A stretch of DNA of 64,000 nt from contig JALDYZ010000001.1 of assembly GCA_030028905.1 (NCBI GenBank), forward strand, positions 310,001-374,000, given 5' to 3'. The stretch comes from Ferirhizobium litorale (GTDB lineage Bacteria > Pseudomonadota > Alphaproteobacteria > Rhizobiales > Rhizobiaceae). Shown piece after piece: positions 1 to 64,000 of the stretch (position 1 is the stretch's first letter; each line of letters opens with the position of its first letter). Below the pieces are notes generated by a model, which was not told the DNA's origin, did no database searches, and was given only the letters and a program-made list of their open reading frames with translations. The position numbers and the translations under genes are program-made.

Positions 1-905
1 TGGTTGAAGATCTCGACGCGGGCATTGCGTTGCGGCGGGTTCCGGAGCGCCAGTTCGATGCAGCGCACCGAGTCCTGGATATGGATGAAGGCGCGCGTCT
101 GGCCGCCCGTGCCATGGACCGTCAGCGGATATCCGATCGCAGCCTGGATCAGGAAGCGGTTGAGGACGGTGCCGTAGTCGCCGTCATAGTCAAAGCGGTT
201 GATCAGTTGCGGATGGCGCCGCGTCTGCTCGGTGTGGGTTCCCCAGACGATGCCCTGGTGAAGGTCGGTGATCCTCAGGCCATCGTTCTTGGCATAAAAC
301 TGGAAAAGCAGCTGATCCAGGCACTTGGTCATATGGTAGATCGAGCCGGGATTGGCCGGGTAGAGGATCTCCTGGCTGGCCTGGCGACCGTCGGCGGTGT
401 TGATCTGCACCGGCAGATAGCCTTCCGGGATCGCCGCGCCGACGCTGGAATAGCCGTAGACGCCCATGGTGCCCAGATGCACGAGATGGGCATCGAGGTT
501 GAGTTCCACCATGGCGTTCAGCAGGTTGTGGGTGGCGTTGACGTTGTTGTTGACCGTATAGTTCTTGTGCCGATCGCTCTTCATCGAGTATGGCGCGGCG
601 CGCTGCTCGGCGAAGTGGATGATGGCGTCGGGCCGGACCTCGCCGAGCCAGTTCTTGAGCAGTTCGTAGTCGCGGCCGAGATCGATGAGGTGAAAGCGGA
701 TGCGCCGCCCGGTTTCTGCGTGCCAGATGCGGGTGCGCTCCTGGATCGAATCCATCGGCGTCAACGATTGTACGCCGAGTTCGGTGTCGATCCAGCGCCG
801 GGAGAGATTGTCGACGATGTGGACCTCGTGGCCCTGGTCCGACAGATGCAATGCCGTCGGCCAACCAACGAACCCATCCCCACCCATCACGGCAATTTTC
901 ATCAT
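1..905 (-). CDS. sqdB: UDP-sulfoquinovose synthase, C-terminus beyond window
   Basis: NAD-dependent sugar-nucleotide enzyme that converts UDP-glucose and sulfite to UDP-sulfoquinovose, the head-group donor for the sulfolipid SQDG. The reverse-strand translation starts MKIAVMGGDGFVGWPTALHL, a glycine-rich Rossmann motif of the SDR/epimerase type. The active-site stretch YPANPGSIYHMTK carries the YxxxK dyad typical of SqdB. The frame stays open to the window edge (last visible residues RVEIFN), so about 300 residues are seen and the C-terminus is missing. Tandem ATGs begin at 905 and 902. It is divergent from ybgC. The SQD1/SqdB assignment is by motif recall; a different SDR epimerase is the main alternative. 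Confidence 0.85.
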   Translation of the reverse strand, partial: MMKIAVMGGDGFVGWPTALHLSDQGHEVHIVDNLSRRWIDTELGVQSLTPMDSIQERTRIWHAETGRRIRFHLIDLGRDYELLKNWLGEVRPDAIIHFAEQRAAPYSMKSDRHKNYTVNNNVNATHNLLNAMVELNLDAHLVHLGTMGVYGYSSVGAAIPEGYLPVQINTADGRQASQEILYPANPGSIYHMTKCLDQLLFQFYAKNDGLRITDLHQGIVWGTHTEQTRRHPQLINRFDYDGDYGTVLNRFLIQAAIGYPLTVHGTGGQTRAFIHIQDSVRCIELALRNPPQRNARVEIFN

Positions 906-1029
906 GGCGATTCCCTCAGGTTGACCAAGCCGTGAACGTGATAGGTGTTTTATATGACAGTCCTGCAATGCCTTGCCATTTCGCGCGCGGTGTTCCACAG
1001 AGGCGTCAAATCGACGCGGAGAATGAAGG

Positions 1030-1488
1030 ATGACGAGCGCACAGAACTTCCTGGCCGGGATGCTGGCCGGTGACGGCCATCACCTCGTCCAGCGCGTCTA
1101 CTACGAGGACACGGATTTCTCGGGGCTCGTCTATCATGCCCGCTACCTGCATTTCCTCGAGCGCGGCCGGACCGACTACCTGCGCTGCCTCGGCGTCGAG
1201 CAGAGCGCACTGCTCAAGGTCGATGACGAGGGGCTGGTGTTCGTCGTGCATCGCATGGAAATCGACTTCAAAAGCCCGGCGCGCATGGATGACATCCTCG
1301 ACATCCGCACCCGCACCGAAAAGGCGGGTGGCGCAAAGATGGTGCTCGAACAGGAAATCCGCCGCGGCGAGACGCTCCTGATCGCCGCGAAAGTCATCAT
1401 TGCCGTCATCAATGCCACGGGCCGGCCGCGCAGGCTCCCCGATGCGCTGGCTGCCCAGTTCATGGCGCGTGGGCCGCAAGGCGGCTGA
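1030..1488 (+). CDS. ybgC: Tol-Pal system acyl-CoA thioesterase YbgC
   Basis: Hotdog-fold thioesterase of 152 residues, the usual length. The catalytic-region motif YYEDTDFSGLVYHARYLHFLERGR carries the conserved Asp and the Tyr-His of the YbgC/4HBT family. The ATG at 1030 follows GGAG at 1018-1021. It opens the tol-pal cluster, as in most proteobacteria, but about 400 bp separate it from tolQ. Family members hydrolyse short acyl-CoA or acyl-ACP thioesters and are linked to phospholipid metabolism at the inner membrane. The exact substrate cannot be read from the sequence. Confidence 0.9.
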   Translation: MTSAQNFLAGMLAGDGHHLVQRVYYEDTDFSGLVYHARYLHFLERGRTDYLRCLGVEQSALLKVDDEGLVFVVHRMEIDFKSPARMDDILDIRTRTEKAGGAKMVLEQEIRRGETLLIAAKVIIAVINATGRPRRLPDALAAQFMARGPQGG

Positions 1489-1897
1489 CAAGGCGGCGGA
1501 CAGGGGCGAAAGCGTCAGGAATTGATCATTTCCCAACGAAGCGGGGCTTGCGAAGAAAACTATTCTATGAAAGTAGAGTTTTCGTGGCGCGGGACAATGC
1601 GCCGGTTTGAAGCTCCGCCCCTCTTGGGCCAAGTCTCACGCAGATGGACTGCCTCGGCACCTTTCATGGTGAACTGTCAGAGACGGTAACACTCTTTTAA
1701 CCATAGTGGTGTCTTACTTGATTGGTAGGGATTTGTGCGCTGCACGCCTTCCTTTGACCAAATTTGACAGCAAGAAGGCAGACTGGAAGCGTGGGCTTGA
1801 CCAGGTCGTTCAGCGGTAGCTGCCGGACATTTCTTGCAGGATTACTTGGAACCGCCCGGTCACGTGCCGGGCGTTTGGATTCGGGGATTTTATATCT
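1489..1897. other. Intergenic region before tolQ
   Basis: No supported gene in about 410 bases. A 40-codon frame from ATG 1567 has no ribosome site and no recognisable product. TTAACCAT, a CtrA half-site-like octamer, lies at 1697-1704. A strong hairpin (1853-1873) sits just before tolQ. The length suggests tolQ has its own promoter here. Confidence 0.5.
1853..1873 (+). repeat. Perfect hairpin in tolQ leader
   Basis: CGCCCGG (1853-1859), loop TCACGTG, CCGGGCG (1867-1873), ending 24 bases before the tolQ ATG. No T-run follows, so a simple terminator is unlikely. It may shape the 5' leader or bind a protein. Confidence 0.5.
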
Positions 1898-2617
1898 ATG
1901 GAACAGGTTGCATTGGAAGCAGCGACGCACGACGTGAGCCTCTGGGCACTCTTCATGCAGGCCGGCCTGATCGTCAAACTGGTCATGCTCGGTCTGATCG
2001 GAGCGTCTGTCTGGACCTGGGCGATCGTCATCGACAAATACTTGAGCTTTGCCAGGGCCCGCAGGCAGTTCGACCAGTTTGAGCAGATCTTCTGGTCCGG
2101 GCAGTCGCTGGAAGAACTCTACCGCACGCTCTCGGATCGTCAGAACGGTGGCCTGAGCGCCATCTTCGTCTCGGCCATGCGCGAATGGAAGAAGTCGTTC
2201 GAACGCGGCGCCCGCTCGCCGATCGGCCTGCAGATGCGTATCGACCGCGCGATGGACGTCACGCTGGCCCGCGAATCGGAGCATCTCGAAGCCCGCCTCG
2301 GATCGCTGGCGACGATCGGCTCGGCCGGTCCGTTCGTCGGCCTTTTTGGGACCGTCGTCGGTATCATGACTTCGTTCCAGGCGATTGCCGGTTCGAAGTC
2401 CACCAACCTTGCGGTCGTGGCCCCCGGTATCGCCGAAGCGTTGCTGGCAACCGCGATCGGCCTCGTCGCCGCTATTCCCGCAGTCATCGCCTACAACAAG
2501 TTCTCCGCCGATGCCGGCAAGCTTTCGGCACGCATGGAGGGTTTCGCGGACGAATTCTCTGCCATCCTTTCGCGCCAGATCGATGAGAAGCTGCAGCCGC
2601 GCGCTGCCGCCCAGTAG
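1898..2617 (+). CDS. tolQ: Tol-Pal proton channel subunit TolQ
   Basis: Inner-membrane MotA/ExbB/TolQ-type protein of 239 residues. With TolR it forms the proton channel that energises TolA during envelope constriction. Three membrane segments are visible: about residues 17-45, 135-160 and 170-200. The last two carry the [16 protein letters not shown] and [17 protein letters not shown] motifs of the family. tolR follows after 24 bases, so the two are almost surely co-transcribed. TolQ rather than ExbB is supported by the tolR-tolA-tolB-pal order. Confidence 0.96.
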
Positions 2618-2641
2618 TCGGACGGAAATGGAGTAACGCTC

Positions 2642-3091
2642 ATGGGAATGTCTGTTGGAGGCACAAGCGGAGGCGGCGGTCGTCGTCGCCGCGGCGGCAA
2701 GCGCGGGCCGGTCAGCGAGATCAACGTGACGCCGCTCGTCGACGTCATGCTGGTACTGCTCATTATCTTCATGGTGGCGGCACCGATGATGACCGTCGGC
2801 GTGCCGATCGACCTGCCGGAAACCCAGGCCAAGGCAATGAATTCCGATACGCAGCCGATCACCGTTTCGGTCAATCCGGACGGCGCCATCTACCTGCAGG
2901 AAACACCGATCGCGCTTGAGGAAGTCGTTCCGAAGCTGGAAGCGATCGCCACCACCGGCTATGACGAGCGCATCTATGTGCGCGGCGACACCAATGCCGG
3001 GTATGGGACGGTGATGAAGGTCATGGCGCGCATCTCGGCTGCCGGCTTCAAGAACATCGGCCTTGTGACCCTGCAAGAAAAGGAACAGTGA
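2642..3091 (+). CDS. tolR: Tol-Pal channel subunit TolR
   Basis: ExbD/TolR-family protein of 149 residues with one N-terminal membrane helix (about 28-52) and a periplasmic domain. The proton-path aspartate is D34 in [19 protein letters not shown] Gly/Arg-rich cytoplasmic head (residues 6-23) precedes the helix. It lies between tolQ and tolA with short gaps. Its role is to convert proton flow into movement of the complex and to contact TolA and the cell wall. Confidence 0.96.
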
Positions 3092-3100
3092 ACCGGCGCT

Positions 3101-4216
3101 ATGAGACGCAGTCTTGCCACATCATTTGTCCTGCACGGTCTCGTTCTCGCGGGCGCGCTGATTACAATCGGCGCGCCGGCGGATTTCGAGGTCGCAGACG
3201 TGGAGTCCCTGCCGGTGGATATCATCCCGGTGGAGTCGATCACGCAGATTCAGCAGGGCGATGAGAAGGCTCCGGTCAAGGAAGCCGCGGCACCGGTGCC
3301 GACAAAGAAGCCGAATATCGTCGAGGGTGCAGAGAACTTCGGGGAAAACGATGTCGACCTGAAGACCCCACCGATGCCGAACCAGCGTCCCAAGGAAGTC
3401 GAAGCCGCGGCTGCCCCAAAGCAGACCGAGAAGCCGCTTCCCAAGCAGGACACCAAGCCGAACGACGTCAAGGAAATCGCCAAGGAAGAGACCGAGACGG
3501 CACCACCGACCGAAGTCGCCAAGGCCGAACCCACCCCAATGCCGGAAGTGACGCCGGAACCGACCCCTGCGCCGCAGGAGGAGGCCGCGCCCGCGGAAGA
3601 ACCGAAGCCCGAGGCCGAGGCCCTGCCGCAAAACGTGCCCGTTCCCGCCGCGAAGCCCAAGGCGCCACCGAAGAAGGCCGAGGAAAAGCCGGTCGAGACC
3701 AAGACGGCGGAGAAGAAGCCCGACGTCTCCAAGGACAAGAAGAAGGCTGACAAGAAGCAGGAAATGGCGACCTCCGCCTCATCCAAGCAGAGCGATTTCA
3801 ACGCTGACGAGATTGCCGCCCTCCTGAACAAGCAGGAGGCCTCCGGCGGCGGGGCGAAGCGTTCCGCCAAGGACGCGGCGCTTGGCGGCAAGAAGACGAC
3901 TGCCGGCTCGAAGCTCAGCCAGAGCGAGATGGACGCTTTGCGCGGCCAGATCCAGAACAACTGGTCGGTCATTCCGGGCATGGCGGATGCCGCGGAGGTT
4001 CGCGTCCAGGTGCGCATGAAGCTTGATGAATCGGGCGCCATCGTCGGCGACCCGGAAGTAACGGCGACCGGTGGCTCGGATGCCGCCCGCGCAGCGCTGG
4101 CCGGCGGCGCTCGCCGTGCGGTGCTGAAATCCTCGCCTTTCAAGAACCTGCCGCCCGAGAAATACGATGCCTGGGGAGAAGTCATCGTCAACTTCGATCC
4201 CAGCGAATTGCTATAA
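3101..4216 (+). CDS. tolA: Tol-Pal energy-transducing protein TolA
   Basis: Inner-membrane-anchored periplasmic rod of 371 residues. A membrane helix occupies about residues 5-27. A long Pro/Glu/Lys/Ala-rich spacer runs to about 225, and the C-terminal TonB/TolA-like domain begins near LSQSEMDALRGQIQNNWSV. It is known to span the periplasm from TolQR to the TolB/Pal complex. The low-complexity spacer gives long meaningless antisense open frames. It starts 9 bases after tolR. Confidence 0.93.
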   Translation: MRRSLATSFVLHGLVLAGALITIGAPADFEVADVESLPVDIIPVESITQIQQGDEKAPVKEAAAPVPTKKPNIVEGAENFGENDVDLKTPPMPNQRPKEVEAAAAPKQTEKPLPKQDTKPNDVKEIAKEETETAPPTEVAKAEPTPMPEVTPEPTPAPQEEAAPAEEPKPEAEALPQNVPVPAAKPKAPPKKAEEKPVETKTAEKKPDVSKDKKKADKKQEMATSASSKQSDFNADEIAALLNKQEASGGGAKRSAKDAALGGKKTTAGSKLSQSEMDALRGQIQNNWSVIPGMADAAEVRVQVRMKLDESGAIVGDPEVTATGGSDAARAALAGGARRAVLKSSPFKNLPPEKYDAWGEVIVNFDPSELL

Positions 4217-4236
4217 TGCTGAAAGGCTAGGCGACT

Positions 4237-5544
4237 ATGAGGAAGTGTTCGTTCATTCGTCTGCTGGTCGTGCTGACGGGTTTGGTGGCAGCCTTTGCCA
4301 CGCCTGCAAGCGCGGTGGTGGAGATCAATATCAACAAGGGGAACGTCGAACCCCTGCCGATTGCTATAACCGACTTTATTTCCGGTGACGATCTGGGAGC
4401 CCAGATTTCGGCGGTGGTCGCCGCCGACCTGCATCGCTCCGGCCTTTTCGCGCCGATCAGCAGGTCTGCCTTCATCGAGAAGATCTCAAATCCGGACCAG
4501 GCGCCTCGCTTCGAGGACTGGAAGGTCATCAATGCACAGGCGCTGGTGACGGGGCGCGTGAGCAAGGAAGGTGATGGTCGGCTCCGTGCCGAGTTCCGCC
4601 TGTGGGACACGTTTGGCGGATCGCAGATGACCGGCCAACAGTTCTACACCCAGCCGGAGAACTGGCGTCGCGTCGCCCACATCATCGCCGACGCGATCTA
4701 TGAAAAGATCACCGGCGAGAAGGGCTATTTCGATACGCGCGTCGTCTTCGTCTCCGAGAGCGGCCCGAAGAACGACCGCAAGCGCCAGTTGGCGATCATG
4801 GACCAGGATGGCTACAACGTCCGCATGCTGACCAATTCGAAGGACATCGTCCTGACGCCGCGCTTCTCGCCGAGCCGGCAGGAAATCACCTACATGTCGT
4901 TCGAGGGCCAGCAGCCGCGAGTCTACCTGCTGCAGCTCGAGACCGGCCAGCGCGAGGTCGTCGGCAATTTCCCGGGCATGACATTTGCTCCTCGGTTCTC
5001 TCCGGACGGCCAGCGGGTGATCATGAGCCTGCAACAGGAAGGCAATGCCAACATCTACACGATGGACCTGCGCTCGCGCACCACGACACGCCTCACCAGC
5101 ACGCCGGCGATCGATACTTCGCCATCCTATTCGCCGGACGGCAACCAGATCGTCTTCGAATCCGACCGCGGCGGCCGCCAGCAGCTCTACATTATGAATG
5201 CGGACGGTTCCGGCCAGCGGCGCATTTCCTTCGGCGACGGCTCCTATTCGACGCCGGTTTGGTCCCCGCGTGGCGACCTCATCGCCTTTACGAAGCAATC
5301 GGGCGGCAAGTTTTCTATCGGCGTGATGAAGACCGACGGTTCGGGCGAACGCATCCTGACCACCGGTTTCCACAACGAAGGCCCCACCTGGGCGCCGAAC
5401 GGCCGGGTGCTGATGTTCTTCCGCCAGAATGCCGGTGCCGGCGGACCCCAGCTCTATTCGATCGATCTGACGGGCTACAACGAGCAACTGGTCAAGACGC
5501 CGACCTATGCTTCGGACCCGGCCTGGTCACCCCTTCTCGAGTAG
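4237..5544 (+). CDS. tolB: Tol-Pal periplasmic beta-propeller TolB
   Basis: Secreted protein of 435 residues with a signal peptide ending near ATPASA (about residue 26), an N-terminal alpha/beta domain, and a C-terminal propeller with repeated [24 protein letters not shown] and PTWAPNGR blades. It binds Pal and is released by the TolA C-terminal domain. It begins 21 bases after tolA. The blade repeats make the assignment secure. Confidence 0.96.
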
Positions 5545-5640
5545 GCGCGCAAGAGCGCGCCTCCTTACCCGCCGCGATCGCCACTGACTGAGGGATTCCT
5601 AAAATTGGCGATTTGTTAACCAAGTTCGTTGTAAGCCAAT

Positions 5641-5656
5641 TAACCGAGAATGGTTA
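5641..5656 (+). promoter_or_regulatory. Inverted repeat upstream of pal
   Basis: TAACC (5641-5645), six-base spacer GAGAAT, GGTTA (5652-5656), about 45 bases before the pal start. A second TTAACC lies at 5616-5621. The 154-base tolB-pal gap probably carries a separate pal promoter. The bound factor is unknown; this is not an exact TTAA-N7-TTAA box. Confidence 0.35.
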
Positions 5657-5698
5657 GAGTTCGGCAACTCTAAATCAAATAGCAAGGAGAGACCGGCG

Positions 5699-6226
5699 AT
5701 GAGCCGAATTGACAGCGTGGCGTCGAGCCGCATGCAGAATATTGCCCGTAATCCTGTCGTTCTCGCGCTGGCGATGACACTTGCCCTGGCAGGTTGCGCG
5801 TCGAAGAAGAACCTTCCCAACAGTGCAGGCGAACTCGGCCTTGGTGGTTCGGCGACCCCGGGATCGACGCAGGACTTTACCGTCAATGTCGGTGACCGCA
5901 TCTTCTTCGATACCGATTCGACCTCGATCCGCGCCGATGCCGCCCAGACGCTCGACCGTCAGGCCCAGTGGCTGCAGCGTTACAGCAACTACCCGATCAC
6001 GATCGAAGGCCATGCCGACGAGCGCGGCACCCGCGAGTATAACCTGGCGCTGGGTGCACGTCGTGCGGCCGCCACGAAGGAATACCTAGCCTCGCGCGGC
6101 ATTCCGGCCAGCCGGATGAAGACGATCTCCTACGGCAAGGAACGCCCGGTCGCCGTCTGCGACGACATTTCCTGCTGGTCGCAGAACCGTCGCGCCGTTA
6201 CCGTGCTCGGCGGAGCCGGCATGTAG
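5699..6226 (+). CDS. pal: Peptidoglycan-associated lipoprotein Pal
   Basis: Outer-membrane lipoprotein of 175 residues. The lipobox LAGC places the lipidated cysteine at C33. The C-terminal OmpA-like domain has FDTDSTSIRADAAQTL and EGHADERGTREYNLALGARR, which bind diaminopimelate in peptidoglycan. Pal anchors the outer membrane to the wall and is the final target of TolA/TolB. An RBS (AAGGAGAG) precedes the ATG. A strong terminator follows. Confidence 0.96.
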   Translation: MSRIDSVASSRMQNIARNPVVLALAMTLALAGCASKKNLPNSAGELGLGGSATPGSTQDFTVNVGDRIFFDTDSTSIRADAAQTLDRQAQWLQRYSNYPITIEGHADERGTREYNLALGARRAAATKEYLASRGIPASRMKTISYGKERPVAVCDDISCWSQNRRAVTVLGGAGM

Positions 6227-6255
6227 TCTGCGGGCTTCCGCAGTCTAAAGGATTG

Positions 6256-6286
6256 GAAGGCGGCTGTGGGCCGCCTTCTGCTTTTT
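6256..6286 (+). terminator. Terminator after pal
   Basis: Perfect 9-bp stem GAAGGCGGC / GCCGCCTTC (6256-6264 and 6270-6278) with a five-base loop, then CTGCTTTTT. It separates pal from cpoB. Confidence 0.8.
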
Positions 6287-6384
6287 CACCACACTTTGGC
6301 CGAACTCCGTTGCTTTTTGGCAGCAATTGGCAAAATCTCCTGTTCGCCAAAGGGCGCAACGTTTCAAAAGACAGGACGAACGAT

Positions 6385-7338
6385 ATGAGGAAATTCGTCG
6401 CGGCAGGAGTGCTCGGACTGGCGGCCTTGACCGGCTGGCAGGTACCGGCATTTTCCACGCCGCTCATGGTGCCGGCCATGCCGGCGAAGGTACACGCGGC
6501 GTCCGGCAGCGAAAGTTTGCCGCTGGTGTTGGTGCAGAGCGGCGACGCGACGATGCGCGTCCAACAGCTCGAGGAAGAGCTCCGCAGTCTGAACGGCCGG
6601 ATCGAGGAAATGAGCTTCCAACTGCTGCAGATGCAGGAGTTGATCCGCAAAACCCAGGAAGACAACGAATTCCGTTTTCAGGAACTGGAAAAGGGTGGAG
6701 GCAAGAAAAGCGGCGCTCTTGAACGCCCGGCGGACAACGGCCAGGACGACGTAGCCCGAATCATCGATACGCCGTCGGACGACAGTCCGGCGGATTCCGG
6801 CCAGGCGGCCGGCTCGAACCTCGGCAAGCCTGACGCGACGCTCGGTTCGATCGAACTGGATGCCAGCGGCAACCCCGTCGGGGCGACGATCAATCCGGAT
6901 GCCAACAACGGTTCGGGTCCCGCGCCGAGTGCCGGGCAGGCGACAGCTTCGCTGGGTAGCGAGAACGAGTCCTACCAGGCAGCCTACGGCCATGTGCTGT
7001 CGGGTGACTACGGCATTGCCGAGCAGGAGTTCCGCGACTATCTCGCCGCCTATCCGGGCAGCGCAAAAGCGGCCGATGCCAATTTCTGGCTCGGTGAGGC
7101 CCAGTACTCGCAGGGCAAATTCAACGAGGCGGCCAAGACCTTCCTCGATGCCCACCAGGCCTATAGCAAGTCCGCCAAGGCTCCCGAAATGCTGCTCAAG
7201 CTCGGCATGTCGCTCGCCGCTCTCGACAACAAGGATACCGCCTGCGCCACGCTGCGGGAAGTGTCCAAGCGCTATCCCAAGGCATCCCGTGCCGTGATCA
7301 GCAAGGTCGCCAGCGAGCAGAAGCGTCTGGCCTGCTGA
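6385..7338 (+). CDS. cpoB: Cell division coordinator CpoB (YbgF)
   Basis: Periplasmic protein of 317 residues starting at ATG 6385 with signal peptide MRKFVAAGVLGLAALTG. An upstream in-frame start would add a non-signal extension and overlap the pal terminator. Residues about 50-100 form a heptad-rich coiled coil (VQQLEEELRSLNGRIEEM). The C-terminal third has TPR repeats such as GDYGIAEQEFRDYLAAYPGS and GKFNEAAKTFLDAHQAY. In E. coli CpoB links Tol-Pal constriction to septal wall synthesis. tilS starts 22 bases downstream. Confidence 0.92.
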   Translation: MRKFVAAGVLGLAALTGWQVPAFSTPLMVPAMPAKVHAASGSESLPLVLVQSGDATMRVQQLEEELRSLNGRIEEMSFQLLQMQELIRKTQEDNEFRFQELEKGGGKKSGALERPADNGQDDVARIIDTPSDDSPADSGQAAGSNLGKPDATLGSIELDASGNPVGATINPDANNGSGPAPSAGQATASLGSENESYQAAYGHVLSGDYGIAEQEFRDYLAAYPGSAKAADANFWLGEAQYSQGKFNEAAKTFLDAHQAYSKSAKAPEMLLKLGMSLAALDNKDTACATLREVSKRYPKASRAVISKVASEQKRLAC

Positions 7339-7359
7339 CGCCATGGGCGGCAACCCCAA

Positions 7360-8685
7360 GTGAATTCCACCATTTCCCCGATCGATGCAGCCCATCGTTT
7401 CCTGGCATCTCTGAAACAGCCGGCGCGGCTCGTCATCGCGGTCTCGGGCGGAAGTGACTCCACCGGATTGCTCCTCGCCCTCAAGCAGGCGGCGCCTTTC
7501 AACCCCCATATCGCTCTCCTTGCCGCCACCATCGACCACCGGCTTCGCCGCGAATCCGCCGACGAGAGCCGAAAAGTCGCAGCCCTTTGCGCAGAGCTTG
7601 GCATCCCCCACTACGCCCGCGCCTGGGAAGGCGACAAACCGGAAACGGGAATTTCCGCCGCATCCCGCGACGCTCGCTACCGGCTGCTCCTCGAAATCGC
7701 GGATGAGGTCCGGGCCGATGCCATCGCGACCGCCCACACGCTGGACGATCAGCAGGAAACCATCGCCATGCGTGCGATCCGCAGCCGTTCGATGGAAAGC
7801 CCCGGTCTTGCCGGGATGGCGCCGGCCGTCCTTCTCGACCGGCGCGTCTGGCTTTTTCGCCCGCTGATTTCCTGCCGGCGAGCCGACATCCGCGCCTACC
7901 TGCACGCGCAGGGCCAGGGATGGATCGACGATCCGAGCAACGACAACCCCGCCTATGAGCGCGTCCGCACCCGGCTGGCGCTTGCCGTGGGGCAAGAGGC
8001 ACGACATCTGGCGGACTGGCAGGCAGTTGCGGAGAGACGAAGGTCGCTTTCTAATGCGGCCGGCGAGCTCCTCAAGCGGCACGCAACCGTGCATCATGCG
8101 GTCCTTGCGGCACTTTCGCCCGACGCCCTGGATGCCGAGCGCGAAGTGTTGCGCCACGCACTATCCACCATCATCGCCGTTCTCGGTGGCCGTCCGCATG
8201 TCCCCGGCAGCGATCGCATGGATCGGGTGATGGACTTCCTTGCCAGCGGCGAGCCTGGCCGCATGACTGCCGGCCGGGTGCTGGTCGATCGCCGCCGCAC
8301 CGGTCTCTACCTCCTGCGCGAGAGCCGCGATATTTTGCCGCTACGACTGGAAAGCGGAGGGCGAGGGATTTTCGATGGCCGCTTCGCGGTGTTCCTCGAT
8401 CCGGGTGCTGGACCCGGCATCGTTGCCAGCGGTTCGGTGCGCAAGTCCGAGGTGCCGCCGGGGTACGGGGACGTGCCATCGGCGATTGCCCGCTCGGCCA
8501 ATCGGTTGCTGCCCCAAATCACGGACTTGGAAAGCGGGGCCGATCTCGCGGGAGCGGCAACCATCGTTCCGGCTCTTGCGCCCTATGACCGGTTCCTGCC
8601 GATTTTTGATCTTGCACTGGCCGACTGCATCGCCGCGCTCTTCGGCCGCCAGCCGTTTGTGCCTCTGCCGCTGCAATTGCATTGA
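7360..8685 (+). CDS. tilS: tRNA(Ile)-lysidine synthase TilS
   Basis: N-type ATP pyrophosphatase of 441 residues that makes lysidine at C34 of the CAU isoleucine tRNA, giving it AUA specificity. The P-loop SGGSDS lies near residues 28-33, followed by TIDHRLR and HTLDDQQET. The start is GTG 7360, giving [14 protein letters not shown]. It follows cpoB closely and is probably co-transcribed. A tRNA with CAT anticodon lies at 29656; if that is elongator Met it is not a TilS substrate. Confidence 0.93.
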
Positions 8686-8714
8686 CGGAAAAGATATATT
8701 GGCCCGCAGTCCGC

Positions 8715-8743
8715 CTTGGCAAGATCGTCCCGCAACCCTATGT
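8715..8743 (+). promoter_or_regulatory. Probable ftsH promoter
   Basis: CTTGGC (8715-8720), 17 bases, CTATGT (8738-8743). It matches the rhizobial housekeeping form CTTGAC-N17-CTATAT with one mismatch per hexamer and ends 55 bases before the ftsH ATG. Confidence 0.55.
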
Positions 8744-8798
8744 TAGAGGGCAAGTCCAGCGGCTCGCGGATGCGGGCCGTATCATACCGGGGAGTTCA

Positions 8799-10742
8799 AT
8801 GAACCCAAACATTCGAAATATTGCTCTTTGGGCCATCATCGCCCTGCTGCTGATTGCGCTTTTCAGCATGTTCCAGACGGCGCCGGCACAGACAGGGTCA
8901 AGGGAAATTCCCTATTCTCAATTCATCCGTGAAGTCGACTCCGGCCGCGTTCGCGATGTGACCGTGACAGGCAACCGGGTTGTCGGCAGCTATGTCGAAA
9001 ACGGAGCGGCGTTCCAGACCTACGCTCCGGTGATCGACGACGCGTTGATGGATCGGCTGCAGAACAAGAACGTCACGATCGCGGTGCGTCCCGAAAGCGA
9101 CGGTTCCTCGGGCTTCCTGAGCTATGTCGGTACGTTGCTGCCGATGCTGCTCATCCTGGGTGTCTGGCTGTTCTTCATGCGGCAGATGCAGGGCGGCTCG
9201 CGCGGCGCGATGGGGTTCGGCAAGTCCAAGGCGAAGCTTCTGACCGAGGCGCACGGCCGCGTCACTTTTGACGATGTCGCCGGTGTCGACGAAGCCAAGC
9301 AGGACCTCGAAGAGATTGTCGAATTCTTGCGCGATCCGCAGAAGTTTCAGCGCCTCGGCGGCCGCATACCGCGCGGCGTGCTGCTGGTCGGCCCCCCCGG
9401 TACCGGCAAGACGCTGCTGGCGCGCTCGGTCGCCGGCGAAGCCAACGTGCCGTTCTTCACCATATCCGGTTCCGACTTCGTCGAAATGTTCGTCGGCGTC
9501 GGTGCATCCCGTGTCCGTGACATGTTCGAGCAGGCCAAGAAGAATGCGCCCTGCATCATCTTCATCGATGAGATCGATGCGGTCGGTCGCCATCGCGGCG
9601 CCGGTCTCGGCGGCGGCAACGACGAGCGCGAACAGACGCTCAACCAGCTGCTGGTCGAGATGGACGGCTTCGAGGCGAACGAGGGCATCATCCTGATCGC
9701 TGCGACCAACCGCCCCGACGTTCTCGATCCGGCGCTGCTGCGCCCGGGCCGCTTCGACCGCCAGGTCGTCGTGCCGAACCCGGACATCGTTGGCCGTGAG
9801 CGCATTCTCAAGGTGCACGTTCGCAACGTGCCGCTGGCGCCGAATGTCGATCTCAAGATACTTGCCCGCGGGACGCCCGGCTTCTCCGGTGCGGACCTGA
9901 TGAACCTCGTCAACGAAGCCGCCCTGATGGCCGCGCGCCGCAACAAGCGCCTGGTCACCATGCAGGAATTCGAGGACGCAAAGGACAAGATCATGATGGG
10001 CGCGGAACGCCGTTCGTCCGCTATGACCGAGGCCGAGAAGAAGCTGACCGCCTACCACGAGGCCGGTCACGCGATCGTGGCGCTCAACGTGCCCGTCGCC
10101 GATCCTCTGCACAAGGCCACCATCATTCCGCGCGGCCGCGCGCTCGGCATGGTCATGCAGCTTCCCGAGGGCGACCGCTACTCGATGAGCTACAAGTGGA
10201 TGGTCTCGCGCCTAGCCATCATGATGGGTGGCCGCGTTGCGGAAGAGATCACCTTCGGCAAGGAAAACATCACCTCCGGCGCTTCCTCGGATATCGAGCA
10301 GGCTACCAAGCTTGCCCGCGCCATGGTCACCCAGTGGGGCTTCTCCGACGTGCTCGGGCAGGTTTCCTACGGCGAGAACCAGCAGGAGGTGTTCCTCGGC
10401 CACTCGGTTTCGCAGACCAAGAACGTCTCGGAAGCGACGGCGCAGAAGATCGACACCGAGGTACGTCGGTTGATCGATGAAGCCTATACGGAAGCGCGCC
10501 GCATTATCACCACCAAGCACGACGAGTTCGTCGCGCTTGCCGAAGGCTTGCTCGAATACGAGACGCTGACCGGCGAGGAGATCAAGGCCCTGATCCGCGG
10601 CGAGAAGCCGGCGCGTGATCTTGGCGACGACACCCCGCCGAGCCGAGGTTCGGCTGTGCCGAAGGCGGGCGTCAAGAAGGACAGCTCCTCCATCGCCAAG
10701 GGTGACGAGCCGGAAGGCGGCCTGGAACCTCAGCCGCACTGA
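8799..10742 (+). CDS. ftsH: ATP-dependent zinc metalloprotease FtsH
   Basis: Membrane-anchored AAA protease of 647 residues that degrades misfolded membrane proteins and regulators. Two N-terminal membrane helices lie near residues 5-23 and 105-125. Walker A GPPGTGKT is near 198-205, Walker B IIFIDEID follows, and the SRH has [20 protein letters not shown]. Zinc motif HEAGH is near 420. The ATG at 8799 follows GGGGAG. A TTG 117 bases upstream in frame was rejected because it overlaps tilS and precedes the probable promoter. RpoH, a likely substrate by analogy with E. coli, is encoded at 52.4 kb. Confidence 0.97.
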
Positions 10743-10764
10743 TCGATTCCAGACTGATGCAAGC

Positions 10765-10801
10765 GGCCGCCGTCCGGGCACACTGGACGGCGGCCTTTTT
10801 T
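10765..10801 (+). terminator. Terminator after ftsH
   Basis: Perfect 11-bp stem GGCCGCCGTCC / GGACGGCGGCC (10765-10775, 10785-10795), nine-base loop, then six T. Confidence 0.9.
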
Positions 10802-10977
10802 GCAGTAACGCTGTATAATTGGCTTTGACGCTAATTTACGTGCCGAATCCTGACGGATATGGCATTAGCGTAGTCACAAAATTGGCCCGGTCGCGCAAAA
10901 TCAGGGAACGCGACGGCCATCAGAGCACAACGCGCATGACCTAAAAAAGGGCGCGACGAAAATCGGGGATTGAGTGT

Positions 10978-12330
10978 ATGACACGTCGCTACTTTGGTAC
11001 GGACGGGATTCGGGGCAAGTCGAATATCTTTCCAATGACGCCTGACCTTGCCATGCGGGTCGGTATCGCCGTCGGCACGATCTTCCGGCGCGGCACGCAT
11101 CGCCATCGCGTCGTGATCGGCAAGGACACGCGCCTTTCCGGCTATATGCTGGAAAACGCCATGGTCGCGGGTTTCACCGCGGCCGGTGTCGACGCCTTCG
11201 TCCTCGGCCCGATCCCGACGCCGGCGGTGGCCATGCTTACCCGGTCGCTTCGCGCTGACATCGGCGTGATGATCTCGGCCTCGCACAACCCTTACGAAGA
11301 CAATGGTATCAAGCTCTTCGGACCGGATGGCTACAAGCTTTCCGACGAGCTCGAGCGGCAGATCGAAGAATTGCTCGAGCAGGACATCGGCAGCCAGCTC
11401 GCCAAATCCGATGACATCGGCCGTGCCAAGCGCATCGACGGCGTTCACGACCGCTATATCGAGCATGCCAAGCGCACGCTGCCGCGTGACGTGACGCTGA
11501 AGGGGCTGAGGGTCGCCATAGACTGTGCCAACGGCGCTGCCTACAAGGTGGCCCCCGCCGCTCTGTGGGAACTCGGCGCGGACGTCGTCACCATCGGCAA
11601 CGAGCCGAACGGCACCAACATCAATCTCGACTGCGGCTCGACCCATCCCTCAGCGTTGCAGAAGAAGGTCCATGAGGTGCGCGCCGACATCGGCATTGCG
11701 CTTGATGGCGATGCCGACCGCGTCATCATCGTCGACGAAACCGGCACGATTATCGACGGCGACCAGCTGATGGCGGTGATCGCCGAATCCTGGGCAAGCG
11801 ATCAGCTCTTGAAGGGCAATGGCATCGTCGCAACCGTCATGTCCAATCTCGGCCTCGAGCGATTCCTGGAAGACAAGGGGCTCAGCCTGGCGCGCACCAA
11901 GGTCGGCGACCGCTATGTCGTCGAGCACATGCGCCAGCACAATTTCAACGTCGGCGGCGAGCAGTCCGGCCACCTCGTGCTCTCCGATTTCGGCACCACC
12001 GGCGACGGCCTCGTCGCGGCAATGCAGATCCTCGCCTGCGTCAAGCGCACCGGCAGGACGGTGAGCGAAATCTGCCACCGCTTCGATCCGGTGCCGCAGT
12101 TGCTGCGCAACGTTCGTATCAGCGGCGGCAAGCCGCTGGAGGACAGTCGCGTGCAGCAGGCGATCGCCGACGCCGAAAGCGAACTTGCCCGCAAAGGCCG
12201 CCTGGTCATCCGTCCGTCCGGTACCGAGCCACTCATCCGGGTGATGGCGGAAGGCGACGATCGCGGCCAGATCGAGCGGATCGTCAACGATCTGGTCGGC
12301 GTGATCGGCGGCGCACGCGACGCGGCCTGA
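10978..12330 (+). CDS. glmM: Phosphoglucosamine mutase GlmM
   Basis: Cytoplasmic alpha-D-phosphohexomutase of 450 residues interconverting glucosamine-6-phosphate and glucosamine-1-phosphate for UDP-GlcNAc, hence wall and LPS. The N-terminus [14 protein letters not shown] and the phosphoserine loop [14 protein letters not shown] place the catalytic serine at S102, the same position as in E. coli GlmM. The metal loop DGDADR and phosphate-binding [12 protein letters not shown] are present. The gene stands alone between the ftsH terminator and a large hairpin. Confidence 0.97.
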
Positions 12331-12347
12331 GCCGCGGCTGAAATCCG

Positions 12348-12388
12348 GGCGACAACAAGCCGGTTGAAACGGCCGGCCTGTTGTCGCC
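12348..12388 (+). repeat. Long inverted repeat after glmM
   Basis: GGCGACAACA (12348-12357) pairs perfectly with TGTTGTCGCC (12379-12388). An inner GCCGG / CCGGC pair extends the stem across one mismatch. No T-run follows, so it may end or protect the glmM transcript without being a classical terminator. Confidence 0.5.
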
Positions 12389-12418
12389 GAGGTTGCCCGA
12401 CGCTCGAGGCGACACAGC

Positions 12419-12447
12419 GAAACTGTTACCGAATATGGTAAAGTTTC
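12419..12447 (+). promoter_or_regulatory. Inverted repeat upstream of first porin
   Basis: GAAACT-g-TTACC (12419-12430), spacer GAATAT, GGTAA-AGTTTC (12437-12447). The arms pair perfectly apart from one bulged G. It lies directly 5' of an exact CtrA box, so it may be a second operator or a leader hairpin. Confidence 0.45.
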
Positions 12448-12451
12448 ATGC

Positions 12452-12466
12452 TTAATCCGATGTTAA
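12452..12466 (+). promoter_or_regulatory. Exact CtrA box upstream of first porin
   Basis: TTAA (12452-12455), seven bases, TTAA (12463-12466). This is the full CtrA consensus TTAA-N7-TTAA and lies 87 bases before the ATG at 12553. CtrA is encoded at 59.7 kb. Confidence 0.6.
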
Positions 12467-12552
12467 CCCGCGGTTGCAATACTCCGGTCCGTTGGGGGTC
12501 GGGTGCTGTCGCGTGGGCATGCTCCGGGCCAAGGGCGTTCCTGGAGTATATT

Positions 12553-13323
12553 ATGAAGAAATTTCTGATGGCTGCTTCGGCGGCATTTCTGGCGTGCGGC
12601 CCGGTGATGGCTGCCGATCTCATTGTTGCTGATCCGGTTGTAGCCCCTGTCGTTGCGGCAGGCGGATGGTATCTGCGCGGCCACATCGGCATGAGCAACC
12701 AGCGCCTCGGTAGTCTGGAACACGAACGAATGAACATGGTCGAACTGCATGAGTTCGTCGATGACGGCAGTTTCGACAGTGCTCCGATCGGCGGCATTGG
12801 CATCGGCTACCAGTTCAATGACTGGCTGCGCACCGACGCCACCGTGGAATATCGTGGCAAGGCCGATTTCCAGGCGCTGGATCGCTATGGCCATACCGAA
12901 CCGGGTGGCGCAGTTTGGGACGGCACGAACGACTACGATGCGAGCAAGTCCGAGTGGCTGTTCATGACGAACGCCTATGTGGATCTTGGTGACTACTATG
13001 GCATCGTTCCCTATGTCGGCGCGGGTATCGGCGCCTCGCGCAACACCATCTCCGGCTTCCGCGACATCAACGTGCCGACGCAGGGCGTTGCCTATGCCGA
13101 CAGCGATTCCACCTGGAATTTCGCCTGGGCGCTGCATGCCGGCCTCGGCTACAAGGCCACCGATCGCCTCACCATCGATTTCGGCTACAGCTATGTCGAT
13201 CTCGGCGATGCCCAAACCGGCAACATCAAGACCTACGACAACTCGGTCACCAACAGCCCGATGAAGTTCAACGACATCACCTCGCACGACTTCAAGTTCG
13301 GCGTGCGCTACCTGTTGCAATAG
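12553..13323 (+). CDS. Outer-membrane beta-barrel porin, Omp25/RopB-like
   Basis: Secreted protein of 256 residues. The signal peptide MKKFLMAASAAFLACGPVMA justifies ATG 12553 over a more upstream start. The mature part has alternating amphipathic strands typical of the Omp25/Omp31/RopB family (GWYLRGHIGMSN, GGIGIGYQFNDWLRTDATVEY, PYVGAGIGAS, LTIDFGYSYVDLGDA) and ends in RYLLQ. It probably stabilises the outer membrane. Its promoter has an exact CtrA box and an inverted repeat. A related gene follows at 13514, suggesting tandem duplication. The exact family label is recalled, not searched. Confidence 0.85.
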   Translation: MKKFLMAASAAFLACGPVMAADLIVADPVVAPVVAAGGWYLRGHIGMSNQRLGSLEHERMNMVELHEFVDDGSFDSAPIGGIGIGYQFNDWLRTDATVEYRGKADFQALDRYGHTEPGGAVWDGTNDYDASKSEWLFMTNAYVDLGDYYGIVPYVGAGIGASRNTISGFRDINVPTQGVAYADSDSTWNFAWALHAGLGYKATDRLTIDFGYSYVDLGDAQTGNIKTYDNSVTNSPMKFNDITSHDFKFGVRYLLQ

Positions 13324-13357
13324 ATTTCCCCAGGCAGCGCATTGCGAAACCTTTCAG

Positions 13358-13379
13358 GGTCGCCTCCGGGCGGCCTTTT
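13358..13379 (+). terminator. Terminator after first porin
   Basis: Seven-bp stem GGTCGCC / GGCGGCC with one G-T pair (13358-13364, 13369-13375), four-base loop, then TTTT. Confidence 0.65.
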
Positions 13380-13426
13380 GCGTTGCATTCGTTAATTGCG
13401 CCACAGGGCCTGGTTAACAAACATGG

Positions 13427-13441
13427 TTAACCGGAGGTTAA
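13427..13441 (+). promoter_or_regulatory. Exact CtrA box upstream of second porin
   Basis: TTAA (13427-13430), CCGGAGG, TTAA (13438-13441), 73 bases before the ATG at 13514. A further GGTTAAC lies at 13412-13418, so three GTTAAC cores fall within 31 bases. Confidence 0.6.
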
Positions 13442-13513
13442 CCACTGCCCGCGATAATGGCCGCATGATGTGAAACATGCGGGCGAGGAATTGCCCGGTC
13501 AGGGGATTTTACA

Positions 13514-14335
13514 ATGACGTCGCGTGCCGTGTTCCTCGCCACCGCAGCCAGCCTCGCCCTTCTGGCCGGTAGTGCGGCAGCCGCCGACGAGGCACCGATC
13601 ACCGATGCGCCGGAGGTCACGATCTCGGGGGACCAGTCCTCGGGCAGTTGGTACCTGCGTGGCGATCTCGGCTATTCGCCATGGACCGGCGACGAGGATC
13701 CATCGTTCGACGCTTATGATGCAACAGGCAGCGAGATCGATAGCGGGGACTTCGATTCGGCGCGGTTCTCGAAACCGTTTTCCGGCGGCGTCGGCTTAGG
13801 CTATCAGTTCACCGACGTCTTTCGCGCCGATCTCACCACCGACTTTTTCAAGGGTGACTTCGACGGCGTTGCGCGCTCCGCTGCGCCCTGCTCATCGTCC
13901 GCCCCTGCCGGGACGGCTTGCAACTACAATTCGCGCGCCGATTTTCGTGCGTACGGGGTGATGGCGAACGGCTATGTCGATCTCGCCACCGTCGCCGGAT
14001 TTACGCCCTATCTCGGCGCCGGGTTGGGAGCGACCAACCTGCGATGGGACACGCTGAACGCCAGCGCAAACTGCGTTGACGGCGCTGCCTCCTGCGCCGG
14101 CGCGCCTTCAGACTCGGCGAGGTTTGGAGGCGACAGCAGTTGGCGTTTTACCTACGCGCTGATGGCCGGCGTCAGCTACGATGTCAGCGACCGGGTCAAG
14201 CTCGACCTCGGCTACCGCTTCTCCGATATTGCTGGTGGCAATATGTTCGGCTCGACGGGGGCAGGGCTCACGGGGCGCGATGACGGCCTCAGCCGGCACG
14301 AGTTCCGCGCCGGCCTGCGGATTGCCCTGTGGTAA
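13514..14335 (+). CDS. Outer-membrane beta-barrel protein, second porin-like gene
   Basis: Secreted protein of 273 residues with signal peptide MTSRAVFLATAASLALLAGSAAA. The mature region has porin-like strands (SGSWYLRGDLGYSPW, GGVGLGYQFTDVFRADLTTDF, YLGAGLGATNLRWDT, KLDLGYRFSDIAGG) and a C-terminal aromatic-rich strand ending LRIALW, as expected for BAM-dependent insertion. It resembles the gene at 12553 in the YLRG and GYQF blocks but is longer and has two Cys-Ala-rich loops (near CSSSAPAGTAC and CVDGAASC). A CtrA box lies upstream. Function beyond outer-membrane residence is not visible. Confidence 0.82.
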   Translation: MTSRAVFLATAASLALLAGSAAAADEAPITDAPEVTISGDQSSGSWYLRGDLGYSPWTGDEDPSFDAYDATGSEIDSGDFDSARFSKPFSGGVGLGYQFTDVFRADLTTDFFKGDFDGVARSAAPCSSSAPAGTACNYNSRADFRAYGVMANGYVDLATVAGFTPYLGAGLGATNLRWDTLNASANCVDGAASCAGAPSDSARFGGDSSWRFTYALMAGVSYDVSDRVKLDLGYRFSDIAGGNMFGSTGAGLTGRDDGLSRHEFRAGLRIALW

Positions 14336-14484
14336 GGCGGTGCGGTCGCTGATCGCCGATTTCCGCGTCAACGGGATGCCCATCGGATGGCGGCCACAGG
14401 CCCGCGAAGGGTGTGCCGCCCCTGGCAAGCGCCAAAAAATCTCCCGTCTGCGACATTGGCCGCTTGACTAAAGCGAGGCCTTTC

Positions 14485-14523
14485 TGTACCCACGGCGGCG
14501 GGACACCTCTCCCCAACGAGAGG
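14485..14523 (+). ncRNA. Candidate serC leader RNA motif
   Basis: Two adjacent hairpins end 26 bases before the serC ATG. The first is TGT-a-CCC / GGGACA (14485-14491 and 14500-14505). The second is CCTCTC / GAGAGG (14506-14511 and 14518-14523) with loop CCCAAC. Established knowledge: a two-hairpin 'serC' cis-regulatory RNA is described upstream of serC in Alphaproteobacteria. The match rests on position and architecture. Confidence 0.6.
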
Positions 14524-14549
14524 CCATATACCTGGAAGGGTAGTTTACT

Positions 14550-15728
14550 ATGGTTGATACCGCCAAGCCGGCATTGCGTCCGGCCAACACCCATTTTTCT
14601 TCTGGCCCCTGCTCGAAGCGCCCCGGTTGGACGCTCGACGCTCTCTCTGACGCGGCCCTTGGCCGTTCGCACCGCGCCAAGGTCGGCAAGACCAAGCTCA
14701 AGCAGGCCATTGATCTTACCCGCGAAATTCTCGAGGTACCGGCCGACTACCGCATCGGCATCGTTCCGGCTTCCGATACCGGCGCCGTCGAAATGGCGCT
14801 CTGGTCGCTGCTCGGCGAGCGCGGTGTCGACATGGTTGCCTGGGAAAGCTTCGGTGCCGGCTGGGTCACCGACGTCGTCAAGCAGCTGAAGCTCAAGGAC
14901 GTCCGCAAACTCGAAGCCGGCTACGGCGAGTTGCCCGACCTTTCGACGATCGATTTCGACCGCGACGTGGTCTTTACCTGGAACGGCACCACCTCGGGCG
15001 TGCGCGTCCCGAACGCCGATTTCATCCCGGCGGACCGCAAGGGGCTGACGATATGCGACGCCACTTCGGCGGCTTTCGCTCAGGATCTCGATTTCGCCAA
15101 GCTCGACGTTGTCACCTTCTCCTGGCAGAAGGTGCTGGGCGGCGAGGGCGCCCATGGCGTCATCATCCTCAGCCCGCGCGCAGTGGAGCGTCTGATCAAC
15201 TACGTGCCGGCCTGGCCGCTGCCCAAGATCTTCCGCATGACCTCGGGCGGCAAGCTGATCGAAGGCATCTTTTCCGGCGAAACGATCAACACGCCGTCGA
15301 TGCTGTGCGTCGAGGATTACATCGATGCGCTCCTCTGGGCAAAAGAGGTCGGCGGTCTCAAGGGCCTGGTGGCGCGCGCCGACGCCAATGCCAAGGTCAT
15401 CTTCGACTTTGTGGCCGCGAATGGCTGGATCGCCAACCTGGCGGTCAAGGACGAGACACGTTCCAACACCTCCGTCTGCCTCAAGATCATCGACAAGGAC
15501 GTTGCCGCGCTCGACGCCGACGGCCAGGCGAATTTCGCCAAGGGCATCGCCAGCCTGCTCGACAAGGAAGGCGTTGCCTTCGACATCGGACACTATCGCG
15601 ATGCCCCGTCGGGCCTGCGCATCTGGGCAGGAGCCACAGTCGAGACGGCTGACATGGAAGCACTGATGCCATGGCTGACCTGGGCCTTCGAAACGCAGAA
15701 GGCGACGCTTTCTCAGGCTGCGGCCTGA
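14550..15728 (+). CDS. serC: Phosphoserine aminotransferase SerC
   Basis: PLP enzyme of 392 residues converting 3-phosphohydroxypyruvate and glutamate to phosphoserine in serine synthesis; it can also serve vitamin B6 synthesis. The PLP lysine is K194 in [14 protein letters not shown]. The N-terminus [15 protein letters not shown] is typical of the long alphaproteobacterial/archaeal SerC group. serA follows after 84 bases, giving two consecutive pathway steps in one transcription unit. Control by the upstream two-hairpin leader is inferred. Confidence 0.95.
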
Positions 15729-15812
15729 CGTGATCGCATAAGGCTCCGCCGATCGGCGGGGCCTAGCATTCCGAATTTCATTCCATCGTTGAACCCTTTG
15801 AAGGAGGCCATA

Positions 15813-17408
15813 ATGGCACCTCGCGTTCTCGTATCCGACGAATTGTCGGAAACCGCCGTCCAGATCTTCCGCGACCGCGGCGTCGAAGTCGATTTCCAGC
15901 CGAAACTCGGCAAGGACAAGGACAAGCTTGCCGAGATCATCGGCAACTATGACGGGCTTGCCATCCGCTCCGCCACCAAGGCGACCGAAAAACTGATCGC
16001 AGCCGCAACCAACCTCAAGGTGATCGGCCGCGCCGGCATCGGCGTCGACAATGTCGACATTCCGGCTGCCTCGCGCCGCGGCATCATCGTCATGAACACG
16101 CCGTTCGGCAACTCGATCACCACCGCCGAACATGCGATCGCGCTGCTCTTTGCCGTCGCGCGCCAGCTTCCTGCCGCCGACGTCTCCACCCAGGCCGGCA
16201 AATGGGAGAAGTCGAAGTTCATGGGCGTCGAGATCACCGGCAAGACGCTCGGCGTTATCGGTGCCGGCAACATCGGCGGCATCGTCTGCAAGAAGGCAAT
16301 CGGGCTCGGCATGCATGTTCTTGCCTATGATCCGTTCCTGTCGAAGGAGCGCGCCGAGGAGATGGGCGTCACCAAGGTCGAACTCGACGAACTCTTCGCC
16401 AAGGCCGACTTCATCACCCTGCATGTGCCGTTGACCGACAGGACCCGCAACATCATCGACGCGGAAGCGATCGCCAGGATGAAGGACGGCGTGCGGATCA
16501 TCAATTGCGCCCGCGGCGGCCTCGTCGTCGAGGCGGCGCTTGCCGAGGCCCTGAAGTCCGGCAAGGTCGCCGGTGCCGGCTTCGACGTGTTCGAGGTCGA
16601 GCCCGCCACGGAAAGCCCGCTGTTCGGCCTGCCGAACGTCGTCTGCACTCCGCATCTCGGCGCCTCGACCACGGAAGCACAGGAGAATGTCGCGCTGCAG
16701 GTCGCCGAGCAGATGTCGGACTACCTCGTCAAGGGGGCGGTCTCGAACGCCATCAACATGCCGTCGATCACCGCGGAGGAAGCCCCGCTCCTGAAACCGT
16801 TCATCCGGCTCGCTGACGTGCTCGGCGCCTTCGTCGGACAGGTCACTGAAAGCGCCATCAAGGAAATCGAGATTCTCTTTGATGGCGCGACCGCGACGAT
16901 GAACACCAAGGCGCTGACCAGCGCGCTGCTGGCCGGTCTGATCCGTCCGCAGGTCGCCGACGTCAACATGGTTTCGGCGCCGATCATGATCAAGGAAAAG
17001 GGGATCATCCTTTCCGAGGTCAAGCGCGACAAGTCCGGCGTCTATGACGGCTATATCAAGCTCACCGTCAAGACCGCTAATCAAACCCGTTCGGTTGCCG
17101 GTACAGTGTTCTCCGACGGCAAGCCGCGCTTCATCCAGATCAAGGGCATCAACATGGATGCCGACGTCGGGGCCAACATGATCTACATCGCCAATACCGA
17201 CGTACCGGGTATGATCGGCTTCATGGGAACGACGCTGGGCGAAGGCGGCGTGAACATCGCAAATTTCCAGCTCGGCCGCGACAAGCAGGGCGGCGATGCG
17301 ATCGCGCTGCTCTACGTCGACGAGCCAGTGAAGCAGGACGTGCTCGACAAGCTGACGGCCCATCCGGCGATCCGCCAGGCCAAGCCGCTGGTTTTCAATA
17401 TCGACTGA
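15813..17408 (+). CDS. serA: D-3-phosphoglycerate dehydrogenase SerA
   Basis: NAD-dependent first enzyme of serine synthesis, 531 residues, the long form with catalytic, ASB and C-terminal ACT domains. The Rossmann motif is GVIGAGNIGG, catalytic-region motifs are NCARGGLVVE and PHLGAS, and the ACT domain begins near ANMIYIANTDVPGMIG. ATG 15813 follows AAGGAGG at optimal spacing; an in-frame start 24 bases upstream lacks a ribosome site. ACT-mediated feedback by L-serine is plausible but not shown. Confidence 0.97.
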   Translation: MAPRVLVSDELSETAVQIFRDRGVEVDFQPKLGKDKDKLAEIIGNYDGLAIRSATKATEKLIAAATNLKVIGRAGIGVDNVDIPAASRRGIIVMNTPFGNSITTAEHAIALLFAVARQLPAADVSTQAGKWEKSKFMGVEITGKTLGVIGAGNIGGIVCKKAIGLGMHVLAYDPFLSKERAEEMGVTKVELDELFAKADFITLHVPLTDRTRNIIDAEAIARMKDGVRIINCARGGLVVEAALAEALKSGKVAGAGFDVFEVEPATESPLFGLPNVVCTPHLGASTTEAQENVALQVAEQMSDYLVKGAVSNAINMPSITAEEAPLLKPFIRLADVLGAFVGQVTESAIKEIEILFDGATATMNTKALTSALLAGLIRPQVADVNMVSAPIMIKEKGIILSEVKRDKSGVYDGYIKLTVKTANQTRSVAGTVFSDGKPRFIQIKGINMDADVGANMIYIANTDVPGMIGFMGTTLGEGGVNIANFQLGRDKQGGDAIALLYVDEPVKQDVLDKLTAHPAIRQAKPLVFNID

Positions 17409-17430
17409 ATATCTCCTCCCAAGAGTGACC

Positions 17431-17466
17431 AAAAGGCCCGGTTCAGCAGGCTGCACCGGGCCTTTT
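17431..17466 (+). terminator. Terminator after serA, bidirectional form
   Basis: Perfect 12-bp stem AAAAGGCCCGGT / ACCGGGCCTTTT (17431-17442, 17455-17466) with a 12-base loop. The A-run and T-run are inside the stem. Confidence 0.9.
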
Positions 17467-17505
17467 GCCGTTCAGAGAGAACTTGACGGTGCCCTCAGGA
17501 TGCAG

Positions 17506-17543
17506 TAATTAACTAATATGTTAATTAACAGTGGTGTTAATTA
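17506..17543 (+). promoter_or_regulatory. Triple half-site operator of the ArsR-type regulator
   Basis: TAATTAAC-N6-GTTAATTA (17506-17513 and 17520-17527) is a perfect inverted repeat. Overlapping it, TAATTAACA-gtgg-TGTTAATTA (17522-17530 and 17535-17543) is a second perfect one that touches the start codon. The layout predicts tight autorepression. Confidence 0.7.
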
Positions 17544-17893
17544 TGAGTATGACCGATCCCCTCAGCACAACCCTGTCGGCGCTGGCCGATCCGACGCGGC
17601 GCGCCATCCTGGCCCGCCTCGCCGCGGGGGAGGCGACGGTCAACGAACTGGCGGCGCCCTTCGATATCAGCCTGCCGGCGATATCGCGGCACCTCAAGGT
17701 TCTCGAAGGCGCGGGGCTGATCTCGCGCGGACGCGAGGCGCAGTGGCGGCCGTGCCGGCTCGAGGCCGAGCCGCTGAAGGCTGTCGATACATGGCTCGAA
17801 CGCTACCGGACCTTCTGGGAAGGCAGCTTCGACAAGCTGGAAGCCTATCTTAACGAAATCACGAAAGGAGACGGCAATGGACGCCAAAGTTGA
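17543..17893 (+). CDS. ArsR/SmtB-type winged-helix repressor
   Basis: DNA-binding protein of 116 residues. LADPTRRAILARLAAGEATVNELAAPFDISLPAISRHLKVLEGAGLISRGRE is the ArsR helix-turn-helix (residues about 15-65). No Cys metal box is present, so metal sensing is unlikely. Such regulators paired with an SRPBCC gene are common. It begins at ATG 17543, with an in-frame ATG at 17549 as alternative, and overlaps the next gene by 17 bases. Operator repeats cover the start. Confidence 0.9.
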   Translation: MSMTDPLSTTLSALADPTRRAILARLAAGEATVNELAAPFDISLPAISRHLKVLEGAGLISRGREAQWRPCRLEAEPLKAVDTWLERYRTFWEGSFDKLEAYLNEITKGDGNGRQS

Positions 17894-18359
17894 AGCCAGA
17901 ACGCTTTCAGATGAGGAGCTGTTGATAACCCGTGTCTTCGATGCGCCCCTGGCATTGGTCTTTCGCATTTGGGAAAACCGCGATCACATGATCCGCTGGC
18001 TCGGGCCAGAGGGTTTCAGTTGCACGCATCTCGACCTTGATTTTCGCCCTGGCGGTGCCTGGCGTGCCTGCATTGTTTCGGACGCCCATGGCGAGAACTG
18101 GATGGGAGGACGATTCCGCGAGATCGAGAGAAACCGTCGAATCGTCTATACCTTCCGGTGGGAATCGGGTTGCGACGTTCCGGAGATCGACACGGTGGTA
18201 ACCGTCACCTTCGAGGAGCGCGACGGAAAGACGGTCCAGAATTTCCATCAGGCGCCGTTCCGCTCGGTCGGGGACCGCGACAGCCATGTCGGTGGTTGGA
18301 ACTCCAGCTTCAATCGCGAGCAGGCCTACGTCGAAGGCCTGGCAAAGCAGGTGGAATAG
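17877..18359 (+). CDS. SRPBCC (Aha1-like) domain protein
   Basis: Small cytoplasmic protein of 160 residues with the START/Bet v 1-like fold signature: RVFDAPLALVFRIWENRDHMIRWLGPEGF at the N-terminus and GGRFREIERNRRIVYTFRWE in the middle. Such domains bind hydrophobic ligands. It overlaps the ArsR-type gene, so translation is probably coupled. The pair probably acts as a repressor with its ligand-binding or detoxifying partner. The ligand is unknown. Confidence 0.85.
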   Translation: MDAKVEARTLSDEELLITRVFDAPLALVFRIWENRDHMIRWLGPEGFSCTHLDLDFRPGGAWRACIVSDAHGENWMGGRFREIERNRRIVYTFRWESGCDVPEIDTVVTVTFEERDGKTVQNFHQAPFRSVGDRDSHVGGWNSSFNREQAYVEGLAKQVE

Positions 18360-18553
18360 GCGAGGGAATGTTCGTCCGGCAAGGGCCATGTCGGCCGTAT
18401 CGGCCGGGGGCGGCGTGCTCCCGGCATGCGCATTCCGTGCGAAGGGTCCCATTGCTTAAAAAATTGGCGCGTTACCCCTAAAATTCCCCATCCAAAGACG
18501 CTATATCGGCCTCAAACCGCCTTTCCGGAGGTGGTCCCGAAGAGGAGAGAGTT

Positions 18554-19588
18554 ATGTTTTCTGCCGTGCGGCGTCTGAAGAATGTGTTTGCGGTGCTGGC
18601 CTTGGGGCTTGCCGTGTCCTTTGTTGCTGTCGATCTGGCCGAGGCGCGGCGAGCAAGCGGCGGCTTCGGCAGCCGCGGGACGCGCACTTTCCAGGCGCCC
18701 CCCGCGACCCGCACCGCACCGGCTCCGGCCGCGCCGATCGATCGGTCGATGACCCCGCGGACCAATCAGGCGACACAGCCCAACCAGCCGGGTGCTGCCG
18801 CGACACAGACCGCTGCGCGTCCGGGTGGCTTCTTCGGCGGCTTCGGCCGTTCGCTCATGGGTGGTCTGCTGGTAGGTGGCCTGCTCGGCATGCTGCTCGG
18901 CCACGGTTTCGGCGGGGCCTTCGGCTTCCTCGGCATGCTGCTTCAGGTCGCCCTGATCGGCGGCGCGATCATGCTCGCCATGCGCTTCTTCGCCAACCGC
19001 AACCAGCCGGCTTATTCGGGTTCCGGCTCGAGCGCCACCTCCTACGGTCGCAGCCCCTTGGCGCCGACGCCGCAGGCCACGCCGTCGTTCCAGATCCCCA
19101 AGATCGGCTCGCTGGCGGGGTCGGTTCCGTCGGCCGGCGCCTCACAGGCTCGGCCCGCCCAGGCATCCGCATCGAGCGATGAGATCGGCGTGACGCAGGA
19201 CGACCTCGATGTGTTCGAGAAGATGCTGCAGGAGGTGCAATCCGCCTATGCCGAGGAAAACTACGGTACGTTGCGCCGCCTGACCACGCCGGAAGCGATG
19301 TCCTACCTCGCCGAGGAACTGAGCGACAACGCCACCAGCGGGCTGAAAAACGAAGTTCGCGACGTTCATCTCGTCCAGGGCGATGTCGCCGAGGCCTGGC
19401 GCGAAGATGGCAAGGATTATGCGACTGTGGCGATGCGCTACGAGAGCATCGACGTCATGCGCGACCGCAAGACCGGCAGTGTCATCGAAGGCGATGAGCA
19501 CACTCCGACCGAAACGGTCGAGCTGTGGACCTTCACCCGCCGCGACGGCACCGATTGGCAGGTTTCCGCCATCCAGGCTGCCGCCTGA
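18554..19588 (+). CDS. Tim44-like domain membrane protein
   Basis: Protein of 344 residues with an N-terminal signal/anchor (about 12-32, VFAVLALGLAVSFVAVDLAEA), a Pro/Thr/Ala-rich low-complexity linker, and a Gly-rich double hydrophobic segment around residues 95-140 (GGLLVGGLLGMLLGHGFGG, MLLQVALIGGAIMLAMRF). A soluble C-terminal Tim44/MBA1-like domain begins near DLDVFEKMLQEVQSAYAEENY. Bacterial members are inner-membrane proteins of unclear role; the fold resembles mitochondrial import Tim44. It is a single gene followed by a strong terminator. Confidence 0.85.
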   Translation: MFSAVRRLKNVFAVLALGLAVSFVAVDLAEARRASGGFGSRGTRTFQAPPATRTAPAPAAPIDRSMTPRTNQATQPNQPGAAATQTAARPGGFFGGFGRSLMGGLLVGGLLGMLLGHGFGGAFGFLGMLLQVALIGGAIMLAMRFFANRNQPAYSGSGSSATSYGRSPLAPTPQATPSFQIPKIGSLAGSVPSAGASQARPAQASASSDEIGVTQDDLDVFEKMLQEVQSAYAEENYGTLRRLTTPEAMSYLAEELSDNATSGLKNEVRDVHLVQGDVAEAWREDGKDYATVAMRYESIDVMRDRKTGSVIEGDEHTPTETVELWTFTRRDGTDWQVSAIQAAA

Positions 19589-19616
19589 TCTGACATTCCG
19601 CGCTTTCGCAAATGCA

Positions 19617-19647
19617 GCGCCGCGCGCCGAAAGGCGCGCGGCGCTTT
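19617..19647 (+). terminator. Terminator after Tim44-like gene
   Basis: Perfect 12-bp stem GCGCCGCGCGCC / GGCGCGCGGCGC closed by a GAAA tetraloop (19617-19644), then TTT. Confidence 0.75.
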
Positions 19648-19745
19648 GCGTTGCGTCAGCCGAGCAGGCTATGCTCAGATCGCGGCCGAGGCTCCATGGT
19701 CACGAGAGACCTTCGGGCGTATGGTTGGTCGCGGAGGCCTCGAGC

Positions 19746-20574
19746 ATGTCCGCCGATGACCAGAAAGACCCGGCACAACAGTCTGCATTTTACGGCGCGC
19801 AGTATGGGCGTTTCGGCAGTTCGCTGGCTGCACAAATCAGGATAGAGGCCTACGGCGTCGACATGGGCCAGCAGGGTTGGCGTACTGAGGCTGAACATCG
19901 AGACATGCCCTGGTCAAGCAAGCGCTGGATGCCCATCTGCTCGACATCGCGTGCGGTTCCGGTGGACCTTCCCTTGCGATCGCAGCCGAAACTGGTTGCC
20001 GGCTGACCGGTCTCGATATCGAGGAGACTGCGGTTACGGCAGCGAAGAAGCGCGCAGTCGAAATGAAGCTAGCCGAAAAGGCAAGCTTCGATGTCGGCGA
20101 TTGCAGTCGCGCCCTGCCGTATGCCGCTCGTTCGATCGACGTTCTCGCCTGCATTGACGCGATCCTGCATCTGGGCGACCGTGGCGCCGCTTTCGCGGAG
20201 TGGCATAGGCTTCTCACCGACGGGGTCGTCTCATCCTGACTGATGCCGCGGTCATAACGGGACCGATTTCCAAGCCCGAACTGGATATCAGGGCCTCGCA
20301 AGGGCCGTTTCACATCGTGCCCCCCGGTGTGAACGAGATGATGCTGGAGCAGGCCGGCTTCGCCTTGCTGTCTCTTCGGGACACAACCGTCGAAATGGGG
20401 CAGATCGCAAGTCGCCTTCACCACGCGCGGCAGGCACGGCGAGAAGTGCTTTGCGTGGAAGAGGGCCGGGACTGGTTTGACAGCCGGCAAGCCTTTCTTT
20501 CGACCGTAGCGCAACTGGCGGAAAGTCGACGGCTTTCTCGGTACCTGTATATCGCGGAAAAGCGCACTTCCTGA
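19746..20574 (+). pseudogene. SAM-dependent methyltransferase broken by two frameshifts
   Basis: Three consecutive fragments of one methyltransferase lie in different frames. Fragment 1 runs from ATG 19746 (MSADDQKDPAQQSAFYGAQY) to about 19907. Fragment 2 contains the SAM motif LLDIACGSGGPSLAIAAETG, LTGLDIEE and CIDAILHLGD, and stops in its own frame near 20239. Fragment 3 continues RLILTDAAVITGPIS and ends RYLYIAEKRTS at 20574. Each junction is repaired by one extra base, in a C-run near 19907 and a G-run near 20220. It is either a recent pseudogene or two homopolymer errors in the assembly. Fused, it would be a full-length class I enzyme of about 275 residues; the substrate is unknown. Confidence 0.8.
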
Positions 20575-20577
20575 ATG

Positions 20578-20600
20578 GCGCCCGGTTTCCCACCGGGCGC
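20578..20600. terminator. Hairpin between convergent genes
   Basis: Perfect 9-bp stem GCGCCCGGT / ACCGGGCGC with loop TTCCC, between the methyltransferase remnant and the MFS gene. It has no T-run; it may act as a weak bidirectional terminator. Confidence 0.4.
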
Positions 20601-20609
20601 AACCTCTCC

Positions 20610-21896
20610 TCAAGCCGGCTGGGTCACCGGCTGCCTGCGGCTCAGCAGCAGCACTGAAAGCGCGGCAATCATGCACATGACGCCGGCAATCTGCAGGGCG
20701 GGCATGTAGGTTTCGAAATCGGTCCTGAGTGCGCCCGCGCCATAGGCCGCGGTCGCGGCGCCGAGCTGGTGGCCGGCAAAGATCCAGCCGAAGGTGAGAT
20801 TGGCCTTTTCTCGTCCGAAGCGCTCGGCGGCGAGTTTTACCGTCGGCGGCACGGTGGCAACCCAGTCGAGGCCATAGAAGATGGCGAAGACCGACAGCTC
20901 GTAGATGCTGAAGCCGGAGTATGACAGGTAGACCAGCGACAGCCCGCGCAGGCCGTAGAACCAGAACAGCAGCCAGCGATTGTCGTAGCGGTCGGACAGC
21001 CAGCCGGCGAGGATAGTCCCGACAAAGTCGAAAACGCCGATAACCGCAAGCATGCCGGCTGCGCCGACGGCGGCCAATCCGAAATCGCCGCAGATCGAGA
21101 TCCAGTGGGTCTGGATGAGCCCGTTGGTGCTCAGCCCGCAGACGAAGAAGGTCAGGAACAGCACCCAGAAGGTCGAGCTGGAGGAGGCATCGCGAAGGGC
21201 GGCAAGCGGCGATAAGAGCAGCGAGCTTAGCTGGGTGGTACTCGGCGGCGGCGGATTGATGGTGGTCTCGCCATAGGGTGCAAGTCCGATATCGGCCGGG
21301 TAGTCGCGCATCAGCAGCACTACAAGCACCATGGCGGCGACGATGATCGTCACGACGAAGACCATGGCGGTGCGCCAGCCATAGACCTCGGTCAGGGCTG
21401 CCAGAAGCGGCAGGAACACCAGCTGCCCGGTGGCGTTGCTGGCGGTCATCAGACCGACGACAAGGCCGCGGCGGTGCGAAAACCAGCGGGTTGCCACCGT
21501 CGCGCCGAGTACCAGCGCGGTCATGCCGGTGCCGATGCCGAGCACGACGCCCCAAAGCAGCACCAGTTGCCAGGTCTCGGTCATGAAGCAGGAACCGATG
21601 ATGCCGCCGACGATCAAAAGGAGGGCGGTGCAGACAACTTTCCGGATGCCGAAGTGGTTCATGAAGGCGGCGGCGAAGGGTCCCAGCAGGCCGAACAGCA
21701 CCAGCCGGACGGCCATCGCCGAGGAAATCTCGGAGATCTCCCAGCCGAATTCCTTTTGCAGCGGTTCGATCAACACGCCGGCCGATCCCATGGCGCCGGC
21801 GGTCGCCAGCATGGTCAGGAAGGTCGTGGCTGCCACGACCCAGCCGTAGTGTATGTCCCGACCGGCGAGCCAGCGGGCGAGGCGGGTGGAAATCAT
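20610..21896 (-). CDS. Major facilitator superfamily transporter
   Basis: Inner-membrane secondary transporter of 428 residues with about 12 hydrophobic segments. It begins MISTRLARWLAGRDIHYGWVV, a start common in the oxalate/monocarboxylate-type MFS group. A central loop with PPPPSTTQLSS separates the two halves. The gene lies 80 bases downstream of a MarR-type regulator on the same strand, and a 12-bp palindrome sits in that gap. Induction by the exported compound through MarR is inferred. The substrate cannot be told; an anion or drug efflux role are both possible. Confidence 0.88.
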   Translation of the reverse strand: MISTRLARWLAGRDIHYGWVVAATTFLTMLATAGAMGSAGVLIEPLQKEFGWEISEISSAMAVRLVLFGLLGPFAAAFMNHFGIRKVVCTALLLIVGGIIGSCFMTETWQLVLLWGVVLGIGTGMTALVLGATVATRWFSHRRGLVVGLMTASNATGQLVFLPLLAALTEVYGWRTAMVFVVTIIVAAMVLVVLLMRDYPADIGLAPYGETTINPPPPSTTQLSSLLLSPLAALRDASSSSTFWVLFLTFFVCGLSTNGLIQTHWISICGDFGLAAVGAAGMLAVIGVFDFVGTILAGWLSDRYDNRWLLFWFYGLRGLSLVYLSYSGFSIYELSVFAIFYGLDWVATVPPTVKLAAERFGREKANLTFGWIFAGHQLGAATAAYGAGALRTDFETYMPALQIAGVMCMIAALSVLLLSRRQPVTQPA

Positions 21897-21946
21897 GTCT
21901 CTGTTGTTCTCCGTCGGTCAGGTGCCGGGCACCGTTGCAAATAAAC

Positions 21947-21958
21947 GGGTATATACCC
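21947..21958 (-). promoter_or_regulatory. Palindromic operator upstream of the MFS gene
   Basis: GGGTATATACCC is a perfect 12-bp palindrome, 51 bases before the MFS start. The core GGGTATATAC recurs upstream of the MarR gene at 22376-22385. Confidence 0.65.
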
Positions 21959-21976
21959 TTATATAATCAAAAAAAG

Positions 21977-22369
21977 TTACAACTTCCGCAGCAGTGTCTG
22001 CAGTTCTCCCGCCGCGTCGCCGATCTTCTCTTCGATGCGGCGCTGGGCCTCATCCCAAAGGGGGCTACCCTTGTCCACTGCCGCCTGACCCTCTTCGGTC
22101 AGTTGGAGCAGCGCCTCCCGCTGGTCGGCGCCGGGCGACGTCGTCACCAGTCCCATCCGCTCCAGCACCTTGGTGTTGCGGCCGATCGTCGAGCGGTCGA
22201 GCTCCAGCCGTGCGCCGAGGTCGGTCAGGGAGACCGGCTGCATCCGCCTGATGCTTCGAAGCAGGCTGAACTGGGCAAGATTGATGCCGACCGGCGCCAG
22301 CACCTCGTCATACATCGAGGTAACGCGCCGCGAAGCCCTTCGCAGAAGAACACAATAGCAATCCGTCAT
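21977..22369 (-). CDS. MarR-family transcriptional regulator
   Basis: Winged-helix regulator of 130 residues. The HTH lies in PVSLTDLGARLELDRSTIGRNTKVLERMGLV (residues about 48-78), with the DQREALLQLTEEG wing. ATG 22369 was chosen: upstream extension reads through the operator and lacks family similarity. The protein has an unusual MTDCYCVLLRR start with two cysteines (C4, C6) that could sense oxidants or electrophiles. It controls the MFS gene by position and shared palindromes. It probably binds as a dimer and is released by a small ligand. Confidence 0.9.
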   Translation of the reverse strand: MTDCYCVLLRRASRRVTSMYDEVLAPVGINLAQFSLLRSIRRMQPVSLTDLGARLELDRSTIGRNTKVLERMGLVTTSPGADQREALLQLTEEGQAAVDKGSPLWDEAQRRIEEKIGDAAGELQTLLRKL

Positions 22370-22372
22370 GGG

Positions 22373-22390
22373 TGCGGGTATATACACGCA
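22373..22390 (-). promoter_or_regulatory. Palindromic operator at the MarR gene start
   Basis: TGCGGGTATATACACGCA is an 18-bp palindrome with one mismatched pair, four bases upstream of the MarR start codon. It shares GGGTATATAC with the site before the MFS gene, so autoregulation is likely. Confidence 0.65.
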
Positions 22391-22401
22391 TATGGATGCC
22401 G

Positions 22402-23841
22402 TCAAGGGGACCGCGTCTGGTCTGTCGACCGGAGAATATGACGAGCAAAACCTGCGATGACCTTGTCGACGGTGTCCGGGTTGGTCCGTGCGATGCCGAA
22501 CAGCAGGCCCGGTCGCGGAAGACCCAGGTAGAACTGCGACATCGCCTGCACGCCATGGCCTTCTGCATTCAGGGCTCCGGCAACCTTGCGGTCGTCGGTG
22601 CCGCGACCCTGGAACCAGGTGGCAAGCTGCAAGCCTCCCGATCCGTCTGCGATGTCGAGCACGTTGCCGCAATGGCGACGCAGTGCCGATGCGGTTGCCG
22701 CCATGCGTTCGGCATACTTTCCGTTCATTCGCCGCAGATAGGCGCGCAGCCGACCCTCGCGGATGAAGTCGGCAAGGGCCGCCTGGATGTGGATCGGCAC
22801 CGCCATTCCCTTTCGCTGCTGCATCGTCGAGGCTTCCTGCACCAGCCAGTTGGGCACGATCGCATAGGCAACGCGCAAGCCTGGCGCCAGCACCTTGGCG
22901 AATGTGCCGAGATAGGCGACCACATCGCTCCGGTCGATGCCCTGCAGCGCCGCGATCGGGCGCGAGCCGTACTGGAATTCACTGTCATAGTCGTCCTCGA
23001 GCACGACGCTGCCGTTCGCCCGCGCCACGTCGAGCAAGGCAAGGCGCCGCTGCAAACTCAGGGTCGAACCGGTCGGGTACTGATGCGATGGCGTCACGCA
23101 GATCAGTCGCGGCGGAGGGCCTTTTGCCTGGGTGACGTCCATTCCCTCAGCATCGCAAGGAACCGGGACAAGCCGCGCCCCGGCATCACGCAGCAGGGCA
23201 TGCCCGGCGAGATAGCCCGGATCCTCGACCCAGGCGACATCGCCATTTGCCTGCCCCGGACGCAGAAGCAAACAGGCGAGCAGGTCGATCGCCGCCCGCG
23301 TCGAAGGTACCACCAGGACTTGCTCTGGACGGGCAAGGACGCCGCGTGTCACTGAAACATGCTCGAGAATCGCCTCACGCAAAGCGGGAATGCCGCTTGC
23401 ATCGTCGTAGCCCAGATCGTGCACTCTCAGCGACCGGCTGCGCGCGGCGAGGCAGCGCGCCCAGGCGGCATGCGGGAAATCGGCAAGGTCCGGCACGCCC
23501 GATCGGAACATGCCGTCGGATGTGGGCTCCGGCAAGCGCCGGGTGGCGGGAGTCGGAGCGGGCCTTTGTCCCTGCAGCGGCGGAGCGGAAAAGGCGGCCA
23601 CCCTGGACCCCGAACCGGTTCGGGTTTCGAGGTAGCCCTCGGCCTTCAGTCGCTCGTAGGCCTCGACCACGGTCGAGCGGGCGACGCCAAGCGCACTCGC
23701 GAGGGTGCGGGTTGAAGGAAGGCGCTGACCGGTCGGCAATTTTCCGAGCAGGATACGGTCGCGCATCCCCTTGTAGATCTGGGCCTCGAGATCGCCGGCC
23801 CGCCGGTCCAGTGCCAGCCAGGCCGGGGACGTGGCTTTCAT
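22402..23841 (-). CDS. MocR-type regulator: GntR HTH fused to an aminotransferase-like domain
   Basis: Protein of 479 residues. The N-terminal GntR winged helix (about 20-85) includes GQRLPSTRTLASALGVARSTVVEAYERLKAEGYL. A fold-type I PLP domain fills the rest, with VWVEDPGYL-like and SHQYPTGS motifs and EDDYDSEFQY before the expected lysine region (GTFAKVLAPGLRVAY; K in FAK). ATG 23841 follows GGGA; a TTG 12 bases upstream is less likely. It is divergent from an FMN-binding split-barrel gene, an arrangement typical of PdxR/MocR control of vitamin B6-linked genes. The direct target is inferred. Confidence 0.88.
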   Translation of the reverse strand: MKATSPAWLALDRRAGDLEAQIYKGMRDRILLGKLPTGQRLPSTRTLASALGVARSTVVEAYERLKAEGYLETRTGSGSRVAAFSAPPLQGQRPAPTPATRRLPEPTSDGMFRSGVPDLADFPHAAWARCLAARSRSLRVHDLGYDDASGIPALREAILEHVSVTRGVLARPEQVLVVPSTRAAIDLLACLLLRPGQANGDVAWVEDPGYLAGHALLRDAGARLVPVPCDAEGMDVTQAKGPPPRLICVTPSHQYPTGSTLSLQRRLALLDVARANGSVVLEDDYDSEFQYGSRPIAALQGIDRSDVVAYLGTFAKVLAPGLRVAYAIVPNWLVQEASTMQQRKGMAVPIHIQAALADFIREGRLRAYLRRMNGKYAERMAATASALRRHCGNVLDIADGSGGLQLATWFQGRGTDDRKVAGALNAEGHGVQAMSQFYLGLPRPGLLFGIARTNPDTVDKVIAGFARHILRSTDQTRSP

Positions 23842-23888
23842 CGCGGTTCCCAAAGTGGTCTCCTGAAAATTGATGAAGTGGAGTTTTA

Positions 23889-23905
23889 CTGCCTACCACT
23901 GGCAG
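23889..23905. promoter_or_regulatory. Inverted repeat in MocR divergent promoter
   Basis: CTGCC (23889-23893), seven bases, GGCAG (23901-23905). A wider AGTGG-N14-CCACT pair overlaps it (23876-23880 and 23895-23899 region). It lies centrally between the divergent starts and is a candidate MocR site. Confidence 0.4.
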
Positions 23906-23940
23906 GTGCAATATGACGCACAACCGATTGAGAGCATCAC

Positions 23941-24624
23941 ATGTCCGATACAGACTTTGCTACCATTGCCGAATTCCCCACGACCGAGCGCAGCCGCGTG
24001 CGTCGCCGGCACGACCGCGGCAGCCATGCCCATGCCGATGTCCATGCGGTTCTGGATGCCACGCCGCTCTGCCATGTCGGCTATACGATCGACGGCGCGC
24101 CCTATGTCACGCCGACGCTGCATTGGCGCGAAGGCAACCGCGTCTACTGGCACGGCTCGGCGGCAAGCCGGTTCCTGCGGCAGGCCGAGGGCACGCCGGT
24201 CTGCCTGACCTGCAGCATTATGGACGGCTACGTGCTCGCTCGCTCCGCCTTCAACCACTCGATCAACTATCGTTCGGCGATGGTGTTCGGCACGGCTCGG
24301 GTGATCGAAGACGTCGACGAAAAGGCAAGGGCGCTCAGGCATTTCGTCGATGGCCTGTTTCCCGGCCGCTGGGAGAGCCTGCGCCCGATGACGGCACAGG
24401 AACTCAAGGCGACATCGGTGCTCTGGATGGAGATAGAGGAGGCGACGGCCAAGGTCCGCGATGCCCCGCCCGGCGATCTCGAGGACGCCCACATTCCGGT
24501 GTGGGCCGGGATCCTGCCGCTGCAAAGCGGGCTTGCGGCCGCCGAACCGGCCCCGGGACTGCCCGGCTCCATTGCGCTGCCGGCTGCGCTCGACGAGCTG
24601 ATCCGCTCCGGCAGGCTGCGCTGA
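23941..24624 (+). CDS. Pyridoxamine 5'-phosphate oxidase-like FMN-binding protein
   Basis: Cytoplasmic split-barrel flavoprotein of 227 residues, closer to the NimA/PNPOx-like group than to true PdxH. Motifs include ATPLCHVGYTIDGAPYVTPTLHWREGNRVYWHGS and YRSAMVFGTARVIED. It is divergent from a MocR/PdxR-type regulator, so a role in B6 vitamer salvage or nitro/flavin reduction is possible. The actual substrate is not visible. The ATG at 23941 is the first in frame. Confidence 0.82.
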   Translation: MSDTDFATIAEFPTTERSRVRRRHDRGSHAHADVHAVLDATPLCHVGYTIDGAPYVTPTLHWREGNRVYWHGSAASRFLRQAEGTPVCLTCSIMDGYVLARSAFNHSINYRSAMVFGTARVIEDVDEKARALRHFVDGLFPGRWESLRPMTAQELKATSVLWMEIEEATAKVRDAPPGDLEDAHIPVWAGILPLQSGLAAAEPAPGLPGSIALPAALDELIRSGRLR

Positions 24625-24660
24625 TCTGCTATTCTCACATGAACGAACAGGATGATTGCA

Positions 24661-25320
24661 ATGAACCTCTCTGACTGGAAGGGTGTTCCCCGCCCCGAAC
24701 GCGCGCCGATCGAGGGCCGCTATGCCCGGCTCGAGCCGCTTGATCCCGCCCGCCATGGCGCCGACCTCTTCGCCTCGGCAGCAGAGGCCGGGGCCGACAG
24801 CCGCTTCCGCTATCTTTTCGAGGAGCCCCCGGCCGATCGGGCAATGCTCGTTGCGTGGCTGGAAAAGGTCGCGGCCAGCGCCGATCCATTGTTCTTCGCG
24901 GTGATCGACAAGCGTACCGGACGCGCCGAAGGTCGGCAGGCGCTGATGCGCATCGACACCGTTCATGGCGTGATCGAGATCGGCAATATCCTCTGGGGTC
25001 CGGCGATCGCCCGTACCCGCGTCGCCACCGAGGCACTCTACCTCTTCGCAAGCCATGCCTTCGACACGCTCGGCTACCGGCGCTTTGAGTGGAAGTGCAA
25101 CAATCTGAACGAGCCGTCGAAGCGCGCCGCCCAGCGCTTCGGCTTCACCTTCGAAGGTGTTTTCCGCCAGCACATGGTCGCCAAGGGTCAAAATCGCGAC
25201 ACGGCGTGGTTCTCGATCATCGACAGCGAATGGCCGCGGCTGAAGGCCGGGTACGAGGACTGGTTGCGACCGGAAAATTTTGATGAAACGGGTCAGCAAA
25301 AGAACAAGTTGACGTTTTGA
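24661..25320 (+). CDS. GNAT-family N-acetyltransferase (RimJ/RimL type)
   Basis: Acetyl-CoA-dependent transferase of 219 residues. The RimL-like signature is RFEWKCNNLNEPSKRAAQRFGFTFEGVFRQH near the C-terminal third, with IGNILWGPAIARTRVATEALYLF as the acetyl-CoA-binding region. ATG 24661 has AGGA eight bases upstream; ATG 24652 in frame is the alternative. It lies 36 bases after the FMN-binding gene and is probably in the same unit. The target may be a small amine or protein N-terminus. Confidence 0.87.
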   Translation: MNLSDWKGVPRPERAPIEGRYARLEPLDPARHGADLFASAAEAGADSRFRYLFEEPPADRAMLVAWLEKVAASADPLFFAVIDKRTGRAEGRQALMRIDTVHGVIEIGNILWGPAIARTRVATEALYLFASHAFDTLGYRRFEWKCNNLNEPSKRAAQRFGFTFEGVFRQHMVAKGQNRDTAWFSIIDSEWPRLKAGYEDWLRPENFDETGQQKNKLTF

Positions 25321-25348
25321 TCTGGCTTAGGGCAAAGGGGCTCCAACT

Positions 25349-26260
25349 TCAGCCCCCGTTCCTCCGCTTTCCGGTGAGCCACCGGATGGCGGCTGCGATC
25401 GCAAGGCCGAGCAACGGCCATTTCGCCCAGAAGATGCCCGTCCAGGACAGCAAGTTGGCGGCAATTGCGGCCAGCCCCGCAAGAGCAAGCACGGCAAAGA
25501 CGCGGTCGATCCTTTGGGATCTGCGAATCCATGCCAGTGCTGCAAGCACGGCCAAGGCCAGCACCGGCCAGGCTGCCCAGAACTCGTCATCCCAGGTCAG
25601 CAGATTGACGGCGACGAGTCCCGCTGCGATCACCGCCAGGACGCCCAGTCTCTTGACGATTGCGGGGCCGCCGCTTGGCCCTTCCGACGCTGGAGCCTGC
25701 CATACCGTCGGGGCGGTTGGTCTGGTTCCGTCAGCTGTTGCCCCGATTCTCACTGCGTAGCTTGGCACGCCCCCATCGATGTTCTTGACTTCGAGTTGAC
25801 CGAGGAATTCGAATCCGACTGCCACCTTGTTGTGAACCTGATCGTAGACGGTGCTGGAAATCACGATGCCGCCGGCTGCGGCGGAAGCCTGAAGGCGTGC
25901 GGCGACATTGACGCCGTCGCCGTAGATGTCATCGCCCTCGGCGATCACGTCTCCCAGGTTGATTCCGATGCGATAGAGCATGCGGGCCCCGGAAGGGGTG
26001 GCGGCGTTGTACCCGGCCAGTTCGTTCTGCACGTCGATTGCCGCGCGAACCGCCTCGACGACACTCGGAAATTCGGCAATCAGTCCGTCGCCCCAGGTAT
26101 TGACGACCCTGCCGCCATGCGCCGTGATCAGGCGCCCCATGGCGTCGCGATAGCGCTTGAGCGTCTCGACCGTACCCTCTTCGTCTGCCCGCATCAGGCG
26201 CGTATAGTCCTGGACATCGGCGGAGAAGATCGTCGTCAGCTTGCGGCGCGTTTCCGGCAT
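25349..26260 (-). CDS. Class III adenylate/guanylate cyclase with C-terminal 2TM repeats
   Basis: 303 residues. The N-terminal cyclase domain has metal aspartates in TIFSADVQDYTRLM and NTWGDGLIAEF and the GDGVNVAARLQ motif with the transition-state Asn/Arg. The C-terminal part (about 205-300) is two similar hydrophobic units, each with NLL-[TS]-W, FWA-[AK]-WP and a helix pair, suggesting internal duplication of a 2TM membrane domain. ATG 26260 follows GAGGAAG. The catalytic domain is N-terminal and membrane-anchored at its C-terminus, the reverse of many receptors. It lies 65 bases downstream of an uncharacterised membrane gene. Confidence 0.87.
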   Translation of the reverse strand: MPETRRKLTTIFSADVQDYTRLMRADEEGTVETLKRYRDAMGRLITAHGGRVVNTWGDGLIAEFPSVVEAVRAAIDVQNELAGYNAATPSGARMLYRIGINLGDVIAEGDDIYGDGVNVAARLQASAAAGGIVISSTVYDQVHNKVAVGFEFLGQLEVKNIDGGVPSYAVRIGATADGTRPTAPTVWQAPASEGPSGGPAIVKRLGVLAVIAAGLVAVNLLTWDDEFWAAWPVLALAVLAALAWIRRSQRIDRVFAVLALAGLAAIAANLLSWTGIFWAKWPLLGLAIAAAIRWLTGKRRNGG

Positions 26261-26325
26261 GTCTTTTCTTCCTCGATCGGCGCCCCATGCTCGGCGCATG
26301 CATTCGTCAACGGGTTCCGGCATCG

Positions 26326-27309
26326 TTACGACGGCGTCGGCTCGGCCCGCAGCAGCGTGTAGCAATCGCCGCTGCCGGATTTCAGCCGGGTCAGGAGGGG
26401 CCTGGCCTGTTCGAGCCATTCGCGGTGTGAACCGGCATCCGCCTCGATAGCTTCTGCCGGCTTGAGCGCCGGGAAGCCGTGCCCGTGGCTGAAGAGCCAG
26501 CAGGTACGGCCGAGAAGGCTGCGGGCGCGTTGGCGCAGCAGGTCGGCATCGTAGAAGATGTCCAGCACCTCGTTCTTGATGCGCTTGTGCTTTTCAGGAT
26601 CGAGAACGGCGACATCGGGCGCAAGGCCCCCGAGCGCGGCGAGCAAGTCCCGGTAGTCATGCCCAAGCTGGGTGGTCGAATATTTGATGTCGCTCTCGTC
26701 GCGCACGATGCTGAACCACAATTCCGGATCGAGTTCGTTGACGACGATGGAGGATTCGAAATCGCGCGACAGGTTCATGACCTCGAATTCGCGCACGTCG
26801 ACGTCGCGCTCGACCAGCAGGATCTCGGAAACCTGCGTTGCGAGATCCGTTCCCTCAACGGCGACGGCACGGTTTGCTCCGCCCTTTTCCGGGTCGACGT
26901 AGGGGCCGCCATCGTCCAGCAATGCATCGAATTCGGCAAGCGATTCCATCAGTGCGGCGCTGCGGGCGATCCGCAGTGCCATCTTGGCGAGCGCCTGCTG
27001 CAGTTCCGCGTCGCGCTTGCGCTGGTCCTGGTAGTTCTGCTGGAAGAAGAAGATGAACAGCGAAACCCCGATGCCGATGAGGATCGCGCCGAGCTGGGAA
27101 AAGGTGTTGCGGTAGTATTCCAGCAGCTTTTCGCGGTGGCGGACGTCGTGGCGCACGCTGTGGGCAACCCTGAGATTGACGATGAGCGAAATGATCAGCA
27201 ATCCGGTGCCGACCGAGATGAGCCCGCCGATCAGGAGGTAGTTGTGGCCGAGGTCGGCGCTGAATACCATGGCGTTCACCGCCTTCATTGCGATTGGCAT
27301 TGGTTGCAT
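26326..27309 (-). CDS. Uncharacterised two-helix membrane protein
   Basis: 327 residues, not recognised. Two membrane helices lie near residues 23-45 (NYLLIGGLISVGTGLLIISLIV) and 72-92 (LGAILIGIGVSLFIFFF), separated by a charged HDVRHREKLLEYYRNT loop. A long soluble region, coiled-coil-like at its start (QDQRKRDAELQQALAKMALRI), follows. Several ATGs (27309, 27300, 27288, 27270) are possible; 27270 has the best ribosome site (AAGGCGGTG). It precedes the cyclase on the same strand and could be its membrane partner, which is inference from order only. Confidence 0.7.
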   Translation of the reverse strand: MQPMPIAMKAVNAMVFSADLGHNYLLIGGLISVGTGLLIISLIVNLRVAHSVRHDVRHREKLLEYYRNTFSQLGAILIGIGVSLFIFFFQQNYQDQRKRDAELQQALAKMALRIARSAALMESLAEFDALLDDGGPYVDPEKGGANRAVAVEGTDLATQVSEILLVERDVDVREFEVMNLSRDFESSIVVNELDPELWFSIVRDESDIKYSTTQLGHDYRDLLAALGGLAPDVAVLDPEKHKRIKNEVLDIFYDADLLRQRARSLLGRTCWLFSHGHGFPALKPAEAIEADAGSHREWLEQARPLLTRLKSGSGDCYTLLRAEPTPS

Positions 27310-27492
27310 CAGTTATCGATTGCGGTCCCTATGGGGTCAATAGCTGTCAGGCATATCGCGAGGGCGTACGGAAAAGCTCGGTAGAGGCAATGCTGACGGC
27401 TTGTGTCTCGCAGCGAAATCGCAAAGATGGTCGCCGTTGCATCGGGGAATGCCGCACCCGCGGCACGCGCAAGATCGTCAGGGGAATTGCCG

Positions 27493-28152
27493 ATGGATTT
27501 CATGCGACTGCTGAAATCGCTCGAAGAACTGCTCTTCGAGGTGGCGTCATGGCTGCTCTTCTATCCGCTGACGCTGTGGCGGTCGATCCGCTATCCCGAA
27601 AGAATGATGCGCTACGCCGATGTGGAGCTCCTCGACAAAGACCAGGAACAGTATACCGATACGCTCAACCCCCCGACCTTCCTGCTGATCAGCCTGCTGA
27701 TCGCCCACGGAATCGAACTGAAGCTGGTGCGCAACACAGTGCTGCCCTTGCCGTCTATGCTGACCGACGATTCCAACCTTCTTATCTTCCGCGCCGTCAT
27801 GTTCAGCATCTTTCCGCTGCTGTTGGCGTTGTTGTACCTGCGCTACCGCAAGCTTCCGCTCGACCGCAAAACCCTCAAGGCGCCGTTCTACAGCCAGTGC
27901 TATGTCGCCGCTCCCTTTGCTCTGCTGATGAGCCTTGGCGGCATTGTTTCGCGGGCCGACGGCAATCATGCGTCAAGCGTCGGGGCGGTACTCGCCGTTG
28001 CCGCACTCGCCTGGTACGTGGCGGTTCAGACCCGCTGGTTCTCGGCAAGCCTGGGGATCTCGGCGCTGCGTGCCGTGTTCGGCGTCATCGGCATGGTGCT
28101 CGCGGCGGCAATGGTGGTCATCCTGGTTTCACTCGCCATTGCGCTCGGGTGA
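27493..28152 (+). CDS. Polytopic membrane protein of unknown function
   Basis: 219 residues with five clear hydrophobic segments: FLLISLLIAHGIELKLV, AVMFSIFPLLLALLYL, QCYVAAPFALLMSLGGIV, VGAVLAVAALAWYVAV and GVIGMVLAAAMVVILVSLA. The N-terminal LLFYPLTLWRSIRYPERMM may form an extra re-entrant helix. The layout resembles YIP1-like permease-annotated proteins, but no firm family is assigned. ATG 27493 follows AGGGGAA. It precedes mnmA but is separated from it by a promoter. Confidence 0.72.
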   Translation: MDFMRLLKSLEELLFEVASWLLFYPLTLWRSIRYPERMMRYADVELLDKDQEQYTDTLNPPTFLLISLLIAHGIELKLVRNTVLPLPSMLTDDSNLLIFRAVMFSIFPLLLALLYLRYRKLPLDRKTLKAPFYSQCYVAAPFALLMSLGGIVSRADGNHASSVGAVLAVAALAWYVAVQTRWFSASLGISALRAVFGVIGMVLAAAMVVILVSLAIALG

Positions 28153-28184
28153 GACGTCGCAACCGCCTTGCGGAAACCGCGGCC

Positions 28185-28213
28185 CTTGCACGGGCCGGTA
28201 ATCCTTTCTATAT
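28185..28213 (+). promoter_or_regulatory. Probable mnmA promoter
   Basis: CTTGCA (28185-28190), 17 bases, CTATAT (28208-28213). The -10 matches the rhizobial form exactly and the -35 in five of six positions. Confidence 0.6.
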
Positions 28214-28326
28214 CGGTCGGAAACTGGGCCGGTGGCCCTGACGACGCGCCAGCAAGGAATTTCCGCCGCAATCGGCGGCTATGGCAGCGTCTGTGATCTT
28301 CGAACGGCAGATGGACCAAGGCAACC

Positions 28327-29523
28327 GTGAACACGCTCGACATTGACAAGAGGCCGGAAGATACCCGCGTGGTCGTCGCCATGTCGGGCGGTGTGGACAG
28401 CTCGGTGGTCGCCGGCATCCTGAATCGCGAGGGCTACGACGTCCTCGGCATCACGCTGCAGCTCTACGATCATGGTGCGGCCGTCCACCGCGCCGGTTCC
28501 TGCTGCGCCGGCCAGGATATCGACGATGCGCGCCGTGTCTGCGAGACACTCGGCATCCCCCACTACGTGCTGGACTACGAGAAGCGGTTTCGCGATACCG
28601 TGATCAACCCGTTCATGGAAAGCTATGTCGCCGGAGAAACGCCGATCCCCTGCGTGTCCTGCAACCAGACCGTCAAGTTTGCCGACCTCCTGGCAACCGC
28701 GCGCGAACTCGGTGCCGACGCGCTGGCAACCGGCCACTACATCCGCTCGCGCGCCAATCCCGCCCCCGGCAATCCGCAACGCAGGGCGCTGTTCCGCCCG
28801 ATCGACAGCGAGCGCGACCAGAGCTACTTCCTCTTCGCCACGACCCAGGAACAGATTGACTACCTGCGCTTTCCGCTCGGCGGCCTTTCCAAGGCCGAGA
28901 CCCGGGCTCTCGCCGAAGACATGGGCCTGGTCGTCGCCAAGAAGGCCGACAGCCAGGACATCTGCTTCGTGCCGCAGGGCAAGTATGCCGACGTCATCGC
29001 CAAGCTCAAGCCGAACGCCGCGCTCGCGGGCGACATCGTCCATCTCGACGGCCGTGTGCTCGGAAACCATGAGGGTATCGTCCACTACACCATCGGTCAG
29101 CGACGAGGCATCGGCATCGCCACCGGCGAGCCCCTTTATGTCGTCTATCTCGATGCGCGCTCGCGCCGGGTGATCGTCGGCCCGAAGGAAGCGCTGGAAA
29201 CGCACCGCGTCTATCTGCGCGACATCAACTGGCTTGGTGACGCGCCGGTCGAGGTGTCGGCGGCGCAAGGCTTCGCCTGCTTCGCCAAGGTGCGCTCGAC
29301 GCGCCCGCCGGCGCCGGCGACGCTTCGCAGCGACGAAAGCGGTATCTATGTCGATCTGGAGATTGGCGAAGCCGGTATCGCGCCCGGCCAAGCTTGCGTC
29401 CTCTACTCGGCGCCGGGTGCCGACGCGCGCGTCTTTGGCGGCGGCTTCATCGAGCGCTCGCAGCGCGCGCCTGAGGCGGAAGCCTCGCTCAAGGCGCTGC
29501 TTTCGCAGCCCGCGGCGGCCTGA
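28327..29523 (+). CDS. mnmA: tRNA-specific 2-thiouridylase MnmA
   Basis: ATP- and persulfide-dependent enzyme of 398 residues that thiolates U34 of Lys, Glu and Gln tRNAs. The PP-loop [15 protein letters not shown] is at about 18-32. Catalytic cysteines lie in [11 protein letters not shown] (C112 region) and [11 protein letters not shown], and GQRRGIGI is in the central domain. The start is GTG 28327. A canonical rhizobial promoter lies upstream. A tRNA gene follows 132 bases after the stop with its own promoter. Confidence 0.96.
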
Positions 29524-29574
29524 CCCGACGTTTTGCAGCGCGGTGAAAAAGCGATTATTTTTGCAAAACCCGCG

Positions 29575-29603
29575 CTTGACACTTTGGGGAGGGGGGCCTT
29601 ATA
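29575..29603 (+). promoter_or_regulatory. Promoter of the tRNA gene
   Basis: CTTGAC (29575-29580), 17 bases, CTTATA (29598-29603), read equally as TTGACA-N17-TTATAA. The tRNA begins 52 bases downstream. The -35 is a perfect match to the rhizobial consensus. Confidence 0.75.
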
Positions 29604-29655
29604 AGCCGCTCATCCAGACGGACCGGGCCGGTGACGGTTTCTCCGGTCCGCGCGT

Positions 29656-29732
29656 GGCGGGGTAGCTCAGGTGGTTAGAGCAGCGGAATCATAATCCGCG
29701 TGTCGGGGGTTCAAGTCCCTCTCCCGCTACCA
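29656..29732 (+). tRNA. tRNA-Met, anticodon CAT, CCA encoded
   Basis: 77-base cloverleaf. The acceptor stem is GGCGGGG / TCCCGCT with a G-T first pair and A73-CCA. The anticodon stem is GCGGA / TCCGC with loop ATCATAA. The T arm is GGGGG-TTCAAGT-CCCTC. TAGCTCAG marks the D arm. A T-run follows the CCA. CAT anticodon means elongator Met most likely; the TilS-modified Ile2 isoacceptor is the alternative. Confidence 0.93.
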
Positions 29733-30133
29733 TTTTTTCTTTGTAATTTCAATTACTTAGCCCGACGCGCACCCCAGAGGAATGGGGTTTCATGTTGCAT
29801 TGTGTTGCTCTGTATTTCCCTTGATTTCCCGGCATTGCCAGCGGAATACGGCTACTCCATGCGACATGAAATGCAACATGCATCTCGCACGGCGAGGCGA
29901 TGTACTGGGGGACAGTTTCGGGAAAGCGCTGGGGGCCCTCGTTTTTTTTGCTCTCACTGCGAACGATGGCCCCGTGCAGTTTCTGACCCAACCCGCCCCA
30001 GGTTTTTTCAGGTACCGCCCCCGGTGTCTGCGTGATGCGGAGCGAGGCTCGCCATAATCAGCACCCCAGAACCATTGTATGGCTTTGGGTGAAAAATCCA
30101 CCGCGACAAAACGCACATTTCACTAGTGATGGT
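29733..30133. other. Gene-poor region after the tRNA
   Basis: No supported gene. It holds a T-rich stretch after the CCA, a short palindrome GTAATT-tc-AATTAC (29743-29756), and a perfect inverted repeat CATGTTGCAT / ATGCAACATG (29791-29800, 29871-29880) 70 bases apart. From about 30060 the sequence becomes AT-rich. It may be the edge of a decayed element inserted at the tRNA; no repeat of the tRNA 3' end was found by eye. Confidence 0.4.
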
Positions 30134-30304
30134 ATGATTGTATGCGAGGTTGTATCTTCAATTTCTGAAAGCAATTGGTCAATGCCGAGCAACTGGGTAG
30201 ATTGGTTCCCTATAGTCTTCTTTCCGTTAAAGATTCTCGTGTTGGGCACGGGCATGTTCTTCTCCATCAAGTGGCATTACGATCAAGGGAAGAAGAAGAA
30301 ATAG
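30134..30304 (+). CDS. Possible small membrane protein in AT-rich patch
   Basis: A 56-residue frame from ATG 30134 ends with WFPIVFFPLKILVLGTGMFF, one convincing membrane helix, then IKWHYDQGKKKK, a basic cytoplasmic tail. ATG 30182 would give 40 residues with the same helix. No strong ribosome site is visible. Hand count over 30061-30300 gives 107 G/C of 240 (45%), clearly below neighbouring genes. Not recognised; probably acquired, possibly phage-derived. Confidence 0.4.
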   Translation: MIVCEVVSSISESNWSMPSNWVDWFPIVFFPLKILVLGTGMFFSIKWHYDQGKKKK

Positions 30305-30428
30305 TCAGGCTGAAGCCCGGTGACCTACAGATGAGTGTTGACCTGGTTCTCTGGTTTGCGCACCTGTCACGCTGCTTCCCTCGCTGCCTTGATGAACCGT
30401 TCCGCCTGGCAGGTAGTTCAGGCCACTC

Positions 30429-30899
30429 TTATTCCTCCACCCATCGGCGAAAATGCCCCCGTAGGAGCTTGTTTCTGATCGCCAGCAGTTCCAATGCGCC
30501 AACCTTGAACGCCGTTGTGCAGGCGATCAGGCCCAACTGCGCAGCGAGAGGGCCGGCAAAGAACAGGGAGGCAACCGCCACCACAAGCCCGAGGATGCTC
30601 CTCATCCCGTTCTTTGCGGGAACAGCGAAGGCGTTGACTGTAGCGCCTGCCTTGACCCTGGCCCGGTGATAGTATTCCCGCTGGATGGCGTGACCGTTGA
30701 TGGTCAAATGCAGTCGATATCGGTCAGCATCGACGCCGCCTACCGCGCTGCACTGCTCGATGATCTCGGCAACGCTCTCGCCCGCGAAAACCTTGATGGG
30801 GCTACGCTCATGCGCAAACGGTGACTTGCGGAAGTAGACATCCACCGTCTCCGACGGGCCGATCAGTTCGATGAAGCTCGAAGGCGTCAGATCAGACAT
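30429..30899 (-). CDS. Phage tail-tip (J-like) N-terminal fragment
   Basis: 156 residues. The pattern of an N-terminal ubiquitin-like region (VFAGESVAEIIEQCSAVGG), INGHAIQREYYHRARVKAGATVNAFAVP, then hydrophobic GLVVAVASLFFAGPLAAQLGL matches the start of host-specificity/tail-tip proteins (gpJ-like), which are normally around a thousand residues or more. The frame ends soon after the hydrophobic segment. A different frame downstream (30305-30428) reads VTGAQTREPGQ, faintly like the next conserved block. It is probably a truncated prophage relic; family recall is the only basis. Confidence 0.55.
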   Translation of the reverse strand: MSDLTPSSFIELIGPSETVDVYFRKSPFAHERSPIKVFAGESVAEIIEQCSAVGGVDADRYRLHLTINGHAIQREYYHRARVKAGATVNAFAVPAKNGMRSILGLVVAVASLFFAGPLAAQLGLIACTTAFKVGALELLAIRNKLLRGHFRRWVEE

Positions 30900-31062
30900 C
30901 GACGACCTCCTTCAAGCCCTTGGTCGGATCGATCGGCTTGCCGATCTCAAATGCGCCGCCCGGTGCATTTTCGTGATTGGACTTCGCGCCCGGTTGGAGT
31001 CACGATTCAACTGGGCAACAGACGGGATTGGGGGCCTGCCATCGCCTGAACAGGAGGCCAAA

Positions 31063-31497
31063 ATGAAGCATCACGCACTCGAGCAATTGCAGAAGGTAGC
31101 AGAAGTCCAGCAGGACTATCCGCGCCGGACGATGTCGCGCCGCGAGCGTCTTGAACGCTGGGCCGACGTCCTCGAACGGAACCCTGACCAGCGACTGCTG
31201 ACGCTCTATGAAACCGAGTACCAGCCAGCGAAGGCGCGTGCCGCCATGCGGTGCGACGGTTCGCCCCTGTCGGTCGCTTTCGATGATCCTGTCCTGCGCG
31301 CGGCCGGGCTGGAAGGCGACAGCTATGGCGAAGCCAAGAGCTTCTTCGATCTTAGCGACCACCAGATGCACAAGATCATCTGCTATTGCCACTTCGGTTC
31401 GTCGGTGAGCGCGGGAACGGCTGCCAATGCGGTCCGCGGCGTGGCGAATGGCGGGTTGCGTGGTCTGGCCGATCGCTTGCTCGGCATGTTTCGCTAG
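31063..31497 (+). CDS. Conserved hypothetical protein
   Basis: 144 residues, no function recognised. ATG 31063 follows AGGAGG. The N-terminal half is charged and helical (LEQLQKVAEVQQDYPRRTMSRRERLERWADVLERNP). A middle block has DGSPLSVAFDDPVLRAAGLEGDSYGEAKSFFDLS, then HKIICYCHFGSSVSAG. It resembles hypothetical proteins I recall from rhizobia. It lies between the phage-like fragment and the DeoR regulator, so its boundary status (core or acquired) is open. Confidence 0.65.
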   Translation: MKHHALEQLQKVAEVQQDYPRRTMSRRERLERWADVLERNPDQRLLTLYETEYQPAKARAAMRCDGSPLSVAFDDPVLRAAGLEGDSYGEAKSFFDLSDHQMHKIICYCHFGSSVSAGTAANAVRGVANGGLRGLADRLLGMFR

Positions 31498-31535
31498 CCG
31501 TGATCTGGGTGTCGTGATTGGCGTGGAACCGGTCG

Positions 31536-32339
31536 CTACCGGTCTTGCGCCTTTCCGGCAACCACCAGTTCGATGCGATTGTCCGCCAGCATAGCCGCGA
31601 TGTCGGCAGGCGGCGGCGCGTCGGTTACCAGCATGTCATAGGCCGATGGCTCATCGAGGATGATCGGGGCACTGCGGTAAAACTTGTCGCTGTCGGCAAC
31701 GACGATGCGGGTTTCCGCGCGGCGACCGGCTTCGCGCGAATATTCCGCCTCTTCCATGTCCTGCAGCATGAAGCCTGATGCGGCGTTGATCGCCGTGACC
31801 GACAGGATGGCGTGGCGCACGTTGAAGCGGCGCACGAAATTGATCGAGTCTATGCCGAAGGCCCCGCCGTCATGGGGCCGCAATTCTCCTCCGGCGAAGA
31901 AGATGCGATTGTTGTTGCGCGTGGCGAGCGTGTGGGCGACGGCCACCGAATTGGTGACGACAAACAGATTCTGGCGGCGCTGCAGCGCGACTGCAATGAA
32001 GGCGGTCGTCGAACCGATGTCGAGGAAAAGCGTGTCGCCGTCCTCGATGATGTCTGCAACCTTCGTGGCGATCAGCCGCTTGGCCTCGGCGTTCTCGTTC
32101 ATGCGGAAATGCAGAGGCTGCTCGTTGGTAACGTCCTTCAGGTGAACGCCGCCATGCACCTTGGTGACGAGGCCGTTGGTCTCCAGCGTGCGAATGTTGC
32201 GACGGATGGTTTCCTCCGACACGCCGATCCGCTCGGCCAGGAACTGGATGCGGCTCGATCCGCCCGCCAGGCGCAGTTCCTCCAGAATCTCCCGTTCGCG
32301 ATGGTTCGAATGCAGCGGTGAAGTATCCGATGCCGCCAT
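31536..32339 (-). CDS. DeoR/GlpR-family transcriptional repressor
   Basis: 267 residues. The N-terminal DeoR HTH has EREILEELRLAGGSSRIQFLAERIGVSEETIRRNIRTLE. The C-terminal sugar-phosphate-sensing domain has DGDTLFLDIGSTTAFIAVALQ and NSVAVAHTLA. ATG 32339 follows AGAGGAC. It is divergent from a choline-kinase-like gene and a sarcosine/dimethylglycine dehydrogenase-like gene, so it probably senses a phosphorylated intermediate made by that kinase. That link is inferred from order. Confidence 0.9.
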   Translation of the reverse strand: MAASDTSPLHSNHREREILEELRLAGGSSRIQFLAERIGVSEETIRRNIRTLETNGLVTKVHGGVHLKDVTNEQPLHFRMNENAEAKRLIATKVADIIEDGDTLFLDIGSTTAFIAVALQRRQNLFVVTNSVAVAHTLATRNNNRIFFAGGELRPHDGGAFGIDSINFVRRFNVRHAILSVTAINAASGFMLQDMEEAEYSREAGRRAETRIVVADSDKFYRSAPIILDEPSAYDMLVTDAPPPADIAAMLADNRIELVVAGKAQDR

Positions 32340-32378
32340 TGGTGTCTGTCCTCTGCTGTCTTCGCATGTATAACCCAT

Positions 32379-32442
32379 ATTGTTCTTGGCGCAGAATACA
32401 ACAAAAGCCCAAGTCCGTGTTTCAATATGTGGATTGTTCTTG
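32379..32442. promoter_or_regulatory. Direct repeats in DeoR divergent promoter
   Basis: ATTGTTCTTG occurs at 32379-32388 and 32433-32442, 54 bases start to start. CATATTG (32376-32382) and CAATATG (32423-32429) form an inverted pair around them. DeoR proteins often bind spaced repeats and loop DNA. Confidence 0.5.
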
Positions 32443-32564
32443 ACAGCGAACACGCGTTGGAGAACCTTTCTCGGAAAACGGACCGAAGTTGTCCGCCGAG
32501 GGAACGACCGAAAGCGCCTTGTTGACCCCAGCCGAGTGCGGGGGCGGGACGAAAAGGAGGAAGT

Positions 32565-33443
32565 TTGGGCGGATCTCCGGAGGACAGGATCCGCGCGCTC
32601 TGTATCTGGCGGGGCGCGCCGACGATCGAGCCGATTGCGGGTGGCATCACCAACCGGAACTACCTGGTGCGCGATGGCGCGCGTCGCTGCGTCGTTCGGC
32701 TCGGCGAGGATATTCCGGTTCACCAGATCAGCCGCGCAAACGAGCTTGCGGCGAGCATTGCGGCCCACGCCGCGGGCCTCTCCCCGGCTGTCCTTCATCA
32801 TGCACCGGGGGTCCTGGTGCTCGACTATGTCGACGGACGACCGCTGACACCCGAGGACGTCGGCGCGCACCGGACGCTCGAGCGCATCCTGCCGCTGATC
32901 CATGTCTGTCATCGCGATATACCGAAGCATTTTCGCGGTGCGGCGATGATTTTCTGGGTTTTCCATGTCATCCGCGACTATGCCGCGAGCCTCAAGGACG
33001 GCTGCAGCACGCATATGCACCGGGTCGGCGGATTGCTCGACAAGGCCGCAGTCCTGGAGCGGGCGGCCGGGCCGTTCGAAATCGCCTTCGGCCACAACGA
33101 CCTCCTCGCCGCCAACTTCCTCGATGACGGCAGGCGGCTCTGGCTGATCGACTGGGACTATGCGGGCTTCAACACGCCGCTCTTCGATCTCGGCGGACTT
33201 GCCTCAAACAATGAACTGTCGGCGAAGCAGGAAGACTGGCTGCTCGAAGCCTACTTCGACACCGCGGTGACCGAGGATCTGCGCCGCCGATACCGGGCGA
33301 TGAAATGCGCCTCGCTGCTGCGCGAGACCATGTGGAGCATGGTCTCGGAAATCCATTCCACCATCGATTTCGACTACGGCGCCTACACTGCCGAGAACCT
33401 GGCGCGGTTCAACCGCGCCTTCGACACATTCGCGCAATCCTAG
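32565..33443 (+). CDS. Choline/aminoglycoside kinase-like phosphotransferase
   Basis: 292 residues with the APH/ChoK kinase fold. A nucleotide loop AGGITNRNYLVRDG lies near 25-38, the Brenner motif FGHNDLLAANF places the catalytic aspartate at D179, and the metal motif LIDWDYAG includes D196. The start is TTG 32565 with a strong AGGAGG just upstream. The next gene begins 9 bases after its stop. The substrate is probably a small amino-alcohol or related metabolite; the neighbouring DMGDH-like enzyme hints at N-methylated compounds, which is inference. Confidence 0.85.
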   Translation: MGGSPEDRIRALCIWRGAPTIEPIAGGITNRNYLVRDGARRCVVRLGEDIPVHQISRANELAASIAAHAAGLSPAVLHHAPGVLVLDYVDGRPLTPEDVGAHRTLERILPLIHVCHRDIPKHFRGAAMIFWVFHVIRDYAASLKDGCSTHMHRVGGLLDKAAVLERAAGPFEIAFGHNDLLAANFLDDGRRLWLIDWDYAGFNTPLFDLGGLASNNELSAKQEDWLLEAYFDTAVTEDLRRRYRAMKCASLLRETMWSMVSEIHSTIDFDYGAYTAENLARFNRAFDTFAQS

Positions 33444-33452
33444 GGATAGGCC

Positions 33453-35900
33453 ATGAAGGAACTGCCCACTTCGGCAAGAGCGGTCGTCATCGGCGGCGGC
33501 ATCGTCGGTTGCTCGACCGCCTATCACCTCGCCAAGCTCGGCTGGACGGATACCGTCCTGCTGGAACGCAAGAAGCTCACCTCCGGCACGACATTCCATG
33601 CGGCCGGTCTTGTCGGGCAGCTTCGCACCAGCGCCAACATCACCCAGCTGCTCGGCTATTCGGTCGATCTCTACAAGAGGCTTGAAGCCGAAACCGGTCT
33701 CGGAACGGGCTGGAAGATGAATGGCGGACTGAGGCTCGCCTGCAACGCGGAGCGCTGGACCGAGGTGAAGCGCCAGGCGACGACGGCGCAGTCCTTCGGC
33801 CTTGAAATGCATCTGCTGACCCCAAGGGAAGCCTTCGACCTCTGGCCGCTGATGACCATCGACGACCTCGTCGGCGCCGCCTTCCTGCCGACCGACGGGC
33901 AGGCGAACCCTTCCGACATCACCCAGGCGCTGGCCAGGGGCGCGCGCATGGCGGGAACGACGATCTTCGAGGATACGGAAGTGCTAGACCTCGAAATCGA
34001 CAAGGGCAGGATCCGCGCCGTCATCACCGGACATGGCCGCACCGAATGCGAGCGGGTGGTGGTCTGCGCGGGGCAGTGGACCCGAAGTTTTGCCGCGCGC
34101 TGCGGCGTCAACGTGCCGCTTGTGTCTGTCGAACACCAGTACATGGTGACCGAGCCCTTCGGCGTGCCGTCCAACCTGCCGACCCTGCGCGATCCCGACC
34201 GGCTGACCTACTACAAGGAGGAGGTCGGCGGCCTCGTCATGGGCGGCTACGAGCCCAATCCGATCCCCTGGGCCGCCGACGGCATTCCGGAGGACTTCCA
34301 CTACACGCTGCTCGACAGCAATTTCGGCCACTTCGAACAGATCATGGAACAGGCCCTCGGCCGCGTGCCCGCGCTGGAGACGGCCGGCATCAAGCAATTG
34401 ATCAACGGTCCCGAGAGTTTTACCCCGGACGGCAACTTCATTCTCGGCGAGGCGCCGGAACTGAAGAACTTTTTTGTCGGCGCTGGCTTCAACGCCTTCG
34501 GCATCGCATCGGGTGGTGGGGCCGGCATGGCGCTTGCCGAGTGGGTGCACAAGGGCGAACCGCCCTTCGACCTCTGGCCCGTCGACATCCGCCGTTTCGG
34601 CCGCCCGCACTTCGACACCGATTGGGTGCGCACCCGAACGCTGGAAGCCTATGGCAAGCACTACACGCTCGCCTTTCCTCATGAGGAACACCAAAGCGGC
34701 AGGCCCTGCCGGAAATCGCCGCTCTATGACCGGTTGAAGGCGCAAGGCGCCTGCTTTGGCGAGAAGCTCGGCTGGGAGCGGCCGAACTGGTTTGCCGATC
34801 TTTCTGCCGGCCAGCAGCCGAAGGATGTCTACAGCTACGGCCGCCAGAACTGGTTCGATGCCGTCGGCCGCGAGCACAAAGCGGTGCGCGAGGCGGCGGT
34901 GATCTTCGACCAGACCTCCTTCGCCAAGTTCGCGCTGAAGGGACGTGACGCGGAAGCCGCGCTCACCTGGATCGCGGCAAACGACATCGCTAGGCCGGTC
35001 GGCTCGCTCACCTATACCCAGATGCTGAACGACAAGGGCGGGATCGAATGCGACGTGACCGTGTCCCGCGTCGCCGAGGATGAATACTACATCGTCACGG
35101 GTACCGGTTTCGCCACCCATGACTTCGACTGGATCGCCCGCAACATTCCGAAAGATATGCATGCCGAGTTGGTCGACGTCACGTCCGCGTATTCAGTGCT
35201 GTCACTGATGGGACCACACGCACGCTCAGTGCTCGAAAAGGTGACGAGAAGCGATCTCTCGAACGCGGCTTTTCCCTTTGCGTCGGTCCGGACCATCGGC
35301 ATTGCGGGGTGTCCGGTGCGGGCGCTGCGCGTGACCTATGTAGGTGAACTCGGCTACGAACTGCATGTACCGGTCGAATATGCCGCCACCGTCTATGATG
35401 CACTCATGGCGGCCGGACACGACCATGGCCTCGTCAATGCCGGCTATCGGGCGATCGAGAGCTGCCGTCTCGAAAAGGGATATCGCGCCTGGGGATCCGA
35501 TATCGGGCCGGACCACACCCCTGTCGAGGCGGGCCTTTCCTGGGCGGTGAAGACGCGGAAGCCAGTTGCGTTCAAAGGGCGCGAGGCAATCGAGCGCCAG
35601 CTGCAAAACGGTGTGAAGAAGACGCTTGCCTGTTTCGTCACCGAAGATCCGGACATCGTTCTGCTCGGCCGCGAAACCATCTACCGCAACGGCAAGCGGG
35701 TGGGATGGCTGACCAGCGGCGGCTTCGGCTATACCGTCGGCAAGCCGATCGGCTATGGCTATGTGCGCGATCCGGAGGGCGTCACAGAGGAACTCGTGCT
35801 ATCCGGCACCTATGAATTGGACGTGGCGATGACGCGCATTCCTTGCCGGGTGTCGCTCGGGCCGCTCTACGATCCGGGTATGAAGCGCATCAAGGTGTGA
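33453..35900 (+). CDS. Dimethylglycine/sarcosine dehydrogenase-like FAD enzyme with GcvT domain
   Basis: 815 residues. The N-terminal DAO-type FAD domain has VVIGGGIVGCSTAYHLAKLG at residues about 11-30 and FHAAGLVGQLR nearby. A linker (DUF1989/FAO_M-like) precedes C-terminal aminomethyltransferase GcvT and GcvT_C domains (DVTSAYSVLSLMGPHAR, CRLEKGYRAWGSDIG). Such enzymes oxidatively demethylate N-methyl amines and pass the one-carbon unit to tetrahydrofolate. It is co-transcribed with the kinase. Substrate choice between dimethylglycine, sarcosine and a novel methylamine is open. Confidence 0.88.
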   Translation: MKELPTSARAVVIGGGIVGCSTAYHLAKLGWTDTVLLERKKLTSGTTFHAAGLVGQLRTSANITQLLGYSVDLYKRLEAETGLGTGWKMNGGLRLACNAERWTEVKRQATTAQSFGLEMHLLTPREAFDLWPLMTIDDLVGAAFLPTDGQANPSDITQALARGARMAGTTIFEDTEVLDLEIDKGRIRAVITGHGRTECERVVVCAGQWTRSFAARCGVNVPLVSVEHQYMVTEPFGVPSNLPTLRDPDRLTYYKEEVGGLVMGGYEPNPIPWAADGIPEDFHYTLLDSNFGHFEQIMEQALGRVPALETAGIKQLINGPESFTPDGNFILGEAPELKNFFVGAGFNAFGIASGGGAGMALAEWVHKGEPPFDLWPVDIRRFGRPHFDTDWVRTRTLEAYGKHYTLAFPHEEHQSGRPCRKSPLYDRLKAQGACFGEKLGWERPNWFADLSAGQQPKDVYSYGRQNWFDAVGREHKAVREAAVIFDQTSFAKFALKGRDAEAALTWIAANDIARPVGSLTYTQMLNDKGGIECDVTVSRVAEDEYYIVTGTGFATHDFDWIARNIPKDMHAELVDVTSAYSVLSLMGPHARSVLEKVTRSDLSNAAFPFASVRTIGIAGCPVRALRVTYVGELGYELHVPVEYAATVYDALMAAGHDHGLVNAGYRAIESCRLEKGYRAWGSDIGPDHTPVEAGLSWAVKTRKPVAFKGREAIERQLQNGVKKTLACFVTEDPDIVLLGRETIYRNGKRVGWLTSGGFGYTVGKPIGYGYVRDPEGVTEELVLSGTYELDVAMTRIPCRVSLGPLYDPGMKRIKV

Positions 35901-36000
35901 TCCGCCACCGGGGCGAGATGCGGTAAAGAACGTATTGCGCACGGTTTGGTCCGTCTGTATCGCTCAGTCTCAGCCAAAGTGCCTTGCTTCTCGCTCATTA

Positions 36001-36010
36001 TGTATATACA
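36001..36010 (+). promoter_or_regulatory. Palindromic HutC-type operator
   Basis: TGTATATACA, a perfect 10-bp palindrome of the GT-N-TA-N-AC form bound by HutC/GntR regulators, in an AT-rich stretch 37 bases before the chosen start of the HutC-type gene. Autoregulation is likely. Confidence 0.55.
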
Positions 36011-36046
36011 ATAAAACATATTTTCTGCTTCAAGGCCGATGGGGCC

Positions 36047-36835
36047 TTGTTCAGGCGGATTGACGAGTTCTACAGGAGCAACCCTATCTCGAAGCGCGAC
36101 ACCATTGCCGTCGATGTCCCGAATGCCAAAGCCCTGTCGCTGCACGAGCGCATCCTGCAGGATCTCGAGGCGAACATAGTCAGCGGCCGCTGGCCTCCGG
36201 GCCACCGCATCCCATACGAGCACGAGCTGACCGACCAGTACCAGTGCTCGCGCATGACGGTGAACAAGGCTGTTACGCAGTTGATGCGCAGCGGTCTCGT
36301 GCAACGGCGGCGCAAGTCCGGAACCTATGTGACCTTTCCCAAGGGACAATCGGCAGTCCTCGAAATCCAGGACATTCCCCTCGAGGTCGAGGCGCGCGGA
36401 CAGGCCTACCGCTACGAACTGCTTGGGCGCTCCGAGGGGGAGGCCACGGAGGCGGATCGGCGGGCCTTGCCGGTCGAAAGAGGCGACACGGTGCTGAAGC
36501 TTCAGTCGCGGCATTTCGCGGGCAACCGGCCGTTCTGCCTCGAGGACCGCATGATCAACCTCGCGGCCGTGCCGGACGCCAGCGGCGAGGCATTCGACAC
36601 CGTCGCACCGGGCCACTGGCTTCTCGAGCAGGTGCCGTGGAGCGCTGCCGAAAACCGCATCCGCGCCATCGCGGCGAACGTGGCGACTGCCAAGCTATTG
36701 GATATCAAGGCGGGTGATCCCTGTCTCGTCATCGAGCGCAGGACCTGGAGCGGCGACAGCCACATCACCCATGTGCTGCTGACCTATCCGGGCGACTATC
36801 ACGAACTCGTCGCGCAGTTCACACCGGCGCGCTGA
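36047..36835 (+). CDS. HutC-type GntR transcriptional regulator with UTRA domain
   Basis: 262 residues from TTG 36047. No in-frame ATG exists between the palindrome and the DNA-binding domain, so a TTG or an even less usual start must be used. The wHTH has LSLHERILQDLEANIVSGRWPPGHRIPYEHELTDQYQCSRMTVNKAVTQLMRSGLV. The C-terminal UTRA ligand domain ends with WSGDSHITHVLLTYPGDYHELVAQFTP. It follows the DMGDH-like gene on the same strand. It resembles histidine-utilisation repressors, but no hut genes are present. Its ligand is unknown. Confidence 0.85.
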   Translation: MFRRIDEFYRSNPISKRDTIAVDVPNAKALSLHERILQDLEANIVSGRWPPGHRIPYEHELTDQYQCSRMTVNKAVTQLMRSGLVQRRRKSGTYVTFPKGQSAVLEIQDIPLEVEARGQAYRYELLGRSEGEATEADRRALPVERGDTVLKLQSRHFAGNRPFCLEDRMINLAAVPDASGEAFDTVAPGHWLLEQVPWSAAENRIRAIAANVATAKLLDIKAGDPCLVIERRTWSGDSHITHVLLTYPGDYHELVAQFTPAR

Positions 36836-36931
36836 AGGGTCGAGTTGCGCGCGATAGCGCTTTGTGCGACCTGCACCTTCTGGTAGCCTCGGCCGCATGA
36901 TTTGCGATGATTCCGCGCCAATGGACGACCG

Positions 36932-38194
36932 GTGACGACAGCAGCAGAAAACCAGAAAGTCGATCGCTTCGTCGTCTTCGTCGTCCTCGCCGCGGTGCTC
37001 TACAACGGCGTGCTCGCGATCATCAACGCCAGTGTCGCCCCGCTTGCCTTCTCCCATGTAGCGCTCACGGAAATAACGATACTGGCGGCGGCTCTCGTCT
37101 TCATCCTGCGCAAGGGTATCTATGCCCGGGACCTCTCGATCCTGCTCTACCTCCTGTTCACCTTCGCGCTGACGGTCTACGTCTCGGTGGTGAACGGCGC
37201 GCCGCTGGTCGACTATTTCCGCAACATCCTGATCGTTTTCTGCTTCGCGCTCGTCGGTACTTCGGCGAATGCGCAAACGGTCAAGCTTGCCTTCCGGGTG
37301 GCTTGCGGGCTGGTGCTCGTGGTGCTGCTGATGGAAATCTTTACGATCGATCTCTACGAGAACCTGTTCTACCCGATGAAGTATTTCGAGAATACGCGCG
37401 GACTGGAGCAGGTCTCGTTCGGCGGCTCGAAGCTCTTCCAGAATGCGCAGCGCATCGACGGGCGCTTTTCCTTCGGCATAATCGACCATCGCGCCTCGTC
37501 GCTGTTCCTCGAACAGGTTTCGCTGGCGAACTTCTCCGGCGCGCTGATGATCTTCGCCATATCCTTTTGGAACCTGTTGAAGAGGGGCGATCGCGTCCTC
37601 GTCCTCGCGACGATCGGCCTGATCCTGGTGACCAACGATTCCCGCAGCATGCTGATCTTTGCGCTGGTCTGCTTCGGCGGCTATTTCATCTTCCCGCGCA
37701 TGCCGACCTACCTCACGGCGCTCTACATGCCGCTGATCATCATTGCGGGTTTTCTGGTCTTTCTGATCAAGCCCGATGCCCAGGGCGATACGCTGGACGG
37801 CCGTGTCGTGCTGACCGTTTCCAAGCTCGTCGATCTCGACATCCCCGCGGCGCTCGGGCTTTTTGCCGCCCGCGCAACGGAATTTGCCGATAGCGGCTAT
37901 CTCTACGTGATTTATGGCGGAACAGTTTTCGGTCTTTTGGCCTTCTGGTTGTTCGTGACATTCTACGCGGCGGGCGATACCGGCCCGCAGCGGCGCTGCG
38001 CCCATTCACTCTCTGTTTTTATTTTCATGAATATGATGATCGGAGGCACTGCAATATTTTCAATCAAGGTCGCCGGGCTGCTGTGGCTGCTGGTGGGGCA
38101 TCTGAAGTTCGCGAATGCAGGCAGGACGGTCGAGGCCAGGGCTTCGGGTTCCGCCGGTGCGGGTATCGGCCCCGCCGCCGGACGTTCTGCCTGA
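36932..38194 (+). CDS. Polytopic Wzy/O-antigen-polymerase-like protein
   Basis: 420 residues with about ten hydrophobic segments and a larger periplasmic loop around residues 150-200 (ENTRGLEQVSFGGSKLFQNAQRIDGRF), the layout of Wzy polymerases that join lipid-linked repeat units. The start is GTG 36932. Sequence-level similarity among Wzy proteins is weak, so the label rests on topology and on the acyltransferase, glycanase and Wzz-like genes that follow in the same direction. Confidence 0.72.
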   Translation: MTTAAENQKVDRFVVFVVLAAVLYNGVLAIINASVAPLAFSHVALTEITILAAALVFILRKGIYARDLSILLYLLFTFALTVYVSVVNGAPLVDYFRNILIVFCFALVGTSANAQTVKLAFRVACGLVLVVLLMEIFTIDLYENLFYPMKYFENTRGLEQVSFGGSKLFQNAQRIDGRFSFGIIDHRASSLFLEQVSLANFSGALMIFAISFWNLLKRGDRVLVLATIGLILVTNDSRSMLIFALVCFGGYFIFPRMPTYLTALYMPLIIIAGFLVFLIKPDAQGDTLDGRVVLTVSKLVDLDIPAALGLFAARATEFADSGYLYVIYGGTVFGLLAFWLFVTFYAAGDTGPQRRCAHSLSVFIFMNMMIGGTAIFSIKVAGLLWLLVGHLKFANAGRTVEARASGSAGAGIGPAAGRSA

Positions 38195-38286
38195 CAGGCG
38201 CTGAATGCGAATGGGTCGGACATTGGATGGTCCTTCCGCCCCAGACATCCGCGAGCGGCCCGGAAATATAATTTCAGGGATTTGAA

Positions 38287-39342
38287 ATGCTTGTTCAGCT
38301 TCAGTATGTGCGTGCGATTGCAGCACTCATGGTAGTGTACTTCCACAGCATCCTGCAGTTGCGCAATGTCGATGCGCAGGCGACCCTCGGCGACTTCCTG
38401 TTCGGCAAGAGCGGCGTCGATCTCTTCTTCGTCCTGAGCGGCTTCGTAATGTGGATCACCACGGCCGGGCGACCCATCGGCGCGCTTGAATTCTACCAGC
38501 GCCGGGTGCGGCGCATAGTGCCGCTCTACTGGGCCGCGACGATCACGGCGGCCGCCATTGCTCTCGCGATCCCGGCGGTGCTGAAATCGACGAAATTCGA
38601 GCTTGGTCATGTCCTGGCGTCACTGTTTTTCATTCCGTGGATCAATCCCGCCGACCCGAACGGCGCGATGATCGCCCCGGTGATCGTGCCGGGCTGGACG
38701 CTGAACTACGAGATGTACTTCTACCTCGTCTTCGGTGCGTTGCTGGTGCTCGGCGAAAACCTCCGGCTGCTTGCGCTTCTGACATTCTTCCTGGCCGTCT
38801 TCGCGGTGTGTCGGCTCCTGCCCGCCGAAGCGACGGCGGCGATCTTCTATGGGGATGCGGTGGTCTTCGAGTTCGTCGCCGGGGTTTTCATCGGGAAGCT
38901 CTATCTCGATGGCCGACGTATCGGCGCAACTCCTGCCTGGGCGCTGGCGGCGCTCTCCTTTGCAGCAATGGTCGTTGCCGATCATCTCGATCTCGCGGAC
39001 ATCCCGCGCATCATGCCAATCGGCATTCCCGCGGCGCTGGTGATCTACGCGGCGGTTTCGGTCGATTTTTCGCGCTGGAAGGAAATCGGCTGGCTGCGCT
39101 ATCTCGGCGATGCATCCTACAGCATCTATATCACCCATATCTTCGTGCTGGCCGCGGCGCGTGTCGCCCATGGGCACGTTCCGTTCGAGTGGTTGAAGAA
39201 CGAGTATCTCTTCCTCATCGGCTGCCTGCTTGCGTCCACTGCCTTCGGCGTTCTCGTTCACCACCTCTTCGAGGCCAGGGTGGAGGCCTATTTCCGCAGG
39301 CGAAGGGCAGGTGCTCCGGCACTTGCCATCCGCCAGGCCTGA
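38287..39342 (+). CDS. Acyltransferase-3 family membrane protein (ExoZ/OafA-like)
   Basis: 351 residues, about ten membrane helices. The N-terminus LQYVRAIAALMVVYFHSI carries the R/E-F-xH type motif of acyltransferase-3, and FGKSGVDLFFVLSGFVMWIT is the family signature. Such proteins O-acetylate or succinylate exopolysaccharide on the periplasmic side. It sits 92 bases after the Wzy-like gene and 15 bases before the glycanase gene. Confidence 0.9.
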   Translation: MLVQLQYVRAIAALMVVYFHSILQLRNVDAQATLGDFLFGKSGVDLFFVLSGFVMWITTAGRPIGALEFYQRRVRRIVPLYWAATITAAAIALAIPAVLKSTKFELGHVLASLFFIPWINPADPNGAMIAPVIVPGWTLNYEMYFYLVFGALLVLGENLRLLALLTFFLAVFAVCRLLPAEATAAIFYGDAVVFEFVAGVFIGKLYLDGRRIGATPAWALAALSFAAMVVADHLDLADIPRIMPIGIPAALVIYAAVSVDFSRWKEIGWLRYLGDASYSIYITHIFVLAAARVAHGHVPFEWLKNEYLFLIGCLLASTAFGVLVHHLFEARVEAYFRRRRAGAPALAIRQA

Positions 39343-39357
39343 GAGCGGAGCAGAACC

Positions 39358-40437
39358 GTGTTTCATCATCGTGTCCACCGTCTGCTCAGCCTGTTCCTTG
39401 CAGGTTCGCTGTCGCTTTCCGTTGCCCTACCAGGCGCCCGGGCCGCCGATCCGTCGCAGCTCTGTTTCCGCGGCATCAACATCTCCGGCGCGGAGTACGG
39501 CAACAAGAACGGCGTGCACGGCACGAACTATCTCTATCCCACCGAGACGACGGTAAAATACTTCCGTTCCAAGGGCATGGATTCGGTTCGGCTGCCTTTC
39601 ATCTGGGAGCGGTTGCAGCCACAACTCGGCGGAAGGCTGAACTCGCGCGAACTGAAGCTTCTGACGGATTCGGTGGAACTGATCCGCAAGCACGAGATGG
39701 CGGTGATCCTCGATCCGCACAATTTCGGCTACTACGACGGCAAGCAGATCGGTTCAGCCGAGGTGCCGGTTCGGGCCTTCGCCGATTTCTGGACCCGGCT
39801 TGCTGCGGAGTTCGCCAACCGCGACGGCCTCGTCTTCGGGCTGATGAACGAGCCCTACGATATCGGCGCGACCGACTGGCTCGCAGCGGCCAACGCTGCC
39901 ATCCGCGGCATTCGCGCCGTCAAGGCGGACAACCTCATCCTCGTGCCGGGAACCATCTGGTCCGGCGCTCATAGCTGGGAGGTCGAGCGTGAAGGCGGAT
40001 CCAACGGCGCGGTGATGCTCGGCGTCGAGGACCCGCGGGACAACTATGCCTATGAACTGCACCAGTATCTCGACAACGATTATTCCGGCACCAAGGACGG
40101 CTGCGTCAATGCCGCGGGCGCCAACCAGGCGATCGTGCAGATGACCGACTGGCTGCGCCGCAACGGCAAGCGGGGCTTCGTCGGCGAGTTCGGCGGCGGG
40201 CAGGGAGCAGCGTGCCTGGCGGGTCTCGCCACGATGGTGGGCACCATCGAGCGCAACAACGACGTCTGGCTCGGCTGGACCTACTGGGCGGCCGGCGACT
40301 GGTGGCCCGAGGATGAAACCAACAATGTCCAGCCGACGAGGCGGGGCGAACGCAAGCAGTTGCAGGCCATCATGGGCGGACGTCAGGAACCCGGTCTAAA
40401 TGCCGGTCATTGCGCGATGGTCCCTTCTTCCGGTTGA
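39358..40437 (+). CDS. Secreted GH5 endoglucanase-like glycoside hydrolase
   Basis: 359 residues starting at GTG 39358 with a signal peptide ending near GARA (about residue 29). The GH5 fold has RGINISGAE at its start, acid/base E165 in GLMNEPYDI and nucleophile E277 in GFVGEFGGG. A periplasmic or secreted beta-glucanase in a polysaccharide cluster usually trims or controls the length of the product. It could also act on cellulose. Cluster membership favours polymer processing. Confidence 0.9.
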   Translation: MFHHRVHRLLSLFLAGSLSLSVALPGARAADPSQLCFRGINISGAEYGNKNGVHGTNYLYPTETTVKYFRSKGMDSVRLPFIWERLQPQLGGRLNSRELKLLTDSVELIRKHEMAVILDPHNFGYYDGKQIGSAEVPVRAFADFWTRLAAEFANRDGLVFGLMNEPYDIGATDWLAAANAAIRGIRAVKADNLILVPGTIWSGAHSWEVEREGGSNGAVMLGVEDPRDNYAYELHQYLDNDYSGTKDGCVNAAGANQAIVQMTDWLRRNGKRGFVGEFGGGQGAACLAGLATMVGTIERNNDVWLGWTYWAAGDWWPEDETNNVQPTRRGERKQLQAIMGGRQEPGLNAGHCAMVPSSG

Positions 40438-40497
40438 CGCGCGAACGCGATCTCAACCCTCCGTTAACCAAGAAAAACTAAATTCGCTCTGAATGCC

Positions 40498-40514
40498 GCC
40501 CGGGAGGCCCGGGC
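40498..40514 (+). repeat. GC-rich hairpin in Wzz-like leader
   Basis: GCCCGGG-agg-CCCGGGC, a perfect 7-bp stem with a three-base loop, ending 25 bases before the ATG at 40540. No T-run. Confidence 0.4.
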
Positions 40515-40539
40515 AGCGCGCACACGTCTGGAATTCTCG

Positions 40540-42192
40540 ATGAGCTGGCTCGGAAGCAACACGAAAGCTGCGGAAGCGACCGACTTGCCGGCCCCGGGCG
40601 AGCCGAAGCCGGTGGCAGCGGTTCGCCGCGGGCCGGTCGTTCGCACCGCGGACTACATCACCCGCCGCGTGCCGGAGGTTCCGCCGGAACCGGTGGTCGT
40701 CTCCGACCCCAAGCCGGTTGTCCACGACGAGCAGATCAAGGCTCACGTGGTGGTCGAGCCTGTTTCGCCATCCGTTTCTGGAACCGAACCGGAAAAGCCG
40801 CCGGAAATTGCCGGAGCCGACATTCCGCTGTTCGATCTCGCCTCCATTGCGCGGGCCACATGGACCTACCGGCGGCCGATCCTCGGCCTGGCGGTTGCCG
40901 GCGCGCTGCTCGGCGGCGGCCTGATGGCGATGTCTGCGCGCAAATATACTGCCGAGACCAGCCTCTATTTCGATCCGCGCCAGGTGCAGATCACCCGTTC
41001 CGCCGAAGGTGGAGAAAGTGCGTCGCCCACCGCCGTCACGGCGATCATCGACAGCCAGGCGCGCATCCTCACCTCGAACCGCGTGCTCGAACGCGTAGCC
41101 GAGAAGCTCGAACTTGCCAAGGACCCAGATTTTGCGGTGAAGGCAGCCGGGACGGACGGCGTGCCCTACGGGCTCGTGGCCAGGCTGCAGCAGTCAACGT
41201 CGATCACGCGCGACGACAACACCTATATCGTTTCCCTCAAGGTCACGACCGGCGACGGCGCCAAGTCCGCCGGCATCGCCAATGCCATCGTCGATGCCTA
41301 TCTCGAGGAGGAAAACCAGGCGGTTTCCGGCATCTATCGCAGCGCGAACAGCGCGCTCGACGGACGACTTGCCGAGCTTGGCGCCAAGGTGCAGGCCGCC
41401 GAAAAGGCGGTCGAGGATTTCCGCGCCAGGAACGACATGGTCACCGCCGAAGGCGACCTTATCTCCGACAAGCGGCTGGTCTCTCTGAATGAACTGCTGG
41501 TCACGGCCCAGAACCGGACGATCGAGGCGAAGGCAAAGGTCACGGCCGCAAGCAACTTGAAGGTCGAGGATGCGCTGGCCGGAAATTCGGCGAATAGCGT
41601 GGCTTCGGCGACGCTCGTCGACTTGCGACGGCAGTACGCCGCCCAGGCCGCCAGCATCGGCAGCATGGAAAGCCGCATGGGTCCGCGCCACCCGTCGCTG
41701 CTGGCCGCAAAGGGATCGCTCGAAGGGCTGAAGGCGGAAATCCGCAACGAATTGCAACGGATCGTTTCCGTCGCGGAATCCGAGCAGGCGCAGGCGCAGA
41801 AGGCCGAAGAGGACGTTGCGAAGGAACTGACCATCCAGAAGGCGCTGCAAGCCAATACTTCGATGCAGCAGATCGACCTCAATGAACTGCAGCGCGAGGC
41901 CACCGCCGCCCGCGACATCTACGAAACGGTGCTGAAGCGCGCCCGCGAAACGAGTGAGGACCTGAACCTCGTGCGCAGCAACGTCCGCGTCATCTCCAAG
42001 GCAGAAATGCCCCTGAAGGCCGACGGGCCGGGGACCAAGATGCGGCTGATCGCCGGTATTCTCGGTGGCCTGATCCTCGGGTTGGCACTCGGCATCGGGC
42101 TTGCGGTCCTCCGCAGCCTGCTGGTGCACCCTTTTATCCGCTCCGCATTTCGCGAGTTTTCCGCCAGCACAGAGAACCCGAAGGCGTCTTGA
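40540..42192 (+). CDS. Wzz/GumC-like polysaccharide chain-length protein
   Basis: 550 residues. A cytoplasmic N-terminal tail of about 105 residues is Pro/Val-rich. Helix 1 lies near 113-131 ([19 protein letters not shown]), followed by the Wzz domain with [15 protein letters not shown], a long coiled-coil periplasmic region, and helix 2 near 506-525 ([21 protein letters not shown]). There is no C-terminal tyrosine kinase, so it is a co-polymerase without BY-kinase. It ends the 36.9-42.2 kb polysaccharide cluster. An export lipoprotein gene appears at 62.8 kb. Confidence 0.88.
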
Positions 42193-42257
42193 CACGCCCG
42201 TCCGTTGCGCCTCAATCAATCGCCATCGAAGACGCGATGGAAAGAGGCATGCCCGAT

Positions 42258-42959
42258 ATGGACGTAAAGCTCGAAGACAGCTGGAAAAGCGTTCTCGCCA
42301 GCGAGTTCGCAAGCCCGTACATGGGTGCGCTGAAGGATTTTCTCGTCGCAGAAAAGAGCAACGGCAAGCGCATCTTCCCGAAGGGCGGTGAGTATTTCCG
42401 GGCGCTCGACCTGACACCGATCGACAAGGTGCGCGTCGTCATCCTCGGGCAGGATCCCTATCATGGCGCCGGCCAGGCACACGGGCTCTGCTTCAGCGTC
42501 CAGCCTGGGGTCCGAACGCCGCCGTCGCTCGTCAACATCTACAAGGAGCTCGAAAGCGATCTCGGCATTGCGCCGGTGAGGCACGGCTTCCTCGAGAGCT
42601 GGGCCCGTCAAGGCGTACTGTTGCTCAACAGCGTGCTCACTGTGGAGGAGGCGCGCGCCGCCTCGCATCAAGGCAAGGGATGGGAGCGGCTTACCGATGC
42701 GGTAATCCGCGCCGTCAACGAGCGCTGCTCCAACGTCGTGTTCATGCTCTGGGGCTCCTACGCCCAGAAAAAAGCAGCCTTCGTCGATACCGCGCGGCAT
42801 CTGGTCTTGAAGGCACCGCATCCATCGCCACTTTCGGCCCATGCAGGCTTCCTCGGTTGCCGGCACTTCTCGAAAGCCAACACCTATCTGGAAGCGCAGG
42901 GACTGGAACCGATCGACTGGCAACTGCCCGCCGACCCGCAGCCGAAATCGAGCCCGTGA
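42258..42959 (+). CDS. ung: Uracil-DNA glycosylase, family 1
   Basis: Base-excision repair enzyme of 233 residues that removes uracil from DNA. Catalytic water-activating motif GQDPYHG and minor-groove loop [17 protein letters not shown] are intact. Start ATG 42258 has AGAGG ten bases upstream; ATGs at 42249 and 42237 are in frame, and a TTG at 42189 would overlap the Wzz stop. It is unrelated in function to the polysaccharide genes it follows. Confidence 0.96.
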
Positions 42960-42978
42960 TCGTGAACGGGGCATCAAT

Positions 42979-43001
42979 ATCGTTCACAATTGGAGAACAA
43001 T
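42979..43001 (+). promoter_or_regulatory. Inverted repeat upstream of the ring-cleavage dioxygenase gene
   Basis: ATCGTTC (42979-42985), nine bases, GAACAAT (42995-43001), with six of seven pairs matching. It lies inside a larger CGGGGCA / TGCCCCG pair (42967-42973, 43006-43012). It is a candidate repressor site about 100 bases before the dioxygenase gene. Confidence 0.4.
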
Positions 43002-43098
43002 CAGTTGCCCCGGACGGGGCTGTTCGCGGCGGTAGAATGCGCCAAATATAGTGGCAGACAAAGGGTCCCGACCGACCACGGGACAGAAAGGGTTTGCC

Positions 43099-44034
43099 AT
43101 GCTTAACCAGATCAAGGGCCTGCACCACGTCACCTCGATGGCTGACGACGCCCGCACCAACAACCAGTTCTTTACCCATGCGCTGGGCTTGCGCCGGGTC
43201 AAGAAGACCGTCAACTTCGACGCACCGGACGTCTATCACCTCTACTACGGTGACGAAGTCGGCACGCCCGGCTCGGTCATGACCTACTTCCCGTTCCCGC
43301 AGATGGGCCTCGGCCGCCCGGGCACCGGCGAAGTCGGCACGACGCTATTTTCCGTTCCGAAGAATTCGCTGGGTTACTGGAGCGAACGTCTCTCCGGCCT
43401 CGGCGTGGAAGGCCTCAAGACCGCCGAACAGTTCGGCGAGAAGCGCCTGCATTTCGCCGGTCCCAACGGTGACGGTTTCGCGCTCGTGGAAGTGACCGAA
43501 GACAAGCGCGCCCCGTGGCTGCATGGTGGCATCGACGCCGATCACGCAATCCGTGGCTTCCATTCGGTCGCCATGCGACTCAATGATGACGGCGCGATGA
43601 CCGAGCTGTTGAAGTACATGAACTACGAGGTCGTGGATACGGCAGACGGCGTCAAGCGCCTGGCGGTCAACGGCGGCAACGGCGCCGATGTCATCGAACT
43701 CGAATCGATGCCGAACGTTTCGCGCGCGCTTGGCGGTGCCGGTTCGGTGCATCACGTCGCCTTCGCGGTCGAGAACCGCGCAAAGCAGCTCGAGGTCCGC
43801 AAGGCGCTGATGGATACCGGCTATCAGGTCACGCCAGTGATCGACCGCGACTACTTCTGGGCGATCTACTTCCGGACCCCGGGCGGCGTGCTCTTCGAAA
43901 TCGCCACCAACGAACCGGGCTTCGATCGCGACGAGGATACCGCCCACCTCGGCGAGGCGCTGAAGCTGCCGACCCAGCACGAGCATCTGCGCGCTCTGCT
44001 GGAAAAGCACCTCCAGCCGATCGATAGCAATTAA
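43099..44034 (+). CDS. Two-domain glyoxalase/ring-cleaving dioxygenase, MhqO-like
   Basis: 311 residues made of two vicinal-oxygen-chelate modules. The first begins LKGLHHVTSM-like at residue 5 (IKGLHHVTSMADDARTNNQ) and the second near IRGFHSVAMRL; GSVHHVAFAV and GVLFEIATNEPGF complete metal-ligand regions. In Firmicutes the MhqO/CatE-type enzymes cleave hydroquinone-like compounds. A carboxylesterase gene follows after 18 bases, the same pairing as mhqO-mhqD. ATG 43099 was chosen over an upstream GTG. Confidence 0.85.
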   Translation: MLNQIKGLHHVTSMADDARTNNQFFTHALGLRRVKKTVNFDAPDVYHLYYGDEVGTPGSVMTYFPFPQMGLGRPGTGEVGTTLFSVPKNSLGYWSERLSGLGVEGLKTAEQFGEKRLHFAGPNGDGFALVEVTEDKRAPWLHGGIDADHAIRGFHSVAMRLNDDGAMTELLKYMNYEVVDTADGVKRLAVNGGNGADVIELESMPNVSRALGGAGSVHHVAFAVENRAKQLEVRKALMDTGYQVTPVIDRDYFWAIYFRTPGGVLFEIATNEPGFDRDEDTAHLGEALKLPTQHEHLRALLEKHLQPIDSN

Positions 44035-44052
44035 GGCGCTGGAGAAAAACGG

Positions 44053-44664
44053 ATGAGCGAAGACACCTATCTGTATCGCGTTCGGGAAGGCGTTCCCGGC
44101 AAGCCGATCTTCTTCGTCTTCCACGGCACGGGCGGCGACGAGAACCAGTTTCTCGACTTCGCTGCCCGGCTGCTGCCGGAAGCAACCATCGTGGCGCCGC
44201 GCGGCGACGTCTCCGAACATGGTGCGGCGCGCTACTTCCGCCGCACCGGCGAGGGCGTCTACGATATGGCGGACCTCGCCCGGGCAACCGGGAAGATGGC
44301 CGCCTTCGTCAAGGAGCAGCGCGACCGAAAAGGAGCATCGAAGGTGCTCGGGCTAGGCTTTTCCAATGGCGCCAATATCCTCGCCAACGTGATGATTGAG
44401 CATGGTAGCCTTTTCGATGCCGGCATGCTGCTGCACCCGCTGATCCCCTTCCAGCCCGGGGACAATGCCGAGCTGGCGGGCCGCAGGATCCTGATCACTG
44501 CCGGTGAGCGCGATCCGATCTGCCCGGCGCCGATGACGCGTTCGCTGGCGGACTACTTCACCCGTCAGAATGCCGAGGTGACGCTCGAATGGCATCCGGG
44601 CGGCCACGAGCTGCGCCAGAACGAGATCGACGCCGTTCAGGCGCTGGTGGGCAACTACCTCTGA
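44053..44664 (+). CDS. Alpha/beta-hydrolase carboxylesterase, MhqD-like
   Basis: 203 residues. The nucleophile elbow GFSNG places the serine at S104; the oxyanion region HGTGGDENQFL is near residue 24, and GGHEL supplies the histidine near the C-terminus. It belongs to the phospholipase/carboxylesterase group. The pairing with the dioxygenase suggests a quinone or aromatic detoxification unit. A 7-bp stem (44678-44703) follows the stop. Confidence 0.88.
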   Translation: MSEDTYLYRVREGVPGKPIFFVFHGTGGDENQFLDFAARLLPEATIVAPRGDVSEHGAARYFRRTGEGVYDMADLARATGKMAAFVKEQRDRKGASKVLGLGFSNGANILANVMIEHGSLFDAGMLLHPLIPFQPGDNAELAGRRILITAGERDPICPAPMTRSLADYFTRQNAEVTLEWHPGGHELRQNEIDAVQALVGNYL

Positions 44665-44677
44665 CAATGCAGTTTCA

Positions 44678-44703
44678 GGGGCGATGGCAATGTCCGTCGC
44701 CCC
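44678..44703 (+). repeat. Hairpin after the esterase gene
   Basis: GGGGCGA / TCGCCCC stem (44678-44684, 44697-44703), no T-run. The remaining gap to 44945 has no supported gene. Confidence 0.4.
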
Positions 44704-44945
44704 ACATGTCAGGCAGCGACAGAAGCTTTTCGCCCTGCGAATTTTCCCGAAAAAGAAAACCGAAAGACGGCTTGCGGGCGGCTTTCGCCTGTCTGATACT
44801 GCCGTCGCGCCCGATCGGGCGCCTGAGACGCAGAAAAATCAGAAGATCTGCGCATGATCCATTCTCCGGATCCTTATCGATTTCGGGGGGAAGAGTGCAG
44901 GCACGTCTCAAGTTTCGTCGCATTCGTGCCTTTGGGAGAGGTCGC

Positions 44946-46373
44946 ATGAACAACCATCTGAAATTCTTCATTGACGGAAAATGGGTCGATCCGGTCGTCC
45001 CCGCCGTTCTCGATGTCATCAATCCGGCAACGGAAGAGGCCTATACCCAGATCTCGCTCGGCTCGAAGGCCGACGTGGACAAGGCGGTGGCGGCAGCGAA
45101 GACGGCATTCGAAACCTTTTCCCTGACCAGCAAATCGGAACGGCTGAAACTGCTGAAGCGCATCCTGGCGGTCTACAACGATCGCTACGAGGACATCGCA
45201 CGCGCGGTTTCGGACGAAATGGGGGCCCCGCTCTCCTTCGCCATGGAGGCACAGGCCTGGGCAGGTCGTGGCCACATGGAAGCGACGATCGAGCCCCTCG
45301 AGGCCTACGAGTTCAGCCACCAGCGCGGCTCGACGATGGTGGTCAAGGAGCCGATCGGCGTCTGCGCCCTGATCACCCCATGGAACTGGCCGCTGAACCA
45401 GATTGTCTGCAAGGTGGCGCCCGCCCTGGCCGCGGGTTGCACCGTCGTGCTGAAACCTTCGGAAATCGCCCCGATCAGCGGCATCGTCTTCGCCGAAGTC
45501 ATGGAAGCGGCCGGCACGCCCAAGGGTGTCTTCAACCTCGTCAACGGCAACGGTCCGGATGTCGGCCAGGTTATGGCCGGCCACCCGGACGTCGACATGG
45601 TGTCCTTCACCGGCTCGACCCGCGCCGGCACCATCGTCGCAAAGACCGCCGCCGACACGGTCAAGCGCGTTGCCCAGGAACTCGGCGGCAAGTCCGCAAA
45701 CATCATCCTGCGGGATGCCGATTTCGAGACGGCGGTGCGAAAGGGCGTCGAAGGCTGCTTCGGCAATTCCGGTCAGTCCTGCGACGCGCCGACCCGCATG
45801 CTCGTGCCCTCCGATCGTCACGACGAGGCGCTGAAGATCGCCAAGGCGGCCGCCGAAACCTTCAAGGTGGGCGATCCTAAATCGTCGGATACCGTGCTGG
45901 GCCCCGTCGTCAGCCAGTTGCAGTATGACAAGATCCAGCGGCTGATCGAGACGGGCATCAACGAGGGCGCGACGCTGGTCGCCGGCGGTCCGGGACGTCC
46001 GGAAGGACTGAACCGCGGATATTATATCCGCCCGACGATTTTCGGCCATGTGACCAGCGATATGACGATTGCCCGCGAGGAAATCTTCGGCCCGGTGCTG
46101 TCGGTCATTTCCTACGAAGATGACGACGATGCCGTGCGTATTGCCAACGATACGGTCTATGGCCTTGCTGCCTATGTGCAGTCCAGGGACATCGAGCATG
46201 CACGCCAGATCGCTGCACGGATGCGGGCGGGCTCGGTCTATCTCAACTACCCGGAATGGGATACCCACGCGCCTTTCGGTGGCTACAAGCAGTCCGGCAA
46301 CGGCCGTGAATATGCCGATTGGGGCATTCACGACTTCCTCGAGATCAAGGGGATCGTCGGCTACGCCGGCTGA
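44946..46373 (+). CDS. NAD(P)-dependent aldehyde dehydrogenase
   Basis: 475 residues. N-terminal FFIDGKWVDP, cofactor region ITPWNWPLNQI and FTGSTRAG, general-base Glu in QELGGKS and nucleophile C279 in GNSGQSCDAPTRM are all present. It ends with GGYKQSGNGREYADWGIHDFLEIKGIV. The start at 44946 fits the family N-terminus; the open frame further upstream is not similar to it. The substrate aldehyde is unknown; betaine- or coniferyl-type family members are possible. It is separated from the esterase by 280 bases. Confidence 0.94.
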   Translation: MNNHLKFFIDGKWVDPVVPAVLDVINPATEEAYTQISLGSKADVDKAVAAAKTAFETFSLTSKSERLKLLKRILAVYNDRYEDIARAVSDEMGAPLSFAMEAQAWAGRGHMEATIEPLEAYEFSHQRGSTMVVKEPIGVCALITPWNWPLNQIVCKVAPALAAGCTVVLKPSEIAPISGIVFAEVMEAAGTPKGVFNLVNGNGPDVGQVMAGHPDVDMVSFTGSTRAGTIVAKTAADTVKRVAQELGGKSANIILRDADFETAVRKGVEGCFGNSGQSCDAPTRMLVPSDRHDEALKIAKAAAETFKVGDPKSSDTVLGPVVSQLQYDKIQRLIETGINEGATLVAGGPGRPEGLNRGYYIRPTIFGHVTSDMTIAREEIFGPVLSVISYEDDDDAVRIANDTVYGLAAYVQSRDIEHARQIAARMRAGSVYLNYPEWDTHAPFGGYKQSGNGREYADWGIHDFLEIKGIVGYAG

Positions 46374-46392
46374 AACCCGAACCGATCGTTTG

Positions 46393-46424
46393 GGGGCGGC
46401 GAACTTCCGCCGCCCCATTTTCTT
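46393..46424 (+). terminator. Terminator after aldehyde dehydrogenase
   Basis: Perfect 9-bp stem GGGGCGGCG / CGCCGCCCC (46393-46401, 46408-46416), six-base loop, then ATTTTCTT. Confidence 0.8.
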
Positions 46425-46537
46425 GGGGATGGGTAGTCCCCTTGTGCAATGCAACATATTTTCGTCTGATATCCGATGTCTATGCTCGCGCTCGCTCAAT
46501 CAATCGGGCATGAGACGCTACAATCAGAGGATGATGC

Positions 46538-47521
46538 ATGGCAGGAGAGACTGTTCTGGTGGTGGGCGGAGCCGGGTATATCGGTTCCCACACATGTCTT
46601 GAGTTGGCGACGCGGGGATACGTGCCGGTCGTCTACGACAACTTTTCCAACGGCCATCGCGAGTTCGTAAAATGGGGTCAGGTGGAAGAGGGCGATATCC
46701 GCGACCGAGTGCGCCTCGACGAGGTCTTTGCCAAACACAAGCCGGCCGCCGTCCTGCATTTCGCGGCGCTGATCGAGGTCGGCGAATCCGTGAAGGAGCC
46801 CGTCGCTTTCTACGAAAACAACGTTGTCGGTACGCTGACGCTGCTTTCAGCGGCACAAGCGGCAGGCGTCAAGGCCTTCGTCTTTTCGTCGACCTGCGCC
46901 ACCTATGGCCTACCCGAAAGCCTGCCGCTCGACGAGACCCATCGCCAGGCGCCGATCAACCCCTATGGCCGGACCAAGTGGATCGTCGAGCAGGCGCTGA
47001 AGGACTACGACCAGTATACGAGTTTCCGTTCGGTGATCCTGCGCTACTTCAATGCCGCCGGTGCCGACCCGGAAGGGCGGATCGGCGAATGGCACACGCC
47101 GGAAACGCATGCGATCCCGCTTGCCATCGAGGCAGCGCTCGGCCGACGGGGCGGGTTCAAGGTGTTCGGCACCGACTATGAGACGCGCGACGGAACCTGC
47201 GTGCGCGACTATATCCACGTGATGGATCTCGCCGATGCGCATGTGCGCGCCGTCGACCATCTGCTCCAGGGCGGCGGGTCGGTCGCCCTCAACCTCGGCA
47301 CCGGCACCGGCACGACGGTGAAGGAACTGCTGTCAGCCATCGAGGATGTCTCGGCCAAACCTTTCCCGGTCGAATATACCGGCAGGCGGGAGGGGGACTC
47401 CCATACGCTGGTCGCCAACAATGACAAGGCGCGCGAGGTGCTTGGCTGGGTGCCGAAATACGATCTTGACCAGATCATCCGTAGTGCGTGGAACTGGCAC
47501 CAGAAGTCGAACCAGCACTGA
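46538..47521 (+). CDS. galE: UDP-glucose 4-epimerase
   Basis: NAD-dependent SDR epimerase of 327 residues interconverting UDP-glucose and UDP-galactose for LPS and exopolysaccharide. VLVVGGAGYIGSHTCLELA is the cofactor motif, and SSTCATYG with YGRTKWIVEQ gives the Ser and YxxxK of the active site. TNPYG-like INPYGRTK and YETRDGTCVRDYIHVMDLA are family-specific. Another UDP-sugar SDR (sqdB) lies at the window start. The RBS is CAGAGG before ATG 46538. Confidence 0.95.
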   Translation: MAGETVLVVGGAGYIGSHTCLELATRGYVPVVYDNFSNGHREFVKWGQVEEGDIRDRVRLDEVFAKHKPAAVLHFAALIEVGESVKEPVAFYENNVVGTLTLLSAAQAAGVKAFVFSSTCATYGLPESLPLDETHRQAPINPYGRTKWIVEQALKDYDQYTSFRSVILRYFNAAGADPEGRIGEWHTPETHAIPLAIEAALGRRGGFKVFGTDYETRDGTCVRDYIHVMDLADAHVRAVDHLLQGGGSVALNLGTGTGTTVKELLSAIEDVSAKPFPVEYTGRREGDSHTLVANNDKAREVLGWVPKYDLDQIIRSAWNWHQKSNQH

Positions 47522-47530
47522 AAGAACGAC

Positions 47531-47565
47531 GGTCGGCCGAAATCACGTCTTCGGCCGACCCTTTT
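47531..47565. terminator. Terminator between galE and the DMT exporter
   Basis: Perfect 11-bp stem GGTCGGCCGAA / TTCGGCCGACC (47531-47541, 47550-47560), eight-base loop, then CTTTT. It overlaps the stop of the convergent gene. Confidence 0.8.
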
Positions 47566-48427
47566 CGGCTATGACGATGCCGGAGAGCACCAGCAGGATT
47601 GCGGCGACGTGGAAGAACTGCAGGCGTTCGCCGAGGACCAGTACCGACAGGATCGTTCCGAAGGCCGGGATCAAATTGATGAAGAGGCCGGCGCGATTTG
47701 GGCCGATGCCTTCGACACCTTTTATATAGAGGATCTGCGAGACGAGCGATGGGAAGATGCCGACATAGGCGATCACCCACCAGCCGGTGCGATCCGGCCA
47801 GATCGCCCTTTCCGTGGATACTTCCCAGAGCATGAGCGGAACAGTGGTCAGCAGGGCTGCCATGGCAGGCACCGCCATCAGGCTGCGCCAGTCGATCGGC
47901 GGCTTCCATCTGAGGCTAATGGTATAGCCGGCATAGACGACGACGCATATCAGCACCAGCACGTCGCCGAAATTGAGCGTGAGCTCCAGCAAGGTGGAGA
48001 AGTCTCCGTGCGAGGCGGTGACGGCAATGCCGACAAGAGTGAGCACGAAACCGGCGATCTGGGCGGCCGAGACACGCGTGCCGAACAGGACGAAGTTGAA
48101 CAGGAAGATCAGCATTGGGATGCCCGCCTGTTCGATTGCGGCGTTGATCGCGGTGGTATACTGCAGAGCCGAGTAAAGCAGCACGTTAAAGGCGGTATAG
48201 CCGAACGCGCCATAGGCGAGCAGCAGCAGCCAGTTCTTGCGGATGAGCGGCCAGTCTCGCCTCAGCGACGGTATCGAGATCAGCGCAATCAGGGCAACCG
48301 CGAAGACCCAGCGCCAGAATGTCAGTATCATCGGGCTGATGTGGCCGATCGCCATCTTGCCGATCATCGTGTTGCCGCCCCAGCTCAATGTTGCGATGAA
48401 CAGATAGAGATATGCGCGGCTCTGCAA
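47543..48427 (-). CDS. EamA-family DMT transporter
   Basis: Inner-membrane exporter of 294 residues with ten hydrophobic segments in two EamA repeats. It begins AYLYLFIATLSWGGNTMIGKMA, and the second half has SLRWKPPIDWRS then PLMLWEVSTERA. DMT proteins of this type export amino acids, purines or other metabolites; the substrate is not visible. It is convergent with galE and divergent from purA. Confidence 0.9.
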   Translation of the reverse strand: MQSRAYLYLFIATLSWGGNTMIGKMAIGHISPMILTFWRWVFAVALIALISIPSLRRDWPLIRKNWLLLLAYGAFGYTAFNVLLYSALQYTTAINAAIEQAGIPMLIFLFNFVLFGTRVSAAQIAGFVLTLVGIAVTASHGDFSTLLELTLNFGDVLVLICVVVYAGYTISLRWKPPIDWRSLMAVPAMAALLTTVPLMLWEVSTERAIWPDRTGWWVIAYVGIFPSLVSQILYIKGVEGIGPNRAGLFINLIPAFGTILSVLVLGERLQFFHVAAILLVLSGIVIAEKGRPKT

Positions 48428-48619
48428 GATGATTCTCTTTCAAATGGATGGGCATGGCATCTATTGCGACGATACGGTGGCAAGACAAGCCGCATGCGCT
48501 ATTTGTCACGCAAAAAGCCCAATCAATTGACATAACGGAGTCGCCAATTTCAGAACAACCCAGTATAGATGCGCGGGTTTGAGGTAGCGCAGGGCTACGC
48601 AGAAGACGGGATTTGATAG

Positions 48620-49918
48620 ATGACGAATGTCGTGGTGGTCGGGTCACAATGGGGTGACGAAGGCAAGGGCAAGATTGTCGACTGGCTTTCCGAGCGGGCG
48701 GATATCGTCGTTCGCTTCCAGGGCGGACACAATGCCGGCCATACCCTTGTGATCGATGGCGTCAGCTACAAGCTGTCGCTTCTTCCTTCGGGCGTGGTGC
48801 GTCCCGGCAAGCTGGCCGTAATCGGCAATGGCGTGGTCGTCGATCCGCACGCGCTGATCGCGGAAATCGACAAGCTCGCCGCCCAGGGCGTGACGATCAC
48901 CACCGAAAACCTCCGCATCGCCGACAATGCGACGCTGATCCTGTCGCTGCATCGCGAGCTCGACGGATTGCGCGAAGACGCTGCCTCCGCCACCGGCACC
49001 AAGATCGGCACGACCCGCCGCGGCATCGGCCCGGCCTATGAGGACAAGGTCGGCCGCCGCGCCATCCGCCTGATGGATCTCGCCGACAAGGACGGGCTGC
49101 CGGGCAAGGTCGAGCGGCTGCTGACCCACCACAACGCGCTTCGCCGCGGCCTTGGCGTCGCCGAGATCGCGCGCGAAACGATCATGCAGGAACTGAACGC
49201 AGTTGCCGAAAAGATCCTGCCTTTCAGCGAAACGGTATGGCTGTTGCTCGACAAGAAGCGCCGCGCAGGTGCCCGCATCCTGTTCGAAGGTGCGCAGGGC
49301 TCCCTGCTCGATATCGACCACGGCACCTATCCCTATGTGACCTCGTCCAACACGGTCGCCGGCCAGGCCGCTGCCGGTTCGGGCATGGGCCCGGGCGCGC
49401 TCGGCTACATCCTCGGCATTACCAAGGCCTACACGACGCGCGTCGGAGAAGGTCCGTTCCCGACCGAACTCAATGACGAGGTTGGCCAGTTCCTCGGCGA
49501 GAAGGGACACGAATTCGGCACCGTCACCGGTCGCAAGCGCCGTTGCGGCTGGTTCGACGCCGCGCTCGTGCGTCAGTCTGTGGCAACCAACGGCATCACC
49601 GGCATCGCGCTGACGAAGCTCGACGTGCTCGATGGCCTCGACGAACTGAAGATCTGCATCGGCTACAAGCTGGACGGCCAGGAGATCGATCACCTGCCGG
49701 CGAGCCAGGGCGCACAGGCCCGCGTCGAGCCGATCTACATCACGCTCGAAGGCTGGAAGGAATCGACCGTGGGAGCCCGCAAATGGGCCGATCTTCCGGC
49801 GCAGGCGATCAAGTATGTGCGCCAGGTCGAAGAGTTGATCGGCGCGCCGGTTGCGCTTCTTTCCACCAGCCCCGAGCGCGAAGACACTATACTTGTGACG
49901 GATCCATTTGAGGATTAA
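48620..49918 (+). CDS. purA: Adenylosuccinate synthetase
   Basis: GTP-dependent enzyme of 432 residues making adenylosuccinate from IMP and aspartate in AMP synthesis. The N-terminal [18 protein letters not shown] contains the catalytic Asp, with GGHNAGHT giving the catalytic His. [20 protein letters not shown] and [12 protein letters not shown] are family signatures. ATG 48620 is preceded by a weak ribosome site. The gene is followed by a large acidic protein gene. Confidence 0.97.
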
Positions 49919-49980
49919 TGTCACGCGTCTATTGACGAATCCTATTTCGACACACTGTCGAAACCGATGAGAAAGTACTG

Positions 49981-52308
49981 ATGGCGGATTTTGTAGCAGT
50001 CATTCGACGGGCCGTGGATGGGCTCGCGGACAATACTCCCGAAATGCGGGCAAGGGTCTACGAGAAGGCTCGTAGTGCCGTTACCCGGCAGTTGGAGAGC
50101 ATGAAGCCGCGGCCGCCCGAAGAAATGCTGCGCCGGCAATTCGACAAGCTGGAAGCCGCCATCACCGAAGTCGAAAACGAGCATGCGGAGGCTCTGCCGC
50201 CCCTGGAAGAAGAGGTGGCGGAGCAGTCTTTCGAGCCTGTCCCCGAAGCCGGGTGGCAGGCGCCGCCCGAACCGGAGCCTGAGCCGGAGGCGGCGCATGT
50301 CGCCACTGCCGAGGCGGAGGAGCCCCAGTCCGCAGTCGACTACGAGACCTCGGGCTACGATGCGCCGGCATCTCCCTATGAAGACGAGCCTGTCGAGCAT
50401 CCCGTCGAAGAACACGTCGCCTATGCCGAAGCGCCGCAGGCCGAGCCGATAAACGAACCGGAGCCCGAGCCGCAGGAGCCGGTGTGGCATGAGCCTGCGC
50501 TGGACCCATGTCGGACACCCGAAGCAGATCACGCCATCGTCGACAAGCCCTGGCTGCCGCATCATGACGCCGCGCCTGGCGACGAACATGTGGTCGTTCC
50601 CGAAGAGATCGCACCGACCTGGTTCAAGCCGGTGGTGGCCGATACCGTGACCACCGAGGTCGAAACCGCCGTCGATGCGGGGCGCGAGGAAACGTTTGCC
50701 GAGAGCGACGACCACGCGGATGGCGAACAGAAGACTCATGACGAGTCGACCGTTCCCGCCTGGGCCGGTCCGGATGATCATGCTTTTCCGGAATACCCTG
50801 CCGAGCCCGAGGCTGAACCGTTGGCGGCAAGCGGTGTCGACGAGCCGAACCCGGCTGGCGCCGCCAAGGAAGCTTTCAACGAGGCCGCGGCCGTCAGCGA
50901 TTTCGATGATTATGTCCGTGATGACCTGAAGCCGCGGGCCGAGGTGGACGGGGCAGAGCCGAAGATGCCGGCCGCTCCCGACGACCTTTCCTGGGATCCA
51001 TCGCCGTTTGACGACGTTTCGCTCGAGCCAAGTCCGGCCCGCAAGGCCGAAGAGGCCTATGAGGCAGGTGAGGACAGCGGCGTCGTGCCGCTCCACGGAC
51101 GGCAGACGGGGCAAGGTCGGCGCGGTATCGGCGAAAAGGCCAAGGGTGATGTACGTCCCGGCGTTTCGCCGAAGGATATCCTGGACATGGACGCGGTTGC
51201 GGCAGCGCGTCGCCCGACGAAGGCCATCCGTACCGCCCCCCGGCGCAGTATCAACTACACGACCATGGCGCTCGGGCTGCTTGGACTAGCTGTCCTCGGT
51301 GGCGGCGGCTACGCAGCCTGGTCGAACAAGGATACGCTGACCGACATGATCACCGACCTGGTGGCGAGCCCGCCGGCGACCACGCCGAGTGAGCAAACGC
51401 CGCCCGCGAAACCGGGCGATGCCGGCGGGGCCACGACGGTGCCGCCCGCAACCCAGACGGCAACGACAAGCGGTGCCGCTGACGACAATTCCGCAGCCGC
51501 TCCGGCAACATCATCTGGCGACGGTTCTGTTGCCGACAAGTTCACCCAGCGCCTTCTGGCCGATGGTACCGAGGTCAACGAAGGAGCCGGGGAACAGGTC
51601 GCCAGCGCTGCAACCGGCGAAGGCAAGTCGATCGCCGAACAGAATGTCGCGGCCACGGAACCCGTCGCAGCCGCCGAAGCAGGGCAGGCTCCCGCCACAA
51701 ACCCTGCTGCCGCAGCGACTGACGTAAAGGCCCTTGCCGTACCGGGTGCGCAAAAGATGTTCCTATACGAGGAACGCCTCGGCCAGAGCGTCCCGACCGC
51801 CATCGAGGGCACGGTCACCTGGTCGATCAAGCGTGAACCGGGCGAAAATGGCCGCGAGGAGCCAACTGTCCAGGGGCAGATCGTTGTTCCGGATCGTGGC
51901 CTTTCCGCCCTGCTGACCTTCCGTCGCAATACCGATCCGTCACTGCCGGCGAGCCATCTGGTGGAGATCGTGTTTTCGTTGCCGCCGACCTTCGAGGGCG
52001 GCAGCGTCGAGAGCGTGCAGCGTATCGCCCTGAAACAGACGGAACAGGACCGCGGCAATGCCCTGATCGCGGTGCCGGCGAAGATCACGGACGATTTCCA
52101 CATGATCGCGCTCAATGATTTCCCGGATGCGATGAAGACCAATCTGGATCTATTGAAGAACCGCAACTGGATCGACATTCCACTGACCTACCGCAACGGG
52201 CGGCGGGCGTTGTTGACGATGGAAAAGGGCACTGCCGGGGCCGAAGCCTTCAACACGGCGCTCCGCGATTGGGCGGCGCAGGGCAACGCGGCCAGCAACA
52301 GTCAGTAG
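49981..52308 (+). CDS. Large acidic low-complexity membrane protein of unknown function
   Basis: 775 residues in three parts. Residues 1-70 form a helical N-terminal domain (VAVIRRAVDGLADNTPEMRARVYEKARSAVTRQLE). Residues about 75-420 are Glu/Pro/Ala-rich and disordered. A single membrane helix near 430-446 (MALGLLGLAVLGGGGYAAW) is followed by an Ala/Thr/Pro linker and a folded C-terminal domain (about 580-770) with YEERLGQSVPTAIEGTVTWSIKRE and RNTDPSLPASHLVEIVFSLP. Cytoplasmic N-terminus and periplasmic C-terminus are expected. I recall similar proteins downstream of purA in rhizobia, but no role is known to me. Confidence 0.75.
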   Translation: MADFVAVIRRAVDGLADNTPEMRARVYEKARSAVTRQLESMKPRPPEEMLRRQFDKLEAAITEVENEHAEALPPLEEEVAEQSFEPVPEAGWQAPPEPEPEPEAAHVATAEAEEPQSAVDYETSGYDAPASPYEDEPVEHPVEEHVAYAEAPQAEPINEPEPEPQEPVWHEPALDPCRTPEADHAIVDKPWLPHHDAAPGDEHVVVPEEIAPTWFKPVVADTVTTEVETAVDAGREETFAESDDHADGEQKTHDESTVPAWAGPDDHAFPEYPAEPEAEPLAASGVDEPNPAGAAKEAFNEAAAVSDFDDYVRDDLKPRAEVDGAEPKMPAAPDDLSWDPSPFDDVSLEPSPARKAEEAYEAGEDSGVVPLHGRQTGQGRRGIGEKAKGDVRPGVSPKDILDMDAVAAARRPTKAIRTAPRRSINYTTMALGLLGLAVLGGGGYAAWSNKDTLTDMITDLVASPPATTPSEQTPPAKPGDAGGATTVPPATQTATTSGAADDNSAAAPATSSGDGSVADKFTQRLLADGTEVNEGAGEQVASAATGEGKSIAEQNVAATEPVAAAEAGQAPATNPAAAATDVKALAVPGAQKMFLYEERLGQSVPTAIEGTVTWSIKREPGENGREEPTVQGQIVVPDRGLSALLTFRRNTDPSLPASHLVEIVFSLPPTFEGGSVESVQRIALKQTEQDRGNALIAVPAKITDDFHMIALNDFPDAMKTNLDLLKNRNWIDIPLTYRNGRRALLTMEKGTAGAEAFNTALRDWAAQGNAASNSQ

Positions 52309-52334
52309 GCGCTCAGCGTCGTCTGCCGGACAAG

Positions 52335-52366
52335 AAAAACCCCGTGTCTCGCGACACGAGGTTTTT
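52335..52366. terminator. Bidirectional terminator before rpoH 3' end
   Basis: AAAAACC-c-CGTGTC / GACACG-a-GGTTTTT stem around loop TCGC (52335-52366). A- and T-runs on both sides allow termination in both directions. Confidence 0.85.
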
Positions 52367-52436
52367 CGTTGTTCGAATGCGGCGCAGTCGATACTGGCCG
52401 GGCGGGAACACCTTGCCTTGAGCAGCACAGGCGAGA

Positions 52437-53345
52437 CTACGTCTCGGCGTCGACGACGCGCAGCGCCTTGGCGTGCTCCAGCGCTTCCTTGCGGACAGCT
52501 TCCTGCACCTTCTCGAAAGCGCGGACCTCGATCTGGCGCACGCGCTCGCGGCTGATGTCGAACTCCGCCGACAGTTCCTCGAGCGTCACCGGGTCGTCGG
52601 CGAGGCGGCGAGCCTCGAAGATCCGCTTTTCGCGATCGTTGAGGACGCTCATCGCGCGTGACAGCATGCGGCGACGGGTATCGAGCTCGTCCTGCTCTAT
52701 CAGCCGTTCTTCCTGGCTTTCCGAGTCATCAACCAGCCAATCCTGCCATTGGCCGGATTCGCCTTCCGATGCCTTGATCGGCGCATTCAGCGAGGCGTCG
52801 CCGGAAAGCCGGCGATTCATCGACACGACTTCTTCTTCGGAGACGTTCAGCTTCGTTGCAATTTCCGCGACCTGATCGGGCCGGAGGTCGCCGTCCTCGA
52901 TCGCCTGGATCTTACCCTTGAGGCGTCGCAGGTTGAAGAACAGGCGCTTCTGATTGGCTGTCGTGCCCATCTTCACCAGCGACCAGGAGCGCAGGATGTA
53001 CTCCTGTATCGACGCCTTGATCCACCACATCGCATAGGTGGCGAGGCGGAAGCCACGCTCGGGATCGAATTTCTTGACGGCCTGCATCAGGCCGACATTG
53101 CCCTCGGATACGACCTCGCCGATCGGCAAGCCGTAGCCGCGATAACCCATGGCGATCTTGGCGACGAGACGCAGATGGCTGGTCACGAGCTGGTGCGCGG
53201 CCTGGCGATCGCCATGCTCCTGGTAGCGCTTGGCGAGCATGTATTCCTGCTGTGGTTCCAGCATCGGAAACTTGCGAATTTCGTCGAGATAACGATTGAG
53301 CCCGCCTTCGCCGGCGGTAATGGATGGCAATGTACTCCGGGCCAT
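52437..53345 (-). CDS. rpoH: RNA polymerase heat-shock sigma factor RpoH
   Basis: Sigma-32 of 302 residues that directs heat-shock transcription. Region 2.1-2.4 has SHLRLVAKIAMGYRGYGLP and FRLATYAMWWIKASIQEYIL, the RpoH box region has SWSLVKMGTTANQKRLFFNLRR, and region 4.2 has TLEELSAEFDISRERVRQIE. Alphaproteobacteria often carry two rpoH genes; which one this is cannot be fixed here. A promoter matching CTTGAC-N17-CTATAT lies about 100 bases upstream. Confidence 0.96.
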   Translation of the reverse strand: MARSTLPSITAGEGGLNRYLDEIRKFPMLEPQQEYMLAKRYQEHGDRQAAHQLVTSHLRLVAKIAMGYRGYGLPIGEVVSEGNVGLMQAVKKFDPERGFRLATYAMWWIKASIQEYILRSWSLVKMGTTANQKRLFFNLRRLKGKIQAIEDGDLRPDQVAEIATKLNVSEEEVVSMNRRLSGDASLNAPIKASEGESGQWQDWLVDDSESQEERLIEQDELDTRRRMLSRAMSVLNDREKRIFEARRLADDPVTLEELSAEFDISRERVRQIEVRAFEKVQEAVRKEALEHAKALRVVDAET

Positions 53346-53444
53346 AAAGCACCCCCTTTTTTACTTTGGCTCCTCAGACGGCTAGCGCCTTTCGAGCGAG
53401 CCGGACTGCGTGTCCACAAGAACCCCGCAAATACCCAAATGGCT

Positions 53445-53473
53445 ATCTAGGTACCAACATACAGCCCTGCAAG
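53445..53473 (-). promoter_or_regulatory. Probable rpoH promoter
   Basis: On the minus strand CTTGCA (53473-53468), 17 bases, CTAGAT (53450-53445), each hexamer one base off the rhizobial consensus. It gives a leader of roughly 95 bases before the rpoH ATG. The rest of 53346-53711 has no supported gene; TGACATCA and TGACGTCA occur at 53481-53499. Confidence 0.55.
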
Positions 53474-53711
53474 GGCGGTGTGACATCACAATGACGTCAG
53501 CGCTCTGCGAGCGCCGTTGGAAGCGAGACCTGTTTGATGAACTCGAAGGATCAGGGCCGCCTTCACATGGCCCATTCCTGAACTTGGCTTTCAGAATCGC
53601 CAAAGCGGAGCTGTTTGTCCAGTTCGACGTTGTGAAAGCGTGTTAAACTTTGATATGGCTTTCCCTGCCGAAAAGTACAGTTGATCGCGACGTACGTGTC
53701 GGGTTCTGACT

Positions 53712-53849
53712 TTAGAACAGCAGTCCGACGATCAGGCCGCCGGCGACCACGAAGGCGCCGACGAAAGCCAATATCCGCATCATTCCGGTGTTTGTGTTGT
53801 CGCCCATGCAGGCATCCCATATCGAGGGCTTGTCGGCGTCATCACTCAT
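53712..53849 (-). CDS. Small single-helix membrane protein
   Basis: 45 residues: an acidic N-terminus (MSDDADKPSIWDACMGDN) and one C-terminal helix (ILAFVGAFVVAGGLIVGLLF) that ends the protein. ATG 53849 has AAGGGAA eight bases upstream. The protein has a tail-anchor-like layout with a single cysteine (C14). It lies between rpoH and rluD on the same strand. Not recognised as a named family; it is short enough to be missed by automatic calling. Confidence 0.7.
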   Translation of the reverse strand: MSDDADKPSIWDACMGDNTNTGMMRILAFVGAFVVAGGLIVGLLF

Positions 53850-53905
53850 CGAGAGTTCCCTTGCCAGATGGTCACCGCCATTGCCGGACTGGAGTCCTCC
53901 AGCCC

Positions 53906-54937
53906 TTATTTCCGCAAGGCGTCGGCGAGTTCGGTCATGTCGTCCGGCATAGGTGCCTCGAAATGCATGACCTCGCCGGTGCGCGGATGTTCGAACTGAA
54001 GCATATAGGCATGCAATGCCTGGCGGGGAAAGTCCCGCGCAAGGGCGCGCACCGGTTCGGGCAGCAGGTTTGCCTTGGTGCGGAAGGCGGCGCCGTATTC
54101 CTGGTCACCGATCAGCGGATGGCCGATATGGGCCATATGCACGCGGATCTGATGGGTTCGCCCGGTTTCGAGATGGCATTCGACCAGCGATGCGAGGCAG
54201 GTCGCGTCAGGCTTTTCGTGGTAACGCTCCAGTACTTCATAGTGGGTGATCGCTTCGCGCGCATCGTCGCTGTCTTCCCGCTTGACCGCGCGCTTGGTGC
54301 GGTCGCCGGCTCGACCGAGCGGCGCGTCGATCATGCCGCGAAGCTGCCGTGGGCGGCCCCAGACGATCGCCCTATAGGCGCGCTCCAATGGTCCGGTGCG
54401 GCCGTGATCGGCAAACTGTTCGGCGAGATGACGGTGGGTGACATCATTCTTTGCAGCCACCATGACGCCGGTCGTGTCCTTGTCGAGGCGATGCACGATG
54501 CCCGGGCGGCGCACGCCCCCGATACCCGAGAGGCTCGACCCGCAATGGTGGATCAGCGCATTGACGAGTGTTCCGGACCAGTTGCCGGCGCCCGGATGCA
54601 CGACAAGGCCGGCCGGTTTCGACAGGACGATCAGGTCGTCGTCTTCGAAAAGCACCTCGAGCGGGATATCCTCGCCCTGCGGTTCGACATCCTCCGGTTC
54701 CGGCAGGATGATCTCGATCAGGTCGCCGGGATGGACCTTGTGTTTCGGTTCGGTGATCGCCTTGCCATTGAGGCTGACGGCTCCTTGTTCGATCAGTGCC
54801 TTGATGCGATTGCGCGAGAATTCACCCCCGAGCCTTGCGGTCAGCCATGAATCGAGCCTGCCTTCGGCGGATTCATCTGCCTTCAGGACTTTTCTATTGT
54901 CCAATGCTTGTTTAAAGGGGTCATTCATCTCTTTCAT
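53906..54937 (-). CDS. rluD: Large-subunit rRNA pseudouridine synthase, RluD type
   Basis: 343 residues. An N-terminal S4 RNA-binding domain (about 24-75, RLDSWLTARLGGEFSRNRIKALIEQG) is followed by the RluA-family catalytic domain with D152 in RPGIVHRLDKDTTGVMV. HLETGRTHQIRVHMAHIGHPLIGD completes it. Known RluD makes pseudouridines in helix 69 of 23S rRNA. Starts at 54937 and 54928 are both possible. It is divergent from the gene at 55022. Confidence 0.92.
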   Translation of the reverse strand: MKEMNDPFKQALDNRKVLKADESAEGRLDSWLTARLGGEFSRNRIKALIEQGAVSLNGKAITEPKHKVHPGDLIEIILPEPEDVEPQGEDIPLEVLFEDDDLIVLSKPAGLVVHPGAGNWSGTLVNALIHHCGSSLSGIGGVRRPGIVHRLDKDTTGVMVAAKNDVTHRHLAEQFADHGRTGPLERAYRAIVWGRPRQLRGMIDAPLGRAGDRTKRAVKREDSDDAREAITHYEVLERYHEKPDATCLASLVECHLETGRTHQIRVHMAHIGHPLIGDQEYGAAFRTKANLLPEPVRALARDFPRQALHAYMLQFEHPRTGEVMHFEAPMPDDMTELADALRK

Positions 54938-55021
54938 CCCGCGTGATGAGGCTGCCCTGGGCGTGTCCGCGCCGAGCAGGTTCCGTTTCCCGCGCGAATA
55001 CCAGCAACAGGAAAATCCTAG

Positions 55022-55408
55022 ATGGCGAACATCGAACCAGACGACCAGGAAGAAGAAAAGCCGCTCGATCCAGTGATGGAGAAAGTCCGTCGCAAGATGG
55101 TGCGCCTGCAACTCGTCTCGGCCGGCGTCATGTTTGTCAGCCTTATGGCCGTGTTGGGCGCGGTTGTCTACAAGGTGACGAAATCCGAGACCAAGGAAAC
55201 CACGCCGCTTGCCTCGCTGGCAGTGCCCTCGGACGGGCCGATTGCGGCGACGGCGGCGCTGCCCGCGGGCTTTGCGGTCTCCGACGTTTCGCTGTCGGGA
55301 GCGCAGATCCTGTTCTATGGCAGGACCGTGGAGGGCCAGCAGAAGGCCTATGTCTTCGACGTCAGCGCCGGCCGCATCGTTGCGGACGTCGCGGTCGGCA
55401 GCGACTGA
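55022..55408 (+). CDS. Small membrane-anchored protein of unknown function
   Basis: 128 residues. An acidic cytoplasmic head (MANIEPDDQEEEKPLDPVME) precedes one helix near 28-50 (LQLVSAGVMFVSLMAVLGAVVY) and a periplasmic tail with ILFYGRTVEGQQKAYVFDVSAGRIVADVAVG, which reads like a small beta-strand domain. I recall similar proteins as a DUF family in rhizobia. The RNA methyltransferase gene starts 16 bases after its stop, so the two are likely co-transcribed. Confidence 0.75.
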   Translation: MANIEPDDQEEEKPLDPVMEKVRRKMVRLQLVSAGVMFVSLMAVLGAVVYKVTKSETKETTPLASLAVPSDGPIAATAALPAGFAVSDVSLSGAQILFYGRTVEGQQKAYVFDVSAGRIVADVAVGSD

Positions 55409-55424
55409 CGGAGGCACTCGCGGG

Positions 55425-56252
55425 ATGGACGGTCGCGAAACAATCGCCATCGAAACTGCGGATGATCCCCGGATCGCCGAGTTCCGGGCGCTGCGCGATC
55501 GCGACCTGACCGGCCGCGAAGGGCGTTTCATCGCAGAAGGCACCGTCGTACTCCGGATGCTGGCCGGCGCTCATGCCGCCGGTGCATTCATGGCGGAAAA
55601 GATCCTGCTTCTGAAAAACCGGGTCCAAGGGGTCGCGGACATCCTCGCGCTTTTTCCGCCCGATATTCCGGTGTATGTCGCCGAGAGCGACGTCATCGAC
55701 CGCATTGCCGGGTTCCATATGCATCGGGGCGTGCTGGCGCTCGGACGGCCGATGGGCTGTGAGGGCCTGGCGGACCGCCTAGACGCGCTGCCCGAAACCG
55801 CACTGGTGCTAGTTGGCTGCGGGATCTCGAACCACGACAATGTCGGGTCGATGTTCCGCAATGCCGCCGCCTTCGGGGCGGATGTCGTGCTGCTAGATGA
55901 AACGTGCTGCGATCCGCTCTATCGCAAGGCGCTGCGCGTTTCGGTCGGCTCCGTTCTTTCGGTTCCCTTCTCCCGGCAAGGGGCAGCCAGTGACATTCTC
56001 GCCTCTCTGGCCGACCGCGGCTTCGCGATCTGGAGCCTCTCGCCGCGGGGGAGTTGTGACATCCGCGAAATTCCGTCGGCACGGCGCATCGCACTCGTGG
56101 TCGGCACTGAGGGCGAGGGGCTGCCACCGGAAATCCTGTCGGCATTTCAAAGTGCACGCATTGCCCAGGTGCCCGGGCTGGACAGCCTCAACGTCGCGAC
56201 TGCCACAGGTATCGCGCTTTACCAGATTGCGGCCGGGATGGGACGTATCTGA
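55425..56252 (+). CDS. TrmH/SpoU-family RNA 2'-O-methyltransferase
   Basis: 275 residues. An N-terminal substrate-binding part (FRALRDRDLTGREGRFIAEG) is followed by a SPOUT knot domain with motif 1 SNHDNVGSMFRNAAAFG, motif 2 LVVGTEGEGLP and motif 3 VPGLDSLNVATATGIALYQIA. It methylates a ribose in tRNA or rRNA using SAM; the target base is not visible. ATG 55425 follows ACGGAGG; longer upstream reading overlaps the previous gene and is rejected. Confidence 0.9.
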   Translation: MDGRETIAIETADDPRIAEFRALRDRDLTGREGRFIAEGTVVLRMLAGAHAAGAFMAEKILLLKNRVQGVADILALFPPDIPVYVAESDVIDRIAGFHMHRGVLALGRPMGCEGLADRLDALPETALVLVGCGISNHDNVGSMFRNAAAFGADVVLLDETCCDPLYRKALRVSVGSVLSVPFSRQGAASDILASLADRGFAIWSLSPRGSCDIREIPSARRIALVVGTEGEGLPPEILSAFQSARIAQVPGLDSLNVATATGIALYQIAAGMGRI

Positions 56253-56286
56253 ACACTGGCGGCTACTGTTGATATTGCCGACATGC

Positions 56287-57504
56287 TCAGCCGGGTTTCT
56301 TGCTCTCGTCCATCAGCGCAATCGCCCGCTCGGCGAGGCTTATGCGTTCGCCGTTGCCCTTGGCGGCTTTGCCGGTCAGGATGGCATGGATCGGCGATGA
56401 CGGGCCTTCGCGGGCGGCGGTGAGCGCCACCATGCGGGCAGCGACGTCTGCCATTTCCTCGCGCAATACCGCATCCTGCTGCGGCGTGCGGGACTTCGGC
56501 AATCCTTCGGCGAGTACGGCCGCGCGATTGCGGATGTCTTCAGACAAAATTTCTGCGTCCTTGCTGCTCATGGTTCTGGGCTCTTCCGTTCGCGCCGGTT
56601 GCTCCGGGCCCCCGGTGCCGTTCATGCCTGAGCCACCGGCAATGGGATCACCGTCCGAAAGCTCCAGCGCGGCCGCGGCGGGCAGGGCAATGCCTGCTGC
56701 CCTCAGCGCTCTGGCGGCATCGCGGGCACTGGCGTTCGCGGCTTTCAATTTTTCCTTCAGGCGCTCTATTTCGCCCTGGCGTCTCTCGATTACGCTGTCC
56801 TTGTCCGCGCTGGCGGCGTGCTCGCGCGCAAGCTTGTCCTCAAGCCGCAGGATCTTGTGTTCCTCGCGCGACAGACGTGCTTCGGCATCCTTGGCGCGCT
56901 GCGCCATCACCTTCAGGTCCTGGTTCAACGTTTCGCGCTCTTCCCGAAGGCTCCGCAAGCGGAACTTGAGGCTCTCCAACTCGGTTTCGCGGGCCGCAAG
57001 GTCGATCTTCAGGCTGTCGGCATCGCCAGCAAGCCTGTTGGCCCGTTGAGCCAGCGCATCGATCTTGAGGCCGGAGGCAGCCTGCGCCTCTTCGGAAGCA
57101 TGCAGGCTGCTCTTCAACTGATCGATGTAGAGATCCTCCCGCCTGAGCCTTGAACGCATGTCGGCGGCTTCCACGTTCATTGCATTGATCTGCATCTGCA
57201 ATTCGCTGTTTTCCGATGCAAGGCGACTGGCCTCGCGCGAAAGCATCTCGGCCCGCGACAGCAGGTTGGCCGCCTTCTCCCGTTCTCCGATCAGACCCTG
57301 TGTTGCCCTGGCGTTTTCCGCCGCGTAGAGCGCGCGCACCATGTCCTTCTGGGCACGCACCTCCTGGGGGCTCAGCGGCATGGTCGCCTTCAGGCGATTT
57401 TCCGTATAGCCAACGACCCGGCGATGCACCGCAGGGGCAATCAGCAATACGAGAAACGTTGCGGCCAGGAAGCCCAATCCGAACAAGAGAGCAAATTCGA
57501 TCAC
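56287..57504 (-). CDS. Membrane-anchored coiled-coil protein
   Basis: 405 residues. An N-terminal helix (about 4-26, FALLFGLGFLAATFLVLLIAPAV) is followed by a very long heptad coiled coil (about 75-265, with runs such as AARETELESLKFRLRSLREE and RRQGEIERLKEKLKAA). A C-terminal helical domain (about 320-400, SEDIRNRAAVLAEGLPKS and PIHAILTGKAAKG) ends it. The architecture suggests an inner-membrane scaffold facing the cytoplasm. Not recognised as a named family. Confidence 0.75.
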   Translation of the reverse strand: MIEFALLFGLGFLAATFLVLLIAPAVHRRVVGYTENRLKATMPLSPQEVRAQKDMVRALYAAENARATQGLIGEREKAANLLSRAEMLSREASRLASENSELQMQINAMNVEAADMRSRLRREDLYIDQLKSSLHASEEAQAASGLKIDALAQRANRLAGDADSLKIDLAARETELESLKFRLRSLREERETLNQDLKVMAQRAKDAEARLSREEHKILRLEDKLAREHAASADKDSVIERRQGEIERLKEKLKAANASARDAARALRAAGIALPAAAALELSDGDPIAGGSGMNGTGGPEQPARTEEPRTMSSKDAEILSEDIRNRAAVLAEGLPKSRTPQQDAVLREEMADVAARMVALTAAREGPSSPIHAILTGKAAKGNGERISLAERAIALMDESKKPG

Positions 57505-57612
57505 GTTCCGGCCGTCTCAACTGGTTGGAGGGCGTCTGGCGCCTCAGCGCATACGTGCGCTCGAAAACATTAAACACGACGGGTTGCTCATCGCAAGCGC
57601 CACAAACGACAA

Positions 57613-57631
57613 TGGCGGCTCAGCGCCGCCA
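57613..57631 (-). terminator. Weak terminator after eipA
   Basis: TGGCGGC / GCCGCCA stem (57613-57619, 57625-57631) with a five-base loop. On the minus strand TTGTCGTTTG follows, a poor T-run. Confidence 0.4.
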
Positions 57632-57655
57632 GTATCGCGATATCCATGGAATGGG

Positions 57656-58246
57656 TCAGAAGGGATTCCAGGTGGGCGCCCGCGTCAGCTTGAGATAACC
57701 GACATTGAGGCCAAGTCGCGCGCCTACGCCTGTCCGGATGGGCACGACGAGAACATTTTCGTTACGCATCACGGTCATGCCGACGCCCGCCACGACATAG
57801 GCCGAGCCGCTGACGCCGCCGAGGCGGGAATAGAGGCTGTCGACACTTGGCAGGTTGTAGACCAGCATCATCGTGCGGCTGCCTTGGCCGCCATAATCGA
57901 TGCCGAGCGACGGACCCTGCCAGAAGACTTCGTGCTGTCCGGCATTCTTGGTGTTCAATTGGCCCTCGCCGTAGGTAAGACCGGCGATGAAGGCGCCGGA
58001 GCCTTCCTGTCCAAGGATGTATCCGTTCGGCAGGCCGAATTGCTCGAAGGCCTTTTCAACGACCTTGGCGAGGCCGCCCGTGGTCGATCCGAAGAAGGTG
58101 TGTCCGGCATCGACGATTTCCTGCATTGTGTATTGACCTCCATCGGAGGCCGAGGCGTGCCTTGCCGGCAAGACAAAGGTCACAAGCGCCATGACCGCTG
58201 CAAGCAGGCGAAGGCCCGCAAATCTTGGGGTTCCGTGGGTGCGCAT
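57656..58246 (-). CDS. eipA: EipA/DUF1134 periplasmic envelope protein
   Basis: 196 residues with a signal peptide ending near HASA (about residue 33). The mature domain has the DUF1134 pattern: QYTMQEIVDAGHTFFGSTTGGLA, GYILGQEGSGAFIAGLTYGEG, VFWQGPSLGIDYGGQGSRTMMLVYNLP and TGVGARLGLNVGYLKLTR. In Brucella, EipA is a periplasmic protein needed for envelope stress resistance. It is divergent from chpT, with a CtrA-like box between them. The name relies on recalled DUF identity. Confidence 0.85.
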   Translation of the reverse strand: MRTHGTPRFAGLRLLAAVMALVTFVLPARHASASDGGQYTMQEIVDAGHTFFGSTTGGLAKVVEKAFEQFGLPNGYILGQEGSGAFIAGLTYGEGQLNTKNAGQHEVFWQGPSLGIDYGGQGSRTMMLVYNLPSVDSLYSRLGGVSGSAYVVAGVGMTVMRNENVLVVPIRTGVGARLGLNVGYLKLTRAPTWNPF

Positions 58247-58317
58247 GGTTTGTTTCGCTCCTCGTGAATCAGCTTTGTATCGCCAATCGACGACCGCCTC
58301 ATTTTGTGCGCATCATC

Positions 58318-58332
58318 TTAATAATCGGTTTA
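58318..58332. promoter_or_regulatory. One-mismatch CtrA box between eipA and chpT
   Basis: TTAA (58318-58321), seven bases, TTTA (58329-58332). It lies 72 bases from the eipA start and about 100 from the chpT start, so either could be controlled. Confidence 0.45.
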
Positions 58333-58434
58333 CCAAATATGTTGTCTTTATGGCGCACGGCGCGAGCCCATCCTCGCGCAATATTCATATGCCAAGGTCC
58401 ATGAATCGCGACCCTTGCCCCCCAGGAGAACATG

Positions 58435-59103
58435 ATGTCCAAAAATCCGAACCTCACCCTGACTGGACCGGATCTGGCCGCCCTTTTGTGCAGCCGCGTT
58501 TGCCATGACGTCATTTCGCCTGTCGGGGCAATCAACAACGGACTGGAACTCCTTGACGAGGGCGGCGCCGATGCCGATGCGATGGACCTGATCCGCGCCA
58601 GCGCGCTGAACGCTTCGGTGCGGCTGAAGTTTGCCCGCCTGGCATTCGGTGCCTCCGGTTCGGTCGGTGCGTCGATCGACACGGGTGAGGCCGAGAAGGC
58701 CGCCAAGGATTTCGCTGCCGCCGAAAAGAAGACGGAAGTGACCTGGAACGGTCCCCGGGCGATCATCGCCAAGAACCGCGTGAAGCTGCTGCTGAACCTC
58801 TTCCTTGTCGCATATGGCTCGATCCCGCGCGGCGGTTCGCTGGAGATCACGCTCGAGAATCCGGAAGTCGATGCGCGCTTCACCATCGTTGCGAAGGGCC
58901 GGATGATGCGCGTCCCGTCGAAGTTCGCGGAAATCTGCAACGGCGAGCTGGAAGAGGCGGTCGACGCGCATTCGATCCAGCCCTACTACACCGTGCTTAT
59001 GGCCCAGGAGAGCGGCATGGAGATCCGCTACACCTCCAGCGGCGACGATATCGTATTCACCGCGGAAATGGCCGTGGCCGCACAAAAATCGGCAGCGCTT
59101 TAA
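58435..59103 (+). CDS. chpT: Histidine phosphotransferase ChpT
   Basis: 222 residues. The phospho-accepting helix is CSRVCHDVISPVGAINNGLELL with H24. A degenerate HATPase-like C-terminal domain without ATP-binding G-boxes follows. ChpT relays phosphate from CckA to CtrA and CpdR. The second of two tandem ATGs (58432, 58435) has better spacing from AGGAG. A single-domain response regulator gene follows 100 bases downstream, and ctrA is convergent beyond it. Confidence 0.93.
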   Translation: MSKNPNLTLTGPDLAALLCSRVCHDVISPVGAINNGLELLDEGGADADAMDLIRASALNASVRLKFARLAFGASGSVGASIDTGEAEKAAKDFAAAEKKTEVTWNGPRAIIAKNRVKLLLNLFLVAYGSIPRGGSLEITLENPEVDARFTIVAKGRMMRVPSKFAEICNGELEEAVDAHSIQPYYTVLMAQESGMEIRYTSSGDDIVFTAEMAVAAQKSAAL

Positions 59104-59203
59104 CTTTGTATACGAAACGGTAACGAATCCTTAGGTCCGCGTCTGTATTCATGGTCCTCGAATGCAATGCGCGAGCCCCGAGCCGGGCTACGAGGAGTCT
59201 TGA

Positions 59204-59566
59204 ATGCAGCGGTTGATGATCGCCGATAGCGCGGATGTTGTGCGCAAGGTTGGCAGGAAGATCCTGTCCGAACTTGGCTTTCTGGTCTCCGAAGCGCAAA
59301 ACGCCCGTGAAGCGGTGATGCAGTGTCACGCGGAGCTTCCGCATATCCTGATCGTCGATGCCGGCCTAGACGGCGCCCTCGAACTCATTGCCCATATCCG
59401 CGCGCTTCCGGAAGGGAAGAGCGTGCGCATTTTCTATTGCGTGATCGAGGCTGATCTGAAGTCTATGATGCTGGGAAAGCGGGCAGGCGCCGACGATTTC
59501 CTGCTGAAACCCTTCGATCGCAAGATCCTGACGGCCAAGTTCGCCAACGCCGCCATCGCCGCATAG
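59204..59566 (+). CDS. Single-domain response regulator
   Basis: 120-residue receiver domain without an output domain. The phospho-acceptor is D52 in HILIVDAGLD, the conserved lysine is K102 in FLLKPFD, and D8 is in the acidic pocket (MIADSAD). The acidic pair is reduced to one Asp, and the usual Thr/Ser switch position (FYCVIEA) holds Cys79 instead. It does not match CpdR by eye. Its position between chpT and ctrA suggests a phosphate sink or carrier in the CckA-ChpT-CtrA network. Confidence 0.85.
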   Translation: MQRLMIADSADVVRKVGRKILSELGFLVSEAQNAREAVMQCHAELPHILIVDAGLDGALELIAHIRALPEGKSVRIFYCVIEADLKSMMLGKRAGADDFLLKPFDRKILTAKFANAAIAA

Positions 59567-59597
59567 CCAACTCCAGGTTTTTTTGACGATGCACGGG

Positions 59598-59627
59598 GGC
59601 CGCTTGCATATTCGCAGGCGGTCTTTT
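59598..59627 (+). terminator. Terminator after the response regulator
   Basis: Ten-bp stem GGCCGCTTGC / GCAGGCGGTC with two G-T pairs (59598-59607, 59614-59623), six-base loop, then TTTT. Confidence 0.75.
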
Positions 59628-59680
59628 GCCGATGCTCCCAATGTCTGTGAATCCGCGTCGCGATCACCTGTATTGCATGG

Positions 59681-59712
59681 CAAAAAATCCCGCCCGGTTG
59701 CCCGGACGGGAT
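59681..59712 (-). terminator. Terminator of ctrA
   Basis: On the minus strand an 11-bp stem ATCCCGTCCGG / CCGGGCGGGAT with one G-T pair and a GCAA loop (59712-59687), then six T (59687-59682). Confidence 0.85.
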
Positions 59713-59738
59713 CGAAGAACATCGCCTGCGCGGTGGAA

Positions 59739-60440
59739 CTAGGCGGTTTCCATCAGTTCGTTGTTGTCCGGCTCGCGCAGCACGTAGCCGCGACCCCAGA
59801 CGGTTTCGATGTAGTTGGCGCCACCGGCGGCGTTGGCAAGTTTCTTGCGAAGCTTGCAGATGAAGACGTCGATGATCTTCAGTTCCGGCTCGTCCATGCC
59901 GCCATAAAGGTGGTTGAGGAACATTTCCTTAGTCAGCGTCGTGCCCTTGCGCAGCGAGAGCAGTTCCAGCATCTGGTATTCCTTGCCGGTCAGATGCACG
60001 CGCTGGCCGCCGACTTCCACCGTCTTCGCGTCGAGGTTGACGATCAGCTCGCCGGTCATGATGACCGATTGGGCGTGACCCTTCGAACGACGGACAATGG
60101 CGTGGATACGGGCGACGAGCTCATCCTTGTGGAAGGGCTTGGTCATGTAGTCGTCCGCACCGAAGCCGAGGCCGCGCACCTTGTCCTCGATTCCGGCCAT
60201 GCCGGAGAGGATCAGGATCGGCGTCTTCACCTTGGAAAGGCGAAGCGTCCTCAGCACTTCATAGCCCGACATGTCGGGCAGGTTCAGATCGAGCAGAATG
60301 ATGTCGTAATCATAAAGCTTGCCCAGATCGACGCCTTCTTCACCGAGATCGGTCGTGTAAACGTTGAAGCTTTCCGATTTGAGCATCAGTTCGATGCTCT
60401 GCGCTGTCGCGCTGTCATCTTCGATGAGTAGAACCCGCAT
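59739..60440 (-). CDS. ctrA: Cell-cycle master response regulator CtrA
   Basis: OmpR-type regulator of 233 residues. The receiver domain begins [20 protein letters not shown] with phospho-acceptor D51 in [18 protein letters not shown]. The DNA-binding domain has [29 protein letters not shown] and [13 protein letters not shown], which are nearly invariant in alphaproteobacterial CtrA. It binds TTAA-N7-TTAA and controls division, motility and replication genes. Its own promoter carries a near-consensus box and a cluster of GANTC sites. Confidence 0.98.
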
Positions 60441-60884
60441 TCTTGTCCCCTTTTCCGCCGCCGAAAGGTTGTCCTGGCCCCCTACGCGATACGGATCCAG
60501 TTGTTGCCTGATTTGGAAGCTGCCACCATTTGGTTAACAAATTCTTATTGCCTCTGGCAAGATGTATAGAATTTATTAAATAATTTTGGCACTCCGCTGA
60601 TTTTACAAATGAATCGAGAACCAAGGATTCTCAGCTTTCACATTAAGAAACTGTGGTAAGCGATTCATTCGACTCACCATTGCGGCTAGCTCGTTTTTGG
60701 CCTCCGCCATTTACCGACCCTTAAAAGATCGGCCCTATGATTAACGATGCCCGTAAATGAAAGGTTACCAGCGGTAGGTTTTCGTTAACGCCGCCGGAGT
60801 TTTTTTTGGTGCGGGGGAATCACCTCGGCCAAAGCGGGCAAATCTGAAGTGTGGCCGGGGTCTCGTATCACGGGAGTATTGCGT
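60441..60884. promoter_or_regulatory. Control region between ctrA and fliJ
   Basis: A 444-base divergent region. TTAA-N7-TTAT (60534-60548) lies 94 bases upstream of ctrA. GANTC sites fall at 60611-60615, 60626-60630, 60662-60666 and 60671-60675. TTTA-N7-TTAA (60710-60724) lies on the fliJ side. An AT-rich palindromic stretch runs from about 60570 to 60590. No gene is supported here. Methylation- and CtrA-dependent control of ctrA is inferred from Caulobacter. Confidence 0.6.
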
Positions 60885-61235
60885 ATGAAATCGCGTGACA
60901 GCCGAGTGCGCCTGAAGGAATTTCAGGTGAACGAAAAACGCCGTCAGTTGCAGCAGTTGCAGATGATGATGTCTGAATTTGACCGTATGGCGAAGGATCT
61001 GGAATCCCAGATCACGCTGGAAGAGAAGAAGACCGGTATCACCGATCCGAATCACTTCGCCTATCCGACTTTTGCGAAGGCGGCGCGCCAGCGGGCCGAC
61101 AATCTTCAGGTTTCCATTCGAGAACTGAAGGTTCAGCAAGAGGCTGCCGAACTGGCGCTTGAGGAAGCCCAGGCAGACTTTGCCAAGGCCTCCGCCTTGG
61201 AGGAGCGCGACGGAGCCGTACGGTTGCGGGCATAG
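60885..61235 (+). CDS. fliJ: FliJ-like flagellar export chaperone
   Basis: 116 residues, almost entirely coiled coil: SRVRLKEFQVNEKRRQLQQLQMMMSEFDRMAKDLE, then a loop GITDPNHFAYPTFAKAARQRADNL and a second helix. The length and helix-loop-helix layout fit FliJ, which escorts export substrates to the flagellar ATPase. No other flagellar gene is in the window, so the label relies on layout and recalled alphaproteobacterial synteny next to ctrA. The start is ATG 60885. Confidence 0.6.
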   Translation: MKSRDSRVRLKEFQVNEKRRQLQQLQMMMSEFDRMAKDLESQITLEEKKTGITDPNHFAYPTFAKAARQRADNLQVSIRELKVQQEAAELALEEAQADFAKASALEERDGAVRLRA

Positions 61236-61290
61236 TCGTCATTTCGGGTTTGGTCGGCTAAGGGCCTGCCCCGGAAAGGCGATCGGCAAG

Positions 61291-61335
61291 AGCCGTCTGT
61301 GACGGACCTGACGGGTCCACCACAGACGGCTTTTT
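61291..61335 (+). terminator. Terminator after fliJ
   Basis: Outer stem AGCCGTCTGTG / CACAGACGGCT (61291-61301, 61321-61331) is perfect over 11 bp. An inner GGACC / GGTCC stem lies within the loop. Five T follow. Confidence 0.9.
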
Positions 61336-61616
61336 CACGCGTAAGCGCATGCCGGTCTTTGCTTGCGGCTGTAAGCGTTGCCTAACCGCTTGTGACGTCG
61401 CTTCAATTGGAATAGCGTCTTGGTAGACCCTTGAAGAACGGGCAGAGGGGATCTTCCAGCCTGTGGTGCAGGCGGTATTCGACCGTGTGAAGCGGTCAGC
61501 GCTTCCGACACCCTCTAGGCTTGCCCGCGTATTCGGTTGCCGGGGATTTCGATCCCTACAACAGGATCGATAGCGGGCGAGACCGCAGGCCCTCAGGGAG
61601 CGGGCTGGCAACTCCG
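61336..61616. other. Intergenic region between fliJ and sciP terminators
   Basis: No supported gene. It is GC-rich with some internal pairing (for example GAAGCGGTCAGCGCTTCC near 61486-61505). The strand that could carry a small RNA is not decidable from sequence. Confidence 0.35.
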
Positions 61617-61658
61617 GAAACAAAACCGGCCCGCTGTCGGTTGCGACAGGCGGACCGG
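61617..61658 (-). terminator. Terminator of sciP
   Basis: On the minus strand a long stem CCGGTCCGCCTGTCG / CGACAGCGGGCCGG (61658-61626) with one mismatch and one bulge, loop CAAC, then TTTTGTTT. Confidence 0.75.
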
Positions 61659-61688
61659 AAAATTCGATATTGGTGCAGGCGCGACGCG

Positions 61689-61964
61689 CTAGTGCCGGTA
61701 CTGCTGGATACGGGTCGTCCTCAGGCCGGCAAGACCATGATCATTGATGGAAGTCTGCCAGGAAAGAAACTCTTCCACAGTCAGCGTATAGCGTTCGCAG
61801 GCTTCTTCCAAACTCAACAGGCCACCGCGCACGGCCGCCACAACTTCCGCCTTCCTGCGGATCACCCAGCGGCGCGTATTGGCCGGGGGCAGATCGGCAA
61901 TGGTAAGCGGACTGCCATCGGGGCCGATGACATATTTAACTCGGGAACGGATCATTTCGGTCAT
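61689..61964 (-). CDS. sciP: CtrA antagonist SciP (DUF1153)
   Basis: 91 residues. RSRVKYVIGPDGSPLTIADLPPANTRRWVIRRKAEVVAAVRGGLLSLEEACERYTLTVEEFLSWQ is the SciP/DUF1153 helix-turn-helix and is nearly unchanged across Alphaproteobacteria. SciP binds CtrA, and in some reports DNA, and blocks transcription of CtrA targets. ATG 61964 (MTEMIRSR) is chosen over one 18 bases upstream. A CtrA-like box lies upstream, giving a negative feedback loop. Confidence 0.93.
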   Translation of the reverse strand: MTEMIRSRVKYVIGPDGSPLTIADLPPANTRRWVIRRKAEVVAAVRGGLLSLEEACERYTLTVEEFLSWQTSINDHGLAGLRTTRIQQYRH

Positions 61965-62017
61965 TGGACTCTCTACACACACTCAAGACCACACGAATGA
62001 AGCCTAGCTCGACAGAT

Positions 62018-62032
62018 TTAAAAATTGACTAA
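62018..62032 (-). promoter_or_regulatory. One-mismatch CtrA box upstream of sciP
   Basis: Plus strand TTAA (62018-62021), seven bases, CTAA (62029-62032); read on the minus strand TTAG-N7-TTAA. It lies 54-68 bases upstream of the sciP start. Confidence 0.45.
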
Positions 62033-62757
62033 GCACACAGTAACAATTCGCTAAGAATTAGAATGAGTTCCGTGCTGAAGCCGATAAAGCGCTTTCGCTG
62101 CATTGCGGAAATTGACATCGTCGGGACGAGGGGCAGGGCAAGAAGTCATTCCGCGTCAATACTTTAGCTTGTGGTAATATTTAAGCGCGCTGCCGCTCCA
62201 CCCGCCGTAACCCGAGCGGCCTATATCCAGCGAATGGGATGGAGCGAGCCTGCGCGAGCGGTTGATCAGCCAGAGCTGCACTGCGCTGTCGCCCGGTCAG
62301 CGGGTCGTTCGGGAGCGCGACTGCCGCACAAACGTCCGAGCGAGCATGCTCGCCGGCGCTTGCGGCAATTAACCATGTTGGCGGCTTTTCGTATCAATTC
62401 GGTGCGCTTCGTGGGATTCTTTCGATGCCGGGCCCTTCATTCGTCCAATTGAGGCAATGCTCGCGGGTCCGATGGCTGATGCCGATGGCGGCTGCGAAAA
62501 AAGTGCGGTTTTTTGGCCGCACAGCACCAAAAAATGAGGGGCGGAGGGGCGTTTTTGCGGCTTGCCAATAGCATCAGCTTTTCATTGGAATGCGAATATG
62601 TCAGGGAAGGTGAAAGAATCTGACGTGGTTCGTTTCCGCTTGGGTAGGGGATGGCGGAGGGATGTGTGCGATCCCGGGAAACGTCAGGAAATCGGACACT
62701 TTACCGGTATTTGCCGGGGCCGCGCTCTGAATACGGAGTGCGACCGGAGGAAATTGG
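62033..62757. other. Long intergenic region before the export lipoprotein gene
   Basis: About 725 bases without a supported gene. A 93-codon frame at 62171-62452 has an arginine-rich, non-protein-like composition and no ribosome site. A GTGCGG / CCGCAC hairpin with a T-rich loop lies at 62503-62522, and other T/A-rich strings occur around 62500-62540. It could hold a long leader or an sRNA. Confidence 0.4.
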
Positions 62758-63984
62758 GTGACGATGATTGAGGTGAAGCACGTCGAAATCGGCATCCAGC
62801 GGTGGATGCGACCGGTGCTGCGGCTGATAGCGGGCGGCACGCTCCTGGCGCTGGCAGGATGCAATGCCTTTCCCAGCGACGGTCCGACCGCTTCCGAAGT
62901 GATGCATTCGAGTTCCGGAACGACTGCGAACCCGATCCCGTCGCGCAAGCTTGTGTTCGACGTCGTCAATGTCGACCAACGGATCGCCAGCAACGTCAAC
63001 ACGCTCGGCCAGCCGGGCTTCTCGCGCACATTCGGCTTTGGGGGCGGCGTCGGGACGCCGGTGATCGGCGTCGGTGACAAGCTCGACGTCACGATCTTCG
63101 AGGCCGGTCCCGACGGCCTGTTCTCGACGGCCGAAAACAAGGCGACCAACATTCCCGTCACCGTCCAGCCGGATGGAACGGGTCAAATCCCTTATGTGGG
63201 TTCAGTGAGGTTCGCCGGGACGACGATCGACCAGGCGCGCGCGTCCATCGTCTCGGCACTGAAGGCGAAGGCTGTCGAACCGGATGTCACCGTATCGCTC
63301 TCAGGCAATGCCTCGCGTACCGTCTCGGTTTCCGGCGATGTCAGCAAGCCCGGGGTTGTGCCGCTCGGCCTTGCGCCCATGCAACTGACCGAAATTCTGG
63401 CCTTTTCCGGCGGCACATCGAAGGCACCCTATGATTCCTATGTGACGCTGACGCGATCGGGAAGGGTGGGCAAGGCTCAGCTCCAGAGCCTGATCGACAA
63501 TCCCAAGGACGATATCTACGTCCGTCCCGGTGACAAGATCTTCGTGACCTACGACCCGCAGACCTTCACGGCGCTTGGTTCGACACGGAAATCGGCAAAG
63601 ATCGACTTCAACGCCAGCAGGTTGAGCGTGGTGGAAGCGGCGGCGCTTGCCGGCGGCGGCGACAGGTTCAGCTCGGACGCGAAGGGCTACTTCATCTTCC
63701 GCTACGAGACCGAAGCGGTCTATCGGCATGTCGTCGGCGAGAGCCGGTTCCGCGAATTGCTTTCGCAGGGGATGCTTGCCGACGGGACGGGCCGCTATCC
63801 GATCGTCTACCGCATCGACATGCTCGATCCGCAAAGCTACCTTGTGGCCCAGAGCTTCCCGATCCGCAACAAGGATGTGCTGTATCTGTCGCGTCACCCG
63901 GCCAGCGACTTCATCAAATTCATGTCGCTGTTCAATACCTCCGCAGTCGTCGCCTGGAACATCAACAGGATCGCCGACAACTAG
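62758..63984 (+). CDS. Wza-like polysaccharide export lipoprotein
   Basis: 408 residues. A signal peptide with lipobox LAGC (cysteine near residue 35) anchors it to the outer membrane. A Poly_export domain (VIGVGDKLDVTIFEAGPDGLFS then VQPDGTGQIPYVGSVRFAGTT) and SLBB domains (RTVSVSGDVSKPGVVPLG, KIDFNASRLSVVEAAALAGGG) follow. GTG 62758 has GGAGG at ideal spacing; ATG 62764 is the alternative. It forms the outer-membrane exit pore of a Wzy/Wzz pathway. The matching Wzy/Wzz genes in this window are 20 kb away, so further genes probably follow beyond the edge. Confidence 0.9.
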   Translation: MTMIEVKHVEIGIQRWMRPVLRLIAGGTLLALAGCNAFPSDGPTASEVMHSSSGTTANPIPSRKLVFDVVNVDQRIASNVNTLGQPGFSRTFGFGGGVGTPVIGVGDKLDVTIFEAGPDGLFSTAENKATNIPVTVQPDGTGQIPYVGSVRFAGTTIDQARASIVSALKAKAVEPDVTVSLSGNASRTVSVSGDVSKPGVVPLGLAPMQLTEILAFSGGTSKAPYDSYVTLTRSGRVGKAQLQSLIDNPKDDIYVRPGDKIFVTYDPQTFTALGSTRKSAKIDFNASRLSVVEAAALAGGGDRFSSDAKGYFIFRYETEAVYRHVVGESRFRELLSQGMLADGTGRYPIVYRIDMLDPQSYLVAQSFPIRNKDVLYLSRHPASDFIKFMSLFNTSAVVAWNINRIADN

Positions 63985-64000
63985 GGCCGACGTGGAGACG

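What the first reader, a model, noticed from the sequence alone, without database searches (positions are those of the whole stretch)
12452..13441. Both porin genes carry exact CtrA boxes
TTAA-N7-TTAA occurs exactly at 12452-12466 and 13427-13441, 87 and 73 bases before the two outer-membrane barrel genes, and the window encodes CtrA, ChpT and SciP. In Brucella, CtrA is known to control outer-membrane protein composition including Omp25. Here the link would cover a tandem pair.
Basis: partly seen in the sequence, partly recalled or inferred. Interest (0 to 1): 0.7.

Follow-up and report, generated by a model that had tools for sequence, protein, structure and literature searches.

The report
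Conserved CtrA-type switch on barrel genes

Summary
The boxes are real (12452-12466, 13427-13441) and conserved. Of 80 named loci chosen by protein similarity, 80 have an exact TTAA-N7-TTAA within 300 nt of the first gene's estimated start. The 300-nt stretches before barrel genes in these loci hold 109 boxes; all other intergenic DNA there (72,226 nt) holds 4. The box keeps a fixed frame to a -10-like hexamer, which puts it over the -35. A third TTAA often lies 9 nt away: exact in gene 2 (13414-13441), TAAA in gene 1 (12439). Weaker boxes in the window precede ctrA, sciP and eipA, and exact boxes elsewhere precede flagellin, chemoreceptor and minC genes, all reported CtrA targets in relatives. 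CtrA binding is therefore likely, but neither occupancy nor expression was measured. Corrections: these are small barrels, read as eight strands, not porins, and the genome's two other PF13505 genes lack the box. Most homologues have Ala-Asp after a signal-peptide-like start, the end reported to tether some barrels to peptidoglycan. Verdict: observation confirmed, CtrA reading likely; I found no report of the third half-site.

The parts
12452..12466 (+). exact CtrA-type box TTAA-N7-TTAA before gene 1
   Evidence: 80 of 80 named orthologous loci have an exact box within 300 nt of the estimated start
12439..12442 (+). degenerate third half-site TAAA, 9 nt upstream of the gene 1 box
   Evidence: 1-mismatch array 12439-12466; distal site with at most 1 mismatch in 90 of 102 aligned gene-1-class promoters
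12478..12483 (+). -10-like hexamer AATACT, starting 15 nt after the start of the proximal TTAA
   Evidence: A and T at the two key positions in 90 of 102 gene-1-class promoters; prediction only
12348..12388 (+). stem-loop (16-nt arms) between glmM and gene 1
   Evidence: function not tested
12553..13323 (+). gene 1, outer-membrane beta-barrel (PF13505), 256 aa
13414..13441 (+). exact three-site array TTAA-N9-TTAA-N7-TTAA before gene 2, the only exact copy found in the 5.245 Mb genome
13427..13441 (+). exact CtrA-type box TTAA-N7-TTAA before gene 2
13453..13458 (+). -10-like hexamer GATAAT, starting 15 nt after the start of the proximal TTAA
   Evidence: A and T in 79 of 97 gene-2-class promoters; prediction only
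13514..14335 (+). gene 2, outer-membrane beta-barrel (PF13505), 273 aa
8682..10742 (+). ftsH, conserved neighbour
10978..12330 (+). glmM, conserved neighbour directly upstream
14550..15728 (+). serC, conserved neighbour downstream (name recalled from its place; only a sub-threshold class-V aminotransferase match)
15789..17408 (+). serA, conserved neighbour downstream
59739..60440 (-). ctrA, the predicted regulator
58432..59103 (+). chpT
   Evidence: PF10090
61689..61982 (-). sciP (DUF1153; the name is recalled)
   Evidence: PF06627
57656..58246 (-). eipA
   Evidence: PF06577
58318..58332 (.). 1-mismatch box between eipA and chpT
60534..60548 (.). 1-mismatch box 94 nt before ctrA
60710..60724 (.). 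1-mismatch box 270 nt before ctrA
62018..62032 (.). 1-mismatch box 36 nt before sciP

Best explanation
Each of the two tandem barrel genes has an exact TTAA-N7-TTAA box in the same frame to a predicted -10 hexamer, and the cell-cycle regulator CtrA would likely bind that box over the -35 and switch the genes on at its point in the cell cycle, with a third TTAA-like site nine bases away predicted to tune the response. Shown here: the boxes, their frame to the -10-like hexamer, the third half-site, and the wide conservation of the box (and, in most promoters, of the frame and the third site) at a syntenic locus. Inferred: that CtrA is the binder, that the effect on the window's genes is activation, and that the third site adds a cooperating or competing CtrA. 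Also inferred: that the products, expected to begin Ala-Asp after signal-peptide removal, are attached to peptidoglycan, so that CtrA would time the supply of envelope tethers alongside new-pole and septal growth.
For: Exact boxes. 80 of 80 named loci have the box; 193 of 206 distinct barrel-gene upstreams have it, against a shuffle mean of 1.05 and a maximum of 3 in 20 shuffles. Among spacings 3-20, only N7 (193), N9 (132) and N20 (129, the outer pair of the triple) stand out; the next highest is 17. 109 boxes in the 300-nt stretches before barrel genes (33,743 nt) against 4 in the other 630,420 nt of the same loci, all 4 of them in the 72,226 nt of other intergenic DNA. -10 frame in 90 of 102 and 79 of 97 promoters. 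In the window, 6 of 8 matches with at most one mismatch precede the barrel pair, eipA/chpT, ctrA (two) or sciP; 2.4 matches are expected by chance. Seven of the 25 own-genome exact boxes precede two flagellins (three), an MCP, MinC and a Rem-like regulator (two); fla, mcp, minCD and sciP are direct CtrA targets in S. meliloti (PMC4433202 section 9). TTAA-N7-TTAAC is the ChIP-seq motif of CtrA in a stalked budding alphaproteobacterium (PMC7200025 passage). Most CtrA-activated Caulobacter promoters have the site at -35 (PMC11264516, abstract start, passages).
Against: No occupancy or expression data. The bare pattern is not enriched genome-wide (25 against 29 for the control), and 16 of the 25 own-genome boxes lie near genes without a CtrA link known to me, among them a prophage terminase, an integrase and an MFS gene. 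The three-site array is nearly private to these genes: of the 25 boxes only 5 have a TTAA with at most 1 mismatch at N9 on either side, two of them the barrel pair. That could mean a second, dedicated factor. A Rem-like gene carries such an array, yet S. meliloti rem was neither bound nor changed in the CtrA data. The main text of the S. meliloti CtrA paper has 0 occurrences of 'outer membrane' or 'porin', though it names cell-envelope components among the direct targets; its supplementary target list could not be read. The comparative CtrA survey PMC2877005 has 0 occurrences of 'outer membrane' in its main text. The absence of a sigma-70 -35/-10 pair (0 found, 0.5 expected) carries little weight.
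Confidence: 0.72

Rival explanations
1. Another OmpR-type or envelope regulator (CenR, ChvI/BvrR, or an unnamed one) binds the TTAA array, and CtrA does not.
For: The three-site array is almost private to these genes, and envelope genes are known targets of CenR and BvrR.
Against: The published CenR motif TGA-N8-TGA is in only 5 of 206 barrel upstreams (150 nt), against 11 on average in mononucleotide shuffles, and in neither window promoter. Only the TTAA array and the -10 stand out in the column profile. TTAA-N7-TTAA or a 1-mismatch form also marks ctrA, sciP, flagellin and minC genes here. A ChvI/BvrR box was not tested.
Confidence: 0.17
2. MucR, the H-NS-like silencer, covers these promoters, and the TTAA steps are its TA-rich contacts.
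For: MucR peaks overlap CtrA sites in Brucella and include omp25d and omp31b (PMC10746212 passages).
Against: The MucR regions mapped there are 141-217 nt and 74-83% AT; here the 150 nt upstream are 45% AT in both window promoters and 48% on average over 206 genes. Exact 7- and 9-nt spacings are not what a degenerate AT reader needs. MucR could still act as a second layer.
Confidence: 0.05
3. The box is only a constraint of the core promoter (an unusual -35) without a specific regulator.
For: It overlaps the predicted -35 region in a fixed frame.
Against: Two exact half-sites plus, in most promoters, a third at N9 outside the core promoter are kept while flanking columns vary; core promoters do not need this.
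Confidence: 0.05

Closest known systems
CtrA-activated promoters with one TTAA-N7-TTAA at the -35 (Caulobacter; S. meliloti fla, mcp, sciP as direct targets)
   Same: Same box, predicted same place relative to the -10, CtrA, ChpT and SciP genes present.
   Different: A third half-site at N9 in most, and a frame to the -10 kept in 90 of 102 and 79 of 97 promoters; the target is a barrel gene that follows glmM.
Caulobacter pilA promoter with extra upstream CtrA sites (PMC11264516)
   Same: A -35 box plus further CtrA-type half-sites upstream; there the extra sites tune timing and sensitivity to CtrA level.
   Different: In pilA the further sites lie 31, 3 and 78 nt from their neighbours, deviate from consensus, and sites 2 and 3 have 6-nt spacing; here the third half-site adjoins the box at 9 nt and is widely conserved.
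CtrA control of outer-membrane proteins in Brucella abortus (Francis et al. 2017; not read, cited through PMC10538546 and PMC10787603 passages)
   Same: CtrA linked to the make-up of the outer membrane.
   Different: The omp25 site lies at -389 to -337, far from the start; the window genes may be a different PF13505 subgroup.
Peptidoglycan-tethered barrels (Brucella Omp25, Agrobacterium AopA1/AopA2/AopB)
   Same: Small barrel with an unstructured N-terminal tail and Ala-Asp at the expected mature end.
   Different: Tethering of the window's proteins is untested.
Rickettsia adhesin Adr (NF052636)
   Same: Best NCBIfam match of both proteins (68.4 and 69.9 bits).
   Different: Far below the family cut-off of 210 bits.

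Membership tests
CtrA-regulated promoter | TTAA-N7-TTAA(C) box | tested here: met
CtrA-regulated promoter | box overlaps the -35 of a recognisable promoter | tested here: met
   fixed frame to a NATNNT hexamer; in silico only, transcription start not known
CtrA-regulated promoter | CtrA and its phosphorelay partner present | tested here: met
CtrA-regulated promoter | box conserved where the gene is conserved | tested here: met
   80 of 80 named loci; 193 of 206 distinct upstreams
CtrA-regulated promoter | CtrA occupies the site and expression depends on it | not testable with these tools
   needs ChIP-seq and depletion
General (16-strand trimeric) porin | 16-strand barrel | tested here: not met
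   model of gene 1's product, pLDDT 89.2, read as eight barrel strands; best folds Legionella porin III, OmpA, NspA, OmpW; gene 2's product was not modelled
Omp25/Omp31 family of Brucella | sequence grouping with Omp25/Omp31 | tested here: inconclusive
   Omp25 itself was not compared; gene 1's product is nearly unalignable with one other PF13505 protein of this genome and did not find either of the other two at E 1e-3
Peptidoglycan-tethered barrel | mature N-terminus Ala-Asp | tested here: inconclusive
   A21-D22 invariant in 32 sequences; AAD in 168, AD in 18 and neither in 20 of 206 between residues 13 and 40; no signal-peptide predictor was run
Peptidoglycan-tethered barrel | covalent link to peptidoglycan | not testable with these tools
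   needs sacculus proteomics
CenR target | TGA-N8-TGA | tested here: not met
   5 of 206 upstreams, neither window promoter
MucR-silenced region | long, very AT-rich binding region | tested here: not met
   45% AT in both window promoters against 74-83%
ChvI/BvrR target | ChvI/BvrR box | not tested
   no motif was scanned

The most novel reading that the evidence does not exclude
TTAA-N9-TTAA-N7-TTAA is a distinct class of CtrA operator, kept across the order for one purpose: to tie the supply of peptidoglycan-tethering barrels to the polar-growth cell cycle. In Mesorhizobium- and Aminobacter-type genomes the second gene's array is flipped so that the third site falls on the -10, which would make the twin genes take turns: one switched on by CtrA, the other shut off.
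Probability: 0.28. Interest if true: 0.8.

Novelty: new variant of a known kind. Interest (0 to 1): 0.62.

Why it matters
Direct CtrA targets are reported to differ between Caulobacter and S. meliloti (abstract of PMC4433202). A box found in 80 of 80 named loci would be an unusually stable CtrA link, and it points at the outer membrane rather than at motility or division. It could explain how polar-growing bacteria time the supply of outer-membrane tethers. It also offers a promoter in which the role of a third CtrA half-site can be tested by changing a few bases in a harmless rhizobium.

Tried and rejected
Genome-wide enrichment of the bare pattern: none (25 against 29 for the control). The argument therefore rests on position and conservation. 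Of the 25 boxes, 2 precede the barrel pair, 7 precede flagellin, MCP, MinC or Rem-like genes, and 16 lie near other genes.

CenR and MucR as binder: motif and base composition do not fit. GANTC (CcrM) sites near the two promoters: none. The ChvI/BvrR box was not tested with a motif of its own.

Wider spread: in the class search 33 of 142 genomes matched, two of them from the order (the own genome and G244). Loci of 29 of the 32 others were examined (L205-L233). The one from the order (L205) has the box before the match; none of the 28 from other orders does. Boxes found in three of them (GC 0.29-0.45) lie after the match start.

Tri-array hits not at barrel genes: 56 of 100 in 61 genomes; 'at' means at most 400 nt upstream of, or overlapping by up to 50 nt, a protein match, of which I left out two fragments of one gene already entered. 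Of the 56, 36 lie in eight of nine genomes that I set aside by eye as AT-rich or reduced, and 20 in the others. I looked at five of the 20: two Rem-like regulators (L186, L187), one locus between a small ORF and a sigma-54 activator (L195), one behind glmM with an ORF without a Pfam match (L174), and one (L184) with a lytic transglycolase about 800 nt away. L173 and L199 were not scanned for families; the rest were not examined.

Start codons: for the 80 named loci the start was estimated from the match; for L077-L111 I entered one rough offset for all, so the 300-nt count is generous for some of them. An earlier count with a narrower interval gave 73 of 80, and in the other seven the box was then seen by eye or.

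Rows dropped: one search collected 218 genes (some loci overlap); 2 had under 200 nt upstream, and 203 of the other 216 have the box within 250 nt. One search merged identical ones to 208; 206 had enough upstream and 193 of these have the box. One search used 199 of the 206 (102 + 97), because 7 had no anchor box or too little flank. Thirteen of 206 upstreams lack an exact box; five gene-2 cases printed show TTAA-N9-TTAA-N7-TTAG instead, and at least one gene-1 case (L086) was a wrongly placed start.

Literature: ten searches. The listings and passages I saw do not describe this array or this locus; most subscription papers are not held and supplementary tables could not be read. Papers: PMC4433202 section 9 and passages; PMC9275681, PMC10746171, PMC10538546, PMC10787603, PMC10746212, PMC11264516, PMC11527210, PMC12729407, PMC12274547, PMC2877005 and PMC7200025 passages only; the rest search listings. 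Recalled, from no call: the names serC, Rem and SciP for the window's or genome's proteins, the order name Hyphomicrobiales for the named genera taken together, and that bacterial -10 hexamers keep A at 2 and T at 6.

Full report
What was checked. The window holds exactly two TTAA-N7-TTAA sites, at the stated places; 0 of 100 shuffles reach two. Both precede genes for PF13505 barrels. The whole genome (5.245 Mb, 66 contigs) holds 25 such sites against 29 for the AATT control, so the pattern by itself proves little.

Conservation. A scan of named genomes with an alignment of the protein (593 stretches matched, 531 encode a relative, the best 80 kept by protein similarity) gave loci from Sinorhizobium, Ensifer, Rhizobium, Ciceribacter, Neorhizobium, Phyllobacterium, Aminobacter, Mesorhizobium, Kaistia, Chelatococcus, Rhodopseudomonas, Afipia, Bradyrhizobium and others, some of them metagenome-assembled. 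All 80 have the exact box within 300 nt upstream of the estimated start; 55 have the exact triple TTAA-N9-TTAA-N7-TTAA, and 75 have it with at most one mismatch in the distal TTAA. In these loci the 300-nt stretches before 113 barrel genes (33,743 nt) hold 109 boxes and the other 630,420 nt hold 4, all 4 in intergenic DNA, of which there are 72,226 nt by a simple gene caller. Over 206 distinct barrel genes with enough upstream DNA, 193 have the box within 250 nt (shuffle mean 1.05, maximum 3 in 20). The spacing spectrum peaks only at 7 (193), 9 (132) and 20 (129), the last being the outer pair of the triple. The two classes in these counts are defined by which window protein a gene resembles more.

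Promoter anatomy. With the box as anchor, the only other strong columns are a -10-like NATNNT and the distal TTAA. A and T of the -10 are both in place, 16 and 20 nt after the start of the proximal TTAA, in 90 of 102 gene-1-class and 79 of 97 gene-2-class promoters. The distal TTAA (at most one mismatch) is at N9 in 90 of 102 and 62 of 97. At other distal offsets the gene-1 class has at most 28, except 44 of 102 one 13-nt step further out, and the gene-2 class at most 14. The window's promoters fit: box, then AATACT at 12478 and GATAAT at 13453. The box would thus cover the -35. In 28 of 97 gene-2-class promoters a TTAA lies at N9 on the other side and overlaps the -10; in gene-1-class promoters this is so in 3 of 102.

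Specificity. In the window's genome the exact triple occurs once, at gene 2; with up to one mismatch there are 11 matches in all, both barrel genes among them. Over 61 genomes the exact triple occurs 100 times, in 50 of them; 44 copies lie close before a barrel gene found, in 35 genomes. The other 56 are described under tried and rejected. The two other PF13505 genes of the window's genome have no box in their loci.

Locus. Among six genes searched for in the 80 loci, glmM comes directly before the barrel gene in 70 and serC follows in 64, with ftsH and serA further out where the 4-kb flank or the contig reaches. At least 33 of the 80 loci have two or more barrel genes. Outside the order, relatives are weak and have no box before the match.

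Why CtrA. In the same window, six of the eight sites with at most one mismatch (2.4 expected) lie before the barrel pair, eipA/chpT, ctrA (two) and sciP. CtrA control of eipA is reported in a Brucella review (PMC10787603 passage), binding at the ctrA promoters in S. meliloti (PMC4433202 passage) and control of sciP there (section 9). Exact boxes elsewhere lie before two flagellins (three boxes), an MCP, MinC and a Rem-like regulator (two boxes); fla, mcp and minCD are direct CtrA targets in S. meliloti. Against: rem itself was not bound there, 16 of the 25 own-genome boxes have no such link, and the array is nearly private to the barrel genes, so another factor may share it.

The products. The model of gene 1's product reads as an eight-strand barrel, with no secondary structure at residues 20-37 and low confidence at 22-30; its nearest folds are Legionella porin III, OmpA, NspA and OmpW. 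Ala-Asp follows a signal-peptide-like start: invariant in 32 aligned homologues, AAD in 168 and AD in 18 of 206; no signal-peptide predictor was run. Papers report that some alpha- and gammaproteobacterial barrels are linked to peptidoglycan by an N-terminal Ala or Gly (PMC12274547 passage) and that Agrobacterium tethers AopA1, AopA2 and AopB (PMC11527210 passage). Tethering of the window's proteins is inference.

Verdict. CtrA control is likely (0.72) but unmeasured. The extra half-site, the fixed frame and the wide conservation make it a new variant of a known kind of promoter, as far as the ten listed searches show.

Noticed in passing
window 40453-40467: A 1-mismatch box lies 73 nt before a Wzz/GNVR chain-length gene (40540-42192), a possible further CtrA target in a polysaccharide cluster.
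   Followed up: partly
L143, L144 (2 boxes), L145, L147, L160 (own genome): Exact boxes also lie near genes for DUF1465 (two boxes), a FeeM-type acyl synthase, a BTLCP protease, a DUF2336 protein and FtsK.
   Followed up: partly
L186 1501, L187 1501, L195 1501: The three-site array also precedes Rem-like regulators in two other genera and lies between a small ORF and a sigma-54 activator in a third.
   Followed up: partly
window 13424-13444: The gene 2 box lies in a perfect inverted repeat, TGGTTAACC-N3-GGTTAACCA.
   Followed up: no
window 12348-12388: A stem-loop with 16-nt arms separates glmM from the array; it may end the glmM transcript, though the terminator scan did not list it.
   Followed up: no
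gene-2-class promoters, e.g. L050, L056, L060: Third TTAA on the downstream side, overlapping the -10, in 28 of 97 promoters, which suggests opposite control of the twin genes in those lineages.
   Followed up: partly
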